Position numbers and translations under genes: made by a program. From assembly GCA_003003615.1 (NCBI GenBank), contig PVWD01000011.1, forward strand, positions 1-49,353: a DNA stretch of 49,353 nucleotides. The letters are read 5' to 3'. Under the pieces are notes generated by a model. That model was given only the letters and a program-made list of their open reading frames with translations. It had not been told where the DNA came from and ran no database searches. The DNA is from a filamentous cyanobacterium CCP2. GTDB taxonomy: Bacteria; Cyanobacteriota; Cyanobacteriia; Elainellales; Elainellaceae. Positions 1-49,353 of this stretch are shown one piece after another; position 1 is the stretch's first letter, and each line of letters starts with the position of its first letter.

Positions 1-259
1 CCCCCAGCACTGCAAAGAAATCAGGGCCTCTAAAATCGCGGTTTCGCACCTGGGATAGCCCGTAGTAGACAAACATATTGCCGCCGATGTAGCCATCCTC
101 CCGCGCATTCAGCCAGGGATGCAATGCCTCAATTAAGATATCCATTTGCATCTTATGACGCTGGCTTTCCATTGGTGCTCCGTCATCGTAGGGCAGTTCA
201 TCCTGGGTGGGTGGTAAGGTAATCCCAAATTCTTTGAGTTCAGCCGGGGTCATGGTCAT
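1..259 (-). CDS. Uma2-family endonuclease (DUF820), 5' part only
   Basis: The reading frame is open from ATG at 259 to the window edge, about 86 codons. It begins MTMTPAELKEFGITLPPTQD and contains LHPWLNAREDGYIGGNMFVYY and a GPDFFAVLG segment, typical of the N-terminal half of cyanobacterial Uma2 proteins (restriction-endonuclease-like PD-(D/E)XK fold, DUF820). The catalytic core lies beyond the window. AGGTGA sits a few bases upstream of the ATG at 259, favouring it over the ATG at 253. These proteins occur in many copies per cyanobacterial genome and their role is uncertain. A remnant of the same family lies at 1350-1553. Confidence 0.8.
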   Translation of the reverse strand, partial: MTMTPAELKEFGITLPPTQDELPYDDGAPMESQRHKMQMDILIEALHPWLNAREDGYIGGNMFVYYGLSQVRNRDFRGPDFFAVLG

Positions 260-530
260 GGGCTTCACCTACACTGCGATCGGTTCTTTTGATTGTAGCG
301 ATTTGCCAGTCTTGAAATAAGGGGGCGATCGATATCGATTTACAGTTATGTTGATCCCCCAAAAAGGTTGCCTCACCAACTCAAGCATGGACAACCACAA
401 GGGCAATCCCAGCGAATGGTATGAGGGATTGCCTGAAATGAAATAACGACCCATTGCAATGAAGCGCGATCGCACTTTAAATCTGGCAATAGAGACAGCG
501 TTAAACTGAAAAATAGCCCGATTTTTCCTA
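260..530. other. Gene-poor spacer with a HIP1 site and one copy of a 29-bp repeat
   Basis: I see no gene here that I can support; a 68-codon frame on the minus strand has no recognisable family features. The spacer holds a GCGATCGC palindrome near 466-473 and the left copy of the 29-bp direct repeat (489-517). Confidence 0.5.
489..517 (+). repeat. 29-bp direct repeat, left copy
   Basis: This 29-bp sequence (begins ATAGAGACAGCGTTAAACTG) is identical to 1264-1292. The two copies lie on the same strand and bracket the MNT/HEPN gene pair. The repeat opens with TAGAGAC, as does the GAGAC palindromic repeat family found elsewhere in the window, but is otherwise different. Confidence 0.85.
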
Positions 531-599
531 TTACAAAGTTTGCCCTTTCACCTTATCCAGAACTTGAACGATCATTGTTTTTAATTGTGGAATATCCTC

Positions 600-887
600 C
601 TATACTGTTCTCCAAATAATCTCTATCTCTGTATTGAAATAATCATGAATCAATTTATCTCGCATTCCAGCAATATCTCGCCAGGGAATATCAGGATAAT
701 GGTTTCTGACTGAATCAGGGATGCGTTTTACCGCTTCGCCAATAATTTCGATCGCCCTTGAAACTGCGAATACTTTCTCCAGGTTTTGTGAGAAATCCTC
801 AAAATTAACGCCTGTTATAAACTGCTCGATCGCTGCAATAGCATCCAGGATATCTTGCAAGTAATCTTCAATTTCTCGCTTACTCAC
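600..887 (-). CDS. HEPN-domain (DUF86/HepT-like) toxin, shortened by an in-frame amber codon
   Basis: This encodes 95 residues of a HepT-like HEPN RNase. The active-site motif RDKLIHDYF is intact (R76, H81, Y83: R-x4-H-x-Y). In characterised MntA-HepT pairs the toxin cuts RNA, and the partner nucleotidyltransferase adds AMP to the motif tyrosine. The start is GTG at 887, overlapping the stop of the MNT gene (GTGA). The frame ends at TAG 600-602, but the same frame continues EDIPQLKTMIVQVLDKVKG and ends at TAA 531-533. Those 22 codons match the usual family C-terminus, so a CAG-to-TAG change has probably removed the last helix. Whether the short protein still folds cannot be read from sequence. 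Confidence 0.85.
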
Positions 888-1177
888 AAATAGACGACCT
901 CTGCTAAGATCCGCTCTCCAATGCGAGGCTTTAAACCAGCCTTATGCACTAGATCAACCTTAACTCCTAGATTGTCGCTGAGGTAGTTTTCTAAATTGAC
1001 AAATTTCAACAGACTCGGTATCTCGGAAAACTCCACAAGCACATCCACATCGCTAGTTTCCGTCTGCTCCTGCCTCACATAAGAACCAAAAATCCCTAGT
1101 TCCTGAACTTTGTAACGTTCCTGTAAAAATGACTTGTTGTGTACAAGCCATTGCTTAATTTCCGCCAGCGTTTTCAT
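884..1177 (-). CDS. MntA-like nucleotidyltransferase antitoxin
   Basis: A 97-residue minimal nucleotidyltransferase. It carries the G-S-x10-D-x-D motif (G31-S32, D43, D45) in [20 protein letters not shown], and a third carboxylate at D75 (VKVDLV), so the active site looks complete. The family neutralises HEPN toxins by AMPylation. I chose ATG 1177 because AAGGAG lies about ten bases upstream; a longer frame begins at 1204 without such a signal. The stop overlaps the HEPN start, so the pair is one translationally coupled operon with antitoxin first. The antitoxin looks intact while its toxin partner is truncated. Confidence 0.88.
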
Positions 1178-1263
1178 CGGCTCTATCTCCTTAGAGGCAA
1201 GCACAACCCATAATCTAGCTTACCCTGCCCTGTCCTAGACATGAATTGCTTCCAACGCTGGCT

Positions 1264-1292
1264 ATAGAGACAGCGTTAAACTGAAAAATAGC
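1264..1292 (+). repeat. 29-bp direct repeat, right copy
   Basis: Identical to 489-517 and in the same orientation. It lies about 87 bp upstream of the MNT start and just before the GAGAC palindrome and the Uma2 remnant. Confidence 0.85.
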
Positions 1293-1327
1293 TAAGCTGC
1301 TCTTTACTTGCTATCCCCATTTTCGTA

Positions 1328-1350
1328 TAGACGTGAAATTTCGCGTCTCT
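1328..1350. repeat. GAGAC/GTCTC palindromic repeat
   Basis: An imperfect palindrome centred on GAAATTTCGCGTCTCT. Related copies lie at 20291-20320 (inside a gene), about 20893-20930 (diverged) and 34151-34174. The Uma2 remnant begins directly at its right edge. Confidence 0.7.
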
Positions 1351-1553
1351 CTTTACAACTACACCTCTCGGTTGAGGGAAAACTGATTGGATTCTATCGT
1401 TTAGACACCGGGGAAAAGCTGTTAATTCCCGACGAGTTAGCCGGAAACCTGCGGCAAGAAACGCAAGCAAGAGAGCAAGCCGAGGAACGCGCCGCCGAAC
1501 TAGAAGCCCAGTTAGCCCGATATCGGGAGCAGTTTGGAGAGCTTCAGGATTAA
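1350..1553 (+). pseudogene. C-terminal remnant of a Uma2-family endonuclease gene
   Basis: The translated frame reads LSLQLHLSVEGKLIGFYRL, then LIPDELAGNLRQETQAREQA and an alanine/glutamate-rich coiled coil ending in FGELQD and a stop. This is the usual C-terminal tail of cyanobacterial Uma2 proteins. The nuclease domain is missing: upstream of about 1350 the frame runs into the palindromic repeat. It is on the opposite strand from the Uma2 gene at the window's left edge, so it is not simply the other half of that gene. Confidence 0.6.
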
Positions 1554-1638
1554 CCCCTCAGATCACCTAAAATTCTTGTGTGGATTGTGGCAAACTCAAC
1601 CGTCAGGTCTGTCATTCTCCTGCGCCCTAAACTAATTT

Positions 1639-1659
1639 CCCCTACTCCCTACTCCCCCT
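1639..1659. repeat. Heptameric STRR repeat (CCCTACT type)
   Basis: About three 7-bp units of CCCTACT/CCCCCTC type lie just beyond the stop of the cyclase gene. Tandem heptamers of this kind (STRR) are known from filamentous cyanobacteria. Confidence 0.6.
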
Positions 1660-3568
1660 CACCATAATGCGCGATCGACTTATACAACCGTCCTAATTGA
1701 ATTTGCACCTTTGGCGGTAAAGAAGTGAAGTGAATGCAAAAACTTCCCTGCTCTACTTGGTGTTTCACAACTTTGGCGTAAATATCCTCACTTGCTTCAA
1801 CAAACTGATTAGATTGCAGGAGATTAAGCTTAAGGTTAGCTAATTCCGGTGGCAGGTTGCCATTACTGGGTGATGCCGGGCGAATTTCTGCTCCTTTAGT
1901 AGAGAGTTTTACCAAGTAGCCTTTTAAGTAGACATCGCTAATATGTTTACCGTCAAGGTAGGTATATTGCAACGGCAGCGGAGCAGGAATAGGGAAAAAT
2001 AGCTCTTCTTCTCTGGGTAGGTAAATATTGTAAATCCCGCTTACACCATACACTTCATAAATCGTGATGGGGGCTTTTACGCCTTTGGGCTTTACTTGCC
2101 GCTTGCCAATAATTTTGACGTTTCCGCCTGCTTCCCGGAGAGTTTCTTCTGAAATCAGAATTTGTCCACCTTGCGTATAGGACTCAATCCGGTAGGTTAA
2201 ATTCACCTGGCTACCGACAATGCCGTACTTGGTGCGTTTTTCTGAACCAATGTTGCCAACAACCACTTCTCCCGTGTTGATGCCAATGCCCATTTCCAAT
2301 AGCGGCAAGCCCATTCGCTTCATCCTTTCATTCACCGCCCCCATTGCCAACTGCATCGCACAAGCACAGACGATCGATCGTAAGGCATCATCTTCTCTGG
2401 GTGTCGGTGCCCCGAACAGCACCAGAATTCCATCTCCCATAAATTCGTCGATCGTTCCTTGGTATTGATCAATCACATCCGCCATCCGTTCCAGATAAAG
2501 ATTCAGGATGTTAATCACTTCTTCAGGAGGTAGGCGTTCCGACAAAACGGTAAAGCCGCGCAAATCAGAGGTAAGAATGGTGATCTTACGGCGTTCACCT
2601 CCTAGTTTCAGTCCTTCTGGAGTGCTAAGTAAATTTGTAACAATTTCATTGCTCAGATATCTGCCAAATACTTGCTGGATCAGTTGATTGCGTTTTTCTA
2701 AATCGCCATTTGCCTGAGCTAAATCGGCAGTGCGTTCTTTCACCCGTCCTTCCAGTTCCCTTGCGGTCTGGCGTAATTTACCAATAACGAGCGTGAGACC
2801 CGAAACGCCCAGAATTGACATTCCACCCAGCACAAACAACGTTCCGCGCAGGTGGTTACTCACCTTTGACATCAAACTGTCCAACGGTTGGCTCACTTCC
2901 CACACTCCCGCCACATCCCCCACAGCCCAATCTTTTTTGGGGCTATTAGGATGCGTATTGTGGCAAGCGACACAAGATTGTGACATGATGCTGGCTTCTC
3001 CGTAGCGCATCATACTTTTTCCATCTACGGTTTCCAGTCGCGAAAAGGAACGACGAGGATCACGACGCAAGAAATCCAGGGCATCTTGTTCAAATTTGTC
3101 CTGTGGGCCGCCCGTTCCCTCTCGCCAGGGAAAAGGATAATCGCTAAAGAACCGCACGGTGAGTTCACCATCTAAATTACTCACCCGATCGCCCAGTTCA
3201 ATCGCAAAGGTGGAAGGCAGCGGAATGCCCCCTGGCTGAGAAAGATAGGCATGGGTGACTTCAATCCCTTCTACATTTCTGGCGCGATCGGCGGCGGCAA
3301 CACTGTAAAGGTCGATCGCCTGATCAAAAGATTGGATATAGAGTGCTGCGTTTTGCACCGCTTGAGCCTCAATCAGGTTGGAAGAGAGCCATGACATATT
3401 GGATAGTGCCATGCCCATCGCAGCGCAAAATAGCAAGGTTAGCACCAGCATAATCCGCTTCAACAGAAAGTCGAAAAATCGATTCCAGAGTTGGGAAGGT
3501 GGCTGGCTCATTTTACGATCGGGATTAGAAAATTGAATAACAGGATTCATAAGGGGGGTATGACGCAT
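1649..3568 (-). CDS. Membrane class III nucleotide cyclase with Tll0287-like (DUF3365) heme domain and PilZ-like tail
   Basis: A 639-residue membrane signalling protein. Transmembrane segments at about 38-58 and 241-262 flank an extracytoplasmic DUF3365/Tll0287-like domain with a heme c motif CVACH (199-203). A short coiled linker (265-295) leads to a class III cyclase domain (about 325-505) with metal-binding D335 (TSDLRGFT) and D379 (EFMGDG) and the conserved N456 (SQVNLTYRIES). The purine-selecting lysine position holds E375 and the usual aspartate/cysteine position holds glycine (YGIVG), so substrate choice between ATP and GTP is unclear. Residues about 515-639 resemble PilZ (LSTKGAEIR). 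No clear ribosome site marks the start; M7 and M20 are alternatives. It is divergent from the STAND gene at 3771. Confidence 0.88.
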   Translation of the reverse strand: MRHTPLMNPVIQFSNPDRKMSQPPSQLWNRFFDFLLKRIMLVLTLLFCAAMGMALSNMSWLSSNLIEAQAVQNAALYIQSFDQAIDLYSVAAADRARNVEGIEVTHAYLSQPGGIPLPSTFAIELGDRVSNLDGELTVRFFSDYPFPWREGTGGPQDKFEQDALDFLRRDPRRSFSRLETVDGKSMMRYGEASIMSQSCVACHNTHPNSPKKDWAVGDVAGVWEVSQPLDSLMSKVSNHLRGTLFVLGGMSILGVSGLTLVIGKLRQTARELEGRVKERTADLAQANGDLEKRNQLIQQVFGRYLSNEIVTNLLSTPEGLKLGGERRKITILTSDLRGFTVLSERLPPEEVINILNLYLERMADVIDQYQGTIDEFMGDGILVLFGAPTPREDDALRSIVCACAMQLAMGAVNERMKRMGLPLLEMGIGINTGEVVVGNIGSEKRTKYGIVGSQVNLTYRIESYTQGGQILISEETLREAGGNVKIIGKRQVKPKGVKAPITIYEVYGVSGIYNIYLPREEELFFPIPAPLPLQYTYLDGKHISDVYLKGYLVKLSTKGAEIRPASPSNGNLPPELANLKLNLLQSNQFVEASEDIYAKVVKHQVEQGSFCIHFTSLPPKVQIQLGRLYKSIAHYGEGE

Positions 3569-3770
3569 GGCAAGGCTATTGAAGCTGATTTATTTGCTTG
3601 AACGCGTTCCATATCATCAATACAAATCACAATAACTCGATTCCGTTTTAAGGATTCTTTGGAAGAGTATAAAAACAAATCGTCCTAAACAAACGATAGT
3701 TTTAATACTACTCGTTTTACTGTGATGTATTCTACTTCTGAGGCAGGAAGCATTTCATTACAGTATAAAA

Positions 3771-6700
3771 ATGGATTTAGAAGACGCGCTTAACTTTACA
3801 GATGCTTTAGTATTTGCCGAGTCAGGAACTCATCTGAGCGATCTCCAACAGGTTTTGCTGCGAGAATCCTGGTCGCTGGAACGGCGTAGCTATGACCAAA
3901 TTGCAGATGCTTACGGCTATTCCCCAACCTATTTAAAGCATGATGTGGGGCCAAAACTTTGGAAGTTACTCTCAGATGTTTTGGGTGAAAAGGTTAATAA
4001 AACTAGCTTTCGCACGGCGATCGAGCGGCGATTTCAGAAAGAAGGAGGAACGGTTCCAATTCTTCCTTCCCCTACATTGCCCTCTTCACAGCCGATCGAT
4101 CCCTCAGCCTCCCAATTTCCTGCCACTCCACAACTTTCACCTCATCAGGACTGGGGCGAAGCAGTAGATGTCAGCTTTTTCTATGGACGAAACGCAGAAC
4201 TGACCCAACTCAAGCAATGGATTGTCGCCGATCGCTGCCGTTTGATTGCAGTATTGGGCATGGGAGGAATGGGTAAAACATCACTGGTGGTGAAGTTGGG
4301 GCGGGAGTTGGTGAAGGAATCGGGAGTCGGGAGCGGGTTTGAGTTTGTGATTTGGCGATCGTTACGGAATGCGCCGCCTTTGGATGAACTGCTAACAGAC
4401 TTGCTGCATCGTTTGTCAGATCAGTTGGAGCAGCTAGACTCGGTAGAGATAGATTCAGAATCTGTGGCGGCAAAGCTATTGCAAGTGATGAACATTGTGC
4501 GATCGCGGCGTTGCCTCATCCTGTTTGATAATGTGGAGACGCTGTTTCAAACGAGTGAGCCTCTGGCTGCTACGACCCGCACCCAACAGTATCGAGCAGG
4601 TTATGCAGAATACGGTGAGCTATTTAGGCAAATGGGTGAAACGGTTCATTCAAGCTGTTTGCTCTTAACCAGCCGTGAGAAACCTCAGGAGGTTGCTTTT
4701 TTAGAGGGAGAAGCACTACCCGTTCGATCGCTTGTTTTGAAAGGGTTGCAGCCAGAGGAAGGGCAAGAAATTGTTCAACTCAAAGGCTCATTTCAAGGAA
4801 CAAATGCGGAATGGCAACGGCTCATTGCAGGTTATTCAGGAAATCCTTTGGCGTTGAAAATCATTTCGGCAACGATTCAAACCCTTTTTGATGGTAATAT
4901 TGCTGACTTCTTGCAGCAAAATACATTTGTTTTTGGTAATATTCGATCACTGGTTGACGAACAGTTTGCTAACCTGCCTAAGATCGAGAAAACAATTTTA
5001 TATTGGTTAGCAATTTATCGAGAGCCTGTAAGCTTTTCGACATTGCGATCGGATATTTTTCCGCCCATTTCTCCTCAAATTTTGATTGAAACATTAGAAT
5101 CACTGGAACACCGATCGCTGATTGAAAAAAACACGTCTTATTTTTCATTGCAGCCCGTTGTGATGGAATATGCAACCGATCAGTTAATAGAACAAATTTG
5201 TGAGGAAATTCAGTCCAGCTTTGCCTCATCTTCCGTAACGTATCTATTGCTCAAAAACCTTGCCCTGCTCAAAACGCAAGCCAAAGATTACATTCGTGAA
5301 ACGCAAGTTCGCCTCGTCCTACAACCCATCCTCGATCGGTTACGGGAGGCATTTGTTCATCTCTCTCTCATCGAAGAGACCCTTTTACAAAGGCTGTCTG
5401 AACTTCGTCACAAACCATCTTTAGAAGTGGGTTATGCAGGTGGAAACTTACTCAATTTACTGTGTCAACTGCAACCTCACTTACAAAATTATGACCTTTC
5501 AGCATTAACCATCTGGCAAGCCAATCTTCAAAACGTTACCTTGCAGAATGTTGATTTAACTAACTCAGACCTGAGTAACTCTATTTTTGCTGAAACATTA
5601 GGAATTGTGTTTTGTGTGGCTTTTAGCCCAGATGGAACTTATTTAGCAACGGGGGACGCAGAGGGCGGACTGCGACTTTGGCAGGTAGAAGATGGCAAAC
5701 TGCTGATGGATTTTGAGGGGCACATTGGCTGGGTTTGGTCGATCGCCTTTAGTGCGGATGGTCAACGCCTTGCTAGTTGCAGTAGCGATAAGACGATTCG
5801 GATATGGGAGGTTGCAACCGGGCAATGTCTCCATACCTTGCGCGGTCATCAAAGTTCCGTTTGGGCAGTTGCCTTTAGTGCGGATGGTCAGCTTTTGGCC
5901 AGTGGCGGTGATGAACCAACCGTAAGGCTTTGGAATGCCCATACTGGAGAATGCCTTAAGACACTATCAGGTCATACAGGTCGGATTTTAACCGTTCAAT
6001 TTGGTGGAACATCTCAACTTTTAGCAAGCGGCAGCGATGATCAAACCATTAAACTATGGAATACTGAAACTAAAGAATGTGTTCACACCCTAACAGGACA
6101 TACAAACCGAATTTGGTCAGTTTGCTTTAGTTCAGATCATCAAACTCTTATAAGCGGCAGTGCCGACAGCACAATTAAACGATGGAACATTAGCACGGGT
6201 GAATGTATTGATACCTTCAGCGAACATTCTGATCGAGTGCGATCGGTTATGTTAAGTGCGGATGGAAAGACATTATGTAGTGGCAGTGATGATCATACAG
6301 TGCGAATCTGGAATTCAGATACTGGAGAATGCTCCAGCGTGTTACGTGGTCATATAAATTCAGTGTTCTCTGTGACATTAAATTCCAACGATCGCATCAT
6401 TGCCAGTGGCAGTGCCGATCAAACTGTGCGATTCTGGAATGCTGGAACTGGAGCCTGTTTGAAGACCCTCAAAGGATACACAAATTCTATATTTTCTATC
6501 ATGGTCAGCCCCGACGGGCAAACGATCGCCAGTGGCAGTACCGATCAGACGATTCGATTGTGGAATATGAACACAGGTCAGTGCGATCGGGTTTTACAAG
6601 GGCATACAGGCTGGGTCACTTCAGTGGCATTTCATCCCCAAGGAAATCTCCTTGCCAGCAGCAGTGCTGATCAAACGGTGCGAATCTGGTCAACTCGTTC

Positions 6701-7475
6701 GGGTCATTGTCTAAATGTGTTGCGGGGTCATGCCAAGTGGGTGCAAGCGGTTCGTTTTAGTTTTGATGGTGAACTGCTCGCAAGTAGTGGAGACGATCGC
6801 ACCATTCGTCTGTGGTCAGTTGAGACGGGAAAATGTTTGAAGATTTTGGAAGGACATGCAGGCTGGATCTGGTCTATTGCCTTTAGCCCAACGGGTGAAT
6901 TCCTGGCCAGCAGCAGCGAAGATCAAACGATTCGTCTCTGGTCAGTTTCGACAGGAAAGTGTTTGCACATTCTAGAAGGACATACTGGACGCATCCAGTC
7001 GATTGCCTTTAGTCCAAGCGGTCAATTTCTGGCAAGTGCCAGTAACGATGAAACAGTTCGCCTTTGGGATGTGCAAACCGGATCGTGCCTCAAAATATTG
7101 ACAGGACACGAAAATAACGTTTGGTCTGTTGCCTTTAGCCCAAGGGGAACCCGACTTGCAAGCGGCAGCCTGGATCAAACCGTAAAGCTGTGGGACATTG
7201 AAACCGGAACTTGTCTGCGTACCTTCTCGGTGTTGACCCATTCTGTTCGATCGTCGATCGCTTTCAGCCCGCTTCCCTCCCCTCAAACCCAGCATGACAC
7301 TTTGGCAACCGGCAGCCACAACGGCATGATTCAATTGTGGGATGTTGAAACAGGTGGATGCTTGAAAACGTTGCTTCCCGATCGCCCATACACAGGGACA
7401 AATATCACGGGTGTCACAGGAATTACTCCGGCACAAAAAGCTGCTCTGAAAGCATTAGGTGCGATCGAAGAGTGA
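3771..7475 (+). CDS. HTH (vMAP-type)-NB-ARC-WD40 STAND ATPase
   Basis: A 1234-residue STAND protein. Residues 1-90 resemble the N-terminal helix-turn-helix domain of vWA-MoxR-associated proteins ([20 protein letters not shown]). An NB-ARC NTPase follows (about 134-480): Walker [10 protein letters not shown] (163-171), Walker [19 protein letters not shown] sensor and a GLPL-like GNPLAL. A helical linker ends in a pentapeptide-like stretch ([20 protein letters not shown]), then 14 WD40 repeats (about 611-1203), enough for two seven-bladed propellers. The family is thought to use the WD40 region as ligand sensor and the NTPase as a nucleotide switch; some STAND proteins act in phage defence, but nothing here identifies a ligand or effector. 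No ribosome-binding site is evident. Confidence 0.9.
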
Positions 7476-7523
7476 GTTTTAGGCTTGATCTAAAAAATCT
7501 TGATAAGTTCGATCAGCCAAAAC

Positions 7524-7883
7524 CTACTCTGGTTGCTGTTGAGCAACTTGCCGAACGATCGCCTCATCTAATTCCAGCTGTGCAGCAATCTCGCTGATAG
7601 AAACCCCAGCTTGAATCAGCAACGGAATTGCTGTCAATTTTCCTCTCTGTTCTCCCTCGGCTAGACCCTCCTAACGACCCTCTTCCTTTGCTTCCTGGTA
7701 CACTCTGGTCTGCTCTATTGTAAGTCCTAGCATTGCCTCTACCTCTTCTCGGCTCAACTGGGCAAATCGATACACTGCAATAGTAGTAACAATATTTATC
7801 ATCTCCGATCGGCTTAGAATATTGGTTTCTTCTTGTTGCGATCGAGCGATAATTTGTTTGGCTTGTTCGATGGTTATATTCAC
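7524..7883 (-). pseudogene. Remnant of an Rpn/PD-(D/E)XK-type protein, truncated and cut by an amber codon
   Basis: The frame starts at GTG 7883, reads NITIEQAKQIIARSQQEETN, then FAQLSREEVEAMLGLTIEQT and RVYQEAKEEGR, and meets TAG at 7671-7673. It resumes as EGLAEGEQRGKLTAIPLLIQ, then AGVSISEIAAQLELDEAIVR, ending at TAG 7524-7526. This is the helical and glycine/glutamate-rich C-terminal part of cyanobacterial Rpn-family (recombination-promoting nuclease, transposase_31-like) proteins; the N-terminal nuclease domain is absent. The first codon abuts the stop of the ABC ATPase gene with no gap, marking a recombination joint. The piece up to the first stop is 70 codons and could be translated, but no function is expected. 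Confidence 0.7.
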
Positions 7884-8654
7884 TTAAAGGGGAGCGATCG
7901 GGCAAATTTGCAGCCCCACCTCACTCATGAACAGCGACACTTCCACCCCAAACACCTCCGCCAAATTATCTGGCGTAAGAACCTGTTCTGGTGAATCGAT
8001 CGCCCAAATTTTTCCTTGATTCAGCAAAGCAATTCGATCGCTGTAGCGAGCCGCCAAATTGACATCATGCAGCACAGTGATAATGGTTAATCCTTGCCGA
8101 TTTAGCTGCTTTAAAAGTTCCAGCAGTTGAAGCTGGTAGCGAATGTCCAGGAAGGTGGTTGGTTCATCGAGCAGGAGTACCTTGGGGTCTTGGGCCAGGG
8201 CCAGGGCCAAAAATGCTCGTTGCCGTTCTCCGCCAGACAATTGCTCCACCGGACGATCGCCAAACGCTTCTAGCTGTGTTTCTGCCAGGGCTGCCTGCAC
8301 CTTCTGCCGATCATCTGCTGTGGGTTCCCATTGCCACCAGGGTTGATGGGGCGATCGACCCAAACCCACGAGTTGCTGCACGGTTAAGCCATTCGGAATG
8401 CGTTGCTGTTGTGGCAAAAGTGCGAGGCGTTGAGCAACAATTTGCGGGGCTTGAGTGTGAATAGCTTTTCCGTCTAACAATACAACACCGCTGGAGGGCT
8501 GTAAGATCCGGCTCATCAGCTTTAACAAGGTAGATTTGCCTGAGCCATTTGCTCCCACTAAACTTAGCCACTCTCCAGTTTGGAGGCACAAATTAACCTC
8601 CTGAATTACGATCGTTGTTTTGTATCCACCCACAAGCTGCTGCGTTTCAAGCAT
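7884..8654 (-). CDS. FecE/FepC-type ABC transporter ATP-binding protein (iron-siderophore/heme/cobalamin class)
   Basis: A 256-residue ABC ATPase: Walker A GANGSGKST (34-42), Q-loop near 82, signature LSGGERQRA (139-147), Walker B VLLLDEP (159-165) and H-loop H196 (VLHDVN). Sequence and length match the FecE/FepC/BtuD class that powers import of ferric siderophores, heme or cobalamin. No permease or solute-binding protein gene lies next to it, so its transporter partner must be encoded elsewhere or lost; the substrate cannot be named. It is divergent from gvpF/L, and their shared 163-bp spacer holds a direct repeat (8712-8746). Confidence 0.88.
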   Translation of the reverse strand: MLETQQLVGGYKTTIVIQEVNLCLQTGEWLSLVGANGSGKSTLLKLMSRILQPSSGVVLLDGKAIHTQAPQIVAQRLALLPQQQRIPNGLTVQQLVGLGRSPHQPWWQWEPTADDRQKVQAALAETQLEAFGDRPVEQLSGGERQRAFLALALAQDPKVLLLDEPTTFLDIRYQLQLLELLKQLNRQGLTIITVLHDVNLAARYSDRIALLNQGKIWAIDSPEQVLTPDNLAEVFGVEVSLFMSEVGLQICPIAPL

Positions 8655-8711
8655 GGCTGATGTCTAGCAATAACAGAACAGTCAAAGGCTCTGTTTATTT
8701 TGTTTACTACG

Positions 8712-8746
8712 TTATCTATAACTCATTAACGCATTATCTGGAACTC
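8712..8746. promoter_or_regulatory. Direct repeat in the divergent ABC ATPase / gvpF spacer
   Basis: TTATCTATAACTC (8712-8724) and TTATCTGGAACTC (8734-8746) differ at two of 13 positions. They start 22 bp apart, about two helical turns, so one dimeric regulator could bind both on the same DNA face. The regulator is unknown. Confidence 0.35.
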
Positions 8747-8817
8747 GATGCGTTCGATCGCCGTGCGAAGTGGGTATCCTCAGAGTGACGATCGCCCCCA
8801 ATAGCACTTAACCAATT

Positions 8818-9552
8818 ATGACACCTGAACTTTACCTGTACGGCATTTTCCCATCTCCCGGCCCAAAAGATCTAAATTTGCAAGGGTTAGATAAACAACC
8901 TGTGCAAACTCAGGATATAGACGGGTTTGTTTTTCTATACTCAGAAGCGCAACAAGTACGTTACCTTCCCAGCCGTAAAAATCTCCTTAGTCATGAACGA
9001 GTTTTAGAACAGGCAATGGAGCTTGGACATCGTACGCTCTTACCGCTTCAGTTTGGTCTAGTGATTAATAATTGGGAATCTGTTAGAGAAAATTTAACTG
9101 TACCGAAAGAGCAAGATTTAAAGCAGCTATTTTCTAAGCTCGAAGGATGCCGAGAAGTCAGTATTAAAGTACTTTGGGATCAAGACAGTGAGCTAGAGAA
9201 GTTGATGAAAGAAAACACAACCTTGCAAGCAGAACGCGATCGGCTTGAAGGTAAAACCTTAAGCATGGATGAAGTTGTGAAAATTGGACAGGCGATCGAA
9301 CGTGCCATCACATCTCAAAAGCAGCACATTATTGAATCCATTCGAGAGACTTTAAACCCATTAGCGATCGAAGTAATTGAAAATGATCCGATGGGTGAAG
9401 CAATGATTTACAACACGGCTTATTTAATTCCCTGGGATGCCGAACCCCAATTTGGTGAAAAGGTTGAAGCCCTCGATCGTCAGTTTGAAAACCGCCTTCG
9501 CATCCGCTACAACAACCTCACGGCTCCCTTCAACTTTGCCCAGCTTGGGTAG
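8818..9552 (+). CDS. Gas vesicle protein GvpF/GvpL
   Basis: A 244-residue GvpF/GvpL-family protein. It opens with the family pattern ELYLYGIFPSPGP, has VRYLPSRKNLLSHERVLEQA in the first domain, a short coiled coil (LEKLMKENTTLQAERDRLEG) and ends with a conserved RLRIRYNNLTAPFNFAQLG segment. Family members are accessory proteins of gas vesicle assembly that contact GvpA. The gene is followed after 42 bp by gvpG, but gvpA, gvpC, gvpN, gvpJ and gvpK are not in the flanks, so the pair is detached from any main gvp cluster. F and L are paralogues I cannot separate here. Confidence 0.92.
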   Translation: MTPELYLYGIFPSPGPKDLNLQGLDKQPVQTQDIDGFVFLYSEAQQVRYLPSRKNLLSHERVLEQAMELGHRTLLPLQFGLVINNWESVRENLTVPKEQDLKQLFSKLEGCREVSIKVLWDQDSELEKLMKENTTLQAERDRLEGKTLSMDEVVKIGQAIERAITSQKQHIIESIRETLNPLAIEVIENDPMGEAMIYNTAYLIPWDAEPQFGEKVEALDRQFENRLRIRYNNLTAPFNFAQLG

Positions 9553-9594
9553 AAATTCGGCGAAAAAATCAAGCTAGAAAACGAGGCTAAAACC

Positions 9595-9846
9595 ATGTTA
9601 TTTGATCTCCTTCTTGCTCCAGTGACTCTTCCAGTAAACGGCATCGCCTGGATTGGTGGAAAAATCCTGGAACAGGCCAGCCCCGAACTGGATGAAAAAG
9701 AAGTTTTAAGTAAGCGATTACTAGCCCTACAGCTTGCCTTTGATATGGGCGATCTTTCCGAAGAAGCGTTTGAGGAACAGGAAGAAGACTTGCTGCTGGC
9801 AATTCAGGCTTTGGAAGATGCAGAAACCTTAGAAGGTGCAGATTAA
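9595..9846 (+). CDS. gvpG: Gas vesicle protein GvpG
   Basis: An 83-residue protein with the family N-terminus MLFDLLLAPVTLPVNGIAWI and a charged helical C-terminus (EEAFEEQEEDLLLAIQALED). GvpG is a small accessory protein that helps GvpF/L during gas vesicle nucleation. It probably shares a transcript with gvpF/L. The stop lies 9 bp from the end of the convergent SRPBCC gene, leaving no room for a separate terminator. Confidence 0.9.
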   Translation: MLFDLLLAPVTLPVNGIAWIGGKILEQASPELDEKEVLSKRLLALQLAFDMGDLSEEAFEEQEEDLLLAIQALEDAETLEGAD

Positions 9847-9855
9847 TAGCTCCAT

Positions 9856-10296
9856 CTATTTAACTTGCCGTTCCACATACTGCTTCAACTCTCTTGCCAT
9901 CCGTCGGATACCCTGCTGTTCATCGCGTCGCAAAAACGGTACAAATAACACGGTCACGGCTCCAGTCATTGTTTCCTGGTGGATGTACTTTGTTCGGTTT
10001 CGCCCGACTTCTTGCAGTTCAAAGACATGCTCACTCCGAAATCCAGGAGCGGTATAAATCCAACGGAGGCATACATTGGGTTGCAGGAGCGTAATTTGGG
10101 GTTCAAACTCTGTCTCTGTTTCTTCTCGCATTCGCCGCAGAGAAAGCTGCACGGTTCGACCTTGCTTAAACGACAGAGAAGGGTTGCGATCGTACAAAAA
10201 CGTGTTCCACTTCAACCAATTCTCTTTGCGGATGAGAGCCTGCCAAACAGCAAGCTTCGGAGCGTTAATCTCAATTTCGGTGTAAAGAGAAGGCAT
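9856..10296 (-). CDS. SRPBCC-family (START-like) protein
   Basis: About 146 residues with the N-terminus PSLYTEIEINAPKLAVWQAL followed by LKWNTFLYD, then alternating strands and a long C-terminal helix (GIRRMARELKQYVERQV). This is the helix-grip fold of SRPBCC proteins, which bind hydrophobic ligands in a deep cavity; the ligand is unknown. I start at the ATG at 10296 because the family fold begins there. A further ATG in frame at 10338 adds 14 residues; neither has a clear ribosome-binding site. It runs convergently into gvpG. Confidence 0.8.
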   Translation of the reverse strand: MPSLYTEIEINAPKLAVWQALIRKENWLKWNTFLYDRNPSLSFKQGRTVQLSLRRMREETETEFEPQITLLQPNVCLRWIYTAPGFRSEHVFELQEVGRNRTKYIHQETMTGAVTVLFVPFLRRDEQQGIRRMARELKQYVERQVK

Positions 10297-10512
10297 AAAC
10301 CAAGGAGTCAAGGGTGCAAAGTTAGGATTGGGCAGCATGAATTTTTGCTGCTTTGTCGGAACTTAGATTGGGTACTTTGAGCGTTCCCAATTCCGTACCT
10401 CTGAGTACATTTGAAGATTTAGTGTTTTCCTATACTGGGTCAGGAACAAACGCTAAGATCGTAGCTCATTTGTGCAATGGATTTCCCCAAAAAGGAGCAG
10501 TACATTCATCCT

Positions 10513-11904
10513 ATGGTTAACCTGACCCCCAATCCTAGCTTCAGCCTTACAATTCGGCTTCAACTTCCTAACACGTCAGGGATGTTAGCTCCTGTGGTTC
10601 AGGCGATCGCCGCCGCTGGTGGCAATATTGGGCAAATTGATCTGATTGAGCAAAACCGCAAGCTGGTACTGCGTGATATTACGGTGGATGCTTCCAGTAC
10701 AGAACATGCCGAGACGATCGTGAATGCAGTGAAAGCCCTAGACGAGATTAAGGTGTTGGATGTGTACGATCGCACGTTCAACCTGCATCGGGGTGGCAAG
10801 ATCAGTGTGCAGGGCAAAATTCCCCTCAAGAGTCAGGGAGATTTGGCAATGGCCTATACGCCTGGAGTGGGGCGGATCTGCACGGCAATTGCTGCAAACC
10901 CAGAAGAGGTTTACTCTTTAACCATTAAAAGCAACACCGTGGCGATCGTCACGGATGGCAGTGCTGTGTTGGGGTTGGGCAATTTGGGAGCCGCAGGAGC
11001 TTTACCCGTGATGGAAGGGAAAGCCATGTTGTTTAAGGCCTTTGCGGATGTGGATGCGTTCCCGATCTGTTTGGCAACCCAGGATGTAGACCAGATTGTG
11101 GAAACGGTGAAGAATATTGCTCCTGTGTTTGGTGGCGTGAACTTGGAAGATATTAGTGCCCCTCGCTGCTTTGAAATTGAAGCCCGGTTACAGCGAGAGT
11201 TGGACATTCCCATTTTTCACGATGATCAGCATGGTACGGCGATCGTATCATTGGCGGCCTTGTTGAATGCTTTGAAGCTGGTTAAGAAATCCCTGGATGA
11301 AACGCGAATCGTGATTAACGGTGCAGGGGCCGCAGGAGTGGCAATTGCCCGGTTACTGAGAAAAGCCGGAGCCAAAACCATTCTCCTATGCGACTCTCGC
11401 GGCATTTTGTCTACCCATCGGACTGATTTAAACAACCAGAAAAAAGAATTTGCAGTGGAACAAAGCGGTTCCTTGGCGGATGCCCTCATGGGAGCAGATG
11501 TATTTATGGGTGTGAGTGTGCCTGGTGTGGTGACTCCTGAAATGGTTAAATCAATGGCAATCGACCCGATCGTTTTTGCAATGGCTAATCCCATTCCCGA
11601 AATTCAGCCAGAACTGGTGAGCGGAGATGTGGCTGTGATGGCCACCGGGCGCAGCGACTATCCTAACCAAATCAATAACGTCCTGGCCTTTCCTGGCATT
11701 TTTCGGGGGGCCCTTGACTGTCGCGCCAAAGCCATGACCAGCACCATGTATCTGGAAGCTGCAACGGCGATCGCCTCTCTCATTAAGCCTTCTGATTTAG
11801 ACAGAGAACACATTATTCCGTCCGTCTTTGATGAGCGAGTTGCTCCGACTGTAGCGGCAGCCGTCCAACATGCAGCACGGGCAGATGGCGTAGCTGGTTC
11901 ATAA
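10513..11904 (+). CDS. NAD(P)-dependent malic enzyme with N-terminal ACT domain
   Basis: A 463-residue malic enzyme (malate to pyruvate plus CO2 with reduction of NAD(P)). An ACT domain (about 9-85) precedes the catalytic region: Y115 in AYTPGVG, K170 in VMEGK, metal ligands around E212-D213 and D237-D238 (FHDDQHG), and the nucleotide site INGAGAAGVA (268-277). The ACT domain suggests amino-acid feedback. I chose the ATG at 10513, where the ACT fold begins; AAGGAG lies about 15 bases upstream, somewhat far. An ATG at 10477 adds 12 residues with no ribosome signal. It is convergent with prmA. Confidence 0.92.
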   Translation: MVNLTPNPSFSLTIRLQLPNTSGMLAPVVQAIAAAGGNIGQIDLIEQNRKLVLRDITVDASSTEHAETIVNAVKALDEIKVLDVYDRTFNLHRGGKISVQGKIPLKSQGDLAMAYTPGVGRICTAIAANPEEVYSLTIKSNTVAIVTDGSAVLGLGNLGAAGALPVMEGKAMLFKAFADVDAFPICLATQDVDQIVETVKNIAPVFGGVNLEDISAPRCFEIEARLQRELDIPIFHDDQHGTAIVSLAALLNALKLVKKSLDETRIVINGAGAAGVAIARLLRKAGAKTILLCDSRGILSTHRTDLNNQKKEFAVEQSGSLADALMGADVFMGVSVPGVVTPEMVKSMAIDPIVFAMANPIPEIQPELVSGDVAVMATGRSDYPNQINNVLAFPGIFRGALDCRAKAMTSTMYLEAATAIASLIKPSDLDREHIIPSVFDERVAPTVAAAVQHAARADGVAGS

Positions 11905-11938
11905 CATAACCAGGTTTGTAACTTTTTCAGGAATCAGT

Positions 11939-12829
11939 TTACGATCGCCGAATATTCAGGCAGCACCAATCTTGTCGTCGCCAGAGGGTTGCCACTACCC
12001 AGCCATGCTGCTCTAGGGTGTCGGCGATCGGTTTAACTTGATCGAGCAAAAGACCGCTCAAAATACCCCAGGTGGTTGGTTTGGCAATTTGGCTCATTCC
12101 CGGAATCAAATCAATAATCACTTCTGCCAAAATATTGCATAAAATGCCGTCTACGGGTTCTGAGAGCGTTTCAATTAATCGATCGACGCTGCCTTCTTCT
12201 GCCCTCAACCGATCGGCTTCTACCAAATTCAGTTCTCGATTGCTGTGGGTAGACAAAACAGCAAGGGGATCGGTGTCAACGGCATACACCTGCTTTGCTC
12301 CCAGCAATAATGCCCCGATCGACAAAATGCCTGATCCACAGCCAATATCAGCAACGATCGCCTCTGAATCGGGTTCACCCAACCGCATCTCCAACGACTC
12401 CAAGCAGAGTTGAGTGGTAGCATGGGCACCCGTACCAAAGGCCACGCCCGGATCAAGCCGAATCACTAACCGATCGCTATTTTCTGGGGGCGGCAACCAA
12501 GCCGGATTAATCAAAAACCGATCGCCAATTTCCTGCGGATGCCAGTAATTCTTCCAACTGCTTGACCAGTCTTCCTCATCAATCAAATTCCACTGCACCA
12601 TTGGCACAGCCATTCCAGCACAGAGGGCATCCTGCCGCAGCCGTAAAGCCAAGGCGGCCAGATCAAGCTGATGGGCCTGCATCTGGGGTAAATAGGCTTT
12701 GACCAGGCAACCATAATTTTTGCTTTCGCTGGCCGTTCCTCGGCAGTTAAAATCGTCCAGCCGCCAGAATATCAGGTCTTCCAGGGCTGGATCACACGCA
12801 ACTTGAATTTCCCACCAGCTAGTTGACAT
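11939..12829 (-). CDS. prmA: Ribosomal protein L11 methyltransferase PrmA
   Basis: A 296-residue class I SAM-dependent methyltransferase that trimethylates ribosomal protein L11. The N-terminal substrate domain opens STSWWEIQV; the SAM site is [15 protein letters not shown], followed by the acidic loop AVDTDPLA and the NILAEVI motif (post-II NPPY-like position NxLA). The ATG at 12829 fits the family N-terminus; an upstream ATG at 12844 would add five residues. It lies 70 bp downstream of serA on the same strand and is probably cotranscribed with it. Confidence 0.93.
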
Positions 12830-12899
12830 GGCTTTAGGAGGCAAGGGTCGGGGGCATAGAGAATATAAGGCTTACGGTGTCTACATTTACTCTCTACCT

Positions 12900-14489
12900 T
12901 TACTCTGGCAAAGTCACAGTGTAAGCATCTCGGATGCCAGGTTCTTTAGTGATTTCGTTCAAAATGCCTTCCGGAATCGGATCATCCAGGCTCAGCACCA
13001 TTACCGCATCACCTCGGATAATCTTCCGACCGACCTGCATACTGGCAATATTGACGTTGAAGCTGCCCAATAAAGAGCCGATTTTGCCAATGATTCCCGG
13101 CATATCTCGGTGGAGGGTAAACAGCATATAGCGGTTGGGCGGTACGTTGATTGGAAAATCATCAATGCTGGTAATCCGAATTTCGTTGTCCCCCAGCAAA
13201 GCCCCCGTAACCGAGTGGGTTCCCAACGGCCCAGTGGCTTTCAGCAGCAACGAGCCAGTGTAGTCTTTGATGGTGGCATCTCGCGTTTCGACCACATGGA
13301 TGCCGCGCTCTTTGGCTTCAATGCTGGCGTTGACGTAGTTTACCCGTTCTTGTAAAGCGTGGGAGAGCAAGCCTTTTAGAGCCGCAATCACGATCGGCTG
13401 GCTTTCGTTGGTGGCAAGGTCTCCCTGGAGGCGAATATTAAAGTCTTCAATCCGTCCACCGGCTAACTGGCTGACCAAATTTCCTAAGGTTTCCGCCAGT
13501 TGCAGGTAGGGGCGCAGTTTTTCCATCACATCCGGACGCAAGCCTGGAATGTTGACGGCTGAACGGGCAGGCAGCCCCAGCAACACATCTCGAATTTGTT
13601 CTGCCACGTCGATCGCCACATTCACCTGTGCTTCTTCGGTTGAAGCTCCCAAGTGAGGAGTCAGAATCAGTTCTTTATCCACCGATCGCAAGGTAGAGTC
13701 TTCCTGGAGTGGCTCCTGTTCATACACATCAATGGCGGCTCCAGCTATTTTTCCTTGCTTCAAAGCCTCAACCAAGGCCGCCTCATCAATAATTCCACCC
13801 CGCGCACAGTTAACGATCCTTGCAGTAGGCTTCATCTTGTCGAAGGCTTCTGCGTTGATCAGGTGGTAGGTTTCAGGCGTTTTGGGCATATGCAGCGTAA
13901 TATAGTCTGCTTCCCGCAGCAGAAAGTCCATTTCCACCAACTGGCAACCCAACTGCTCTGCCCGCTCCATTGACAGATAGGGATCATACGCCAACAGGCG
14001 CATTCCCATTGCCCTGGCAATATTAGCCACATGAGAGCCGATTTTACCCAATCCCACAATTCCTAGGGTTTTTTTGTAAACCTCAACTCCGGTAAAGCTC
14101 TTTCGATCCCACTTTCCCGCTTTCACCGATAGATTTGCATCGGGAATATAGCGCGACAGGGACAACATCATGGCAACAGCGTGTTCAGCCGCAGCAATGG
14201 TATTACCTTCTGGCGAATTGACAACCAAAATACCGCGACGAGTTGCCGCCGGAACATCGACGTTATCAACTCCCACTCCGGCTCGCCCAATGATTTTAAG
14301 CTGACTTCCAGCTTCAATCACGCTTGTCGTTACTCTCGTTCCAGAGCGGATCATGAGCGCATCGTACTCTGGGATAATTTGGGTTAACTCTTCAGGGGAC
14401 AGGTTTGTCTTGACATCTACCTGAGCAACTTGAGAGAGAATGTCAATTCCAACTTGGTCAATGGAGTCAGAAACAAGAACCTTAGGCAT
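12900..14489 (-). CDS. serA: D-3-phosphoglycerate dehydrogenase
   Basis: A 529-residue long-form SerA, the first step of serine synthesis from 3-phosphoglycerate. The NAD site GLGKIG is at 146-151; catalytic residues are R230 (NCARGG), E259 (EQEP) and H279 (TPHLGAST). An intervening substrate-binding domain (about 315-450) and a C-terminal ACT domain (about 455-529, LFTLHRDMPGIIGKIGSLLG) follow, the layout of the type I enzyme. The length is typical. The spacer upstream is nearly 600 bp and shared with the divergent TolC-family gene. Confidence 0.96.
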   Translation of the reverse strand: MPKVLVSDSIDQVGIDILSQVAQVDVKTNLSPEELTQIIPEYDALMIRSGTRVTTSVIEAGSQLKIIGRAGVGVDNVDVPAATRRGILVVNSPEGNTIAAAEHAVAMMLSLSRYIPDANLSVKAGKWDRKSFTGVEVYKKTLGIVGLGKIGSHVANIARAMGMRLLAYDPYLSMERAEQLGCQLVEMDFLLREADYITLHMPKTPETYHLINAEAFDKMKPTARIVNCARGGIIDEAALVEALKQGKIAGAAIDVYEQEPLQEDSTLRSVDKELILTPHLGASTEEAQVNVAIDVAEQIRDVLLGLPARSAVNIPGLRPDVMEKLRPYLQLAETLGNLVSQLAGGRIEDFNIRLQGDLATNESQPIVIAALKGLLSHALQERVNYVNASIEAKERGIHVVETRDATIKDYTGSLLLKATGPLGTHSVTGALLGDNEIRITSIDDFPINVPPNRYMLFTLHRDMPGIIGKIGSLLGSFNVNIASMQVGRKIIRGDAVMVLSLDDPIPEGILNEITKEPGIRDAYTVTLPE

Positions 14490-14700
14490 GATCAGCAGGT
14501 CATTTTAGATGAAGACAACAATCTAACGATGGAAAGGCATCGGCAGGAGATTCCACAAAACGTCATTCTACTGCAAAGGGGATGCTAGCAAACTGGAATC
14601 GCTGAAAGATTTTGTCTTTAATGATTCAGTCCTGATGAAAGGCTTGATGTATAGCAAAGGGTCAATGTAAACCTTAGGCGTGTGGGGGCAATGGCTCCTG

Positions 14701-14726
14701 GAACTGTAATCTAGAACTGTAATTGA
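14701..14726 (+). repeat. Tandem duplication, 13-nt unit
   Basis: Two adjacent units of GAACTGTAATCTA and GAACTGTAATTGA, 11 of 13 positions identical. Confidence 0.6.
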
Positions 14727-14751
14727 GTGAACTCGATCCTGCCTATCCTTT

Positions 14752-14784
14752 GACTGGGCAGGCAAGATGCCCACTCCCCAAAAC
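14752..14784. repeat. Dispersed GGCATCTTGCC-type repeat (copy 1)
   Basis: Contains GGGCAGGCAAGATGCCCACT, the complement-strand form of the element also seen at 17201, 21940, 32649, 34176 and 36238. Such elements are widespread between genes in cyanobacteria. Confidence 0.65.
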
Positions 14785-14950
14785 AATTCAAGGTTTGATT
14801 AGACTCGATCGCTTCCCCGATCTTCAGCAAACCATCCATTGCCATCAACGTTTCATAATGAGTAACCGATCGCAATTCATTCCCAGAAAGTTATTAAAGT
14901 TTAGATTTGTTGACAGGTTTTGATCCTGTGCGGAAGCGGGTAGCTCAATG

Positions 14951-14989
14951 ACGTTAACTGAATACGTTAGCTGGATACGTTGACAGCCA
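14951..14989 (+). repeat. Three-unit 13-nt tandem array upstream of the TolC-family gene
   Basis: Units ACGTTAACTGAAT, ACGTTAGCTGGAT and ACGTTGACAGCCA share an ACGTT(A/G) core. The array ends about 97 bp before the TolC-family start, a place where a regulator could bind; this is unproven. Confidence 0.5.
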
Positions 14990-15086
14990 ACCGATCGGAT
15001 GATTTGCCAAGGCTGTTAATCAGTTAGTATCCTGCTAAAGGACTAGTCTTTTGGTGTTACGAGTTTTACTGGTGTGAGATTAACGT

Positions 15087-17138
15087 ATGCAATCCTCAAA
15101 TCCCCTGCTCGTTGTAGGCATTAGTGCTGCTATTGCGATCGGTTCTACAACTGCGGCTACTGCCAAAACTGAATCTCCGGCTGATTTGCAACCTGTTGAT
15201 TCCAAAGAAAATAATGCCTTTGAGGTTAGCTCACTGAAACCGGAGCCACCAGAGCAATGGTTCCTTTCCCAAGCCAATGAAGCTCCTCAAGACGAAGTTG
15301 ATATCGACCTAAATTTGCTGGATGACAGTGAGCCATCCTCCTCTGATGCAGATTTAGCTCAAGAACCAGAATCTAGCCCAGAGCCTTCCTTGGAAGAAAG
15401 TGAAGCCGAGGCAGAAGAGGCGATCGGGGAAGAATTAGAGGGTGAAGTCAGTGAGGAAGGATTGCCTGCATTGCCTGAGGGTGAGGCAGATGTAGAAATT
15501 GAGGCGATCGAGGAAGACCTGCCGGAAGCAGAAGCCGAGGGAGAGGCAGAAGTGGAAGCTGAGGAGCCAGTCGCTGATGATGAGGCTGAGGCAGAAGTGG
15601 AAGAATCCAGTGAAGAAAGTGAAGAAGTGGAAGGTGAAGCAGAGCCAGTGTTGGAGACCGATCCAGCATTAGAAGAGGATACGCTAGAACCGCTCCCCGA
15701 TACAGACTCAACGCCAACCACTGACGAAGAACCAACCCCTTCAGCTCCTACGGCAGATCCGGGTTCGGCTCCAGATTATCTTGATCCAGACCCCAATCCC
15801 CTCTCTTTCCCAACTGATCCTTCGGAGGTGGAAATCGTTGGAACGCAACCCATTACTCTGATTCAGGCGATCGAACTAGGAATCCGCAACAATGAAGACC
15901 TCCAACGCGCCCGTCTAGAACTGCAACGATCGCAGGCAGCCCTCCGCGAAACCCAAGCTGAAAATTTTCCAACCGTTGATCTTGGGGCAGACCTTACTTT
16001 ACAGGGCAGTGAACAGCCTGATACCCAATTCAACCCACTCACCGGGGAACAGGAAGCAGATGGAACTGAACTACAAACTAGCCTCGGTTTGGGAGGAGCA
16101 TTACAGGCAAACTACGCAATTTTTACCTCCGGACGGCGATCAGCCCTCATTCAGGCGGCAGAGCGGGAAGTGCGGTTTCAGGAATTGGCTGTAGAAAGCA
16201 CCACCGAAGACTTGATCCTGCAAGTCACCCAGGCCTACTACGATTTACAGGAAGCCGATGAACAGGTGCAAATTTTCCAGGCAGCATTAGATGAAGCTGA
16301 ACGTAGCTTACGGGATGCCGAAGCCTTGGAAAGAGCCGGAGTTGGGACGCGGTTTGATGTGCTTCAGGCGCAGGTGGATGTGGCAAATGCTCAGCAGGAC
16401 TTGCGAAACCAACTAAGCCAGCAGGAAGTTGCCCGTCGTCGCCTTGTGGAACAGTTGAACCTTTCCCAATCGGTGACACTGGCGGCGGCTGAACCTGTGG
16501 AGGTGGCAGGCGTATGGGATTTAACCCTTGAACAGTCGATCGTTGAGGCGTTTAGAAACCGGGCAGAGTTAGAGCAGCAGTTAGTCCAACGGGAAATCGC
16601 AGAGCGCAACCGGCGAGCTTCCTTGGCAACTTTGGGCCCCCAGGTTAACCTCTCAGCCCAATATGGCTTGAACAATACATTGGCCAGCGATCCAGACTCG
16701 ATCGCTGAGGACTTTGGTTTTCTGTCTAGCTTCCAGGTGCAGCTTGGGGTCAGCATTAGTTTATTTGATGGTGGGCGGGCCCGAGCCCAGGCACGGCAGG
16801 CCGAAGCCAACATTGCCATTGCCGAGTCTCAGTTTGCCAATGTGCGGGATCAAATTCGGCTGGAGGTAGAGGAAGCCTATTCCCAACTGGATGCCAACTT
16901 TGAGAACATTCAAACGACGGCTTTGGCGGTTCAACAGGCAGAAGAAGCCCTGCGGTTAGCCCGCCTTCGTTTCCAGGCAGGAGTTGGAACCCAAACGGAT
17001 GTCCTGCGATCGCAAACTGAACTGACCCGATCGCGCTTTAATAACCTTCAGGCAATTCTTAACTATAACCGTGCCCTCGCAGCCCTCCGACGATCGGTGA
17101 GTAACTTTCCTGAAGGGTATTTGAATGAAGTTCCCTAA
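15087..17138 (+). CDS. TolC-family outer-membrane efflux/secretion protein with acidic N-terminal extension
   Basis: A 683-residue TolC/OEP-family protein. Residues 1-26 look like a signal peptide. Residues about 69-235 are a low-complexity region dominated by glutamate, aspartate, serine and proline. Two OEP repeats follow (about 255-460 and 465-680), with the landmarks QPITLIQAIELGIRNNEDLQ, YYDLQEADEQVQ, AGVGTRFDVLQAQVDVANAQ, VSISLFDGGRARAQARQAEA and AGVGTQTDVLRSQTELTRSR. TolC proteins form trimeric outer-membrane and periplasmic ducts for type I secretion or RND efflux; cyanobacterial members (HgdD type) serve several inner-membrane pumps. No pump gene is adjacent. The ATG is preceded by no strong ribosome site. 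Confidence 0.9.
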   Translation: MQSSNPLLVVGISAAIAIGSTTAATAKTESPADLQPVDSKENNAFEVSSLKPEPPEQWFLSQANEAPQDEVDIDLNLLDDSEPSSSDADLAQEPESSPEPSLEESEAEAEEAIGEELEGEVSEEGLPALPEGEADVEIEAIEEDLPEAEAEGEAEVEAEEPVADDEAEAEVEESSEESEEVEGEAEPVLETDPALEEDTLEPLPDTDSTPTTDEEPTPSAPTADPGSAPDYLDPDPNPLSFPTDPSEVEIVGTQPITLIQAIELGIRNNEDLQRARLELQRSQAALRETQAENFPTVDLGADLTLQGSEQPDTQFNPLTGEQEADGTELQTSLGLGGALQANYAIFTSGRRSALIQAAEREVRFQELAVESTTEDLILQVTQAYYDLQEADEQVQIFQAALDEAERSLRDAEALERAGVGTRFDVLQAQVDVANAQQDLRNQLSQQEVARRRLVEQLNLSQSVTLAAAEPVEVAGVWDLTLEQSIVEAFRNRAELEQQLVQREIAERNRRASLATLGPQVNLSAQYGLNNTLASDPDSIAEDFGFLSSFQVQLGVSISLFDGGRARAQARQAEANIAIAESQFANVRDQIRLEVEEAYSQLDANFENIQTTALAVQQAEEALRLARLRFQAGVGTQTDVLRSQTELTRSRFNNLQAILNYNRALAALRRSVSNFPEGYLNEVP

Positions 17139-17200
17139 CCCGATCGGCTGGATGGGTAACTTTGCCCAATGAAGCAAGGCAAAGGATTTGAGCGGGTAAT

Positions 17201-17229
17201 CCGTAGCGCAGGCATCTTGCCTGCGTCGG
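17201..17229. repeat. Dispersed GGCATCTTGCC-type repeat (copy 2), perfect hairpin
   Basis: CGCAGGCA-TCT-TGCCTGCG at 17207-17225 is a perfect 8-bp stem with a 3-nt loop, about 65 bp after the TolC-family stop. It belongs to the dispersed family and could also slow transcription, but no T-tract follows. Confidence 0.65.
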
Positions 17230-17310
17230 TGAAACCTCTCCCTCTGGAGAAATGGGACTCTGTGTAACCACAGTACCAAATCCAATTTCTCCAGCCGTAA
17301 CTATGAAACT

Positions 17311-17385
17311 AGGACACTTTTCGAGTTTCCAGCCCTATCATTGAATTCGGCCACTTCAAGCATCCTCTTCTATCTATCCGTTGCC
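17311..17385 (+). repeat. About 75-bp dispersed repeat, copy A
   Basis: Starts AGGACACTTTTC and ends CTATCCGTTGCC. It is clearly alignable to 36285-36360 with the same start and end blocks and a diverged middle (CACTTCAAGCATCC versus AACTTCAATCATCC). Both copies sit downstream of a GGCATCTTGCC element. Confidence 0.6.
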
Positions 17386-17416
17386 CTCACTTCCATCCAG
17401 GCGTTTTCTAGTTTTT

Positions 17417-17737
17417 CTAGTCTTCTAATTTCTCCAAAAATGCCTCAGCCTTGCAGAGTAGATCGATCGCCTGTTCCGCGCTGATCAGCCGTTTCAGGAC
17501 AACTTGCCCGATCGATCGGGTCGCTGGTTTCGCTTGAGCCGGGTCAATGGGGCAAACTTCCAGCATCAGCACATCCTCTTCGACGCGGTAAAGCCACAAC
17601 TTTTCGCCATTTTCTAAGATGCACAAGTTTGTTTGCTCAATCTGGGGTTTGCGCCGCCACGCTGCTTCATTCCACAGCCCACCAAATTCCCAGACGCGAC
17701 CAACCGTCCATCCATCAGATAAAAAAAAGTACTTCAC
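17417..17737 (-). CDS. Hypothetical protein, apparently cyanobacteria-specific
   Basis: A 106-residue protein rich in tryptophan near the N-terminus (SDGWTVGRVWEFGGLWNEAA) with a helical tail (ISAEQAIDLLCKAEAFLEKL). No membrane segment or known motif is visible. The composition is that of a real coding frame, and it lies 92 bp upstream of the start of no other gene on its strand; the large fusion gene at 17829 ends behind it on the same strand. Function not recognised. Confidence 0.65.
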   Translation of the reverse strand: MKYFFLSDGWTVGRVWEFGGLWNEAAWRRKPQIEQTNLCILENGEKLWLYRVEEDVLMLEVCPIDPAQAKPATRSIGQVVLKRLISAEQAIDLLCKAEAFLEKLED

Positions 17738-17828
17738 GGCGAATGTTCTGCACTCATTTTGATAGTGTCTAGCCCATTATGCCTTCTCTCTACCCTCTGT
17801 GCCCTCCGGGTTCTTGGCAAACGGCACG

Positions 17829-20800
17829 TTATGACTGAAGCGGAAACCGATCGCCTAAAAACTTTTCTGCCTCAGAGCGATCGTGTACTTTTCCGTCCAG
17901 CGTAGCGGCTAGCAAGGCTTCTAGCATCGGCTTAAATTGCCGTCCGGGTTGGTAGCCCAATGCCTTCAGGTCGTTGCCGTTCAAAGGTGGTTTAACAAAG
18001 GCGAGGCGTGTTAAGTATTGCCAGATTTGTCGCCGAATCGGGCGTGGCACAATCACAGCCAGTAAGGTGAGGGTAGGAAGGTCGTAAGAGTTGAGCAATT
18101 GGTAGATTTGGCTGGGACGATCGCACTCAGGTAGATGGGCTGTAAGGTGTTGGTGGATGGCATCCAGATTTTGCAGCCGTTGGATGCTGTCGGACGGGAG
18201 TTGGAGATTTTCTGCCACCTTGACTCGATCGCCCACTGTTAAGTTTGTCAGCAGCACTTCTAGCAGGGTGAGCCAGTGTTCAACTTGGTGAGTTGTATCA
18301 AACTGTTTGAGCCACCGATCCACCAAGCGCAGTTGCCACCAAAGGCGATCGGTCAGTTGTAAATCGGAATGGATGCAGCAAATTGCCCCTAGATTGTCTA
18401 GTAGACGAATCGCCTGGAACCAATAGGGAGCCTCTAAAATGTAGCGTAACTCCTGCTTTAAGCGGGTTTGCAGTGCTGGAAATTTCTCCATCTCAGACTG
18501 AATCCGGTGATACACGCCACTGGCGATCGCATGGCGAATATAGCCCTCCGTTTGGGGATCAATTTGAAAGCCCAGCCGCACCGCAAAGCGAACCGCACGA
18601 TAAATTCGCGTCGGGTCTTCAATGAAGCTGTTGGCATGCAGCACCCGAACATATCCTTCCTGTAAATCCAGAAGTCCCCCAAAAAAGTCCAGAACCTCCC
18701 CAGTGCGAGGAGCCGTCAGCCGGATTGCCATGGCGTTAATTGTGAAGTCTCGACGGTAAAGATCTTGGCGAATGGAGCTGGCTTCCACCTCTGGGTTTGC
18801 CGCCGGATAGGGATAAAATTCAGTGCGAGCAGTGGCAATGTCAATCCAGAGGGAATTCAAGTTTGGATCGTTATGCCAGGTCAGGGCTGCCGTTTGGAAC
18901 CGTCCATGAACTTGTAACCGAACAGACGGATACTGCTGCTGCAATGCCCGTGCCAACTCCACTCCCGCCGCCTGATCAGCCGCCCGATGGAACCCATCCA
19001 CCACCAAGTCAATATCCGGTATGAACAAAGCAGACGATTCATCTGAACCACTCTCAAAAGCCGACAAGTTAGACAAGAACAAATCCCGCACAGCCCCACC
19101 CACCAGATAAAGCTGCCAACCTCGCTCTTCTGCCTGTTTTGCCGCCGCCATCAACACATCCCACAACGTTGGAGCTAGCCGATCGCGCAACACCTGCCGC
19201 ACCACCCCAGGTAACACACAATAATCCCGCCAATGCTTACTCCTCTCTCCTCTCTCCTCTCTCCTCCCTCCTCTCTCCTCTTTCCCTTTCCCTGCCCCCT
19301 GCTCCCCGATCGCCTTCTCCCGATGCAACTGCCGCAGCACATCCGTCCGGGTGACAATTCCCACAAGCTCTCCCTGATCCAGCACTGGAAGCCGTCCAAT
19401 GTCATAGGTCATCATCAAGGATTCAATTTCGGTTAAGGGTGTCTCAGGTGCGATCGTTTTCAAGTTCGTGGTCATGTAGCCTTTCACGCGGGCATGGCTG
19501 AAGCCGTGATGTAGCGCAATATCCAAGTCCCGACGAGAAATAATGCCAACCAAGCCTCCCTCCTCGTCCACCACCGATAGCCCGGAGTGCCCATAGCGCA
19601 GCAAAATTCGTTGGGCTTCCTGGATCGTCGTATCTGGGCGAATGGTGCGAACCGGAGAAGACATTAGCTCCCTGGCAACCGGAGGATGGGGAATCTGCGA
19701 TCTCAACTGGTCTAACAACTCCGCCAGCGTTTGCTCTGGGTCAACCCCTCTAGTTGTCAAAGCCGCCGCCCTCGGATGCCCTCCTCCCCCAAACGGTTCA
19801 AACAGTTCTCCCAAATCAATTCCCTCATGGGATTGGTCAAACCGCCATTCTCCCCGGCTATGGGAACGCCCAATCACCGTCAGCCGTTCTTCCCCTCCCC
19901 CCACGGCATAGCGTGCTGCCAACAGCAACACATCTGCCTCTGTCAAACTCAACAACCGAGAGGCTAAATTCGACAGTCCTGGAATATACTCTTCAACCGA
20001 CAGCAGCACCCAAGAAACTTGATACCCATGAACCGTCTCCGTCTGCAACTCATCCAAGGCAACCGTCAGCAAGTCCTGCATCGTTGGAGACAGCCCCGGT
20101 TCCACATATTCCGCGATCGCCTGCAAACTTGCCCCTTGTGCCATTAGCCAGGTTAAGGCAGCTGCATCTCGCACCGTAGCATGGTCATAGGTCAGGGAAC
20201 CTGTATCAACATGAATCCCCAATGCCATGACAGTGGCTTCAGCCGACGTGAGGGAGTAGGAAATGGGGAGTGGGGAATGGGAAGTGGAGGGAGAGACACG
20301 CAATTTCGCATCTGTACGGGAGTGAGAAGGCAAAGCATTTGGTGAAACAGGATTTGGAGCAGGGTTCTGGGCTTGAGCATCAGAATGAATCGACATTTGC
20401 TGTTCAGCATGGCGATCACCAGGCTCCTCTTCTCGATCCTCACGCCCTTCTATCCCCTTTTCTATTCCCCACTCTCCACTCTCCCTTTCCATTAACTGCT
20501 CTACAATCAGCGTTGTTACCGCTCCCACTGGCTCAACCCGCTTTTGGGTCGCTGGAATATCTCCTTCAGCGTCTAAATGATGGTCGTAAGCAGTGATTTC
20601 CACATGGGGTAAATTCAACCACTCAGCAGCTTTCCCCAATCGATCGCGCCACTGAGTATCCACCACAATCAGCGATCGGATGTGGTCTGGATTCACCGAT
20701 CGGCGTTCAATCAAGGCAAACTCATCCCGATGAAGTGCCAAAAAATCCCGCACGGTTGGATGCGCTCCCCCCGTCAGCACAATCCTTGCCCCTGGATGTA

Positions 20801-20870
20801 AGCGGGACAACCCAACAGCAGCACCCAGCGTATCAAAGTCGGCAGTGGTATGGCAGAGGATGAGATCCAT
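17829..20870 (-). CDS. DHH phosphoesterase-CBS pair-tRNA nucleotidyltransferase fusion
   Basis: A 1013-residue three-part protein. A DHH/DHHA1 phosphoesterase comes first ([11 protein letters not shown] near 8-18, DHH 96-98, [10 protein letters not shown] 361-370), then two CBS domains (about 400-452 and 462-515), then a poly(A) polymerase/CCA-adding-type domain (GGAVRDLFL 591-599, metal site DIDLVVDG with D619 and D621, [11 protein letters not shown], and [17 protein letters not shown]). This layout is known in cyanobacteria and implies tRNA 3'-end synthesis or repair, perhaps with nucleotide sensing by CBS. Two stretches are alien: residues about 127-208 inside the DHH domain and 517-547 after CBS2. 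Their DNA is made of STRR heptamers and a GAGAC palindrome, yet the frame stays open. Confidence 0.93.
19241..19292. repeat. STRR heptamer array inside the coding sequence
   Basis: About seven 7-bp units of TCCTCTC/TCCTCCC/TCCCTTT type. Read on the minus strand it encodes the arginine/glutamate-rich linker [16 protein letters not shown] between CBS2 and the nucleotidyltransferase. Confidence 0.75.
20247..20492. repeat. Composite repeat insertion inside the DHH domain coding sequence
   Basis: Contains two STRR blocks (20252-20292, units such as GGAGTGG and GGAATGG; and 20466-20490, units such as CCCCACT and CTCCACT) and a GAGAC palindrome at 20291-20320 (GAGAGACACGCAATTTCGCA). It adds about 82 residues between VTTLIVEQL and [16 protein letters not shown], blocks that I expect to be nearly adjacent in relatives. 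Confidence 0.7.
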
Positions 20871-20876
20871 AGAAGG

Positions 20877-20897
20877 GGGGAGTGGGGAATAGGGTAG
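20877..20897. repeat. STRR heptamers at the 5' side of the fusion gene
   Basis: Units GGGGAGT, GGGGAAT and AGGGTAG lie seven bases outside the start codon of the DHH-CBS-nucleotidyltransferase gene, so the leader carries the same repeats that entered its coding sequence. A diverged GAGAC-type palindrome follows (about 20893-20930). Confidence 0.6.
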
Positions 20898-21073
20898 AAA
20901 CGCAAAATTTTGCAGCTAGGCGTTCGTATGGGAGCGAAGAATCAGAAGAGGGATGAAGACATCCTTCTCCAATGCGTGTCACTTTCTGATAAGTTCTAAA
21001 TCAGGGGTTGTTTAAGGGCAAGCACTTTGGCCTGCTCAGGTTGTTAAACCCCTTGCTGTATTGGGAGGAAACG

Positions 21074-21262
21074 ATGTCTATTTTGTTCCAACTTGCCCTA
21101 GCGGCCTTGGTAATTATGTCATTTGTGATGGTTGTGGCTGTCCCTGTTGCCTATGCTAGCCCCCAAAACTGGGATCAAAACAAACGATTACTTTTTCTGG
21201 GGTCTGGGGTTTGGGTGTTACTTGTTTTGCTAGTTGGCGGATTAAATTACTTTGTGGTTTAG
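21074..21262 (+). CDS. psbZ: Photosystem II protein PsbZ (Ycf9)
   Basis: A 62-residue protein with two transmembrane segments ([19 protein letters not shown] and [14 protein letters not shown]) linked by [10 protein letters not shown]. PsbZ is a peripheral photosystem II core subunit that stabilises dimers and antenna contacts. I chose the ATG at 21074: GGAGG lies 6 bases upstream and the length is the family's usual 62. It is followed after 53 bp by ribH on the same strand, a pairing common in cyanobacteria. Confidence 0.95.
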
Positions 21263-21315
21263 GCTAGATAAGGAGCAATGTTTCGCTCTGTCTCTCGCCC
21301 AATACGCTGAATAAT

Positions 21316-21903
21316 ATGACTGTTTTTGAGGGCACGTTTACCCCGATCGACTCTTTGCGGTTTGCGATCGTCATTGGTCGATTTAATGACTTGGTGACGG
21401 GCAAGCTTCTAGAAGGATGTCAAGACTGCTTGAAGCGTCATGGGATTGACCCTGATCCGCATGGAACTCAGGTTGATTATGCTTGGGTTCCTGGCAGTTT
21501 TGAGATCCCCTTAGTGGCGCGTCAATTGGCTCTGACCCATCGGTATGATGCCATTATTTGCCTAGGAGCCGTGATTCGTGGCTCTACTCCTCACTTTGAT
21601 TATGTTTCTGCCGAAGTGTCTAAGGGGATTGCTGCTGCCAGCTTTCAAACCGGCGTTCCGGTTGTGTTTGGCGTGTTGACAACCGACACAATGCAGCAAG
21701 CTTTAGAGCGGGCTGGAATTAAGAGTAATCATGGGTGGGACTATGCGATGAATGCGATCGAAATGGCAAGTCTGATGCGTCAGATTCGCCCTTTGAATGC
21801 AGACGGTCATAGTGGCAACAGCCTTTCTGCTGCTAGCGGTCAATCCCTGCCGGGTTCGTTGAGAAGTGCTGCCCCTGAAACATCCGACGAACGGAGTTTC
21901 TAA
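21316..21903 (+). CDS. ribH: 6,7-dimethyl-8-ribityllumazine synthase
   Basis: A 195-residue riboflavin pathway enzyme joining the ribityl-aminouracil and dihydroxybutanone phosphate precursors. Landmarks are [15 protein letters not shown], the catalytic-loop region [13 protein letters not shown] (including the histidine) and [20 protein letters not shown]. The core ends near residue 158; a serine-rich tail ([19 protein letters not shown]) of about 35 residues follows, which is longer than the minimal enzyme and is found as a variable extension. Probably cotranscribed with psbZ. Confidence 0.95.
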
Positions 21904-21916
21904 CGAGGGAATGCAA

Positions 21917-21998
21917 ATTTAATAACCTGAAATCTTTGCGGGGTGGGCATCTTGCTCGCCCAGTCAACTAAGCAGAACGGTGGCACAGGTTATTTAAT
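21917..21998. repeat. Dispersed GGCATCTTGCC-type repeat (copy 3) inside a 13-bp inverted repeat
   Basis: ATTTAATAACCTG (21917-21929) and CAGGTTATTTAAT (21986-21998) are inverted copies with one mismatch. Between them lies the core GGGTGGGCATCTTGCTCGCC (21941-21960). The whole 82-bp unit looks like a miniature element or structured transcript end downstream of ribH. Confidence 0.55.
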
Positions 21999-22117
21999 CT
22001 ACGATCCTAAAAAGGCTTGAAAATGAAAGGCTGAGAGTTCCATCTTTAGTGAACTTCTCAATTTTGTTCTGTAAACGTTTATAATTATGGATTGTGTCCA
22101 TCAATCCTAGGAATCCT

Positions 22118-22354
22118 ATGGCTCGTCAATGCGATTTAACTGGTCGAAAGGCAAACAATGCGTTTGCAATTTCCCACTCCCACCGTCGCACGAAGAAGCT
22201 TCAACAAGCAAACCTTCAAGAGAAGCGAGTTTGGTGGCCTCAAGGGAAGCGTTGGGTGAAGCTGCGTTTGTCTACAAGGGCAATTAAGACCCTGGAAAAG
22301 AAGGGTTTGGCAGCAATGGCGAAGGAAGCAGGAATCGATCTCAGTAAGTATTAA
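22118..22354 (+). CDS. rpmB: 50S ribosomal protein L28
   Basis: A 78-residue L28 beginning [20 protein letters not shown], with a basic middle ([13 protein letters not shown]) and [21 protein letters not shown] chose the ATG at 22118 (AGGA 6 bases upstream); a GTG at 22094 only extends the frame. Only one cysteine is present near the N-terminus, so a zinc-ribbon form is not indicated. A terminator-like hairpin follows at 22527. Confidence 0.95.
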
Positions 22355-22526
22355 AGCGTGGTCAAAACGGGCTTTTAAGGCGCGATCGAGTACCGATATG
22401 AATCGCTGATGTAGGATCAAATCGGTTTATTGGATAGTATTTTCAGGCTTATTCGTCAGTGGTAAATCATTTGATTTCAGGCTGTCTGGTTCAGTTCATT
22501 CAACTTAAATTGTTCAATCATGAGAT

Positions 22527-22556
22527 GAGGTAGGCATAGAGCCTGCCTCTTTTTTT
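22527..22556 (+). terminator. Rho-independent terminator downstream of rpmB
   Basis: GAGGTAGGC-ATAGA-GCCTGCCTC forms a 9-bp stem (one G-T pair) with a 5-nt loop, followed at once by a run of T. It lies about 170 bp after the rpmB stop and faces the same way. Confidence 0.8.
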
Positions 22557-23396
22557 ACAATCGCTAGTTTAAGTAGTATTGTTGGCATAAGATCTTCGGG
22601 AATTACTGAGGATAATAATTTGCATTTGTGAAGTTGCCAGTACAAAATAATCCTGGAGCAAGCTTTTTTGATCGTTTTGTTACTTCAAATGGGCAAGATA
22701 AATCACACTAAGCAACTTTTCGAGGTTGGCAGATCTTCGTTTCATCGTCTGTTTCCTAAAACAACGGGATGAAACGGTTTTACCGCCCAGTTGCTGGAGC
22801 AAATTCGCTTACCAGGGTAAGGTTATGGTGATTGGTATTTTTATCTGATTAGAGATAAAGCCTTTTGACGGTTACGACCTCATACCTCGCATCCAATGTG
22901 TTGGGAATGAGCGGCTTCCTGCCTCAAAGGTGCAACTAGTCGCCTAATATACTCCTACTTCGGGAGCGCGTTCTGTACACTGTTCGTGCAAGTTGGCTGT
23001 TCCACTGAGCAAAATGACTCATTACGATCGTGTCTACGGTTTGATTCGGCTAGTTTTCCTTAACTAGTAATCAATTCATCCCCTCCGATCGTCATCCGGT
23101 AAGTTCCGGAGTTGTGATCATGTCTTGATGATTTGCGATTTTTGTAATTTGCGATCGGCAATCCCTTTTATCTCGTGTTTCCTCGTTATCCTGTTCCCGT
23201 AAAATCCCTGCTAGTGTTTCTTCTGTTGATGGGCAAGCTGCAAACTGTTAAGACAGTGTTGCTTAGGCGATGAGTCTATGAATTTTAGATGAAGTGAGTT
23301 TTTGCTTGTTGTATGCCGCTTAGCCTCCTGCTAGGCGTTTAAACCACTTCTCTGGTGTTTTACCTCCAGGTTTCCGTTCCAATCAGGAAGGCAGCT
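22557..23396. other. Long spacer upstream of hpsA
   Basis: About 840 bp without a gene I can support. Small hairpins such as TTTATCT-GATTAG-AGATAAA (22840-22859) occur, but no tRNA or known riboswitch fold is recognised. It may hold the hpsA promoter and a long leader; a small RNA cannot be excluded. Confidence 0.4.
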
Positions 23397-26300
23397 ATGT
23401 CAACCCCAAAGATTACCAGAGCCGTTCAAAATCTCTTTAAACAAATTAGCCGTATGGCCCAGAGCCTCACAAAAGGGCTTGTTCGCTGGCTGTTGCGGGG
23501 TTTACTCGTAATTGGTCGGCAGCCGCTTGCCTCTAAGGTAGGCTTTGTCCTTCCAACGACGGTGCTGCTGCTGTTGGTGGTAACGCTGACGGTAGGGGCG
23601 ATCGGCTATCGTACCTATACTCGTTCCCAGCAGGCGATCGGCGAACGACAACAGCGCGTAATTTATAATGCTGCATCTCCAGCGATCGATCGGGCTAAGG
23701 CAAAGCTGGAGTTTATGTTTAATCCTCAGCGTGAGCGGCGATTTGGCGGTGTTCCCGGAGAAGATCAACTCATGGGAATCATGCTCAATGATGGCAGTGG
23801 CAACGCCCCTCAAGCGGATATTGATCCTTACACATTTGCCCCAGAAGAACAGCGAATTGACCTGAACCAGGATGGCACGTTAGATAATGCTTGGTTCTAT
23901 CTGGCCGATCGAGATGGGGATGGCACAAATGATAGCCGAGTGGTTTACTCCATTATTTTTAGTACGCCCAGTGGAGGGCCCCAAGACCCTCTGAGGCTAA
24001 GAGATTCAACCGATGCAACCCTAGCTCAGCGAGCCCGCCAGTTGCTGGTGCGAAACGCTCCCTTGAGTAGCCCTGTGCAAGGGGGAGACTGTGCCCGTGT
24101 TCAGCAAGGGGGAGCAGTTGGGCCCAGTATTAATGAAATTGGCTGGTTTAGAGATGACAATAACCCCGGTCGCATCCTGAAAAACTTTCAGGTCAATGCC
24201 TATGTGTTGCCTTTGACCAATGATGGAACGGCCGACCCCAACAGTACCGTTGCAGCACTGGAATTTCAGCAAGACCGTGAAGCGGCTCAGGGCTTCCGCT
24301 GGGCAGCCTGGTTCCGTAATGACCTGGAGATCTTTCCTGGCCCACAATTCAACTGGAATGGGGCAATGCACACCGAGGGGAGCTACTTTGTCACAGGAAA
24401 TTTTCGGGCTTTCATGGTCAGTTCTCACCGTTCTTGTTTGTACGAGAAAAACGCTTCTCGGTTGACAGCCCCAGACGTTGTTAATAATCCTGATCGGACG
24501 ATTCCTGACTTCCAGGGGCAGTTTGTGACTGGAAGCTTGCGAGACAACAACTTTGGTGGCAACCCTAAGTTCGACCTATGGAATGGTAGAGATCGCGAGC
24601 CTCGTAGAGAACAGGAAATGGATTCAAGAGCGGACTCGCTGAACGATATTGGTCAAGGCCCGATTGCCATTGCGCTAGATCCAGTCATTCTACAAACTCA
24701 AGACATTTCTGTCGGGCGGATCATTGGAGATCCACGTACTCAACGGGCTGGTGCCTGGGCAGGAGGGATTTTTGCTAATGCCGATGATGGACGGATGGAT
24801 AATGACCGGACACCCACACCGTACTTGGACGACACCTTCCGGGCTGATTATCGCTACGGGCCAAACCCCCGTTTCGGCTTCGATCGAGAGCCAATTCCCA
24901 ACCAGATTGGTTCAGACATTCCCCAAGATAATCTTCAACTGCGTGGAGATGATGCTCAGATCATTGGGCTAGATGGATACTGGGAACAACGGGCGCGGGT
25001 TGAAGGAGTGCGGGTGATTGTAGGGCAGCGGCTTGAGCTAGGTGATCCGGCGGGGTGGGGTGGGCCGGCCTCTAATGGGGAAGAGTCTGTCACCCAAGTG
25101 CGCGATCGAATCATTGAACCCTTGCGCCCTTGGACGGGAAACTGTTCTGGAAACCGATGCAATGAAATGCGGCAGCGCAGAACCCTTTGGGATAACCTGG
25201 CGGCTGTTCAGTCAACTGCCATCTATCACTCTGCTGGGCAAAGGGACTTCCCCACCGCTTGCCTCGTATCCACCGTTCATCCCGGCACAGCAGGCACCTT
25301 AGACAAAAGTGCCACCTTTGAAAACCTGGCATACGGCATTGAAAGCGGTTTCGGTGCCCCCTATAACGCCAGTGGAAGCGTCATTTCAGACTTCTTCCGA
25401 GGCAGAGGGACAAATGGTTGGGAGTATTCCTTGCCATCTGCCGGAGACTTTTCTAACTTAAATAGTCCACTGATGCGGGGGTTGAGAAACCTGGCATACT
25501 TTGCTGGCGATCCCAGGGGAGGTGCCCCCTCGTTTACACCAATCCAGGATGGCAACGTTCACCCCTACCCGGTCATGTCGATGTGGGGAGATTTCTCCAT
25601 GCTGCGTCGAGTGATTGCAGAGATGGAATCTGGTACTTCCTACGATCGGCTCAGTCCGGCAGATAAAACCACACTGCACACAGCCGCCTGCACGTTAGGA
25701 ATGCTGGCATACAACATCGATTACCTCAATAACTTTGATGTAACCAACGTCCCTGCAAGTGTGCTTGGGAATACTACAGGCTGGGATGGATTAAGAGGAC
25801 ATATTCGCGCCATTGATGCCCTCATCGCGGATATCCGCACTGGAGCGGCTGAAACAGGTACACCTGCCGTGCCTTTGGCTTTACGCAACAGCATTCCGGC
25901 GGCAATCAAGCTCTTGCAGCCTGAGGACATACTTGAAATGGTGGGAACACCAACACCCGCAGCAGCTTCAGAGTTTTCTAATAATCCAGAAGTCTATGTC
26001 CGTCTGTTAGAGCTTTGGCGTGATAGTGATGCGCTTCGTCGAGACGAATTGACCAGAGAGATCAATTTGGCTCAGATGCTCATTACTCAACAGCAGGTGC
26101 TCCGCGATCGAGAATATGGTTTCCAGGGGGCTTACGCAATTGATGGTAATAACCGAAATTACTTATTGGGTGCCCTTTCCCCCAGTTGTCAGGCTTATAT
26201 TTCTGCTGCCGATCCACTGGGGCGGTTATGTTCTGATCGTCCCCGTTATCCGATTCTCTATTCCCTCTTTCCGCTTCAGGCGCACGGAGATGTGTTTGAT

Positions 26301-28208
26301 GCCAGTGCTTCTAACCCAATTGAAGTGAGAGCCCGCGTCCGAGACGGAGAAGACGGACAAGATCGATCGTTTGCCTATCTTCGTAACGTCAACCAGGGAA
26401 TTCGCTATACCGTTCTCACTCCAGCCCAAATTAACCAGATTGCCCTTCGTCCTTCCCGGTTAGCAAGCCTGGGCTTTAGTCCAAACTGGAGGCTCCCAAC
26501 GGCGACGGCGACGGCAGGTGCAACACCAAACAGCGGTTCCCAAGATTTAATTAAGGTTTGCGCTCCTAATAACCTTCCCTGCTCATTGCCGCAAAGTGCT
26601 ACCAACCGTCTGCCTGTTTCTGGCACACGATATCGCGTTCCATTCAAGGATGCTGCCTTCATGAATGGGCGCGAACTCATGAGCGTCCGAACGCTGGATC
26701 TTGACCTTGACCTGCTGCGACAAAGTGCGTTTGGAAATGACTTTTGGCTTCCAAGGAGTGGAATTATTTACGCCTTCCGAGAGGATGCCGTTTCTGAAGC
26801 ACACATTGTTCGCCCTGCCACTGCCGCCTGGACAAGCTGCAACACAGAAGTTGCCTTGAGAACGGTTGGAAACTGCCAGATGGCGACAAGCACCTCGGCC
26901 ATCGAGTCTACTGATCCGCCTCTCAGTCCCAGTGCTATCACTACAAAACCCGTAGACTATTTTCCTGATCCCGATCGTCGTCCTCATGGCTTCCGGCTTC
27001 GCAATGGGGCATCTCTCTGGCGGGGCACTAGCGGTGGCAGTGGTATTAATGATGCGGCTGACCCGCCCGGACGGGGCTTGTCCTTCATTACCCACAATCC
27101 GGCCTATGTTCAAGGTTATTTCAACCTGCATCGTCCGCCTGGCTCCAACAGTTTGGCCCGCAACCAGGGTCTTGAAGAGTTTAACGAACGGGTACAAACT
27201 AGCGAAATCATTAACAACTTCTACACGCGCGGCAATTCTGGGCTGAATAATGATTTTGCTGCGATCGCCCAAGATCAATGGCGACCCAGTGAGATCATTG
27301 CAGATGCGGTTACGCCTCTGTCCAATAACTTTTGTGATGGCAGTATCGAAGACGGTTTCATCACGGCTGCACCAGTCAATAACAATGCACTTACGTCAGC
27401 TTTTGTTCGCGATCGGTATGGTTGTCCGAATAGTGGAGCGATCACGTCTTACTTCAACTTCAATCGTCCAAATGTGGACATCAGTGCTAACACCCACAAC
27501 GGCGTTAAGTGGGTTCGTTCAAATATTGCTGATAGCCTGTGGAGAGCAAAAATTCCTTCTGCTCCTGATGGACGGGGAGAATCTCCTATCTTCATCATTA
27601 ATACAGGTGAGCCGCTAGGGTTTAACCCCAGCAAGCAGTTTAAGCAATATGAAAGCTTTGGTACAGAGCCAGCAGCCTCAACGCAATATGTTGCTATGAA
27701 CCTTCCTACCCCTGGGCAAGCTGGGCGGGCTGAAAAGCCCCTGCCTGTAGCGGATGATGGCATCCAGATGAACATGATTGCGGTAAGCGGGATTGTGCCG
27801 TCTCGCCAGGGACAGTCCTATGGCGGCTTGCACAACTTCCCTCGGTTCATTGAAGACTGGGATACGAAACAGTTCTATATCTCTGGAGCATTCCTGCAAC
27901 TGAACTTTAGCAGCTACGCAACGGCTCCCTTTGACCAAGAGCAATGGCAACCTGGACTGCCAGCTCCTGCAACCGGATCTGGCAACAACGAATGGATTCG
28001 ATACTATCGACCACCAAACCGGCGATGGGGATTTGATGTTGCCATGTTGTATGCCGCTCCAGGGCCAGTAGCACAGCGATTCCGAACGACTGACCCTGCC
28101 CGCAGTGAGTTCTACAGCGAACCACCTGCCGATGATCCATACATCCGACTTTTAGCAGACTGTGCCGACGATCCTGCTGCCTGCCGAGCCAATCCAAACC
28201 CAACCTAG
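23397..28208 (+). CDS. hpsA: Hormogonium polysaccharide biosynthesis protein HpsA
   Basis: A 1603-residue protein of the HpsA family, needed in Nostoc for polysaccharide that supports gliding of hormogonia. After a basic N-terminal stretch, a transmembrane segment (about 48-72, FVLPTTVLLLLVVTLTVGAI) anchors or exports the chain; the rest is probably extracytoplasmic. Two calcium-loop-like motifs lie at 155-163 (DLNQDGTLD) and 171-179 (DRDGDGTND). The large remainder has no known enzymatic motif. I chose the ATG at 23397, with AGGA 8 bases upstream; a GTG at 23355 extends the frame. It leads the hps cluster and is separated from hpsB by a terminator-like hairpin. Confidence 0.92.
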   Translation: MSTPKITRAVQNLFKQISRMAQSLTKGLVRWLLRGLLVIGRQPLASKVGFVLPTTVLLLLVVTLTVGAIGYRTYTRSQQAIGERQQRVIYNAASPAIDRAKAKLEFMFNPQRERRFGGVPGEDQLMGIMLNDGSGNAPQADIDPYTFAPEEQRIDLNQDGTLDNAWFYLADRDGDGTNDSRVVYSIIFSTPSGGPQDPLRLRDSTDATLAQRARQLLVRNAPLSSPVQGGDCARVQQGGAVGPSINEIGWFRDDNNPGRILKNFQVNAYVLPLTNDGTADPNSTVAALEFQQDREAAQGFRWAAWFRNDLEIFPGPQFNWNGAMHTEGSYFVTGNFRAFMVSSHRSCLYEKNASRLTAPDVVNNPDRTIPDFQGQFVTGSLRDNNFGGNPKFDLWNGRDREPRREQEMDSRADSLNDIGQGPIAIALDPVILQTQDISVGRIIGDPRTQRAGAWAGGIFANADDGRMDNDRTPTPYLDDTFRADYRYGPNPRFGFDREPIPNQIGSDIPQDNLQLRGDDAQIIGLDGYWEQRARVEGVRVIVGQRLELGDPAGWGGPASNGEESVTQVRDRIIEPLRPWTGNCSGNRCNEMRQRRTLWDNLAAVQSTAIYHSAGQRDFPTACLVSTVHPGTAGTLDKSATFENLAYGIESGFGAPYNASGSVISDFFRGRGTNGWEYSLPSAGDFSNLNSPLMRGLRNLAYFAGDPRGGAPSFTPIQDGNVHPYPVMSMWGDFSMLRRVIAEMESGTSYDRLSPADKTTLHTAACTLGMLAYNIDYLNNFDVTNVPASVLGNTTGWDGLRGHIRAIDALIADIRTGAAETGTPAVPLALRNSIPAAIKLLQPEDILEMVGTPTPAAASEFSNNPEVYVRLLELWRDSDALRRDELTREINLAQMLITQQQVLRDREYGFQGAYAIDGNNRNYLLGALSPSCQAYISAADPLGRLCSDRPRYPILYSLFPLQAHGDVFDASASNPIEVRARVRDGEDGQDRSFAYLRNVNQGIRYTVLTPAQINQIALRPSRLASLGFSPNWRLPTATATAGATPNSGSQDLIKVCAPNNLPCSLPQSATNRLPVSGTRYRVPFKDAAFMNGRELMSVRTLDLDLDLLRQSAFGNDFWLPRSGIIYAFREDAVSEAHIVRPATAAWTSCNTEVALRTVGNCQMATSTSAIESTDPPLSPSAITTKPVDYFPDPDRRPHGFRLRNGASLWRGTSGGSGINDAADPPGRGLSFITHNPAYVQGYFNLHRPPGSNSLARNQGLEEFNERVQTSEIINNFYTRGNSGLNNDFAAIAQDQWRPSEIIADAVTPLSNNFCDGSIEDGFITAAPVNNNALTSAFVRDRYGCPNSGAITSYFNFNRPNVDISANTHNGVKWVRSNIADSLWRAKIPSAPDGRGESPIFIINTGEPLGFNPSKQFKQYESFGTEPAASTQYVAMNLPTPGQAGRAEKPLPVADDGIQMNMIAVSGIVPSRQGQSYGGLHNFPRFIEDWDTKQFYISGAFLQLNFSSYATAPFDQEQWQPGLPAPATGSGNNEWIRYYRPPNRRWGFDVAMLYAAPGPVAQRFRTTDPARSEFYSEPPADDPYIRLLADCADDPAACRANPNPT

Positions 28209-28221
28209 TTGAACTGATTTT

Positions 28222-28276
28222 GAGGGGGGTGTTGAGGATTCTCGATCCTTCCAATCACCCCTCTTAACCCCTTTTT
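28222..28276 (+). terminator. Intrinsic terminator or attenuator between hpsA and hpsB
   Basis: Outer arms GAGGGGGGTG (28222-28231) and CACCCCTC (28256-28263) enclose an inner perfect hairpin AGGAT-TCTCG-ATCCT (28235-28249); TTAACCCCTTTTTG follows. It lies 14 bp beyond the hpsA stop and about 30 bp before hpsB, so it could make hpsA the dominant transcript. Confidence 0.6.
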
Positions 28277-28306
28277 GCTTCTTCACTCCATTCTCTGGAG
28301 GTATCA

Positions 28307-29149
28307 ATGACAACCGCTCAAACACAGCACATACCAAATCTATTGATGAAGACACTAATAAGGCGAAAGATCAGACAAAGCACCCATCAAATGGTTAGCC
28401 GATCGCCGTCTGCCAAACGCTCCTCAGAGCAAGGTCTTACCATTTTGGAATGCTTGATTGCCGTTGCCGTGCTGGGGCTAACAGTGGGATTAGTTCTGCC
28501 ACCGTTGGTCATTGCTTCTGCTACAAGGGTGCAAACGCGCCGCGCTGAACAAGCTCTACAACTGGCCCAGGGAGAAGTCGATCGGATTCGGGTTTTAGTA
28601 GAGCGTAGCCAACATCAAGTTGCCAGTTTACCTGCAACCATACCGACAAACAGGACAGATTTAGAGAACTTTGGCGCACCGACCGGAACATTGAACCAGC
28701 TTAAAAGCCCCAGTGCGTGCAATCGATACACAGGTCAACGATTGAATGTCAACCAGGCCCTCATGATCGATGTGGATGGAGACTGTAATGCCGATTTTAT
28801 GATGCAAGTCTTCCGCACCCCCGATCTGCCTGGCTCAACCATTTCTCAAACAGAAGCCAACCTGGGTCAACAGGGCAGACCATCCGATTTTCGAGTGGGA
28901 GTACGGGTCTATTCGATCGCCGCTGGAAGAGGTAATGCGACTCAGGCTTACCGCACACCAGGGCAAGCATTAACAGGATTACTCACAGAACCTGCAAGCC
29001 TTTCCCTCACAAGTGGTGAACAAAATCAACTCAGACGACCGCTGGCCGTTCTCTATACCCGGATGTCCTGGGGCGATCAAGATGGTACCCTCTGTGGTTA
29101 TCACGGACAGCGTGATGCAATTGATAGCTGTCAGGACGCGCTCAACTAG
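28307..29149 (+). CDS. hpsB: Hormogonium polysaccharide secretion pseudopilin HpsB
   Basis: A 280-residue type IV pilin-like protein. A long 43-residue basic leader ends in the prepilin-peptidase site EQGLTILECLIAV (cut after G, methylated residue L, E at +5), followed by a hydrophobic helix (AVLGLTVGLVLPPLVIAS). In Nostoc hpsB-D encode pseudopilins thought to build a secretion apparatus for the motility polysaccharide. GGAGG 5 bases upstream fixes the ATG at 28307. hpsC follows after 60 bp. Confidence 0.88.
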   Translation: MTTAQTQHIPNLLMKTLIRRKIRQSTHQMVSRSPSAKRSSEQGLTILECLIAVAVLGLTVGLVLPPLVIASATRVQTRRAEQALQLAQGEVDRIRVLVERSQHQVASLPATIPTNRTDLENFGAPTGTLNQLKSPSACNRYTGQRLNVNQALMIDVDGDCNADFMMQVFRTPDLPGSTISQTEANLGQQGRPSDFRVGVRVYSIAAGRGNATQAYRTPGQALTGLLTEPASLSLTSGEQNQLRRPLAVLYTRMSWGDQDGTLCGYHGQRDAIDSCQDALN

Positions 29150-29209
29150 AAGGCGAAATAGCCAAAATTTGTGGAATTTTAGGATTTATTTTTAAAGGGT
29201 GGGACTGTA

Positions 29210-30223
29210 ATGGCTAAACGTGCGATCGGGTCTCGGTTAAAGCGGCTGTGGATTTCTGCCCATCGCAATCATAATGTCAAAAATTATGGTGCAACGGACA
29301 GCAATACCTCTGGATTCACGCTACTTGAATTGCTAGTTGCCACTGCGATCGGAGGGAGCATCATTGCAGGGCTAATGTTTATGGTGGTGCAGCTAACAAA
29401 CACAGACCTGCGAGAGTCATCGCGATCGGAAACTCAGCGAGAAATGCAGATGGCTCTGGACTACATGAGTACAGAGTTGCGAGAAGCTGTGTACGTATAT
29501 TCTGCTGGAACGAACAATACCCAGGAACTTTGGCGAATTAGTCAGTTTTTGCCGGAAAGCGTCGTGTCCAATAACAGTGTGCCAGTTTTGGCTTTCTGGA
29601 AATATCATCGCTATCCAGAGTCAATTCAACAACGCTGCCGCTCCCAAAACGCAGAACAAACCGCAGATATCTCCTCCTGCGAATCAGGAGCATCTTATTC
29701 TTTGGTGGTCTACTCCCTAAGCAGTGCTAACCCTAATAACATTTGGTCGAATAATGCACGAATCACTCGCTATGCCTTAACCGAGTTTGACAATCAGGGA
29801 AATCGCACTCCAGGATACGTTAATCCGGGGCAGCAGCAGAACAACTTTGAAGGATGGACTCCTACGGTGAATCGCTTGGTCGGTAGCCCTGTCACGCTTG
29901 TTGATTACGTTGATCTCACCCCTGCTCCTGCCAATGCTGCACTTCCAGTTTGCCCGTTTGGATATAATCCAAACGAAGCTCCTTTAACTCCTAATGCCGA
30001 CATGATGCCACAAGCCCTTCGACGAGTGCGGAGTTTCTATGCTTGTGTTCCGCGAAGACTTGACAACAGCCAAAATCAAGATGTTCTACTGTTTGTTCGA
30101 GGAAGCGTTCAAGGTAGACCTGGATATACGATCGCTGGATTTTCCCAAACACGCGATGCGCTGCCCACCTTGGAAACAAGAGTCCTAACTAGAGGTGCTT
30201 TAGGGCGGACACCACCCCAATAG
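29210..30223 (+). CDS. hpsC: Hormogonium polysaccharide secretion pseudopilin HpsC
   Basis: A 337-residue pseudopilin. The leader ends at TSGFTLLELLVATAIGGSII (cut after G, F+1, E+5) and an amphipathic pilin helix follows (MQMALDYMSTELREAV). The C-terminal domain holds several cysteines (CRSQ, SCESG, VCPFG, ACVPRR) that could form disulfides outside the membrane. GGGTGGG shortly upstream of the ATG may act as ribosome site. Part of the hpsBC(D) unit. Confidence 0.87.
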   Translation: MAKRAIGSRLKRLWISAHRNHNVKNYGATDSNTSGFTLLELLVATAIGGSIIAGLMFMVVQLTNTDLRESSRSETQREMQMALDYMSTELREAVYVYSAGTNNTQELWRISQFLPESVVSNNSVPVLAFWKYHRYPESIQQRCRSQNAEQTADISSCESGASYSLVVYSLSSANPNNIWSNNARITRYALTEFDNQGNRTPGYVNPGQQQNNFEGWTPTVNRLVGSPVTLVDYVDLTPAPANAALPVCPFGYNPNEAPLTPNADMMPQALRRVRSFYACVPRRLDNSQNQDVLLFVRGSVQGRPGYTIAGFSQTRDALPTLETRVLTRGALGRTPPQ

Positions 30224-30280
30224 CTGCAATGAGGTGTTCTCACGAATTCATGGAGTCCAAATCAGTCCGGAGGCTACAGT

Positions 30281-30847
30281 ATGATTAGCAAATTATTTAT
30301 GGGGCGTGTACAGCATCAGTTACACCATCGGTCTACTGCAAATGGTTTTACCTTTGTTGAGTTGATCGCCGTTATTGTCATTATTGGAATATTAGCAGCG
30401 ATCGCAGCCCCAGGTTGGTTAGCCTTTGCCAATAATCGACGGGCAAATGCGGGACGTGATCAAGTCTTGCAAACCCTACGGCAAGCCCAAGCCGATGCCA
30501 TTCGCACCCGCTCGTCTAAGGCTGTACAGTTTAATGTCGCAGCTAATCCGCCTACCATTACCTTCGGTAGCATTACGGACCCCCTCGGTGAAGGGACTGC
30601 ATCTTCTCCGGGAATGCTGGGTTTACAAGTCAGAAATGGTGGAGCCGTTCCCAATCGAGGGTGTCCCAATGTGAACTGCATTGCTTTTGGTGCCGACGGA
30701 ACAGTTTTAACACCTGTAGACGATGCCAGCCCAATTATTATCAGCGTTGTCGCACCACGAGATAACAGTTCTGCTCAACGCTGTGTATTAGTGCGAACAT
30801 TGCTCGGAGCGATGCAAACAGCGGAAGGAAATGCCTGTAATGGCTAA
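30281..30847 (+). CDS. GspH/FimT-type pseudopilin (HpsD position)
   Basis: A 188-residue pseudopilin with the processing site NGFTFVELIAVIVIIGILAA (F+1, E+5) and the GspH/FimT-like continuation RRANAGRDQVLQTLRQAQAD. The C-terminal domain has paired cysteines (CPNVNC, CVLV, NACNG). A ribosome site GGAGG lies 7-8 bases before the ATG. Its place after hpsB-hpsC corresponds to hpsD of Nostoc, but I cannot prove orthology. No glycosyltransferase genes (hpsE-G) follow; the next gene is convergent. Confidence 0.82.
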   Translation: MISKLFMGRVQHQLHHRSTANGFTFVELIAVIVIIGILAAIAAPGWLAFANNRRANAGRDQVLQTLRQAQADAIRTRSSKAVQFNVAANPPTITFGSITDPLGEGTASSPGMLGLQVRNGGAVPNRGCPNVNCIAFGADGTVLTPVDDASPIIISVVAPRDNSSAQRCVLVRTLLGAMQTAEGNACNG

Positions 30848-30865
30848 GGCTTGAACACTTCGGAG

Positions 30866-31786
30866 CTATCCAATTTCTGTTCTTGCTCCGATCGCCGCAA
30901 TTGCCACACCCATTAAAATAATTGCCGCTCCGATCGCCACTTCCCAACCTGGTATTTCGCGGAAAACAACCATACCTAGAATGCTGGCTCCAATTGGCTC
31001 TGCCAGGATCGTCAGAGTAACGAGTGTGGGAGAAATCCAACGAACAGCCCAATTAAAGCTGGTATGCCCAATGAGCTGCGGAAACACCGCCATGAGCAAA
31101 ATCCAGAGATAAACCTGGGGCGGGTAGCCTGTATATTGGGAGCCAAAGAGAAAGGGAAGAGGAAGAAGAATGATCCCGGCAACTCCGTAGGTCAACGCAA
31201 CATGGCTGCTGATACTTAGCCCCCGCCGTTGGGCTTCTCGCCCGAAAAGAATATATAAACTAATTGCCCAGGAGCCAATAAGAGCTAGGAAGTTTCCCAG
31301 GGGTGGATTGCTGCCCAGTTGGCTACCCTCTGCTCCGCCCAACGCCACTAAAACGCCACCCGCCAAAGTTAGGCAAATACCACCGATCGTCAGCCAACTG
31401 GGTTTTTCCCGAAACCATACCCAGGAGATCAGGGCAACCCAAATCGGATTTGTCGTAACTAGTGTGGCAGAAGCGGCGATTGAGGTATAGGCAAGAGAGG
31501 TAATCCAAGTGGCAAAATGAATCGCGAGAAATACTCCGGCGATCGAAGAAAAGGATAGTGCAGCCTGCTGGTAGGGAACCGATCGAAAATTGCGCCAGGT
31601 TGGAACTAGAAATAGTGCTGCTAAAGTTAAGCGAGAGGCAGCCAAGACCAGGCTAAACCCAACATCTGGCACTTCCACTGCTGAAAACGCCATCCGAATA
31701 AAAATAGCGGCTGTGGACACCGAAAGAATCCCAGCCGTTAAAATGAGCCAAACTTGCCAGCTAGCAGGTTTTTCAGATATGGCCAT
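30866..31786 (-). CDS. DMT-superfamily (EamA) transporter
   Basis: A 306-residue protein with about ten hydrophobic segments forming two EamA repeats (first about 12-145, second about 160-300). Landmarks include TNPIWVALISWVWFREKPSW in repeat one and LTILAEPIGASILGMVVFRE in repeat two. DMT proteins export or exchange small metabolites; the substrate cannot be read from sequence. It starts 6 bp after the DUF2062 stop, so the two genes form an operon. It is convergent with the last hps pseudopilin, 18 bp apart. Confidence 0.9.
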   Translation of the reverse strand: MAISEKPASWQVWLILTAGILSVSTAAIFIRMAFSAVEVPDVGFSLVLAASRLTLAALFLVPTWRNFRSVPYQQAALSFSSIAGVFLAIHFATWITSLAYTSIAASATLVTTNPIWVALISWVWFREKPSWLTIGGICLTLAGGVLVALGGAEGSQLGSNPPLGNFLALIGSWAISLYILFGREAQRRGLSISSHVALTYGVAGIILLPLPFLFGSQYTGYPPQVYLWILLMAVFPQLIGHTSFNWAVRWISPTLVTLTILAEPIGASILGMVVFREIPGWEVAIGAAIILMGVAIAAIGARTEIG

Positions 31787-31792
31787 AAACGC

Positions 31793-32383
31793 TTAACGCA
31801 TCCACCTCCGCTTAATGTGGCGACTATAGCGACGCTGACGGCGGGCACGAACAATGAGCCGACGGGCAAAAACGTAGCTCATGCTAGCAGAAGTTAGCCC
31901 GATCAACAGCGAGCCAAAAAAGAGTGTGACTAAAATATCACCGCCCAATTCCTTCACACCGTCCAGGTTGGACAATGCCGCCACTTCAAATGGCTCATCA
32001 TTCGTTCCTAATACCCAACGCCCCACCTGATAGTTAAAGGCAAAAATCGGCACATAGGTGAGGGGGTTACTAATCCAGGTTGCTGCTGCCGCTACCACTT
32101 TGTTTCCTCGAACCAGAATTGCCAAAGCGATCGCAATCAGCGTTTGCAGCCCAAACCAGGGAAACCACCCAGCAAACACACCTACAGCCAGCCCTCTAGC
32201 AATAGACTCAGGACTGCCCTGGATACGCAGCAGACGATAGTAAAGATAGCGAAATGTGCGGTGCCAAGACCGCTTCGGATAAGCCTTCAAAGGACGGGAA
32301 CGGGTGGGGCGAACATGGGACGGAGCTTGCAAAGGAAAAAAGTTGAATTGACGCATAGGAAAAATTAATTCACGGCAATTCAT
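31793..32383 (-). CDS. DUF2062 membrane protein
   Basis: A 196-residue DUF2062 protein. A basic cytoplasmic N-terminus (residues 1-55) precedes hydrophobic segments around GLAVGVFAGWFPWFGLQTL, the family motif AAAATWISNPLTYVPIFAFN, and a third segment ILVTLFFGSLLIGLTSASMS; the C-terminus is strongly basic (RRQRRYSRHIKRRWMR). Function unknown. The ATG at 32383 gives the longest frame; the ATG at 32356 is an alternative and neither has a clear ribosome site. Confidence 0.85.
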   Translation of the reverse strand: MNCRELIFPMRQFNFFPLQAPSHVRPTRSRPLKAYPKRSWHRTFRYLYYRLLRIQGSPESIARGLAVGVFAGWFPWFGLQTLIAIALAILVRGNKVVAAAATWISNPLTYVPIFAFNYQVGRWVLGTNDEPFEVAALSNLDGVKELGGDILVTLFFGSLLIGLTSASMSYVFARRLIVRARRQRRYSRHIKRRWMR

Positions 32384-32430
32384 GGAGGCTGCTTATTTTA
32401 TTGTAGGCAGACAATGGTGTGATTCGGGGA

Positions 32431-32502
32431 GTTAGGAATAGGTAATGGGTAATAGGGAGTGGGGAGTGGAGAGTGGGGAATGAGAATAATGGAGAATGGA
32501 GA
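32431..32502. repeat. STRR heptamer array
   Basis: About ten 7-bp units such as GTAATGG, GTGGGGA, GTGGAGA and GTGGGGA lie in the spacer upstream of the DUF2062 gene. This is the same repeat type found in the coding insertions at 19241-19292 and 20252-20292. Confidence 0.7.
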
Positions 32503-32610
32503 GAAGTTATAACATTAATCAATGATCGATCGATGGGCAATTGAGATAACAAAGCCGAAAAGAGAAGCCGAAAGGAGAATTACACAACAGTCTTGCTAGG
32601 CTCCATAACT

Positions 32611-32746
32611 GTAAATTAACCCAATGTGCAACTTGTTCCCACCTCTTGTAGGATGGGCATCTTGCTCGTCCAGACTCAGCAGGAAAGATGCCTGCGCTAC
32701 GGAAAATCAGAAATTTCAGGCTGTAAGTTGCACATCGCGTAAATTA
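32611..32746. repeat. MITE-like element: dispersed repeat copy 4 within an 11-bp perfect inverted repeat
   Basis: ATGTGCAACTT (32624-32634) and AAGTTGCACAT (32725-32735) are perfect inverted copies around a GGCATCTTGC core (from 32652) and its mirrored half AGGAAAGATGCCTGCGCTAC. Outside them GTAAATTA occurs directly repeated (32611-32618 and 32739-32746), possibly a target duplication, although gaps of 5 and 3 bp separate it from the inverted repeats. Confidence 0.55.
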
Positions 32747-32751
32747 CCTAT

Positions 32752-32780
32752 CCCCTTATTCCCCACTCCCCACTCCCTCC
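32752..32780. repeat. STRR heptamers directly upstream of the mnmE start
   Basis: Units TCCCCTT, ATTCCCC, ACTCCCC and ACTCCCT end one base before the mnmE ATG and leave no Shine-Dalgarno sequence. Confidence 0.75.
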
Positions 32781-32781
32781 A

Positions 32782-34152
32782 ATGCAAACCGACACGATCG
32801 CCGCTATTGCTACCGCCATTGTTCCTCAACAGGGGAGCGTTGGTATTGTGCGGGTGTCTGGGGCAGAGGCAGTGTCGATCGCGCAAAAGCTGTTCCATGC
32901 TCCTGGTTCTCAACCCTGGGAGAGCCATCGGATTTTGTATGGGTATGTGCACCATCCCCAGTCTAGAGCAGTAGTGGATGAAGCTTTGCTGCTGTTGATG
33001 CTGGCTCCCCGTTCCTATACCCGTGAGGATGTCGTAGAATTTCACTGTCATGGGGGAATCATGGCTGTGCAGCAGGTTTTGCAGTTGTGTTTGGAGCAGG
33101 GGGCAAGACTGGCACAACCCGGAGAGTTTACCCTCAGAGCCTTTTTAAATGGGCGGTTAGACTTGACCCAGGCGGAAAGTATTGCTGATTTGGTTGGGGC
33201 ACAGTCACCGCAAGCAGCACAGTCTGCTCTAGCGGGCTTACAGGGAAAACTCGCCCACCCAATTCGGCAACTGCGATCGACCTGTTTGGACATTTTGGCA
33301 GAAGTGGAAGCCCGGATCGACTTTGAAGACGACCTACCGCCTTTAGATGAGGATTGGGTCAAAGGGCAGTTAGCTCAAGTTTTGGCAGAGGTTGAACAAA
33401 TTTTGTCTACCGCCGATCGGGGAGCATTACTGCGAACGGGGCTAAAAGTGGCGATCGTGGGTCGTCCGAATGTGGGAAAGTCAAGCTTGCTGAACGCCTG
33501 GAGTCGGAGCGATCGGGCAATTGTGACAGATTTGCCGGGAACCACTCGCGATGTGGTGGAATCACAGCTTGTGGTAGGCGGAATTCCAATTCAGGTGCTT
33601 GATACCGCAGGCATTCGGGAGGCAGCCGATCAAGTGGAAAAAATTGGCGTGGAACGATCGCGCCTTGCCGCTCAGACTGCTGATTTGGTGCTGCTGACAA
33701 TCGATGCTCAGGCAGGCTGGACGGATGCCGATCAGGAAATTTATGACCAGGTGAAGCATCGTCCATTGATTTTAGTGATTAACAAAGTTGATTTGGTTGA
33801 ACCTGATGCATTGCCGCGCTACCCTGTTGCCATCTCCTATCTCGTCAAAACGGCTGCTGCCCAAAATCAGGGGATTGATGAACTAGAGCAAACCATTCTG
33901 GCTACAGTGCAACTGGGGGCTGTACAGGCTGCCAACCTCGACTTTGCCATTAATCAACGTCAAGCAGCCGCCATCACCTCAGCGAAAACCGCACTTCAGC
34001 AAGTCCAACAAACGATCGCAGACCAAATGCCCCTGGACTTTTGGACGATCGACCTGAGGCTGGCGATTCAGGCGTTAGGTGAAATCACAGGCGAAGAGAT
34101 TACAGAATCGGTATTAGATCAAATTTTTAGTCGGTTTTGTATTGGAAAATAG
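32782..34152 (+). CDS. mnmE: tRNA uridine-5-carboxymethylaminomethyl(34) synthesis GTPase MnmE
   Basis: A 456-residue MnmE, which with MnmG modifies U34 of tRNAs. An N-terminal tetrahydrofolate-binding domain (about 1-118, with CHGG at 89-92) and a helical domain flank a GTPase: P-loop GRPNVGKSS (227-235), DTAG (274-277), NKVD (334-337). The chain ends in the conserved FCIGK with the essential cysteine. The length matches the family. The start lies directly behind STRR DNA, and the TAG stop is the first part of a GAGAC palindromic repeat. Direct copies of the GGCATCTTGCC repeat flank the gene. Confidence 0.96.
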
Positions 34153-34174
34153 AGACACGAAATTTCGCATCTCT
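34151..34174. repeat. GAGAC palindromic repeat at the mnmE stop codon
   Basis: AGAGACACGAAATTTCGCAT followed by CTCT. The preceding T at 34150 and the first AG of the repeat make the mnmE stop codon TAG. Confidence 0.7.
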
Positions 34175-34175
34175 T

Positions 34176-34245
34176 GTGGGGTGGGCATTTTCCCGCTCAG
34201 AGCCAGCAGGCAAGATGTCTGCGCTATGGGGAATCAGCAATGTTT
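34176..34245. repeat. Dispersed GGCATCTTGCC-type repeat (copy 5)
   Basis: Aligns over about 70 bp with 32649-32722 (GGTGGGCATTTTCCCGCTCA versus GATGGGCATCTTGCTCGTCC; GATGTCTGCGCTATGG versus GATGCCTGCGCTACGG), in the same orientation, so mnmE lies between two direct copies. Confidence 0.65.
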
Positions 34246-34271
34246 AGGTTTTGAATTTACGTTTGGGAGAA

Positions 34272-35576
34272 TTAATCCCAGAGGGCAAAGCCGTATTGCA
34301 CCAGGTTCATTTGCCGGACAACGCTACGGTATTCGTTGGTTCTGCCTTGTTGAAGGTAGAGACTGCCTGCCTGCTGGAGGTCAAGCATGGCATTGTCATT
34401 GTCGCCTAATTCTGCGTAAAGCTGTCCTCGATAGAAATAGGCATCGGCATTGCGCGGATCTGCCTGAATGACCTGGGTAAAGTCTTCAAGGGCACTTCGG
34501 TTATCTCCTAAGCTGGTGCGAGCTTGTCCGCGTCCGATCCAGGCATCGATATTCCCTGGATTCAGGAGAATCGCTTCACTATAGTCTTGTTCGGCTCCGT
34601 CAACATCACCCAACGCCGATCGCGCTTCTGCCCGCCCTTGGTAAGCAGTGTCATAGGCTGGACGCAGAGTGATTGCCCGATCGTAGTTTGGAATGGCTTG
34701 AGCAAAATTACCCCGACGCAGGTACATGTCTCCCCGAACTTTGTAGGCTTCGGCATAATCACGATTGAGCTGAATCGCTTGATCTAAATCGGCAATGGCT
34801 CCAGTTGAATCACCATAGGCAAACCGGATGATGCCCCGTCCTAACAGTGCTTCTGGATAGTTGGGCTGGAGTTGAATCGCCTGGTTAAAGTCACTCATTG
34901 CCGATCGCCCATTTCCCAGAGCCGACTGTACAAAACCTCGCTGGTAGTGAGCAACGGCTGAGTTTGGTTGGTACCGAACTGCCTGGTTGCAATCTTCGAG
35001 GGCAGCTTGGCGATATCCCAGTGTGTAGTAAGCGGCGCATCGATTCAGGTAGGCTTCTCCGTTGCGGGAATCGAGTTCAATTGCCCGATCGAAATTTGTG
35101 ACCGCCTCTTCAGTTCGTCCTAAGCCTGCCAGAACAACACCTCGCTGCACATACGCTTGAGGGTAAGCTGGGTTGAGCTGAATCGCCTGGTCAAAATCTG
35201 CCAGTGCCGAGGCACGATCTTCAATTTGAGAGTAGGCAACGCCCCGGTAGTAGTAAGCCTCAGCATAGACCGGATTAATCCGAATTGCCTGGTTATAGCT
35301 GAGAATCGCCCCTTCAGGGTTGCCCAGCCTGCTGTAGGCAATGCCTCGCTGTAAATAGGCCTCCGCATAAACTGGATTGAGTTGAATCGCCTGGTCAAAG
35401 CTGACGATCGCATTGTTGTATTCTCTGCGCTCCAGTTGTATCAGCCCGGTTTCATAAAATTCCTCAGCACCAACCTGCACAATTAATTCAGACGGTTGGG
35501 ATATTGCTGGGAACGGCATACCCGCTAGCACCATTCCAAGCCCAAAGCTAGCAGCAACCTGGCAGATTCGATTCAT
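34272..35576 (-). CDS. Exported TPR-repeat protein
   Basis: A 434-residue protein with a signal peptide (NRICQVAASFGLGMVLAGMP, probable cleavage near 26) and 11 TPR units of 34 residues covering almost all the rest, with the usual pattern (AEAYLQRGIAYSRLGNPEGA, DQAIQLNP). It probably acts as a periplasmic protein-binding scaffold; partners are unknown. I start at the ATG at 35576 because the signal peptide begins there; the frame is open to 35735, but that extension overlaps the divergent gene at 35726. Confidence 0.87.
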   Translation of the reverse strand: MNRICQVAASFGLGMVLAGMPFPAISQPSELIVQVGAEEFYETGLIQLERREYNNAIVSFDQAIQLNPVYAEAYLQRGIAYSRLGNPEGAILSYNQAIRINPVYAEAYYYRGVAYSQIEDRASALADFDQAIQLNPAYPQAYVQRGVVLAGLGRTEEAVTNFDRAIELDSRNGEAYLNRCAAYYTLGYRQAALEDCNQAVRYQPNSAVAHYQRGFVQSALGNGRSAMSDFNQAIQLQPNYPEALLGRGIIRFAYGDSTGAIADLDQAIQLNRDYAEAYKVRGDMYLRRGNFAQAIPNYDRAITLRPAYDTAYQGRAEARSALGDVDGAEQDYSEAILLNPGNIDAWIGRGQARTSLGDNRSALEDFTQVIQADPRNADAYFYRGQLYAELGDNDNAMLDLQQAGSLYLQQGRTNEYRSVVRQMNLVQYGFALWD

Positions 35577-35725
35577 GGTGTGCCCCCGTAAGGTAATTGG
35601 TGAATGCAATATCGTGAGGGTTCCCAATTTGCGACAAAATCTTAACCAAATTAAACCTATGGAAGATGATTTATGGCGTTCAGTTTGGCACGGTATAAAT
35701 AACAACAAGCAGCAGGAGGTCAATT

Positions 35726-36028
35726 GTGAAAACAAGACTCAAGCATAGTTTGTTCGGTCTTTCAGCGTTGGGGTTCGTGCTAGTGGGTGCGTTGCCTGCT
35801 TCCGCCCAAGCGATCCGCTTAGGAGATGGCTTTGAGGTCGATCTCAATACTCCCAGAGGGCGGGAAGTGCAGCCTAGAATTTCATCAGATGGCGATCGAG
35901 TCAACGTTGAAATCTACGAACGTCCTGAACCGCAAACTGAAATTCGGATCGATGAAGGGCAGGTTGAAATCCGACGAACAGAGCAAGAACCTAGGCAGCG
36001 ACTAGATTTATCCGTTCCAGTTGACTAG
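35726..36028 (+). CDS. Small secreted hypothetical protein
   Basis: A 100-residue protein with a clear signal peptide (KTRLKHSLFGLSALGFVLVG, cut after PASAQA near residue 29). The mature 70 residues are hydrophilic, rich in D, E and R, with a beta-strand-like pattern (VEIYERPEPQTEIRIDEGQV). The start is GTG at 35726 with AGGAGG 6 bases upstream. It is divergent from the TPR gene, 149 bp away. No family recognised. Confidence 0.75.
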   Translation: MKTRLKHSLFGLSALGFVLVGALPASAQAIRLGDGFEVDLNTPRGREVQPRISSDGDRVNVEIYERPEPQTEIRIDEGQVEIRRTEQEPRQRLDLSVPVD

Positions 36029-36237
36029 CATTTGATGAATAAAAACTGGAAAGTTAGTTCGTTTGAGAGTTGAAGGGCGTGCACAAGTGAAAGACAATGA
36101 CCTGTGAAACGAAAGTGACAGGTGATTCGTGAGGAAGCCGCTTTGACACTTTTGCGTCCGCAGTTGTTGTTAGCAACATTTTGATTTTTGCAGGGGTTCT
36201 ACATTGTGGAACCCTTGTGCTTAATATCTAAATTTTT

Positions 36238-36262
36238 TGGAGCGGACATCTTGCCTGTTTCG
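36238..36262. repeat. Dispersed GGCATCTTGCC-type repeat (copy 6, partial)
   Basis: TGGAGCGGACATCTTGCCTG followed by TTTCG; the half corresponding to copy 2 at 17201. Confidence 0.5.
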
Positions 36263-36284
36263 TATAGCCCTAGCCATAAAGATG

Positions 36285-36360
36285 AGGACACTTTTCATGT
36301 TTCTATCCCTCTCATCGACTGAACTTGGTAACTTCAATCATCCCCATCCTATCCGTTGCC
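36285..36360 (+). repeat. About 75-bp dispersed repeat, copy B
   Basis: Starts AGGACACTTTTC and ends CTATCCGTTGCC like copy A at 17311-17385. It lies 22 bp after a GGCATCTTGCC element, as copy A does at longer distance. Confidence 0.6.
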
Positions 36361-36426
36361 ATAGCAGGATGAGTAATACCAATTCTCCTTAAACTCAATA
36401 TATATTGCACTGTATTGCACCATGAA

Positions 36427-36792
36427 TCAAGGCAAAATTGCCACGATTTGTTCAGCCAGTTTAAGCGGATCAAAGGGCTTTGCGATTAACCCTGAAATAT
36501 TGAATTTTTCAAGTTCTTCGTGTTCTAAAGGATGAACCTTTGCTGTTAATAGAATAACGGGAATCCTTCGAGTAATTGATCCTTCTCGTAGCTGTTGCAA
36601 GGTGGTAAACCCGTCAACATGAGGCATTGATACATCGAGAAGAATAACATCAGGCTGATAAACCTCCGCTTTATCCAGAGCTTCCATGCCTGAGCCAGCT
36701 AAGTACACTTCCCAACCATGCAAAATTTCCAGGCAGGACTGCACAATTTCCTGAATACCTTCTTCATCATCAACAACTAAAACTCGTTTCAT
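36427..36792 (-). CDS. Stand-alone response-regulator receiver (CheY-like) protein
   Basis: A 121-residue single REC domain: acidic pocket D8-D9 (VLVVDDEEG), phosphoacceptor D53 (VILLDVSMP), threonine in ILLTAK and lysine in IAKPFD. There is no output domain, so it must act through protein contacts. I chose the ATG at 36792 where the REC fold begins. It lies 78 bp downstream of the multidomain regulator on the same strand and may receive or relay phosphate with its Hpt domain. Confidence 0.9.
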   Translation of the reverse strand: MKRVLVVDDEEGIQEIVQSCLEILHGWEVYLAGSGMEALDKAEVYQPDVILLDVSMPHVDGFTTLQQLREGSITRRIPVILLTAKVHPLEHEELEKFNISGLIAKPFDPLKLAEQIVAILP

Positions 36793-36870
36793 AAATTCAT
36801 TTCTTATCCCTAGTTTTAGCATTTAGGTAATTTGCTGAAATGGGAATGGGATAGCATAAACGTGGCATTT

Positions 36871-38838
36871 TCAGGTTTTGGCTTCGTGGGTCTTTTCTGG
36901 AATAGAGGCGGAAGATTGGGCGTATGCTAGCCGTTTGGCAAATTGACGATGAATTTGCGATCGTTCAATACGGTTGATGACCCGCACAACTAACTCTGGC
37001 TCTACGATCGGCTTTTGCACATAATCATCTGCCCCAACAGTGAAAACTTGCCTTCGGGTTTCCGCATCCGTGTGGGCTGAAAGAATTAGAATGGGCAGTT
37101 TTGCCCACTGTGGGTCATTACGAACCACTTGGCATAGCTGAATACCGTTAATTTTTGGCATTTCAATATCCATGATTAGCACATCTGGGCAGGTCGTTGC
37201 CAATACCTCCCAAAATTGCTCTGGGTCAGCCAGAGGGATGGTGTCCAGTCCCCAAGGTGCAAGCAAATGGCCGATCGTTTCCAAAATGGACGGATCATCA
37301 TCAACGACCATCACTTTTGCCTCATTCTTTTGAGCCTGCTCCAGCACTTGGGTAACGGTATTGAAGATTTGCTCAAGGGAAGCTGGTTTTTGTAAAAAGG
37401 CTCTTCCACCCAACTGAGCCGCTTCTATTCGATCGCTAAGACTACCACGTCCCGTAAAGATTAACACCGGAATCATGGGCATTTGCTGAGCGAGCTGCCG
37501 GAGTAAGGTGAGTCCATCTTCAGTGCTGTCTGAAAATGTGAGATCTAGCAAAATGACATCAGGGTGATGCTGAGCTAGTAGAGTACGAGCCGATGTTGGA
37601 TTAGAGGCAACCTGTACATGCCAGTGCCAATGAGTTGCTGCCTGAGAAATTTGCTGGGTTAGCGTTACATCATCATCGATCAGCAAAACATGATGTTTAG
37701 TACGGGCAGAATCAGTATGGAGAGGATTTGGCTGGGTATCCTGTGAAAAATTAAGCTGAATAGAAGGCTGATTGTCTAATTCTTGATGAAGGGTTTGAAC
37801 CAGTTCCAAAAATTGCGTTTTCGCAGAACATAATGTGGTTTCTGATTGGAGTAAGATTTCAATGTCTCGTGCTAACCGAGATCCTTCATCATGTCCAAAT
37901 GTTCCAAGTGATCCGGCGAGTTTATGAGCATCTTGCTTAGCTTTGTAAAGCAGCTCTGTAGTTAGCTGATTGGTGTCAGCAGCAATGCCTACTTCTTCTA
38001 AAACCTTGACTTGCGCCAGAAAACCAGCCTTGAATTTCTGCCACAATGCTTGAATGGCGATAACTGCCTGCTGGGTGCGATCTTCTGATACGGTAACGGT
38101 TGATGCAGTTAATGCAGTAACGGTGTCCGATCGGTTGCTGAGTGCAGAACTGCTCTCAAATTTTTCTGGAGACTGTAGCCGATAACCCAGCCCATATACC
38201 GTTTCAATTAAACTTGGTTGTGCTCCAGCCGCCTTGAGCCGTTGGCGTAGACTTTTAATGTGCGCGGTGATGGTTTCTTCGCCAGGAAATTCATCCATTG
38301 ACCAAAGGCGATCGAGAATGACTCCTCGGCTGAAAACTCGACGCGGGTTCATCACAAACAGTTCAAGGAGCTGATACTCTTTAGGGGTCAGCCGCAGCAG
38401 CGTGTTGTTATAGGTAAATTCTTTAGCTCCAGGATCTAAGCGCAAAGCTCCATAGGTAATCATAGGAGACAGGGCTTGGTTCTTCCGGCGCAGTAATGCC
38501 CGAATTCGAGCCAGTAATTCCTCTAGATCAAAAGGTTTTACCAAGTAGTCGTCAGCTCCGGCATCTAATCCAGACACCCGATCGCTGCTGCTGTCATAAG
38601 CTGTTAACAGTAAAATCGGCACCTGGTAGCCCTGGGCACGAAGTTCGCGACAAAGACTGATACCATCTAAGTCGGGCAGTCCAACGTCTAGCACAATTAA
38701 GTCATACTCATAGGCTTTTGCAAGCTCTAAACCTGTCTCGCCTTTGCCCGCCGTATTGACCAAATGCCGCTGTGCTAGAAGGCTTTCAACAATTGTTGTT
38801 GCCACTGCTTCATCGTCTTCGATCAGTAAGATTTTCAT
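36871..38838 (-). CDS. Multidomain response regulator: REC-OmpR winged helix-Hpt-REC-REC
   Basis: A 655-residue regulator. REC1 (1-118) has D51 (LIVLDVGLPD) and K101. An OmpR/PhoB-type winged helix follows (about 125-225; LRLTPKEYQLLELFVMNPRR, ITAHIKSLRQRLKAAG). A histidine phosphotransfer domain (about 255-355) has H305 in DAHKLAGSLG. Two further receivers carry D432 (VILLDLTFSD) and D557 (VLIMDIEMPK). All phosphoacceptors are present, so a multistep phosphorelay could end on or pass through this DNA-binding protein. I chose the ATG at 38838; a TTG two codons upstream is the only extension. Located 99 bp downstream of sigF, same strand. Confidence 0.92.
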   Translation of the reverse strand: MKILLIEDDEAVATTIVESLLAQRHLVNTAGKGETGLELAKAYEYDLIVLDVGLPDLDGISLCRELRAQGYQVPILLLTAYDSSSDRVSGLDAGADDYLVKPFDLEELLARIRALLRRKNQALSPMITYGALRLDPGAKEFTYNNTLLRLTPKEYQLLELFVMNPRRVFSRGVILDRLWSMDEFPGEETITAHIKSLRQRLKAAGAQPSLIETVYGLGYRLQSPEKFESSSALSNRSDTVTALTASTVTVSEDRTQQAVIAIQALWQKFKAGFLAQVKVLEEVGIAADTNQLTTELLYKAKQDAHKLAGSLGTFGHDEGSRLARDIEILLQSETTLCSAKTQFLELVQTLHQELDNQPSIQLNFSQDTQPNPLHTDSARTKHHVLLIDDDVTLTQQISQAATHWHWHVQVASNPTSARTLLAQHHPDVILLDLTFSDSTEDGLTLLRQLAQQMPMIPVLIFTGRGSLSDRIEAAQLGGRAFLQKPASLEQIFNTVTQVLEQAQKNEAKVMVVDDDPSILETIGHLLAPWGLDTIPLADPEQFWEVLATTCPDVLIMDIEMPKINGIQLCQVVRNDPQWAKLPILILSAHTDAETRRQVFTVGADDYVQKPIVEPELVVRVINRIERSQIHRQFAKRLAYAQSSASIPEKTHEAKT

Positions 38839-38937
38839 ACCCAAGATGCGATCGATGATTGCTACTGCTGCCTGACATCGTGATGTCCTCCTGACACTGA
38901 TGCTATCGCATCCAGCAAGGGCTGATTTGTTCGATCG

Positions 38938-39714
38938 CTAGCTAACGGTTCCTGCCATCATCTTCTTTAAGAGTTTTAATCCTCGCTTGACACGGCGAGA
39001 AACGGTTACGGCACTAATTCCCAAACGTTCAGCCGTTTCTTTCTGGGTCAAATCGTGCAGGAAAACGAACTCCAATACTTCACGAGTGCGGTTCTCAAGT
39101 TGGATAAGAGCTTGTTGAAGACGAATTTGATCTTCCTGTGCTAGCTGAAAACTTTGATATTGGGAATCTGGAACCAGGTCGCCCAGCGAGGTAGACCCTT
39201 CATCTTCATCGCGCATGGGTGCATCCAAGCTAAGCGGAGCGCGATTACGATAGGCTAGCTTAATCTCTTGCCATTCATTAACAGAGATTTGGAGAGCTTC
39301 GGCAACTTCAGTGTCTGCGGGTTGCCGATTCAGCTTCACCTGCAACTCACGAGTGACGTTAGCGGCTTGATGTTGTAACGCTTGCCAACGACGGGGAATA
39401 CGAACGGGTGAACCTTTATCTCTTAAATAATGTTGAATTTCACCCCGGATATAGGGGATAGCAAAGGAGCTAAATGCATGACCTTTTGACACATCAAAAC
39501 GTTCGATCGCCCGAATTAGCCCCATACTACCAACTTGCAATAAATCGTCGTAGCTCTCTGTGCATTGATTAACCCAATGATGAGCTTCTTTTCTGACCAG
39601 ACCATAATTGAGTTGAACAATGCGGTTACGAAGTGTGGCAGATGGAGAATGGTAGTACTCCCGCAATAGTTGCAGGCTTTCACTTTTGAGTTCAGTAGCG
39701 ACTGGGGTAAGCAT
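38938..39714 (-). CDS. sigF: RNA polymerase sigma factor, SigF (group 3, sigma-B/F/G type)
   Basis: A 258-residue sigma factor with region 2 (YDDLLQVGSMGLIRAIERFD, AFSSFAIPYIRGEIQHYLRD), region 3 and region 4 (REVLEFVFLHDLTQKETAER, then LGISAVTVSRRVKRGLKLLK). The sequence fits cyanobacterial SigF, which in Synechocystis controls pilin genes, motility and stress functions. Linkage to hormogonium genes in this window may be chance. An 18-bp palindrome lies 61 bp upstream. Probably cotranscribed with the response-regulator genes that follow. Confidence 0.92.
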   Translation of the reverse strand: MLTPVATELKSESLQLLREYYHSPSATLRNRIVQLNYGLVRKEAHHWVNQCTESYDDLLQVGSMGLIRAIERFDVSKGHAFSSFAIPYIRGEIQHYLRDKGSPVRIPRRWQALQHQAANVTRELQVKLNRQPADTEVAEALQISVNEWQEIKLAYRNRAPLSLDAPMRDEDEGSTSLGDLVPDSQYQSFQLAQEDQIRLQQALIQLENRTREVLEFVFLHDLTQKETAERLGISAVTVSRRVKRGLKLLKKMMAGTVS

Positions 39715-39774
39715 GACGAGATCCAGTAGTATGGGGTACTAAACAGTACAGAAATTCAGCAATACTGCGTCAGG

Positions 39775-39792
39775 TCAACGGTTTACCGTTGA
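39775..39792. promoter_or_regulatory. Perfect 8-bp-arm palindrome upstream of sigF
   Basis: TCAACGGT-TT-ACCGTTGA. The arms match perfectly. Position upstream of sigF suggests an operator or a 5'-UTR hairpin; no regulator can be named. Confidence 0.35.
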
Positions 39793-40208
39793 AAGATGTT
39801 TTCCTGAACAAGTGCTGTCAAAACCTGTTGCCTAGTTATCAGATACACATAATCTGTTGATTGCGGAAGCGATCGACTCAGGAACTACCGGAACATTCAA
39901 ACAGGAACACGAAAAACGCTGTATTGCCTTCCGCTTTCAAGAAACAGGTTTCTTAACTTGCAAACTAAACTTATTCCTTTGGGCAGAGGTGTAACAACTG
40001 CATTTTCACGGAACCTCCGTCCATCGCACCCGATCGCCCTGGAGTGCGGCATCGATTTGCAAATTAATAATAGGTGAAATGTCCAACCCATCAAGCTTAT
40101 GAAGATTATGACTAACTGTTTCTTGAATTGCGGATTCTACGGAGAAGAGCGCATACTTTACTGTATTGCCTCAACGATTATATATGGGTATGGCAAATAA
40201 ATGAACGC
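39793..40208. other. Spacer between psbO and sigF
   Basis: No gene that I can support. It contains the perfect hairpin AAGAAAC-AG-GTTTCTT (39939-39954), a sequence type often repeated between cyanobacterial genes. Confidence 0.4.
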
Positions 40209-40240
40209 AAAACAAAACGGGGAAGGTTGAACACTCCCCG
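40209..40240 (-). terminator. Rho-independent terminator downstream of psbO
   Basis: Read on the minus strand: CGGGGA-(11 nt)-TCCCCG followed by TTTTGTTTT. It lies about 50 bp beyond the psbO stop. Confidence 0.75.
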
Positions 40241-40290
40241 CTTAATCATTCTTAAGTTTTTAACAACTTTTCAACCGATAGGTTGAATGC

Positions 40291-41118
40291 CTAGAAAGTC
40301 GGTTCAACCCGACCATAGAAAATCCCTTGAATCTTCACGTCTACAGGCTCTTTCCCACCCATGTCCGTATCAGAAGGTTGAATGCTTTCAAATGTTCCAG
40401 CAATTTCGCCAGTTGCACCGTTGACCTGAGCAACTTGCAAGGAAATTTCCCCGTTGCCAATTTGGAAAGATTTAAGGTTTTCCCGAACTAGTTCCTCACT
40501 ATCGGCACGAGAAGGAAGAGCAACTGCGTTATCGTAGCCTGCCGTCAAACCCCGTCCCTTGGGATCTAAAAAGTTTGATGTCCGGTAAGACGGAACTTTA
40601 AACTGACCGATAAAATCGGTTGATGTATTAATGCCTGTAAAACCAGGGCGAGTTTCTGCAACCAAATCTTTGACGGTGAAAAGGAATGGATACATTTCGC
40701 CACCAGGCAGCTTCACAGTAATGGCCTGGAAGTCAAATCCATCTTCTTCAATGAACGTCAATTTACCGTCAGAACCGACCTTCAACGTCCCACTAACCTG
40801 ATCTAAGGTCGAAGTTTGGCGAGTGAGCGGTTTACCAGCAATAAACCGAGCTTCTTGACGCTTACTTGTAGGTTCTTCCTTAACAAAAAAGCTAGTGGGT
40901 TCTAGACATAGCCCCGTAATTGTGTAACTTTCACCCGCATCAAGGGCGATCGACCCTCGACGGATTTCCTCAATTTTAGGGCAGGTGTTTGCTAGCCCCG
41001 TGCCTCGAATTTGTTCATAGGTTAACGCAGCCGTAGAATCGGGTGAACCGTCACTGCATGCGGTGAGCAAACCCAGGCACATTGCCAGGACTGCTGCAAT
41101 TAAAGCACGATACCTCAT
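40291..41118 (-). CDS. psbO: Photosystem II manganese-stabilizing protein PsbO
   Basis: A 275-residue precursor of the 33-kDa oxygen-evolving-complex protein, which stabilises the Mn4CaO5 cluster on the lumenal side. The signal peptide ends in a lipobox-like LTAC (18-21). Mature landmarks are TYEQIRGTGLANTCPKIEEI, the second cysteine of the disulfide in ITGLCLEPTSF, KEEPTSKRQEARFI and the beta-barrel end IQGIFYGRVE. I start at the ATG at 41118 with AGAGG upstream; a TTG two codons earlier is unlikely. A terminator follows at 40209. Confidence 0.96.
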   Translation of the reverse strand: MRYRALIAAVLAMCLGLLTACSDGSPDSTAALTYEQIRGTGLANTCPKIEEIRRGSIALDAGESYTITGLCLEPTSFFVKEEPTSKRQEARFIAGKPLTRQTSTLDQVSGTLKVGSDGKLTFIEEDGFDFQAITVKLPGGEMYPFLFTVKDLVAETRPGFTGINTSTDFIGQFKVPSYRTSNFLDPKGRGLTAGYDNAVALPSRADSEELVRENLKSFQIGNGEISLQVAQVNGATGEIAGTFESIQPSDTDMGGKEPVDVKIQGIFYGRVEPTF

Positions 41119-41710
41119 GATCAACCTCTAGATATCTAAGTGTGAAAACCCTACCAGTGTGATTTTAAAATTAATTGCCGATCGCCCAAAGCCCGATGCC
41201 TGAACGCCCGGTCGTTTGCAAAACAACAAGCATCGAATCTATTCTGAGGTGGAAACCCATTTGGTAGCGTGGTCACTGTCAAAAGAGCAATCGCTAAATG
41301 AGTTCCAACTCCACAGATCCGTTGCAATCCTCACATCGGCAAGTACAACCCCATCCAGAAAAAGCTGGAACGGTTTGATTATGATTCCATACTGAATTTT
41401 ACAAGACCTTGTTGCCCTTTTATCCCCACTTGCTGGTTTCTGCCTGTTCTAACCCAGAGATTTGGTCTTGGGGATTCGGCATAACCGCTACAACGGCAAC
41501 ACCTTTACCCCGTTCGCTTACCATAAGCTGGAATAAGCAATGCAAAAGCCTGACAAGCTCTAAGGTGGAATCAAGCATTAATTGAGGTATCACAGTTGAA
41601 ACTAGCTTTACAGTTGTGTGATGAACCTTTGTAGATGGGCAGCACAACGATGACAATTTCCATCGCAATTTTTAAGATACGACGCGGGTATGGTTATTTG
41701 GAGGTGGATT
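41119..41710. other. Divergent spacer between psbO and the small gene before clpP
   Basis: About 590 bp. It should hold the psbO promoter. An 82-codon minus-strand frame (41420-41668) is present, but lacks family resemblance, so I do not call it. No RNA gene recognised. Confidence 0.4.
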
Positions 41711-42049
41711 ATGAATGGTAGGTGTCCGAAAGATGGAAGGCTTCCAAGTGGGTTGCAGGCAGACTTAGACTCGATCGCCATGCTGATTCGATCGACAGCT
41801 CAATCTTATAGAAATCAAAGTCATGAGCTGCTGGCACTCCTGCGGGTTCTAGAGTCGATTCACCAGGAAGTTCGGGATGGACTCTTTCAAGACTCTCTGC
41901 CCGATAACCGCCAAGCCCTTTATGCCTTGCTGCGAGATATTGAAAACGATGGGGGATGGCCCTATATTCATCGCATGAAGCTTCAGGCGTTTTTGGCTCA
42001 GATCCCTCAAGAACCTGAAGACGATCGGACTCATCCCATCAATGATTAG
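41711..42049 (+). CDS. Conserved small protein of unknown function upstream of clpP
   Basis: A 112-residue, mostly helical soluble protein (GLQADLDSIAMLIRSTAQSY, LLALLRVLESIHQEVRDGLF, RQALYALLRDIENDGGWPYI). GGAGGT 5 bases before the ATG at 41711 is a strong ribosome site and decides this start over one at 41690. It is followed after 64 bp by clpP on the same strand. No known domain is recognised. Confidence 0.8.
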   Translation: MNGRCPKDGRLPSGLQADLDSIAMLIRSTAQSYRNQSHELLALLRVLESIHQEVRDGLFQDSLPDNRQALYALLRDIENDGGWPYIHRMKLQAFLAQIPQEPEDDRTHPIND

Positions 42050-42113
42050 CTAAAGCCCCTCGGAAGCGAGCAGAAGTCGTTAAAATAGTAGAAAAATTGG
42101 CGAAGAAGTTTGC

Positions 42114-42725
42114 ATGATTCCTACCGTTATTGAACAATCTGGTCGCGGTGAACGGGCCTTTGATATCTACTCTCGTCTACTGCGAGATCGGATCATTTTC
42201 TTAGGGCAAGCCGTTGACCAAGATCTGGCTAACTCGATTGTTGCCCAGATGTTGTATTTGGAAGCTGAAGATCCAGAGAAGGATATTTACCTTTACATTA
42301 ACTCTCCGGGTGGTTCTGTAACAGCAGGGTTGGGCATCTATGACACGATGAACCATATCCGCCCTGATGTGTGTACGATTTGTCTTGGTCTTGCGGCCAG
42401 TATGGGTGCGTTTCTTCTCAGTGCTGGAACCAAAGGTAAGCGTATGAGCCTACCCCATTCACGCATTATGATTCACCAACCGCTTGGCGGTGCCCAAGGG
42501 CAGGCAACAGATATTGAAATTCAGGCAAAAGAAATCCTGTATTTGAAGCAGCAGTTGAATCAGGCGTTGGCAAATCACACGGGGCAACCTCTGGAACGCA
42601 TTGCTGAAGATACTGAGCGGGACTTCTACATGTCTGCCCATGATGCAATGGAGTATGGCTTGATTGACCAGGTAATCGATCGGCGGGCGGCGGGCAGTCG
42701 GCCATTGGCTACGGCAGCAAGCTAG
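42114..42725 (+). CDS. clpP: ATP-dependent Clp protease proteolytic subunit
   Basis: A 203-residue ClpP with an intact catalytic triad: S96 (LAASMGAF), H121 (IMIHQPLGG) and D170 ([11 protein letters not shown]). It forms a barrel of heptameric rings fed by ClpC or ClpX. Cyanobacteria have several clpP paralogues, and the one here cannot be numbered by sequence alone. The N-terminus [20 protein letters not shown] matches the usual start. Confidence 0.96.
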
Positions 42726-42824
42726 GCTTTGGTTTGGATTGCGTTTGGCTTAGGGGATGGCAGCATGGCTCCATCTCCTTTCTATTAACTGGGTTTAATT
42801 GCCACTTCAATTTGTCTATTTCGG

Positions 42825-43784
42825 TTAGAAGGGCGAGTTGGCAGGCATTGGTTGAGATTCCAGATAATTTAAGAAATCAAGCAGTTCTGGGTCTTCAAGC
42901 TCTTGGCGCGATCGTTTGCCGTATGTCCGCTTGAGGTAGCTCCGTCCCTGGTCTACTGTCCAACTCAACCGCTTCATTTCCACACCAATCTTGGCATTGA
43001 CATCAGAGCGATCGATCACCTCTTGGCGTTGAGGCTCAGATGAGGCAGCAATCTCTTCGGATTCAGCCTTCCGTTTGGCTGATTTACCCTTGGTTGAAGT
43101 AGATTTTGCCGATTTGGTTGTTGCCGAATTCGGGGATACTTCTGGCTCTGGCGATCGTTCTTGCTCTCCTGTTATAGATTGAGTCGGCTGATAACTCTGG
43201 CGATCGGCAGTGAACTCTGCTGGCTCTGGCAGAGATGATTCAAGTGGTTCAGAGGAGCTAGACGGTTCAAAGGAGGCTGTAACAGAGCTTTCTAGATCCA
43301 GCAAAGCATCATCATCGTCATAATCTATCGAAGGGGAAGGATAGGGAGCCGGAGAGTCTGGAGTCGCGTGGGTTTGAGGGAAATCTGTTAAAGCAGGTTG
43401 AGAGCCGATCGTAGGAGCAGGAGGGGTTGAACGAGGTTGGACATCTGGTTTGGGAAGGGAAGCTGCTTCAAAAGGTGAAGGAGAAGGAATCGAGTATGCC
43501 AAACCCGCAGAGGGAATGCTGCCCGGAAATGAGCCAACCCCAAAAGCCGTAAGGGCACGGGTCTTTGCTCGATCTTCTGCCTGCTCAACGTCTGTAGCAG
43601 CGGCCATTGCAGTTGCTAGAACAACGCTTCCCACTTGAATCACTGCCCGCACCACAAAGTGATTGTCATGAATAGTGAGCAGCTCAGATGTCACACTACC
43701 AGACGGATAGCGCGTTTGAAACTGAGTTAATAGCGTTTGGATAGAGACCGAATTTGTCAGCAAGGTTAAAGACTCTTTGAACAA
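42825..43784 (-). CDS. Hypothetical protein with possible Rad52/ERF-like N-terminal domain and conserved C-terminal helix bundle
   Basis: A 319-residue protein in three parts. The N-terminal domain (about 15-85) has alternating strands (ELLTIHDNHFVVRAVIQVGS) and a helix AEDRAKTRALTAFGVG, which resembles the end of Rad52/ERF annealing-protein cores. A disordered middle (about 90-250) is rich in S, P, E and D. The C-terminus (about 260-315) is a conserved block (IGVEMKRLSWTVDQGRSYLK, RTYGKRSRQELEDPELLDFL) like the tails of phage annealing proteins. The resemblance is from pattern only. The start is TTG at 43784; no ATG is available near the N-terminus. Convergent with clpP. Confidence 0.72.
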   Translation of the reverse strand: MFKESLTLLTNSVSIQTLLTQFQTRYPSGSVTSELLTIHDNHFVVRAVIQVGSVVLATAMAAATDVEQAEDRAKTRALTAFGVGSFPGSIPSAGLAYSIPSPSPFEAASLPKPDVQPRSTPPAPTIGSQPALTDFPQTHATPDSPAPYPSPSIDYDDDDALLDLESSVTASFEPSSSSEPLESSLPEPAEFTADRQSYQPTQSITGEQERSPEPEVSPNSATTKSAKSTSTKGKSAKRKAESEEIAASSEPQRQEVIDRSDVNAKIGVEMKRLSWTVDQGRSYLKRTYGKRSRQELEDPELLDFLNYLESQPMPANSPF

Positions 43785-43917
43785 TCTTAGACAGTTTAGA
43801 CGTTAAGCTGAGAAAGAGAGGGTACTACTCTAAATTTCAGTTCCATCTTACGTGATCTACTTTTTTGACAAAGTCGGTGAGGTTCACCGATTATCTTGTA
43901 TTTAGGATTCCGCTTTA

Positions 43918-44715
43918 ATGCTAGATCAACTGCTTGAATATTCTCCAAATCTTGGTATTGATACATTGCTCCTGTTGCCCGTATTAGTGGCACTAGAGGC
44001 AGTGCTATCAGCAGACAACGCGATCGCTCTTGCAGCGATTGCCCAGGGGTTGGCTAGCCATGACCAGCAAAGGCGTGCCTTAAATTTTGGCTTGGTTATT
44101 GCGTTTTGTCTGCGAGTTGCCCTCATTTTGACTGCAACTTGGGTGCTGCAATTCTGGCAGTTTGAGTTATTAGGAGCGGCCTATTTGCTGTGGTTGGTTT
44201 ATCAGCACTTTTCACCCGATGAGCCAGATCAGCCGGAATCAGGTGAGCATCACCATAAGCCTAGATTTGCTTCTGTTTGGCAAGCCATTCCCATGATTGC
44301 GTTGACCGATCTTGCCTTTTCATTGGACAGTGTGACAACTGCGATCGCTATTTCGCGAGAAACCTGGCTGATCATTACAGGCGGTATGATTGGCGTGATT
44401 ACGCTTCGCTTCATGGCTGGTCTATTTATTCGTTGGTTAGACGAATTTGAACATTTAGAAGATGCAGGTTTTATCACCGTTGCTTTTGTGGGCTTGCGGT
44501 TGCTCCTGCGGGTCATCAACCCTGATTTTGTTCCCCCAGAATGGATCATGGTCATGCTGATCGCAGGTTTATTTGCCTGGGGCTTTTCTAAACGAACCGA
44601 ACCCGCTTCAAGTGAATCTGGCAAGGGTTCTGGTGAACTTCAACCCGCATCCCATGAAGAAGTTGAACCAAGCTCAGTGCCTTCTAAAGAACCTCAAGAA
44701 GTTTCCGCAGATTAG
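43918..44715 (+). CDS. TerC-family integral membrane protein
   Basis: A 265-residue TerC protein with about seven transmembrane segments and the family's acidic motifs in membrane helices (EAVLSADNAIALAAIAQGL and TDLAFSLDSVTTAIAISRET). TerC homologues take part in metal-ion (Mn) export or membrane-protein biogenesis; the role here is unknown. A histidine-containing loop (GEHHHK) lies between helices 3 and 4, and the cytoplasmic tail after 230 is disordered and acidic. It is convergent with ndk, with a hairpin in between. Confidence 0.92.
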   Translation: MLDQLLEYSPNLGIDTLLLLPVLVALEAVLSADNAIALAAIAQGLASHDQQRRALNFGLVIAFCLRVALILTATWVLQFWQFELLGAAYLLWLVYQHFSPDEPDQPESGEHHHKPRFASVWQAIPMIALTDLAFSLDSVTTAIAISRETWLIITGGMIGVITLRFMAGLFIRWLDEFEHLEDAGFITVAFVGLRLLLRVINPDFVPPEWIMVMLIAGLFAWGFSKRTEPASSESGKGSGELQPASHEEVEPSSVPSKEPQEVSAD

Positions 44716-44721
44716 TGAGCC

Positions 44722-44743
44722 AGGACTGAAATTGCTCAGTCCT
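44722..44743. terminator. Perfect hairpin between convergent terC-family gene and ndk
   Basis: AGGACTGA-AATTGC-TCAGTCCT: 8-bp perfect stem, 6-nt loop, 6 bp after one stop and 18 bp before the other. No T-tract on either side, so it may be a weak bidirectional terminator. Confidence 0.5.
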
Positions 44744-44761
44744 TAGCCCGCTGCAACTCGC

Positions 44762-45211
44762 TTACTCGTACAACCAGGGGGTAATGGTGGGTTGCCAGCT
44801 TGCTAACTCACTATCACTAAACCAAAGTCCAATTTCCCGTTGGGCGGTTTCAACAGCATCAGAGCCGTGAATCAGGTTGCGGCCGATGCTGACCCCATAG
44901 TCACCGCGGATCGTTCCAGGTTCAGCAGAAAGTGGGTTTGTTGCCCCAATTAGCTTACGGGCAGATGCAACTACGCCCTCACCTTCCCAGACCATTGCCA
45001 CAACCGGGCCAGAAGTAATGAAATTGACCAAACCTGCGAAAAATGGCTTGTCTTTATGAACATCGTAGTGTTTTTCTGCGAGTTCTCGGCTCACGTTCAA
45101 CAGCTTTAACCCGACCAAGGTAAAGCCTTTGGCTTCAAACCGTTGAATGATTTCTCCGACGAGTGCCCGTTGCACACCATCGGGCTTCACTGCAATGAAT
45201 GTCCGTTCCAA
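44762..45211 (-). CDS. ndk: Nucleoside diphosphate kinase
   Basis: A 149-residue NDK balancing nucleoside triphosphate pools. The active-site histidine is H115 in NLIHGSDAV; the N-terminus [15 protein letters not shown] and the ATP-site block [18 protein letters not shown] are canonical. Length typical. The gene lies 135 bp downstream of a small hypothetical gene on the same strand, but a strong terminator separates them. Confidence 0.97.
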
Positions 45212-45288
45212 GGATGGCTCCTCAATTTTGACTAACGCCTCAGACTCCAGATTAGCCCAGAAGGTTTAAGGAATCGTTTATTTTTTGC

Positions 45289-45318
45289 AAAAAAAATGGG
45301 ACGAGCCTAGCTCACCCC
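45289..45318 (-). terminator. Rho-independent terminator downstream of the 45347-45727 gene
   Basis: Read on the minus strand: GGGGTGAGC-TAG-GCTCGTCCC (9 bp, two G-T pairs) followed by ATTTTTTTT. It separates the small gene from ndk. Confidence 0.85.
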
Positions 45319-45346
45319 AAATTTGTGAAACTTTATTCAACTGAAT

Positions 45347-45727
45347 TTAACGCTTCCGGATTTCACGCGCCATGTTGCGGAACATATCCATACTGGTGTC
45401 AGTACGACGACGATCGTTTGCCTCAGCCTGATTTGGAGCTGCTTTAGCCTCAGCGGATGGAGTGATGAAGGTCGAGGTTTCCTTCGCTTTCTCTATTGAG
45501 GAAAGGCTTTGCACGAAGGCGTTGTCTGTGCCAAATTTAGCTTTGGGAAATGTACGCCTTGTCTGCTTTGCCTGCCGCATGAACTCGATGTTACCGTAGG
45601 TTTTCGCATCATCTGAACTCAGGTAATAGGCTTCTGCCTTACCGTTGCGTTGTGGAGTGCTGTTTTGCTGCGGTTCAACATTTTCCTTTTTCTTTGAACC
45701 AAAAATTCCCCGAATAAATCCTGTCAC
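45347..45727 (-). CDS. Conserved small cyanobacterial protein of unknown function
   Basis: A 126-residue soluble, basic protein. It opens TGFIRGIFGSKKKE, has a conserved-looking core EAYYLSSDDAKTYGNIEFMR followed by QAKQTRRTFPK, a disordered alanine-rich middle, and a helical end MDMFRNMAREIRKR. No catalytic motif is visible. A strong terminator lies 29 bp after the stop, so it is a single-gene transcript unless joined from upstream. Function not recognised. Confidence 0.75.
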   Translation of the reverse strand: MTGFIRGIFGSKKKENVEPQQNSTPQRNGKAEAYYLSSDDAKTYGNIEFMRQAKQTRRTFPKAKFGTDNAFVQSLSSIEKAKETSTFITPSAEAKAAPNQAEANDRRRTDTSMDMFRNMAREIRKR

Positions 45728-46035
45728 GCTGTTCTCCTGACTATGGTTTATCGCTCTATTACATTATTGTAAGTTTTTTTAATGTTTATCAAGGAGAAAT
45801 GTTGGGTTTGAATGAAGAACTTTTCCCTTTTGATGCTGCTTTCGGTGCGATCGCCCCAGTCATAAAGGTAAACGGGTTAGACCTGATGCTAACCATAGAC
45901 TTTAAGTAATGTGATAAAGCCGGAATCCTACCCTCCTGAAGCTGTAGAACTAAGTACAGTGATACGTAAATGGGTGCTGTTTAAACGCCATTCGGTTTCA
46001 AGCACTGAAGTAGTAAATTGCGAGGTTGTCCGATC
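45728..46035. other. Divergent spacer
   Basis: About 308 bp between two small genes. Only an AT-rich hairpin TTACA-TTAT-TGTAA followed by T residues and one HIP1-like site are visible; no gene. Confidence 0.35.
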
Positions 46036-46272
46036 GTGTTTAAGGCTGAAGTAGATGCTAATACTGTTCCTGAAGCTCTCCAGCGTACCTTAGATGAAGT
46101 TTCTGGAGCAATGGTAGACCGGAAAAATGAAGTGGTTGACCTACTCTGTGGTGAGCAACCTGCTAAGAGCAGACAAGTCGAAATGTCTTACATACGCTGT
46201 ACTTGGTGGGAAGGATGTTACTATTGCCAAGACGAAGCAAATCAATGGCATCGGGTGAAGTGCTTTATCTAA
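46036..46272 (+). CDS. Small cysteine-rich hypothetical protein
   Basis: A 78-residue protein. The first half is helical and acidic (KAEVDANTVPEALQRTLDEV); the second half has five cysteines (LLCGEQ, IRCTWW, CYYCQDE, VKCF) including a CxxC, with aromatic neighbours. It could bind zinc or form disulfides. The GTG at 46036 is the likely start; a TTG at 46018 extends the frame by six residues. It is convergent with the LysR gene. No family recognised. Confidence 0.55.
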   Translation: MFKAEVDANTVPEALQRTLDEVSGAMVDRKNEVVDLLCGEQPAKSRQVEMSYIRCTWWEGCYYCQDEANQWHRVKCFI

Positions 46273-46306
46273 GGCGGGAGTAGGGCTGAGGTTTTCGCCT
46301 TACGTT

Positions 46307-47254
46307 TCATCTCTTCTGCCTCACCTTACTGAGCCACTCTCCTCCCTTTAACCCGTATCCCTCTGCCAGTTCGGCTGCCGCTTGCTGCATGTAGTCCAGG
46401 AATGTTTCGGCTATCACAGATAGTTGCTTCCCTGCCAGATAAACAATGTACCAATATCGTTCGATCGGGAATCCTTCTACATCCAAGACGGTGATATCGC
46501 TATTGTCAGTCAGTAAGGTGTGACGAGAGAGTACAGATAGTCCTAAACCGCCTGCGATCGCCTGTTTAATGGCTTCATTGCTGCCCAACTCCAGCCGGAC
46601 TTTAACAGAGAGTTTTTGAGCATCCAACAGTTTTTGAAATGCCCGTCGAGTTCCCGATCCAGGTTCCCGCATGATGAATGGCTCTTCGGCGATTCGCTTG
46701 AGGGGAATATTTTTTTCTTTGGCAAGGGGATGGTGCAATGGAGCCACTACTACTAGTGGATTTTCCAGAAAAGCGTGGGATTTAACATCCAAATTTTCTG
46801 GAATTTGGCTCATCACATATAAATCATCCTGATTGTCTGCTAGACGTTCAATCACCCGTTCGTGGTTTGTGACGATGAGTGATACATCTACACCCGGATA
46901 TTGCTGGCAAAATGGCCCCAGCAGGCGCGGCATAAAATATTTTGTCGTTGTGATGACCGCAAGGCGCAGCTTTCCTTGTTTCATGCCCTTCAGGTCAGCG
47001 ATCGTCATTTCAAGCTGTTCTAGCTGCTGAAAAATATCCTGACAGGTGGAAAAGAGTTCTCGTCCGGCATCGGTCAGGTAGAGCCGTTTGCCAACTTGTT
47101 CAAACAGGGGTAAACCGATCGCTTTTGTCAGCTGCTTCACCTGCATAGAAACAGTGGGCTGAGTCAGAAACAGTTCCTCTGCTGCCCGTGTGAAGCTGCC
47201 ATGACGCGCTGTTGCCTCAAAAACCTTGAGTTGATGCAAAGTGGCATGAATCAA
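46307..47254 (-). CDS. LysR-family regulator, CmpR/RbcR-like
   Basis: A 315-residue LysR regulator. The winged HTH (1-65) reads LHQLKVFEATARHGSFTRAA and QPTVSMQVKQLTKAIGLPLF; an effector-binding domain follows (about 92-300). The sequence is close to cyanobacterial CmpR, which activates bicarbonate uptake genes under low CO2, and to RbcR; its targets are not in this window. The start is TTG at 47254, set by AGGAG nine bases upstream. A T-N11-A palindrome lies at 47399-47413, as expected for an autoregulated LysR gene. Confidence 0.9.
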   Translation of the reverse strand: MIHATLHQLKVFEATARHGSFTRAAEELFLTQPTVSMQVKQLTKAIGLPLFEQVGKRLYLTDAGRELFSTCQDIFQQLEQLEMTIADLKGMKQGKLRLAVITTTKYFMPRLLGPFCQQYPGVDVSLIVTNHERVIERLADNQDDLYVMSQIPENLDVKSHAFLENPLVVVAPLHHPLAKEKNIPLKRIAEEPFIMREPGSGTRRAFQKLLDAQKLSVKVRLELGSNEAIKQAIAGGLGLSVLSRHTLLTDNSDITVLDVEGFPIERYWYIVYLAGKQLSVIAETFLDYMQQAAAELAEGYGLKGGEWLSKVRQKR

Positions 47255-47302
47255 CGGTTTAATCTCCTATGCTGAATAAGATCCGCGAGGGCATCTCTGG
47301 GA

Positions 47303-47332
47303 CTAGTTGCGGAATTGCTAGTTGCGGAATTG
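47303..47332 (+). repeat. Perfect 15-bp tandem duplication in the LysR leader
   Basis: CTAGTTGCGGAATTG occurs twice without a gap, starting 49 bp upstream of the LysR start codon. Confidence 0.75.
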
Positions 47333-47398
47333 ATTGTAGAAACAATCGAAGCTTTGTAGGTGAGATGCTCTGCTCATAGAACTCAGTCTATCATGAAC

Positions 47399-47413
47399 AT
47401 CACAACTAGTGAT
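47399..47413. promoter_or_regulatory. Candidate LysR operator (T-N11-A palindrome)
   Basis: ATCAC-AACTA-GTGAT, a perfect 5-bp inverted repeat of the T-N11-A type bound by LysR proteins, 145 bp upstream of the LysR gene. Confidence 0.45.
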
Positions 47414-47631
47414 TTTTATCTATAGATTATCCGGTTAGTATTAAGATTAATGGCAGCTATATTGAGTTCCCTTCCAGTAAGTGTTGCATGACGAGAAAGG
47501 GTTGGGGTGCGAATGTTTGGCTTCCCCACTCCTACAGCAATCGGCGGTCGTCAAGACGCTCCCGCTCCCTCATCTCGTTATGCAATGCTTTTTCCTAGCA
47601 TTGTTTCGCAAAAAAAACTTTACGGAAACCG

Positions 47632-48387
47632 TTACAAGAATCCTTCCAGCTCTAAATCTTCAATGACCTGTAAGCCTCGTGGGTCGCCAACTTTGAGGAC
47701 TGCTGCTCTAGCATCCTCCCGGACACCCATTTCCCCATCTTCCACAAAGGCTTCAATCAGAGCATCGATCGCAGTGGCATAGACAATATTGGACGGTAAC
47801 TCTCGGCACAGTTGTCCGATCGCCCAAGCGCAATTGCTGCGAACGGCCGAAACTGGGTCACGTCTTAGCCCTTCAATGAGGGGAGGAATGGCACTCACCG
47901 TTACCTCATATCCCACATAGGCCATTTGAGCCAATGCGCTGGCCGCCCAAAGCCGTACTGCAGAGACATCAGTTCGTAAAGCGTCTACAAGCGGTTCCAA
48001 CGAGCGACGATCGCGGCAGTTTCCCAAGGCCCAGACAATTCCCTTACGGACATAGCCATTCCAGTCCCACTGCAATTGGGCAATGAGTGGGTCTACCGCA
48101 GATGGGTGAGGGTTCCGCCCTAAACCGTAGGCCGCACTGACCCGAATCAGGGGGCAAGCATCGGTTAGTAGCCGAATCAGATGGGGGATAGCGCGTTTAT
48201 CTTCTAACTCACAGAATGCTCGCGCTGCAAGCATTCGCTGCTGATTATCGGCAGATTCCAGCAGAACCAGCATTACATCTGGATCAGGCTTCGCTGCTTC
48301 GTCTTCAGCATCTTCTAATCCCACCTGGTCAAGGGGATCAAGCTCAATTTCGGCATTGAGTACTGTGAGATCGTCATTGTCATACAT
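47632..48387 (-). CDS. HEAT-repeat protein
   Basis: A 251-residue protein. After an acidic 40-residue N-terminus, about six HEAT units follow (AIPHLIRLLTDACPLIRVSA, YVRKGIVWALGNCRDRRSLE, SAVRSNCAWAIGQLCRELPS). Such alpha-solenoids bind proteins; related cyanobacterial HEAT proteins include bilin lyases (CpcE/F type), but this sequence does not point clearly to that role. No operon partner is evident; the gene is divergent from the DICT sensor. Confidence 0.85.
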   Translation of the reverse strand: MYDNDDLTVLNAEIELDPLDQVGLEDAEDEAAKPDPDVMLVLLESADNQQRMLAARAFCELEDKRAIPHLIRLLTDACPLIRVSAAYGLGRNPHPSAVDPLIAQLQWDWNGYVRKGIVWALGNCRDRRSLEPLVDALRTDVSAVRLWAASALAQMAYVGYEVTVSAIPPLIEGLRRDPVSAVRSNCAWAIGQLCRELPSNIVYATAIDALIEAFVEDGEMGVREDARAAVLKVGDPRGLQVIEDLELEGFL

Positions 48388-48432
48388 ATTGCCACTTTAC
48401 AGCAAAGCTACTGCCCTTAAGGGGCTGAAATT

Positions 48433-48467
48433 CAAAATCTAAAATCTAAAATTCCAAATCCCAAATC
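48433..48467. repeat. STRR heptamers (AAATCTA/AAATCCC type)
   Basis: Five imperfect 7-bp units (AAAATCT twice, then AAAATTC, CAAATCC, CAAATCG) in the divergent spacer before the DICT gene. This is a different heptamer class from the CCCCACT type elsewhere in the window. Confidence 0.6.
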
Positions 48468-48508
48468 GCTCCCCGTGTATAGTGGTCATTAAGGAAGATA
48501 AATGACCA

Positions 48509-49353
48509 ATGAGCATTCAAACTTCCATACTGGAAGATCTACTGCACCGATCGCCTCAATTGCGCCCTCAGCTTTATTTCAAGTCCTCCCTCACTGCGCT
48601 TTCCCATGCGATGGAGGATCAAGTGCTGGCAGGTGGCGCACAGCACTCCTTAGTGATTGCTAGTTTCCAGCGAGAACGGTTCTACCGTCAGGAATCCCAC
48701 CGTTATGAACGGATCGCAGCCCTGACATCCCACGTTTATGTGTTGGCGGCTCCTGAAACGAGCTTTGCCAATGCCTCAAATGAGTATGAAACGATCGCCT
48801 TTGAGCCAGATGATCAACTCAGCCATGAGTGGCATTTGGTGGTAATTGGGCGAAATTATGCGGCCTGTTTGATCTGCCAGGAGCGATCGAATCTGCCAAA
48901 TACCAAAAGTAAAGATGGACTTGATGTGCCAGCGATGGATCAAACGCGGCGGTTTGAGGGAATTTGGACGTTTGATCGACAGGTAAGCTGTCAGGCGGCA
49001 GATATTCTGCTCGATCGGATTTTGCTCTACCGTCCAGAACTCAAGCGTAAGATTCAGCAAGCTAAAGATTTGTTTATTGCTGATACACCGTCTCGGATGC
49101 AGGAGGTTGACCCAGACCCTTTTGCTCAACGGCTCGTTACCTACCTCCAAGCCGGGCAATACAAACTGCTCAAAGCCTATCGGTCGATCGCAGCACAAGA
49201 ACGACGAGAACGCCTGGTGAACTTGATTACTGGAGCTATGCGTCAATCCCTTGATCCAGATGAAATTTTTCGGGTGGCGGTGGCTGAACTGGGAGAGGCG
49301 ATGCACGTTTGCCGCTGCCTGATTTACCGTTGTAAAGCCAATGATTCCACGAC
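48509..49353 (+). CDS. DICT-GAF sensor protein, 5' part only
   Basis: The frame is open from ATG 48509 to the window edge (281 codons). Residues about 18-175 form a DICT domain (LYFKSSLTALSHAMEDQVLA, ASFQRERFYRQESHRYERIA, FEPDDQLSHEWHLVVIGRNY), a sensory domain found beside GAF, kinase and cyclase modules. A GAF domain begins near 237 (LVNLITGAMRQSLDPDEIFR, VAVAELGEAMHVCRCLIYRC). The output module, probably a histidine kinase or diguanylate cyclase, lies outside. Signal unknown; light has been suggested for DICT. Confidence 0.85.
   Translation, partial: MSIQTSILEDLLHRSPQLRPQLYFKSSLTALSHAMEDQVLAGGAQHSLVIASFQRERFYRQESHRYERIAALTSHVYVLAAPETSFANASNEYETIAFEPDDQLSHEWHLVVIGRNYAACLICQERSNLPNTKSKDGLDVPAMDQTRRFEGIWTFDRQVSCQAADILLDRILLYRPELKRKIQQAKDLFIADTPSRMQEVDPDPFAQRLVTYLQAGQYKLLKAYRSIAAQERRERLVNLITGAMRQSLDPDEIFRVAVAELGEAMHVCRCLIYRCKANDST

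Follow-up and report, generated by a model that had tools for sequence, protein, structure and literature searches.

Insertion accompanied by a long target duplication has been described for restriction-modification genes of Helicobacter pylori (Nobusato et al. 2000, as cited in PMC1643837, PMC3874152, and PMC3031569), and the target duplications of restriction-modification units are long and variable, at ~100 bp (PMC3874152, PMC1643837). In cyanobacteria, Microcystis aeruginosa PCC 7806 has a ParD/ParE-like module with a 152-bp direct repeat on either side (PMC7935541). High mobility is on record for MNT-HEPN modules, which in Deinococcus and Thermus have recently inserted in individual strains (PMC2701414), and Escherichia coli can recombine 46-bp FRT repeats across a distance of 886 bp in a RecA-independent way (PMC5426353). 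Here we describe, in a stretch of 49,353 nucleotides of cyanobacterial DNA (the window), an MntA/HepT pair fenced by two direct repeats, and we report as new the recurrent bracketing of MNT/HEPN modules by locus-specific direct repeats in other cyanobacteria. These observations bear on the question of how toxin-antitoxin pairs that have neither transposase nor integrase reach new chromosomes.

The repeat pair and the genes it encloses

The window is contig C45 of the 6.95-Mb assembly G000 (528 contigs), taken from its first base, that is, at a contig end. An earlier note on this DNA had pointed to two identical, co-oriented 29-bp copies (ATAGAGACAGCGTTAAACTGAAAAATAGC), which are indeed present and form part of a longer, 35-nt repeat whose copies agree at 34 of 35 positions (one mismatch) with a start-to-start spacing of 775 (Table 1). 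Outside these 35 nt similarity ends abruptly, the adjoining sequences differ on both sides of each copy, and the two flanks are similar neither to each other nor to the insert. The chance expectation for two such copies was 0.00 in shuffles of the window and ~1.7e-4 for the whole genome. The search of the 29-mer in genome and relatives that the earlier note had proposed retrieved these two copies only in the assembly, at up to three mismatches over 29 nt, and none in 145 relatives; the inner 21 nt of the repeat, also at up to three mismatches, returned the same two genome copies. A 22-mer from the repeat had zero exact matches in 84,980 species genomes and likewise zero in IMG/VR, and an Rfam search of window positions 1-1800 gave no match. 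With two genome copies and none elsewhere in the collections searched, the sequence is therefore neither a dispersed repeat, the finding that would have spoken against the earlier note, nor a site common to mobile toxin-antitoxin cassettes, an idea of the same note that has to be abandoned: the sequence found in the window is confined to it, and the repeats around the other bracketed modules are specific to their respective loci.

Table 1. Positions of the repeats, genes, and flanking remnants in the window
Feature	Positions	Strand	Details
Left repeat copy	483-517	+	35 nt, CTGGCAATAGAGACAGCGTTAAACTGAAAAATAGC; 29-nt identical core 489-517
Right repeat copy	1258-1292	+	35 nt, CTGGCTATAGAGACAGCGTTAAACTGAAAAATAGC; 29-nt identical core 1264-1292
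Insert between repeats	518-1257	n/a	740 bp
Conserved core of insert	532-1236	-	nucleotide similarity to MNT/HEPN modules of other cyanobacterial genera
HepT-like HEPN ribonuclease toxin gene	531-887	-	RDKLIHDY = RX4HXY motif; Pfam PF01934, 1.7e-25
MntA-like minimal nucleotidyltransferase antitoxin gene	884-1204	-	GSX10DXD motif; NTP_transf_2, Pfam PF01909, 1.2e-13
Left flank remnant reading frame	357-440	+	MDNHKGNPSEWYEGLP; 77%-identical match in G030 (L033 1826-1903)
Right flank, C-terminal third of Uma2-family gene	1335-1553	+	matches residues 166-250 of the 251-aa L033 Uma2
Dispersed palindromic repeat	1314-1351	n/a	AGACGTGAAATTTCGCGTCT type; many genome copies; separate from the bracketing repeats

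ORF and Pfam analyses of the insert uncovered MntA and HepT as its only genes, in keeping with the earlier statement that the repeats enclose this pair and nothing else (HepT-like and NTP_transf_2 Pfam hits between them). Its GC content is 41.4% vs 48.7% for the window, within the lowest 1.6% of 740-nt windows, and module GC was below flank GC in 27 of 28 close homologs, window included. Neither a recombinase nor a transposase was found among the insert ORFs, and a search for terminal inverted repeats yielded a score of 8 where shuffled sequence had a median of 11, on which grounds a classical transposon insertion was discarded. Similarity to other modules is confined to the conserved core (L012 matches 571-1236; L015 matches 532-575 and 864-1222); between this core and the repeats lie just 14 and 21 bp, so that the repeats frame a conserved unit closely.

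The MntA and HepT ORFs overlap by 4 nt and encode, in one operon, an RX4HXY HEPN protein and a GSX10DXD MNT protein, as in the HepT-MntA type VII family; their scores fall below the NCBIfam equivalog cut-offs (NF047751/NF047752). The antitoxin gene is intact and starts at either GTG 1204 or ATG 1177. In type VII systems of this kind, the RNase activity of the toxin is neutralized by AMPylation. The window HepT gene carries a single in-frame TAG at 600-602, which confines the ORF to 95 aa (600-887). The earlier note spoke of a lost toxin tail; this tail does lie inside the insert, but it is cut off by that one codon, and positions 531-599 continue in frame through 22 intact codons to the stop at 531-533. 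The codons past the TAG resemble the tails of homologs, so that HepT inactivation looks recent. At another locus (L015/L037, G024:C505), HepT is mostly deleted (window-equivalent 576-863) and MntA is intact.

Flanks of the window module and its sisters in other genomes

The left flank of the window module holds a remnant reading frame, and the right flank a Uma2-family gene missing its first ~165 codons. Both have counterparts in G030, a genome of another genus of the same family, in which a complete Uma2 gene (L033; Uma2 by Pfam PF05685) begins 102 bp past the remnant and in the same orientation, with no toxin-antitoxin genes between the two. Given this colinearity without the module, the window module sits within a remnant-Uma2 order that predates it, and, as G030 keeps the Uma2 5' part lost in the window, the insertion or a later event also deleted ~0.5 kb. 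Of the loci compared, that of G030 comes closest to an empty site of the window module, yet it is too diverged for a clean one. In its 102-bp gap, a weak match to the left copy at 10/11 positions (shuffle p 0.02; equaled by 6% of other stretches, p ~0.02-0.08) is only suggestive, and nothing there convincingly passes for a single 35-mer. No clean empty site for the window was found in the genomes searched, among which its genus is represented by one genome. The adjacent adenylate cyclase gene, to the right, has orthologs that are 66-71% identical and followed by unrelated downstream DNA, so cyclase synteny provided no empty site either. A dispersed palindrome, independent of the bracketing repeats, lies where the Uma2 remnant breaks off on its 5' side; palindromes of this type (GTAGAGACG..AAATTTC..CGTCTCTAC) also occur at 34151-34174 and 48004-48027.

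We surveyed cyanobacterial genomes for other MNT/HEPN modules and obtained 76 loci besides the window, with usable flanks for 75 modules including the window (74 others), and scored a module as bracketed when local alignment of its two 400-bp flanks reached at least 44. Direct repeats were evident within 400 bp at 7/75 modules (6/74 if the window is not counted), whereas no module had inverted ones; among random 665-bp windows, 1.8% had direct and 0.2% had inverted repeats. When the distance from either end was limited to 150 bp, direct repeats were retained at 4/74 other modules and inverted ones at 0, as compared to a background of 0.3-0.5% elsewhere. Same-locus control windows scored 7/2976 (0.24%) at 150 bp, which renders a binomial p of 3e-5 vs 4/74 in a survey set that is phylogenetically non-independent, confined to the MNT/HEPN family, and set against controls from two kinds of loci. 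Loci with similarly distant cyclase-search matches served here as flank background, not for synteny. When G144 is left out, 3/74 modules remain bracketed within 150 bp, and ~92-95% of the sister modules have no repeats. The repeats at L158 and L183, which resemble starts of paralogous small genes, and those at L137, which are HIP1-type palindromes, were left out as brackets. Order- and family-level searches gained hardly any further modules, and the modules found in a plasmid search were all below 60% identity.

The sister repeats measure 138 (G294), 75 (G329), 68 (G205), 60 (G181), 47 (G089), and ~39 nt (G144). Their sequences differ from locus to locus, none equals that of the window, and several pairs are only 81-90% identical. 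Four genomes (G294, G181, G089, and G144) contain exactly two copies of their own repeat, and G205 contains three, all within 7 kb. The same bracketed layout appears in genomes of one or two contigs, e.g., G089 and G329.

At the G329 locus, the left repeat copy coincides with the end of a P-type ATPase gene, and this 3' end is present once and without a module in the two congeners G348 and G217. In G348, the ATPase 3' end runs directly into DNA resembling the G329 right flank (86% over 113 bp, repeat included), and in G217 right-flank-like DNA (69%) resumes ~66 bp past the single copy. The two G329 copies differ by 15%, about the ortholog divergence between species. The earlier suggestion that the repeats may mark the arrival of the module is thus plausible, as sisters are bracketed alike and one of them has these single-copy congener sites. 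In the surrounding island (L267/L268, G329:C1:5905001-5945000), the 75-bp ATPase 3' end recurs between unrelated genes (L267 5681, 6546, and 9960 onward). These extra copies, 78-93% identical, frame other genes, the MNT/HEPN module being the first insert, so the ATPase gene end is apparently an insertion hot spot, as judged from its local copies.

Other sister loci differ in their surroundings. At L175 (G205) and L165 (G181), DUF4351-containing genes end in the repeat or directly before it, so nuclease-like DUF4351 genes recur beside insertions. In G144 and G150, the ~39-nt repeat also lies directly upstream of neighboring toxin-antitoxin operons, in a leader-like position. The G150 locus (L271, G150:C114:45000-53000) is a toxin-antitoxin array amid type I restriction-modification genes with repeats at 4102-4136, 4990-5028, and 5685-5723, and its repeat is the one that brackets the G144 module. 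As this repeat doubles as an operon leader, the bracketed cases need not all be target duplications. Finally, L153/L210 (G100:C2 near 1687133-1689021) is a tandem duplication of 1643-bp period that includes the MntA gene and ~350 bp of near-identical sequence.

Readings of the bracketed structure

We favor, at slightly better than even confidence, an insertion with a long, variable, and locus-specific target duplication as the origin of the window structure. A 0.74-kb MntA/HepT unit without a mobility gene of its own would have entered between the remnant gene and the Uma2-family gene, leaving a 35-bp duplication of local sequence with one copy per side. We infer that the insertion also gave rise to both copies of the repeat, through recombination or repair that would have joined the incoming DNA across a break with ends staggered by ~35 nt, or have proceeded by template switching, with the filling-in of single-stranded ends presumably doubling the local sequence. 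What is observed at the window comprises the identity of the repeats, their uniqueness in the genome, their tight fit around the module, the foreign-like composition of the insert, its lack of a recombinase and of terminal inverted repeats, and the colinear flanks of G030 without the module. The sisters add the same architecture with differing locus-specific repeats, and single-copy module-free sites for G329 only. As in long target duplications, the duplicated stretches are direct, tens to hundreds of bp long, made of local, non-dispersed sequence, and variable in length and sequence between insertions; a single-copy relative free of the insert exists for the G329 module (G348 and G217), and the nearest counterpart for the window is the diverged, module-free G030 locus. 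The earlier note had called 29 bp long for a target duplication, which is right for transposons but not for restriction-modification units, where it is ~100 bp and variable (PMC3874152, PMC1643837). Against insertion with target duplication stand the want of a clean empty site for the window, the loss in the window of the Uma2 5' part seen in G030, the large majority of sisters without repeats, the leader role of the G144/G150 repeat, and the imperfect identity of several sister pairs, which is easier to understand with a donor-derived second copy.

This last observation is better explained by the main rival, crossover over short homology with a donor, in which circular or one-end-anchored foreign DNA carrying the module and a homolog of the resident 35-mer would have integrated in Campbell fashion, with or without RecA, to leave a native copy on one side and a donor copy on the other. 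Such a crossover fits the direct orientation, variable length, and locus specificity of the repeats as well as the missing recombinase, and it accounts for the loci whose copies have diverged and for G329, with its two copies at interspecies distance and its further variants in the island. However, 35 bp is short for homologous recombination, the window copies are 97% identical, and the 35-mer turned up in no donor or other genome searched; we hold this reading to be unlikely for the window. The leader-like repeats ahead of successive operons in G144 and G150, together with the duplicated MNT module of G100, would fit a different history, in which the 35-mer was a spacer or leader between the modules of an array or tandem duplication that has lost all modules except one. 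Neither window flank retains a trace of a second module, though, and, as we read the sequence, the conserved upstream zone 1205-1236 separates the right copy from the module genes, this copy includes no ribosome-binding site, and no recognizable gene follows the left copy, which makes an array remnant distinctly improbable.

Short identical direct repeats set tightly around a single cassette also evoke attachment sites of a recombinase acting in trans (integron-like, Xer/dif-like, or a tyrosine integrase), with the module as an excisable cassette. Indeed, the right copy forms a 7-bp hairpin with its flank, and GTTAAAC within the repeat fits the integron core GTTRRRY, a match that we estimate at ~4-5% chance per 29-mer on either strand. 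The left copy forms no hairpin, however, the sequence is not common to the other bracketed modules, no recombinase or integrase was seen among the G329 island ORFs, and absence of the repeat from the rest of the genome and from 84,980 species leaves such an enzyme no other site. We consider a recombinase in trans very improbable, and an integron cassette or shared attachment site was rejected on the uniqueness of the sequence in the genome and the collections searched. An assembly artefact or chance local repeats might be suspected in a draft of 528 contigs with the window beginning at a contig end, but chance is negligible in shuffles, 35 nt is below the usual assembly k-mers, the sequences adjoining the copies differ on both sides, and the layout recurs in the one- or two-contig genomes G089 and G329, all of which makes this explanation hardly credible.

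Beyond the window, insertion with target duplication invites a broader conjecture that we regard as quite unlikely: small toxin-antitoxin pairs may travel as bare pairs of genes along an insertion route of their own, which would duplicate 35-140 bp of target at every insertion and might be promoted by the damage inflicted by the toxin itself or by the resident nucleases (DUF4351- and Uma2-family) that adjoin several insertions. By analogy with the E. coli repeats of 46 bp that recombine over 886 bp (PMC5426353), loss of the module by recombination between the window copies is plausible. The footprint can be searched for in genomes, and such searches could serve to measure how often, where, and by what mechanism these pairs insert.

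Relation to described systems

The window module shares gene order, domains, and the RX4HXY and GSX10DXD motifs with the HepT-MntA type VII family (PMC2701414, NCBIfam NF047751/NF047752), and departs from it in the one stop of its toxin gene and in its sub-cut-off scores. Short direct repeats around an element devoid of a recombinase are likewise found at the E. coli H47 genomic island, which can excise; this island differs in being much larger and in having 146-bp repeats of 77% identity (PMC5426353). The Microcystis ParD/ParE module is likewise a cyanobacterial toxin-antitoxin pair fenced by co-oriented direct repeats, identical there and 34/35 in the window. It belongs to another toxin-antitoxin family, occurs in three strains, and has longer repeats that contain inverted repeats (PMC7935541); the accessible part of that study offers no insertion model. 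As summarized in later papers, the H. pylori restriction-modification insertions differ from the window in gene content and host (an MntA/HepT pair in a cyanobacterium), in the length of the duplication (~100 bp vs 35 nt), and in the same-species empty site that the window lacks. Both consist of a small addiction-type gene pair without a recombinase, placed between long, variable, and locus-specific direct duplications. A locus-unique duplication that recurs around a toxin-antitoxin pair in several unrelated cyanobacteria links these modules to the long target duplications of restriction-modification genes.

Follow-up and report, generated by a model that had tools for sequence, protein, structure and literature searches.

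A segment built from dispersed intergenic repeats lies in frame within the DHH domain of a putative tRNA nucleotidyltransferase fusion protein encoded in the window, i.e. the entire stretch of 49,353 nucleotides from the filamentous cyanobacterium CCP2 that was analysed here. Probably, the repeats settled in a permissive turn of the domain and were kept as a disordered loop. Repeats of several kinds that are translated within genes have already been published, namely coding REPs, Rickettsia palindromic elements (RPEs) and intragenic heptamers; the repeat-derived segment in a tRNA nucleotidyltransferase fusion is a new case. It provides a clean cyanobacterial example of intergenic repeats turned into protein, in which orthologues fix the edges of the insert and the predicted fold shows why it is tolerated.

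The host gene and its product

Relatives of the 1013-residue fusion are encoded in all 40 genomes searched. Pfam matched two CBS domains (the end of the second being set from the alignment with orthologues), the PolyA_pol head domain and DHHA1; the DHH domain (PF01368) scored just below its cut-off, at 21.4 versus 28.1 bits. By far the best NCBIfam family is that of A-adding tRNA nucleotidyltransferases (NF041569), although the 462 bits reached fall well short of the curated cut-off of 1440 bits. The fusion, a putative enzyme for adding A to tRNA that ends in CC, is presumably made and active. The same genome harbours a second, shorter nucleotidyltransferase-like gene (a 472-aa frame on contig C354).

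The initial annotation had stressed that the frame is kept in a protein expected to be essential. The frame is indeed intact, but essentiality carries little weight for the first insert (insert 1). The DHH module is missing in several relatives of the same family; G022, G041 and G045 have no match to the DHH part, and G022 encodes a CBS-nucleotidyltransferase frame of 595 aa (C12:52330-54063) that starts near the CBS domains. The argument therefore fits the C-terminal enzyme rather than the domain that holds insert 1.

Outside the gene, immediately before its start codon (20876..20935, + strand), there are further heptamers, with a match at 20880-20893, and a decayed palindrome-like stretch recognised by eye.

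Table 1. Features of the fusion gene and its inserts (positions in the window), and heptamer arrays in other genes (approximate positions in the respective stretches).
Feature	Position	Strand	Evidence
DHH-DHHA1-CBS-CBS-nucleotidyltransferase fusion gene	17829..20870	-	1013 codons/1013 aa, intact frame without internal stop
DHH domain, N-terminal part (residues 3-127)	20490..20864	-	Pfam PF01368, E 3.3e-4; 70-83% identity to orthologues
Insert 1 (~residues 130-205, net +74 residues)	20256..20483	-	Orthologue alignment, loop length, pLDDT
G-rich (coding strand) heptamer arm	20455..20485	-	Heptamer-pair matches at 20461-20481
Middle of insert 1	20321..20454	-	Own-genome search with 20245-20490: only the two ends matched
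Palindrome AGACACGCAATTTCGCATCT, then GTACGGG on + strand	20294..20313	.	1 mismatch to pattern; 64 genome copies
C-rich (coding strand) heptamer arm	20254..20290	-	Heptamer-pair matches at 20254-20281; many genome matches
Two CBS domains (residues 399-516)	19323..19676	-	Pfam PF00571, two stretches
Insert 2: six GAGGAGA-type heptamers in linker (residues 531-544)	19239..19280	-	Lag-7 identity, shuffles
Nucleotidyltransferase head domain (residues 587-742)	18645..19112	-	Pfam PF01743, E 3.8e-26
Coding heptamer arrays in other genes	L122 ~2030-2070; L123 ~2050-2090; L087 ~1500; L124 ~2030		HisZ, NadB, ThiO-ThiG linker, SNF2-like helicase

The insert in the DHH domain

Insert 1 is lacking in 30 of the 31 aligned orthologue sequences, among which two strains are present twice (L039 and L040 repeat L031 and L017). 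Nearly all orthologues have 19 residues in the stretch from query position 122 to 214; two have 21 and 25, and L010 has 43, versus 93 in the query. Since the length of this turn is fixed at 19 in nearly all others, insert 1 is a true addition. In most of the 40 genomes, the match to the fusion is interrupted at about residues 128 and 206. When the family as a whole was searched with an insert-free query, the match ran through in one piece in most genomes but was split in the window's own genome. It is also split, at other places, in G042, G020, G040 and G014, all of which are incomplete or fragmented assemblies. The alignment thus bears out the proposal of an insertion inside the DHH domain, sitting between two helices, and revealed no similar residues in distant orthologues; it also supplied the edges that the initial annotation had suggested fixing in this way, to within a few residues. 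The size needs correction: about 82 residues had been proposed, and the loop lengths give a net gain of 74.

On the coding strand, insert 1 has a G-rich heptamer arm, followed by some 130 bp of unique DNA, by the palindrome and its GTACGGG tail, and by a C-rich heptamer arm. The middle finds no counterpart elsewhere in the window's own genome when positions 20245-20490 are used as query. In this copy the tag of the palindrome has degenerated to GGAG. In comparison with MITEs, the two arms are inverted heptamers able to pair in RNA (z -2.1), and no target-site duplication was recognised by eye at a site whose empty counterpart is too diverged.

Dispersed repeats in the window and the genome

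Both components of insert 1 are far more frequent than expected by chance. The window contains 14 heptamer-pair matches and three palindromes, against 0.16 and 0.11 expected from shuffles. Genome-wide, there are 652 three-unit heptamer matches versus 17 for the reversed control, and 64 copies of the 20-bp palindrome (AGAC...GTCT) versus none for the control. Tandem degenerate heptamers in many dispersed copies are what defines STRR sequences, and the arms of insert 1 match such heptamers. These counts confirm that insert 1 is made of heptamers and a palindrome otherwise dispersed between genes. The palindrome has a stem of about 10 bp with nearly no loop, many copies bear GTAG and GTAC at their two ends, and elsewhere in the genome it is frequently nested in, or adjoins, heptamers. 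Elhai reportedly described, in 2008, small dispersed repeats (SDR) of Nostoc, 21-27 nt long and often embedded in heptamer arrays. One further match to the palindrome pattern, in L216, departs from the family, has none of its tags and is probably due to chance.

Neighbouring arrays (no more than 800 bp apart) follow a preferred order: in 11 of 17 pairs a G-rich array precedes a C-rich one, against 4.25 expected at equal chances (binomial 0.0006), and the spacing of such pairs is mostly 100-290 bp. Insert 1 shares both features.

G-then-C pairs often enclose an intergenic region, the G-rich array directly following one gene and the C-rich array directly preceding its neighbour (window positions 32436-32775; L108, L062, L198, L086, L057). 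A further dispersed repeat, containing GGCAGGCAAGATGCCTGCGC, occurs in L062, L198, L057 and L048; it is intergenic, lies beside heptamer arrays, and its copies have up to about 117 bp in common, with 85% identity.

Tolerance of the insert

In an AlphaFold2 model built on a 28-sequence alignment, pLDDT falls below 50 at residues 133-202 and 522-553, while the DHH domain scores 85-96 over its first 130 residues. Predicted helices at 118-131 and 209-223 flank the insert. Insert 1 is, by this model, a predicted disordered loop in an otherwise confident domain. Because dN/dS was mostly saturated at synonymous sites, dN alone was compared; in the DHH part it is 0.12-0.24 here versus 0.15-0.25 in an insert-free orthologue. 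Divergence is thus no faster than without the insert, which argues that the DHH domain is not decaying.

The array in the CBS-nucleotidyltransferase linker

A second insertion of the same repeats had been proposed for the linker before the nucleotidyltransferase. A heptamer array is certainly present there, with a lag-7 identity of 26/28 that was reached by none of 500 shuffles. It contains no palindrome, however, and membership in the heptamer family of the insert 1 arms was not borne out, as its GAGAGGA unit has one substantial match elsewhere in the genome. Nor is a net insertion supported, since the linker of 41 residues falls within the range among orthologues (18-42). In relatives this linker holds other arrays, made of heptamers in L010 and L018 and of octamers in L036. 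Given that the heptamer is nearly private to the linker, local slippage may explain insert 2 better than the spread of a dispersed family.

Other coding arrays and the reading frame

Among 64 distinct exact arrays sampled, about three lie inside real genes, namely those for HisZ and NadB and the linker of a ThiO-ThiG fusion; for palindromes the figure is about 1 in 53. The remaining arrays are outside genes or at contig ends. This survey is based on listed matches and the sequence stretches around them, in an assembly of 528 contigs of which many end in heptamer arrays, so that the sample of arrays is incomplete. In addition, an SNF2-like helicase, a relative of DISARM DrmD, contains a degenerate array. 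The arrays in HisZ and NadB are located where all relatives vary in length. Two apparently intragenic arrays, in L004 and L066, were rejected; they lie upstream of the likely true start.

It follows from about 3 of 64 that coding insertions are rare survivors, a small fraction of all arrays such as would be expected under purifying selection. The description of the repeats as having 'colonised' coding sequence is too strong in the light of these fractions. The view that new stretches of protein have arisen from dispersed repeats finds support in insert 1 and in similar segments of HisZ and NadB. For annotation, this serves as a warning: where proteins of such genomes contain peptides like REWGMGSGESGVGSRE or TPHSPLPTPYS, these are translated repeats and should not be taken for domains.

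It had further been suggested that the lengths of these insertions tend to be translatable. Arrays of three, four, five, six and seven units number 30, 14, 10, 7 and 3, so that multiples of three are not over-represented. By virtue of its composition alone, the C-rich heptamer strand has no stop in any of 201 frames, while on the G-rich strand 41% of frames are open, versus 69% for random windows. Since the openness of the C-rich strand and the removal of broken genes by selection would suffice, no special translatable element is needed, and the keeping of the frame would be explained by such selection.

Comparison with known repeat systems

REPs tagged GTAG or CGTC are short palindromes tagged at one end and occur in bacteria that include cyanobacteria; some are in frame inside genes, with clusters coding for 43-82 residues, and tolerance in loops or linkers has been proposed (PMC3733652). 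The short palindrome described here resembles the GTAG type, being tagged GTAG at one end in many copies. Unlike REPs, the coding insert adds heptamer arms and a unique middle, and set against the stem of 5-13 bp and loop of 2-20 bases given for REPs (PMC3733652, Table 1), the present palindrome has a stem of about 10 bp and almost no loop. As for a link to RAYT/REP transposases, three Y1_Tnp matches are present in the genome; no copy of the palindrome was seen in the surrounding stretches examined, a result that is not final in a draft assembly.

The heptamers are of the same G-rich, dispersed and mostly intergenic kind as those of other cyanobacteria. In Anabaena PCC 7120, 68% of such arrays lie between genes and a sizeable fraction is intragenic (PMC4692102). 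The passages concerned do not trace the translated product, to which the present work adds a comparison of orthologues, a predicted fold and an analysis of frames. Judging by its title, Vioque 1997 deals with STRR arrays inside the RNase P RNA gene of cyanobacteria.

RPEs are selfish-looking repeats found in frame in unrelated conserved proteins, and a working product has been reported for one in guanylate kinase (PMC10969869, PMC2229807). In-frame insertion into conserved protein genes is seen here too. RPEs form families of about 105-150 bp with a conserved coded peptide (PMC10969869, PMC2229807); no single family coding for a conserved peptide was found among the present segments, which differ in strand, frame, sequence and length.

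Origin of the insert

The preferred reading starts from a genome that is rich in STRR-type heptamer arrays and in a short GTAG-tagged palindrome, both mostly intergenic. A composite of the two probably landed in, or grew within, the tight turn between two DHH helices, and it would have survived there because it preserved the frame in its full length, was free of stops and added residues that form a disordered loop and spare the fold. The linker array and those in HisZ, NadB, the ThiO-ThiG fusion and the SNF2-like helicase probably arose in a comparable way at other loops and linkers that tolerate additions, with selection as the presumed filter that leaves in-frame, loop-sited cases only.

The same turn is occupied in G007, the closest relative in the sample for both the fusion protein and HisZ. 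Here, 24 extra residues are encoded by a period-8 array (22/28) with about 40 further matches across the G007 genome; the period in the window's genome is 7. In 25 kb of G007 stretches there are 34 unit pairs of the G007 type and none of the window-genome type, although only the absence of the latter is informative because the stretches were picked for matching the former. Conversely, 427 kb of (overlapping) stretches from the window's genome contain 344 pairs of their own type and four of the G007 type. Each genome's own repeat therefore sits at the same DHH turn, which makes the question of repeated entry at permissive loops testable with a small number of additional genomes.

Rather than two entries, there may have been one older insertion in the common ancestor with G007, later overwritten by each genome's own repeat. 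The close relationship, the shared turn and a weak similarity between the two inserts speak for this. The protein similarity is not significant (shuffle fraction 0.08), however, the DNA similarity (0.03) is located in the C-rich repeats themselves, and the repeat units and their period differ; an ancestral insertion is a serious possibility, if a somewhat doubtful one. A separate question is whether the insert arrived as a mobile whole, with G-rich and C-rich arrays as the inverted ends of a mini-transposon-like cassette that is normally intergenic. The G-then-C order and spacing, shared by insert 1, and the pairing of its arms would suit such a cassette. Yet array pairs usually bracket an intergenic region, and the preference that heptamers reportedly show for one strand with respect to gene ends (PMC4692102) would yield the same order; moreover, the middles do not form one family, target-site duplications were not recognised and most arrays are single. 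As the published strand preference may explain the order, the cassette is kept only as a rival, and an unlikely one. It is similarly improbable that inverted-order arrays mark the ends of a real insertion unit and that units of each genome's active repeat enter the same permissive turn independently across lineages. If true, this would point to a process of repeat formation that returns to particular loops of proteins, rather than to one selfish family.

Two further explanations were considered. Changes in heptamer number could throw the gene out of frame and so silence the enzyme, as a phase-variable switch; seven is not a multiple of three, so one unit gained or lost breaks the frame, six near-identical units stand in the linker, and heptamer phase variation is known for HMW1A of Haemophilus (PMC8262952). 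But the arrays are short and imperfect, the gene is that of a housekeeping enzyme, and orthologue linkers hold other arrays that are all in frame, all of which makes a switch very improbable. Mis-assembly at repeats, which might have joined the insert into the gene, has in its favour the many contig ends at heptamer arrays in this fragmented assembly. It is just as hard to credit, given that the frame is kept over 1013 codons, that the middle of the insert is unique and its arms are shorter than 40 bp, and that similar in-frame arrays occur in other genes of the genome and in the linkers of relatives.
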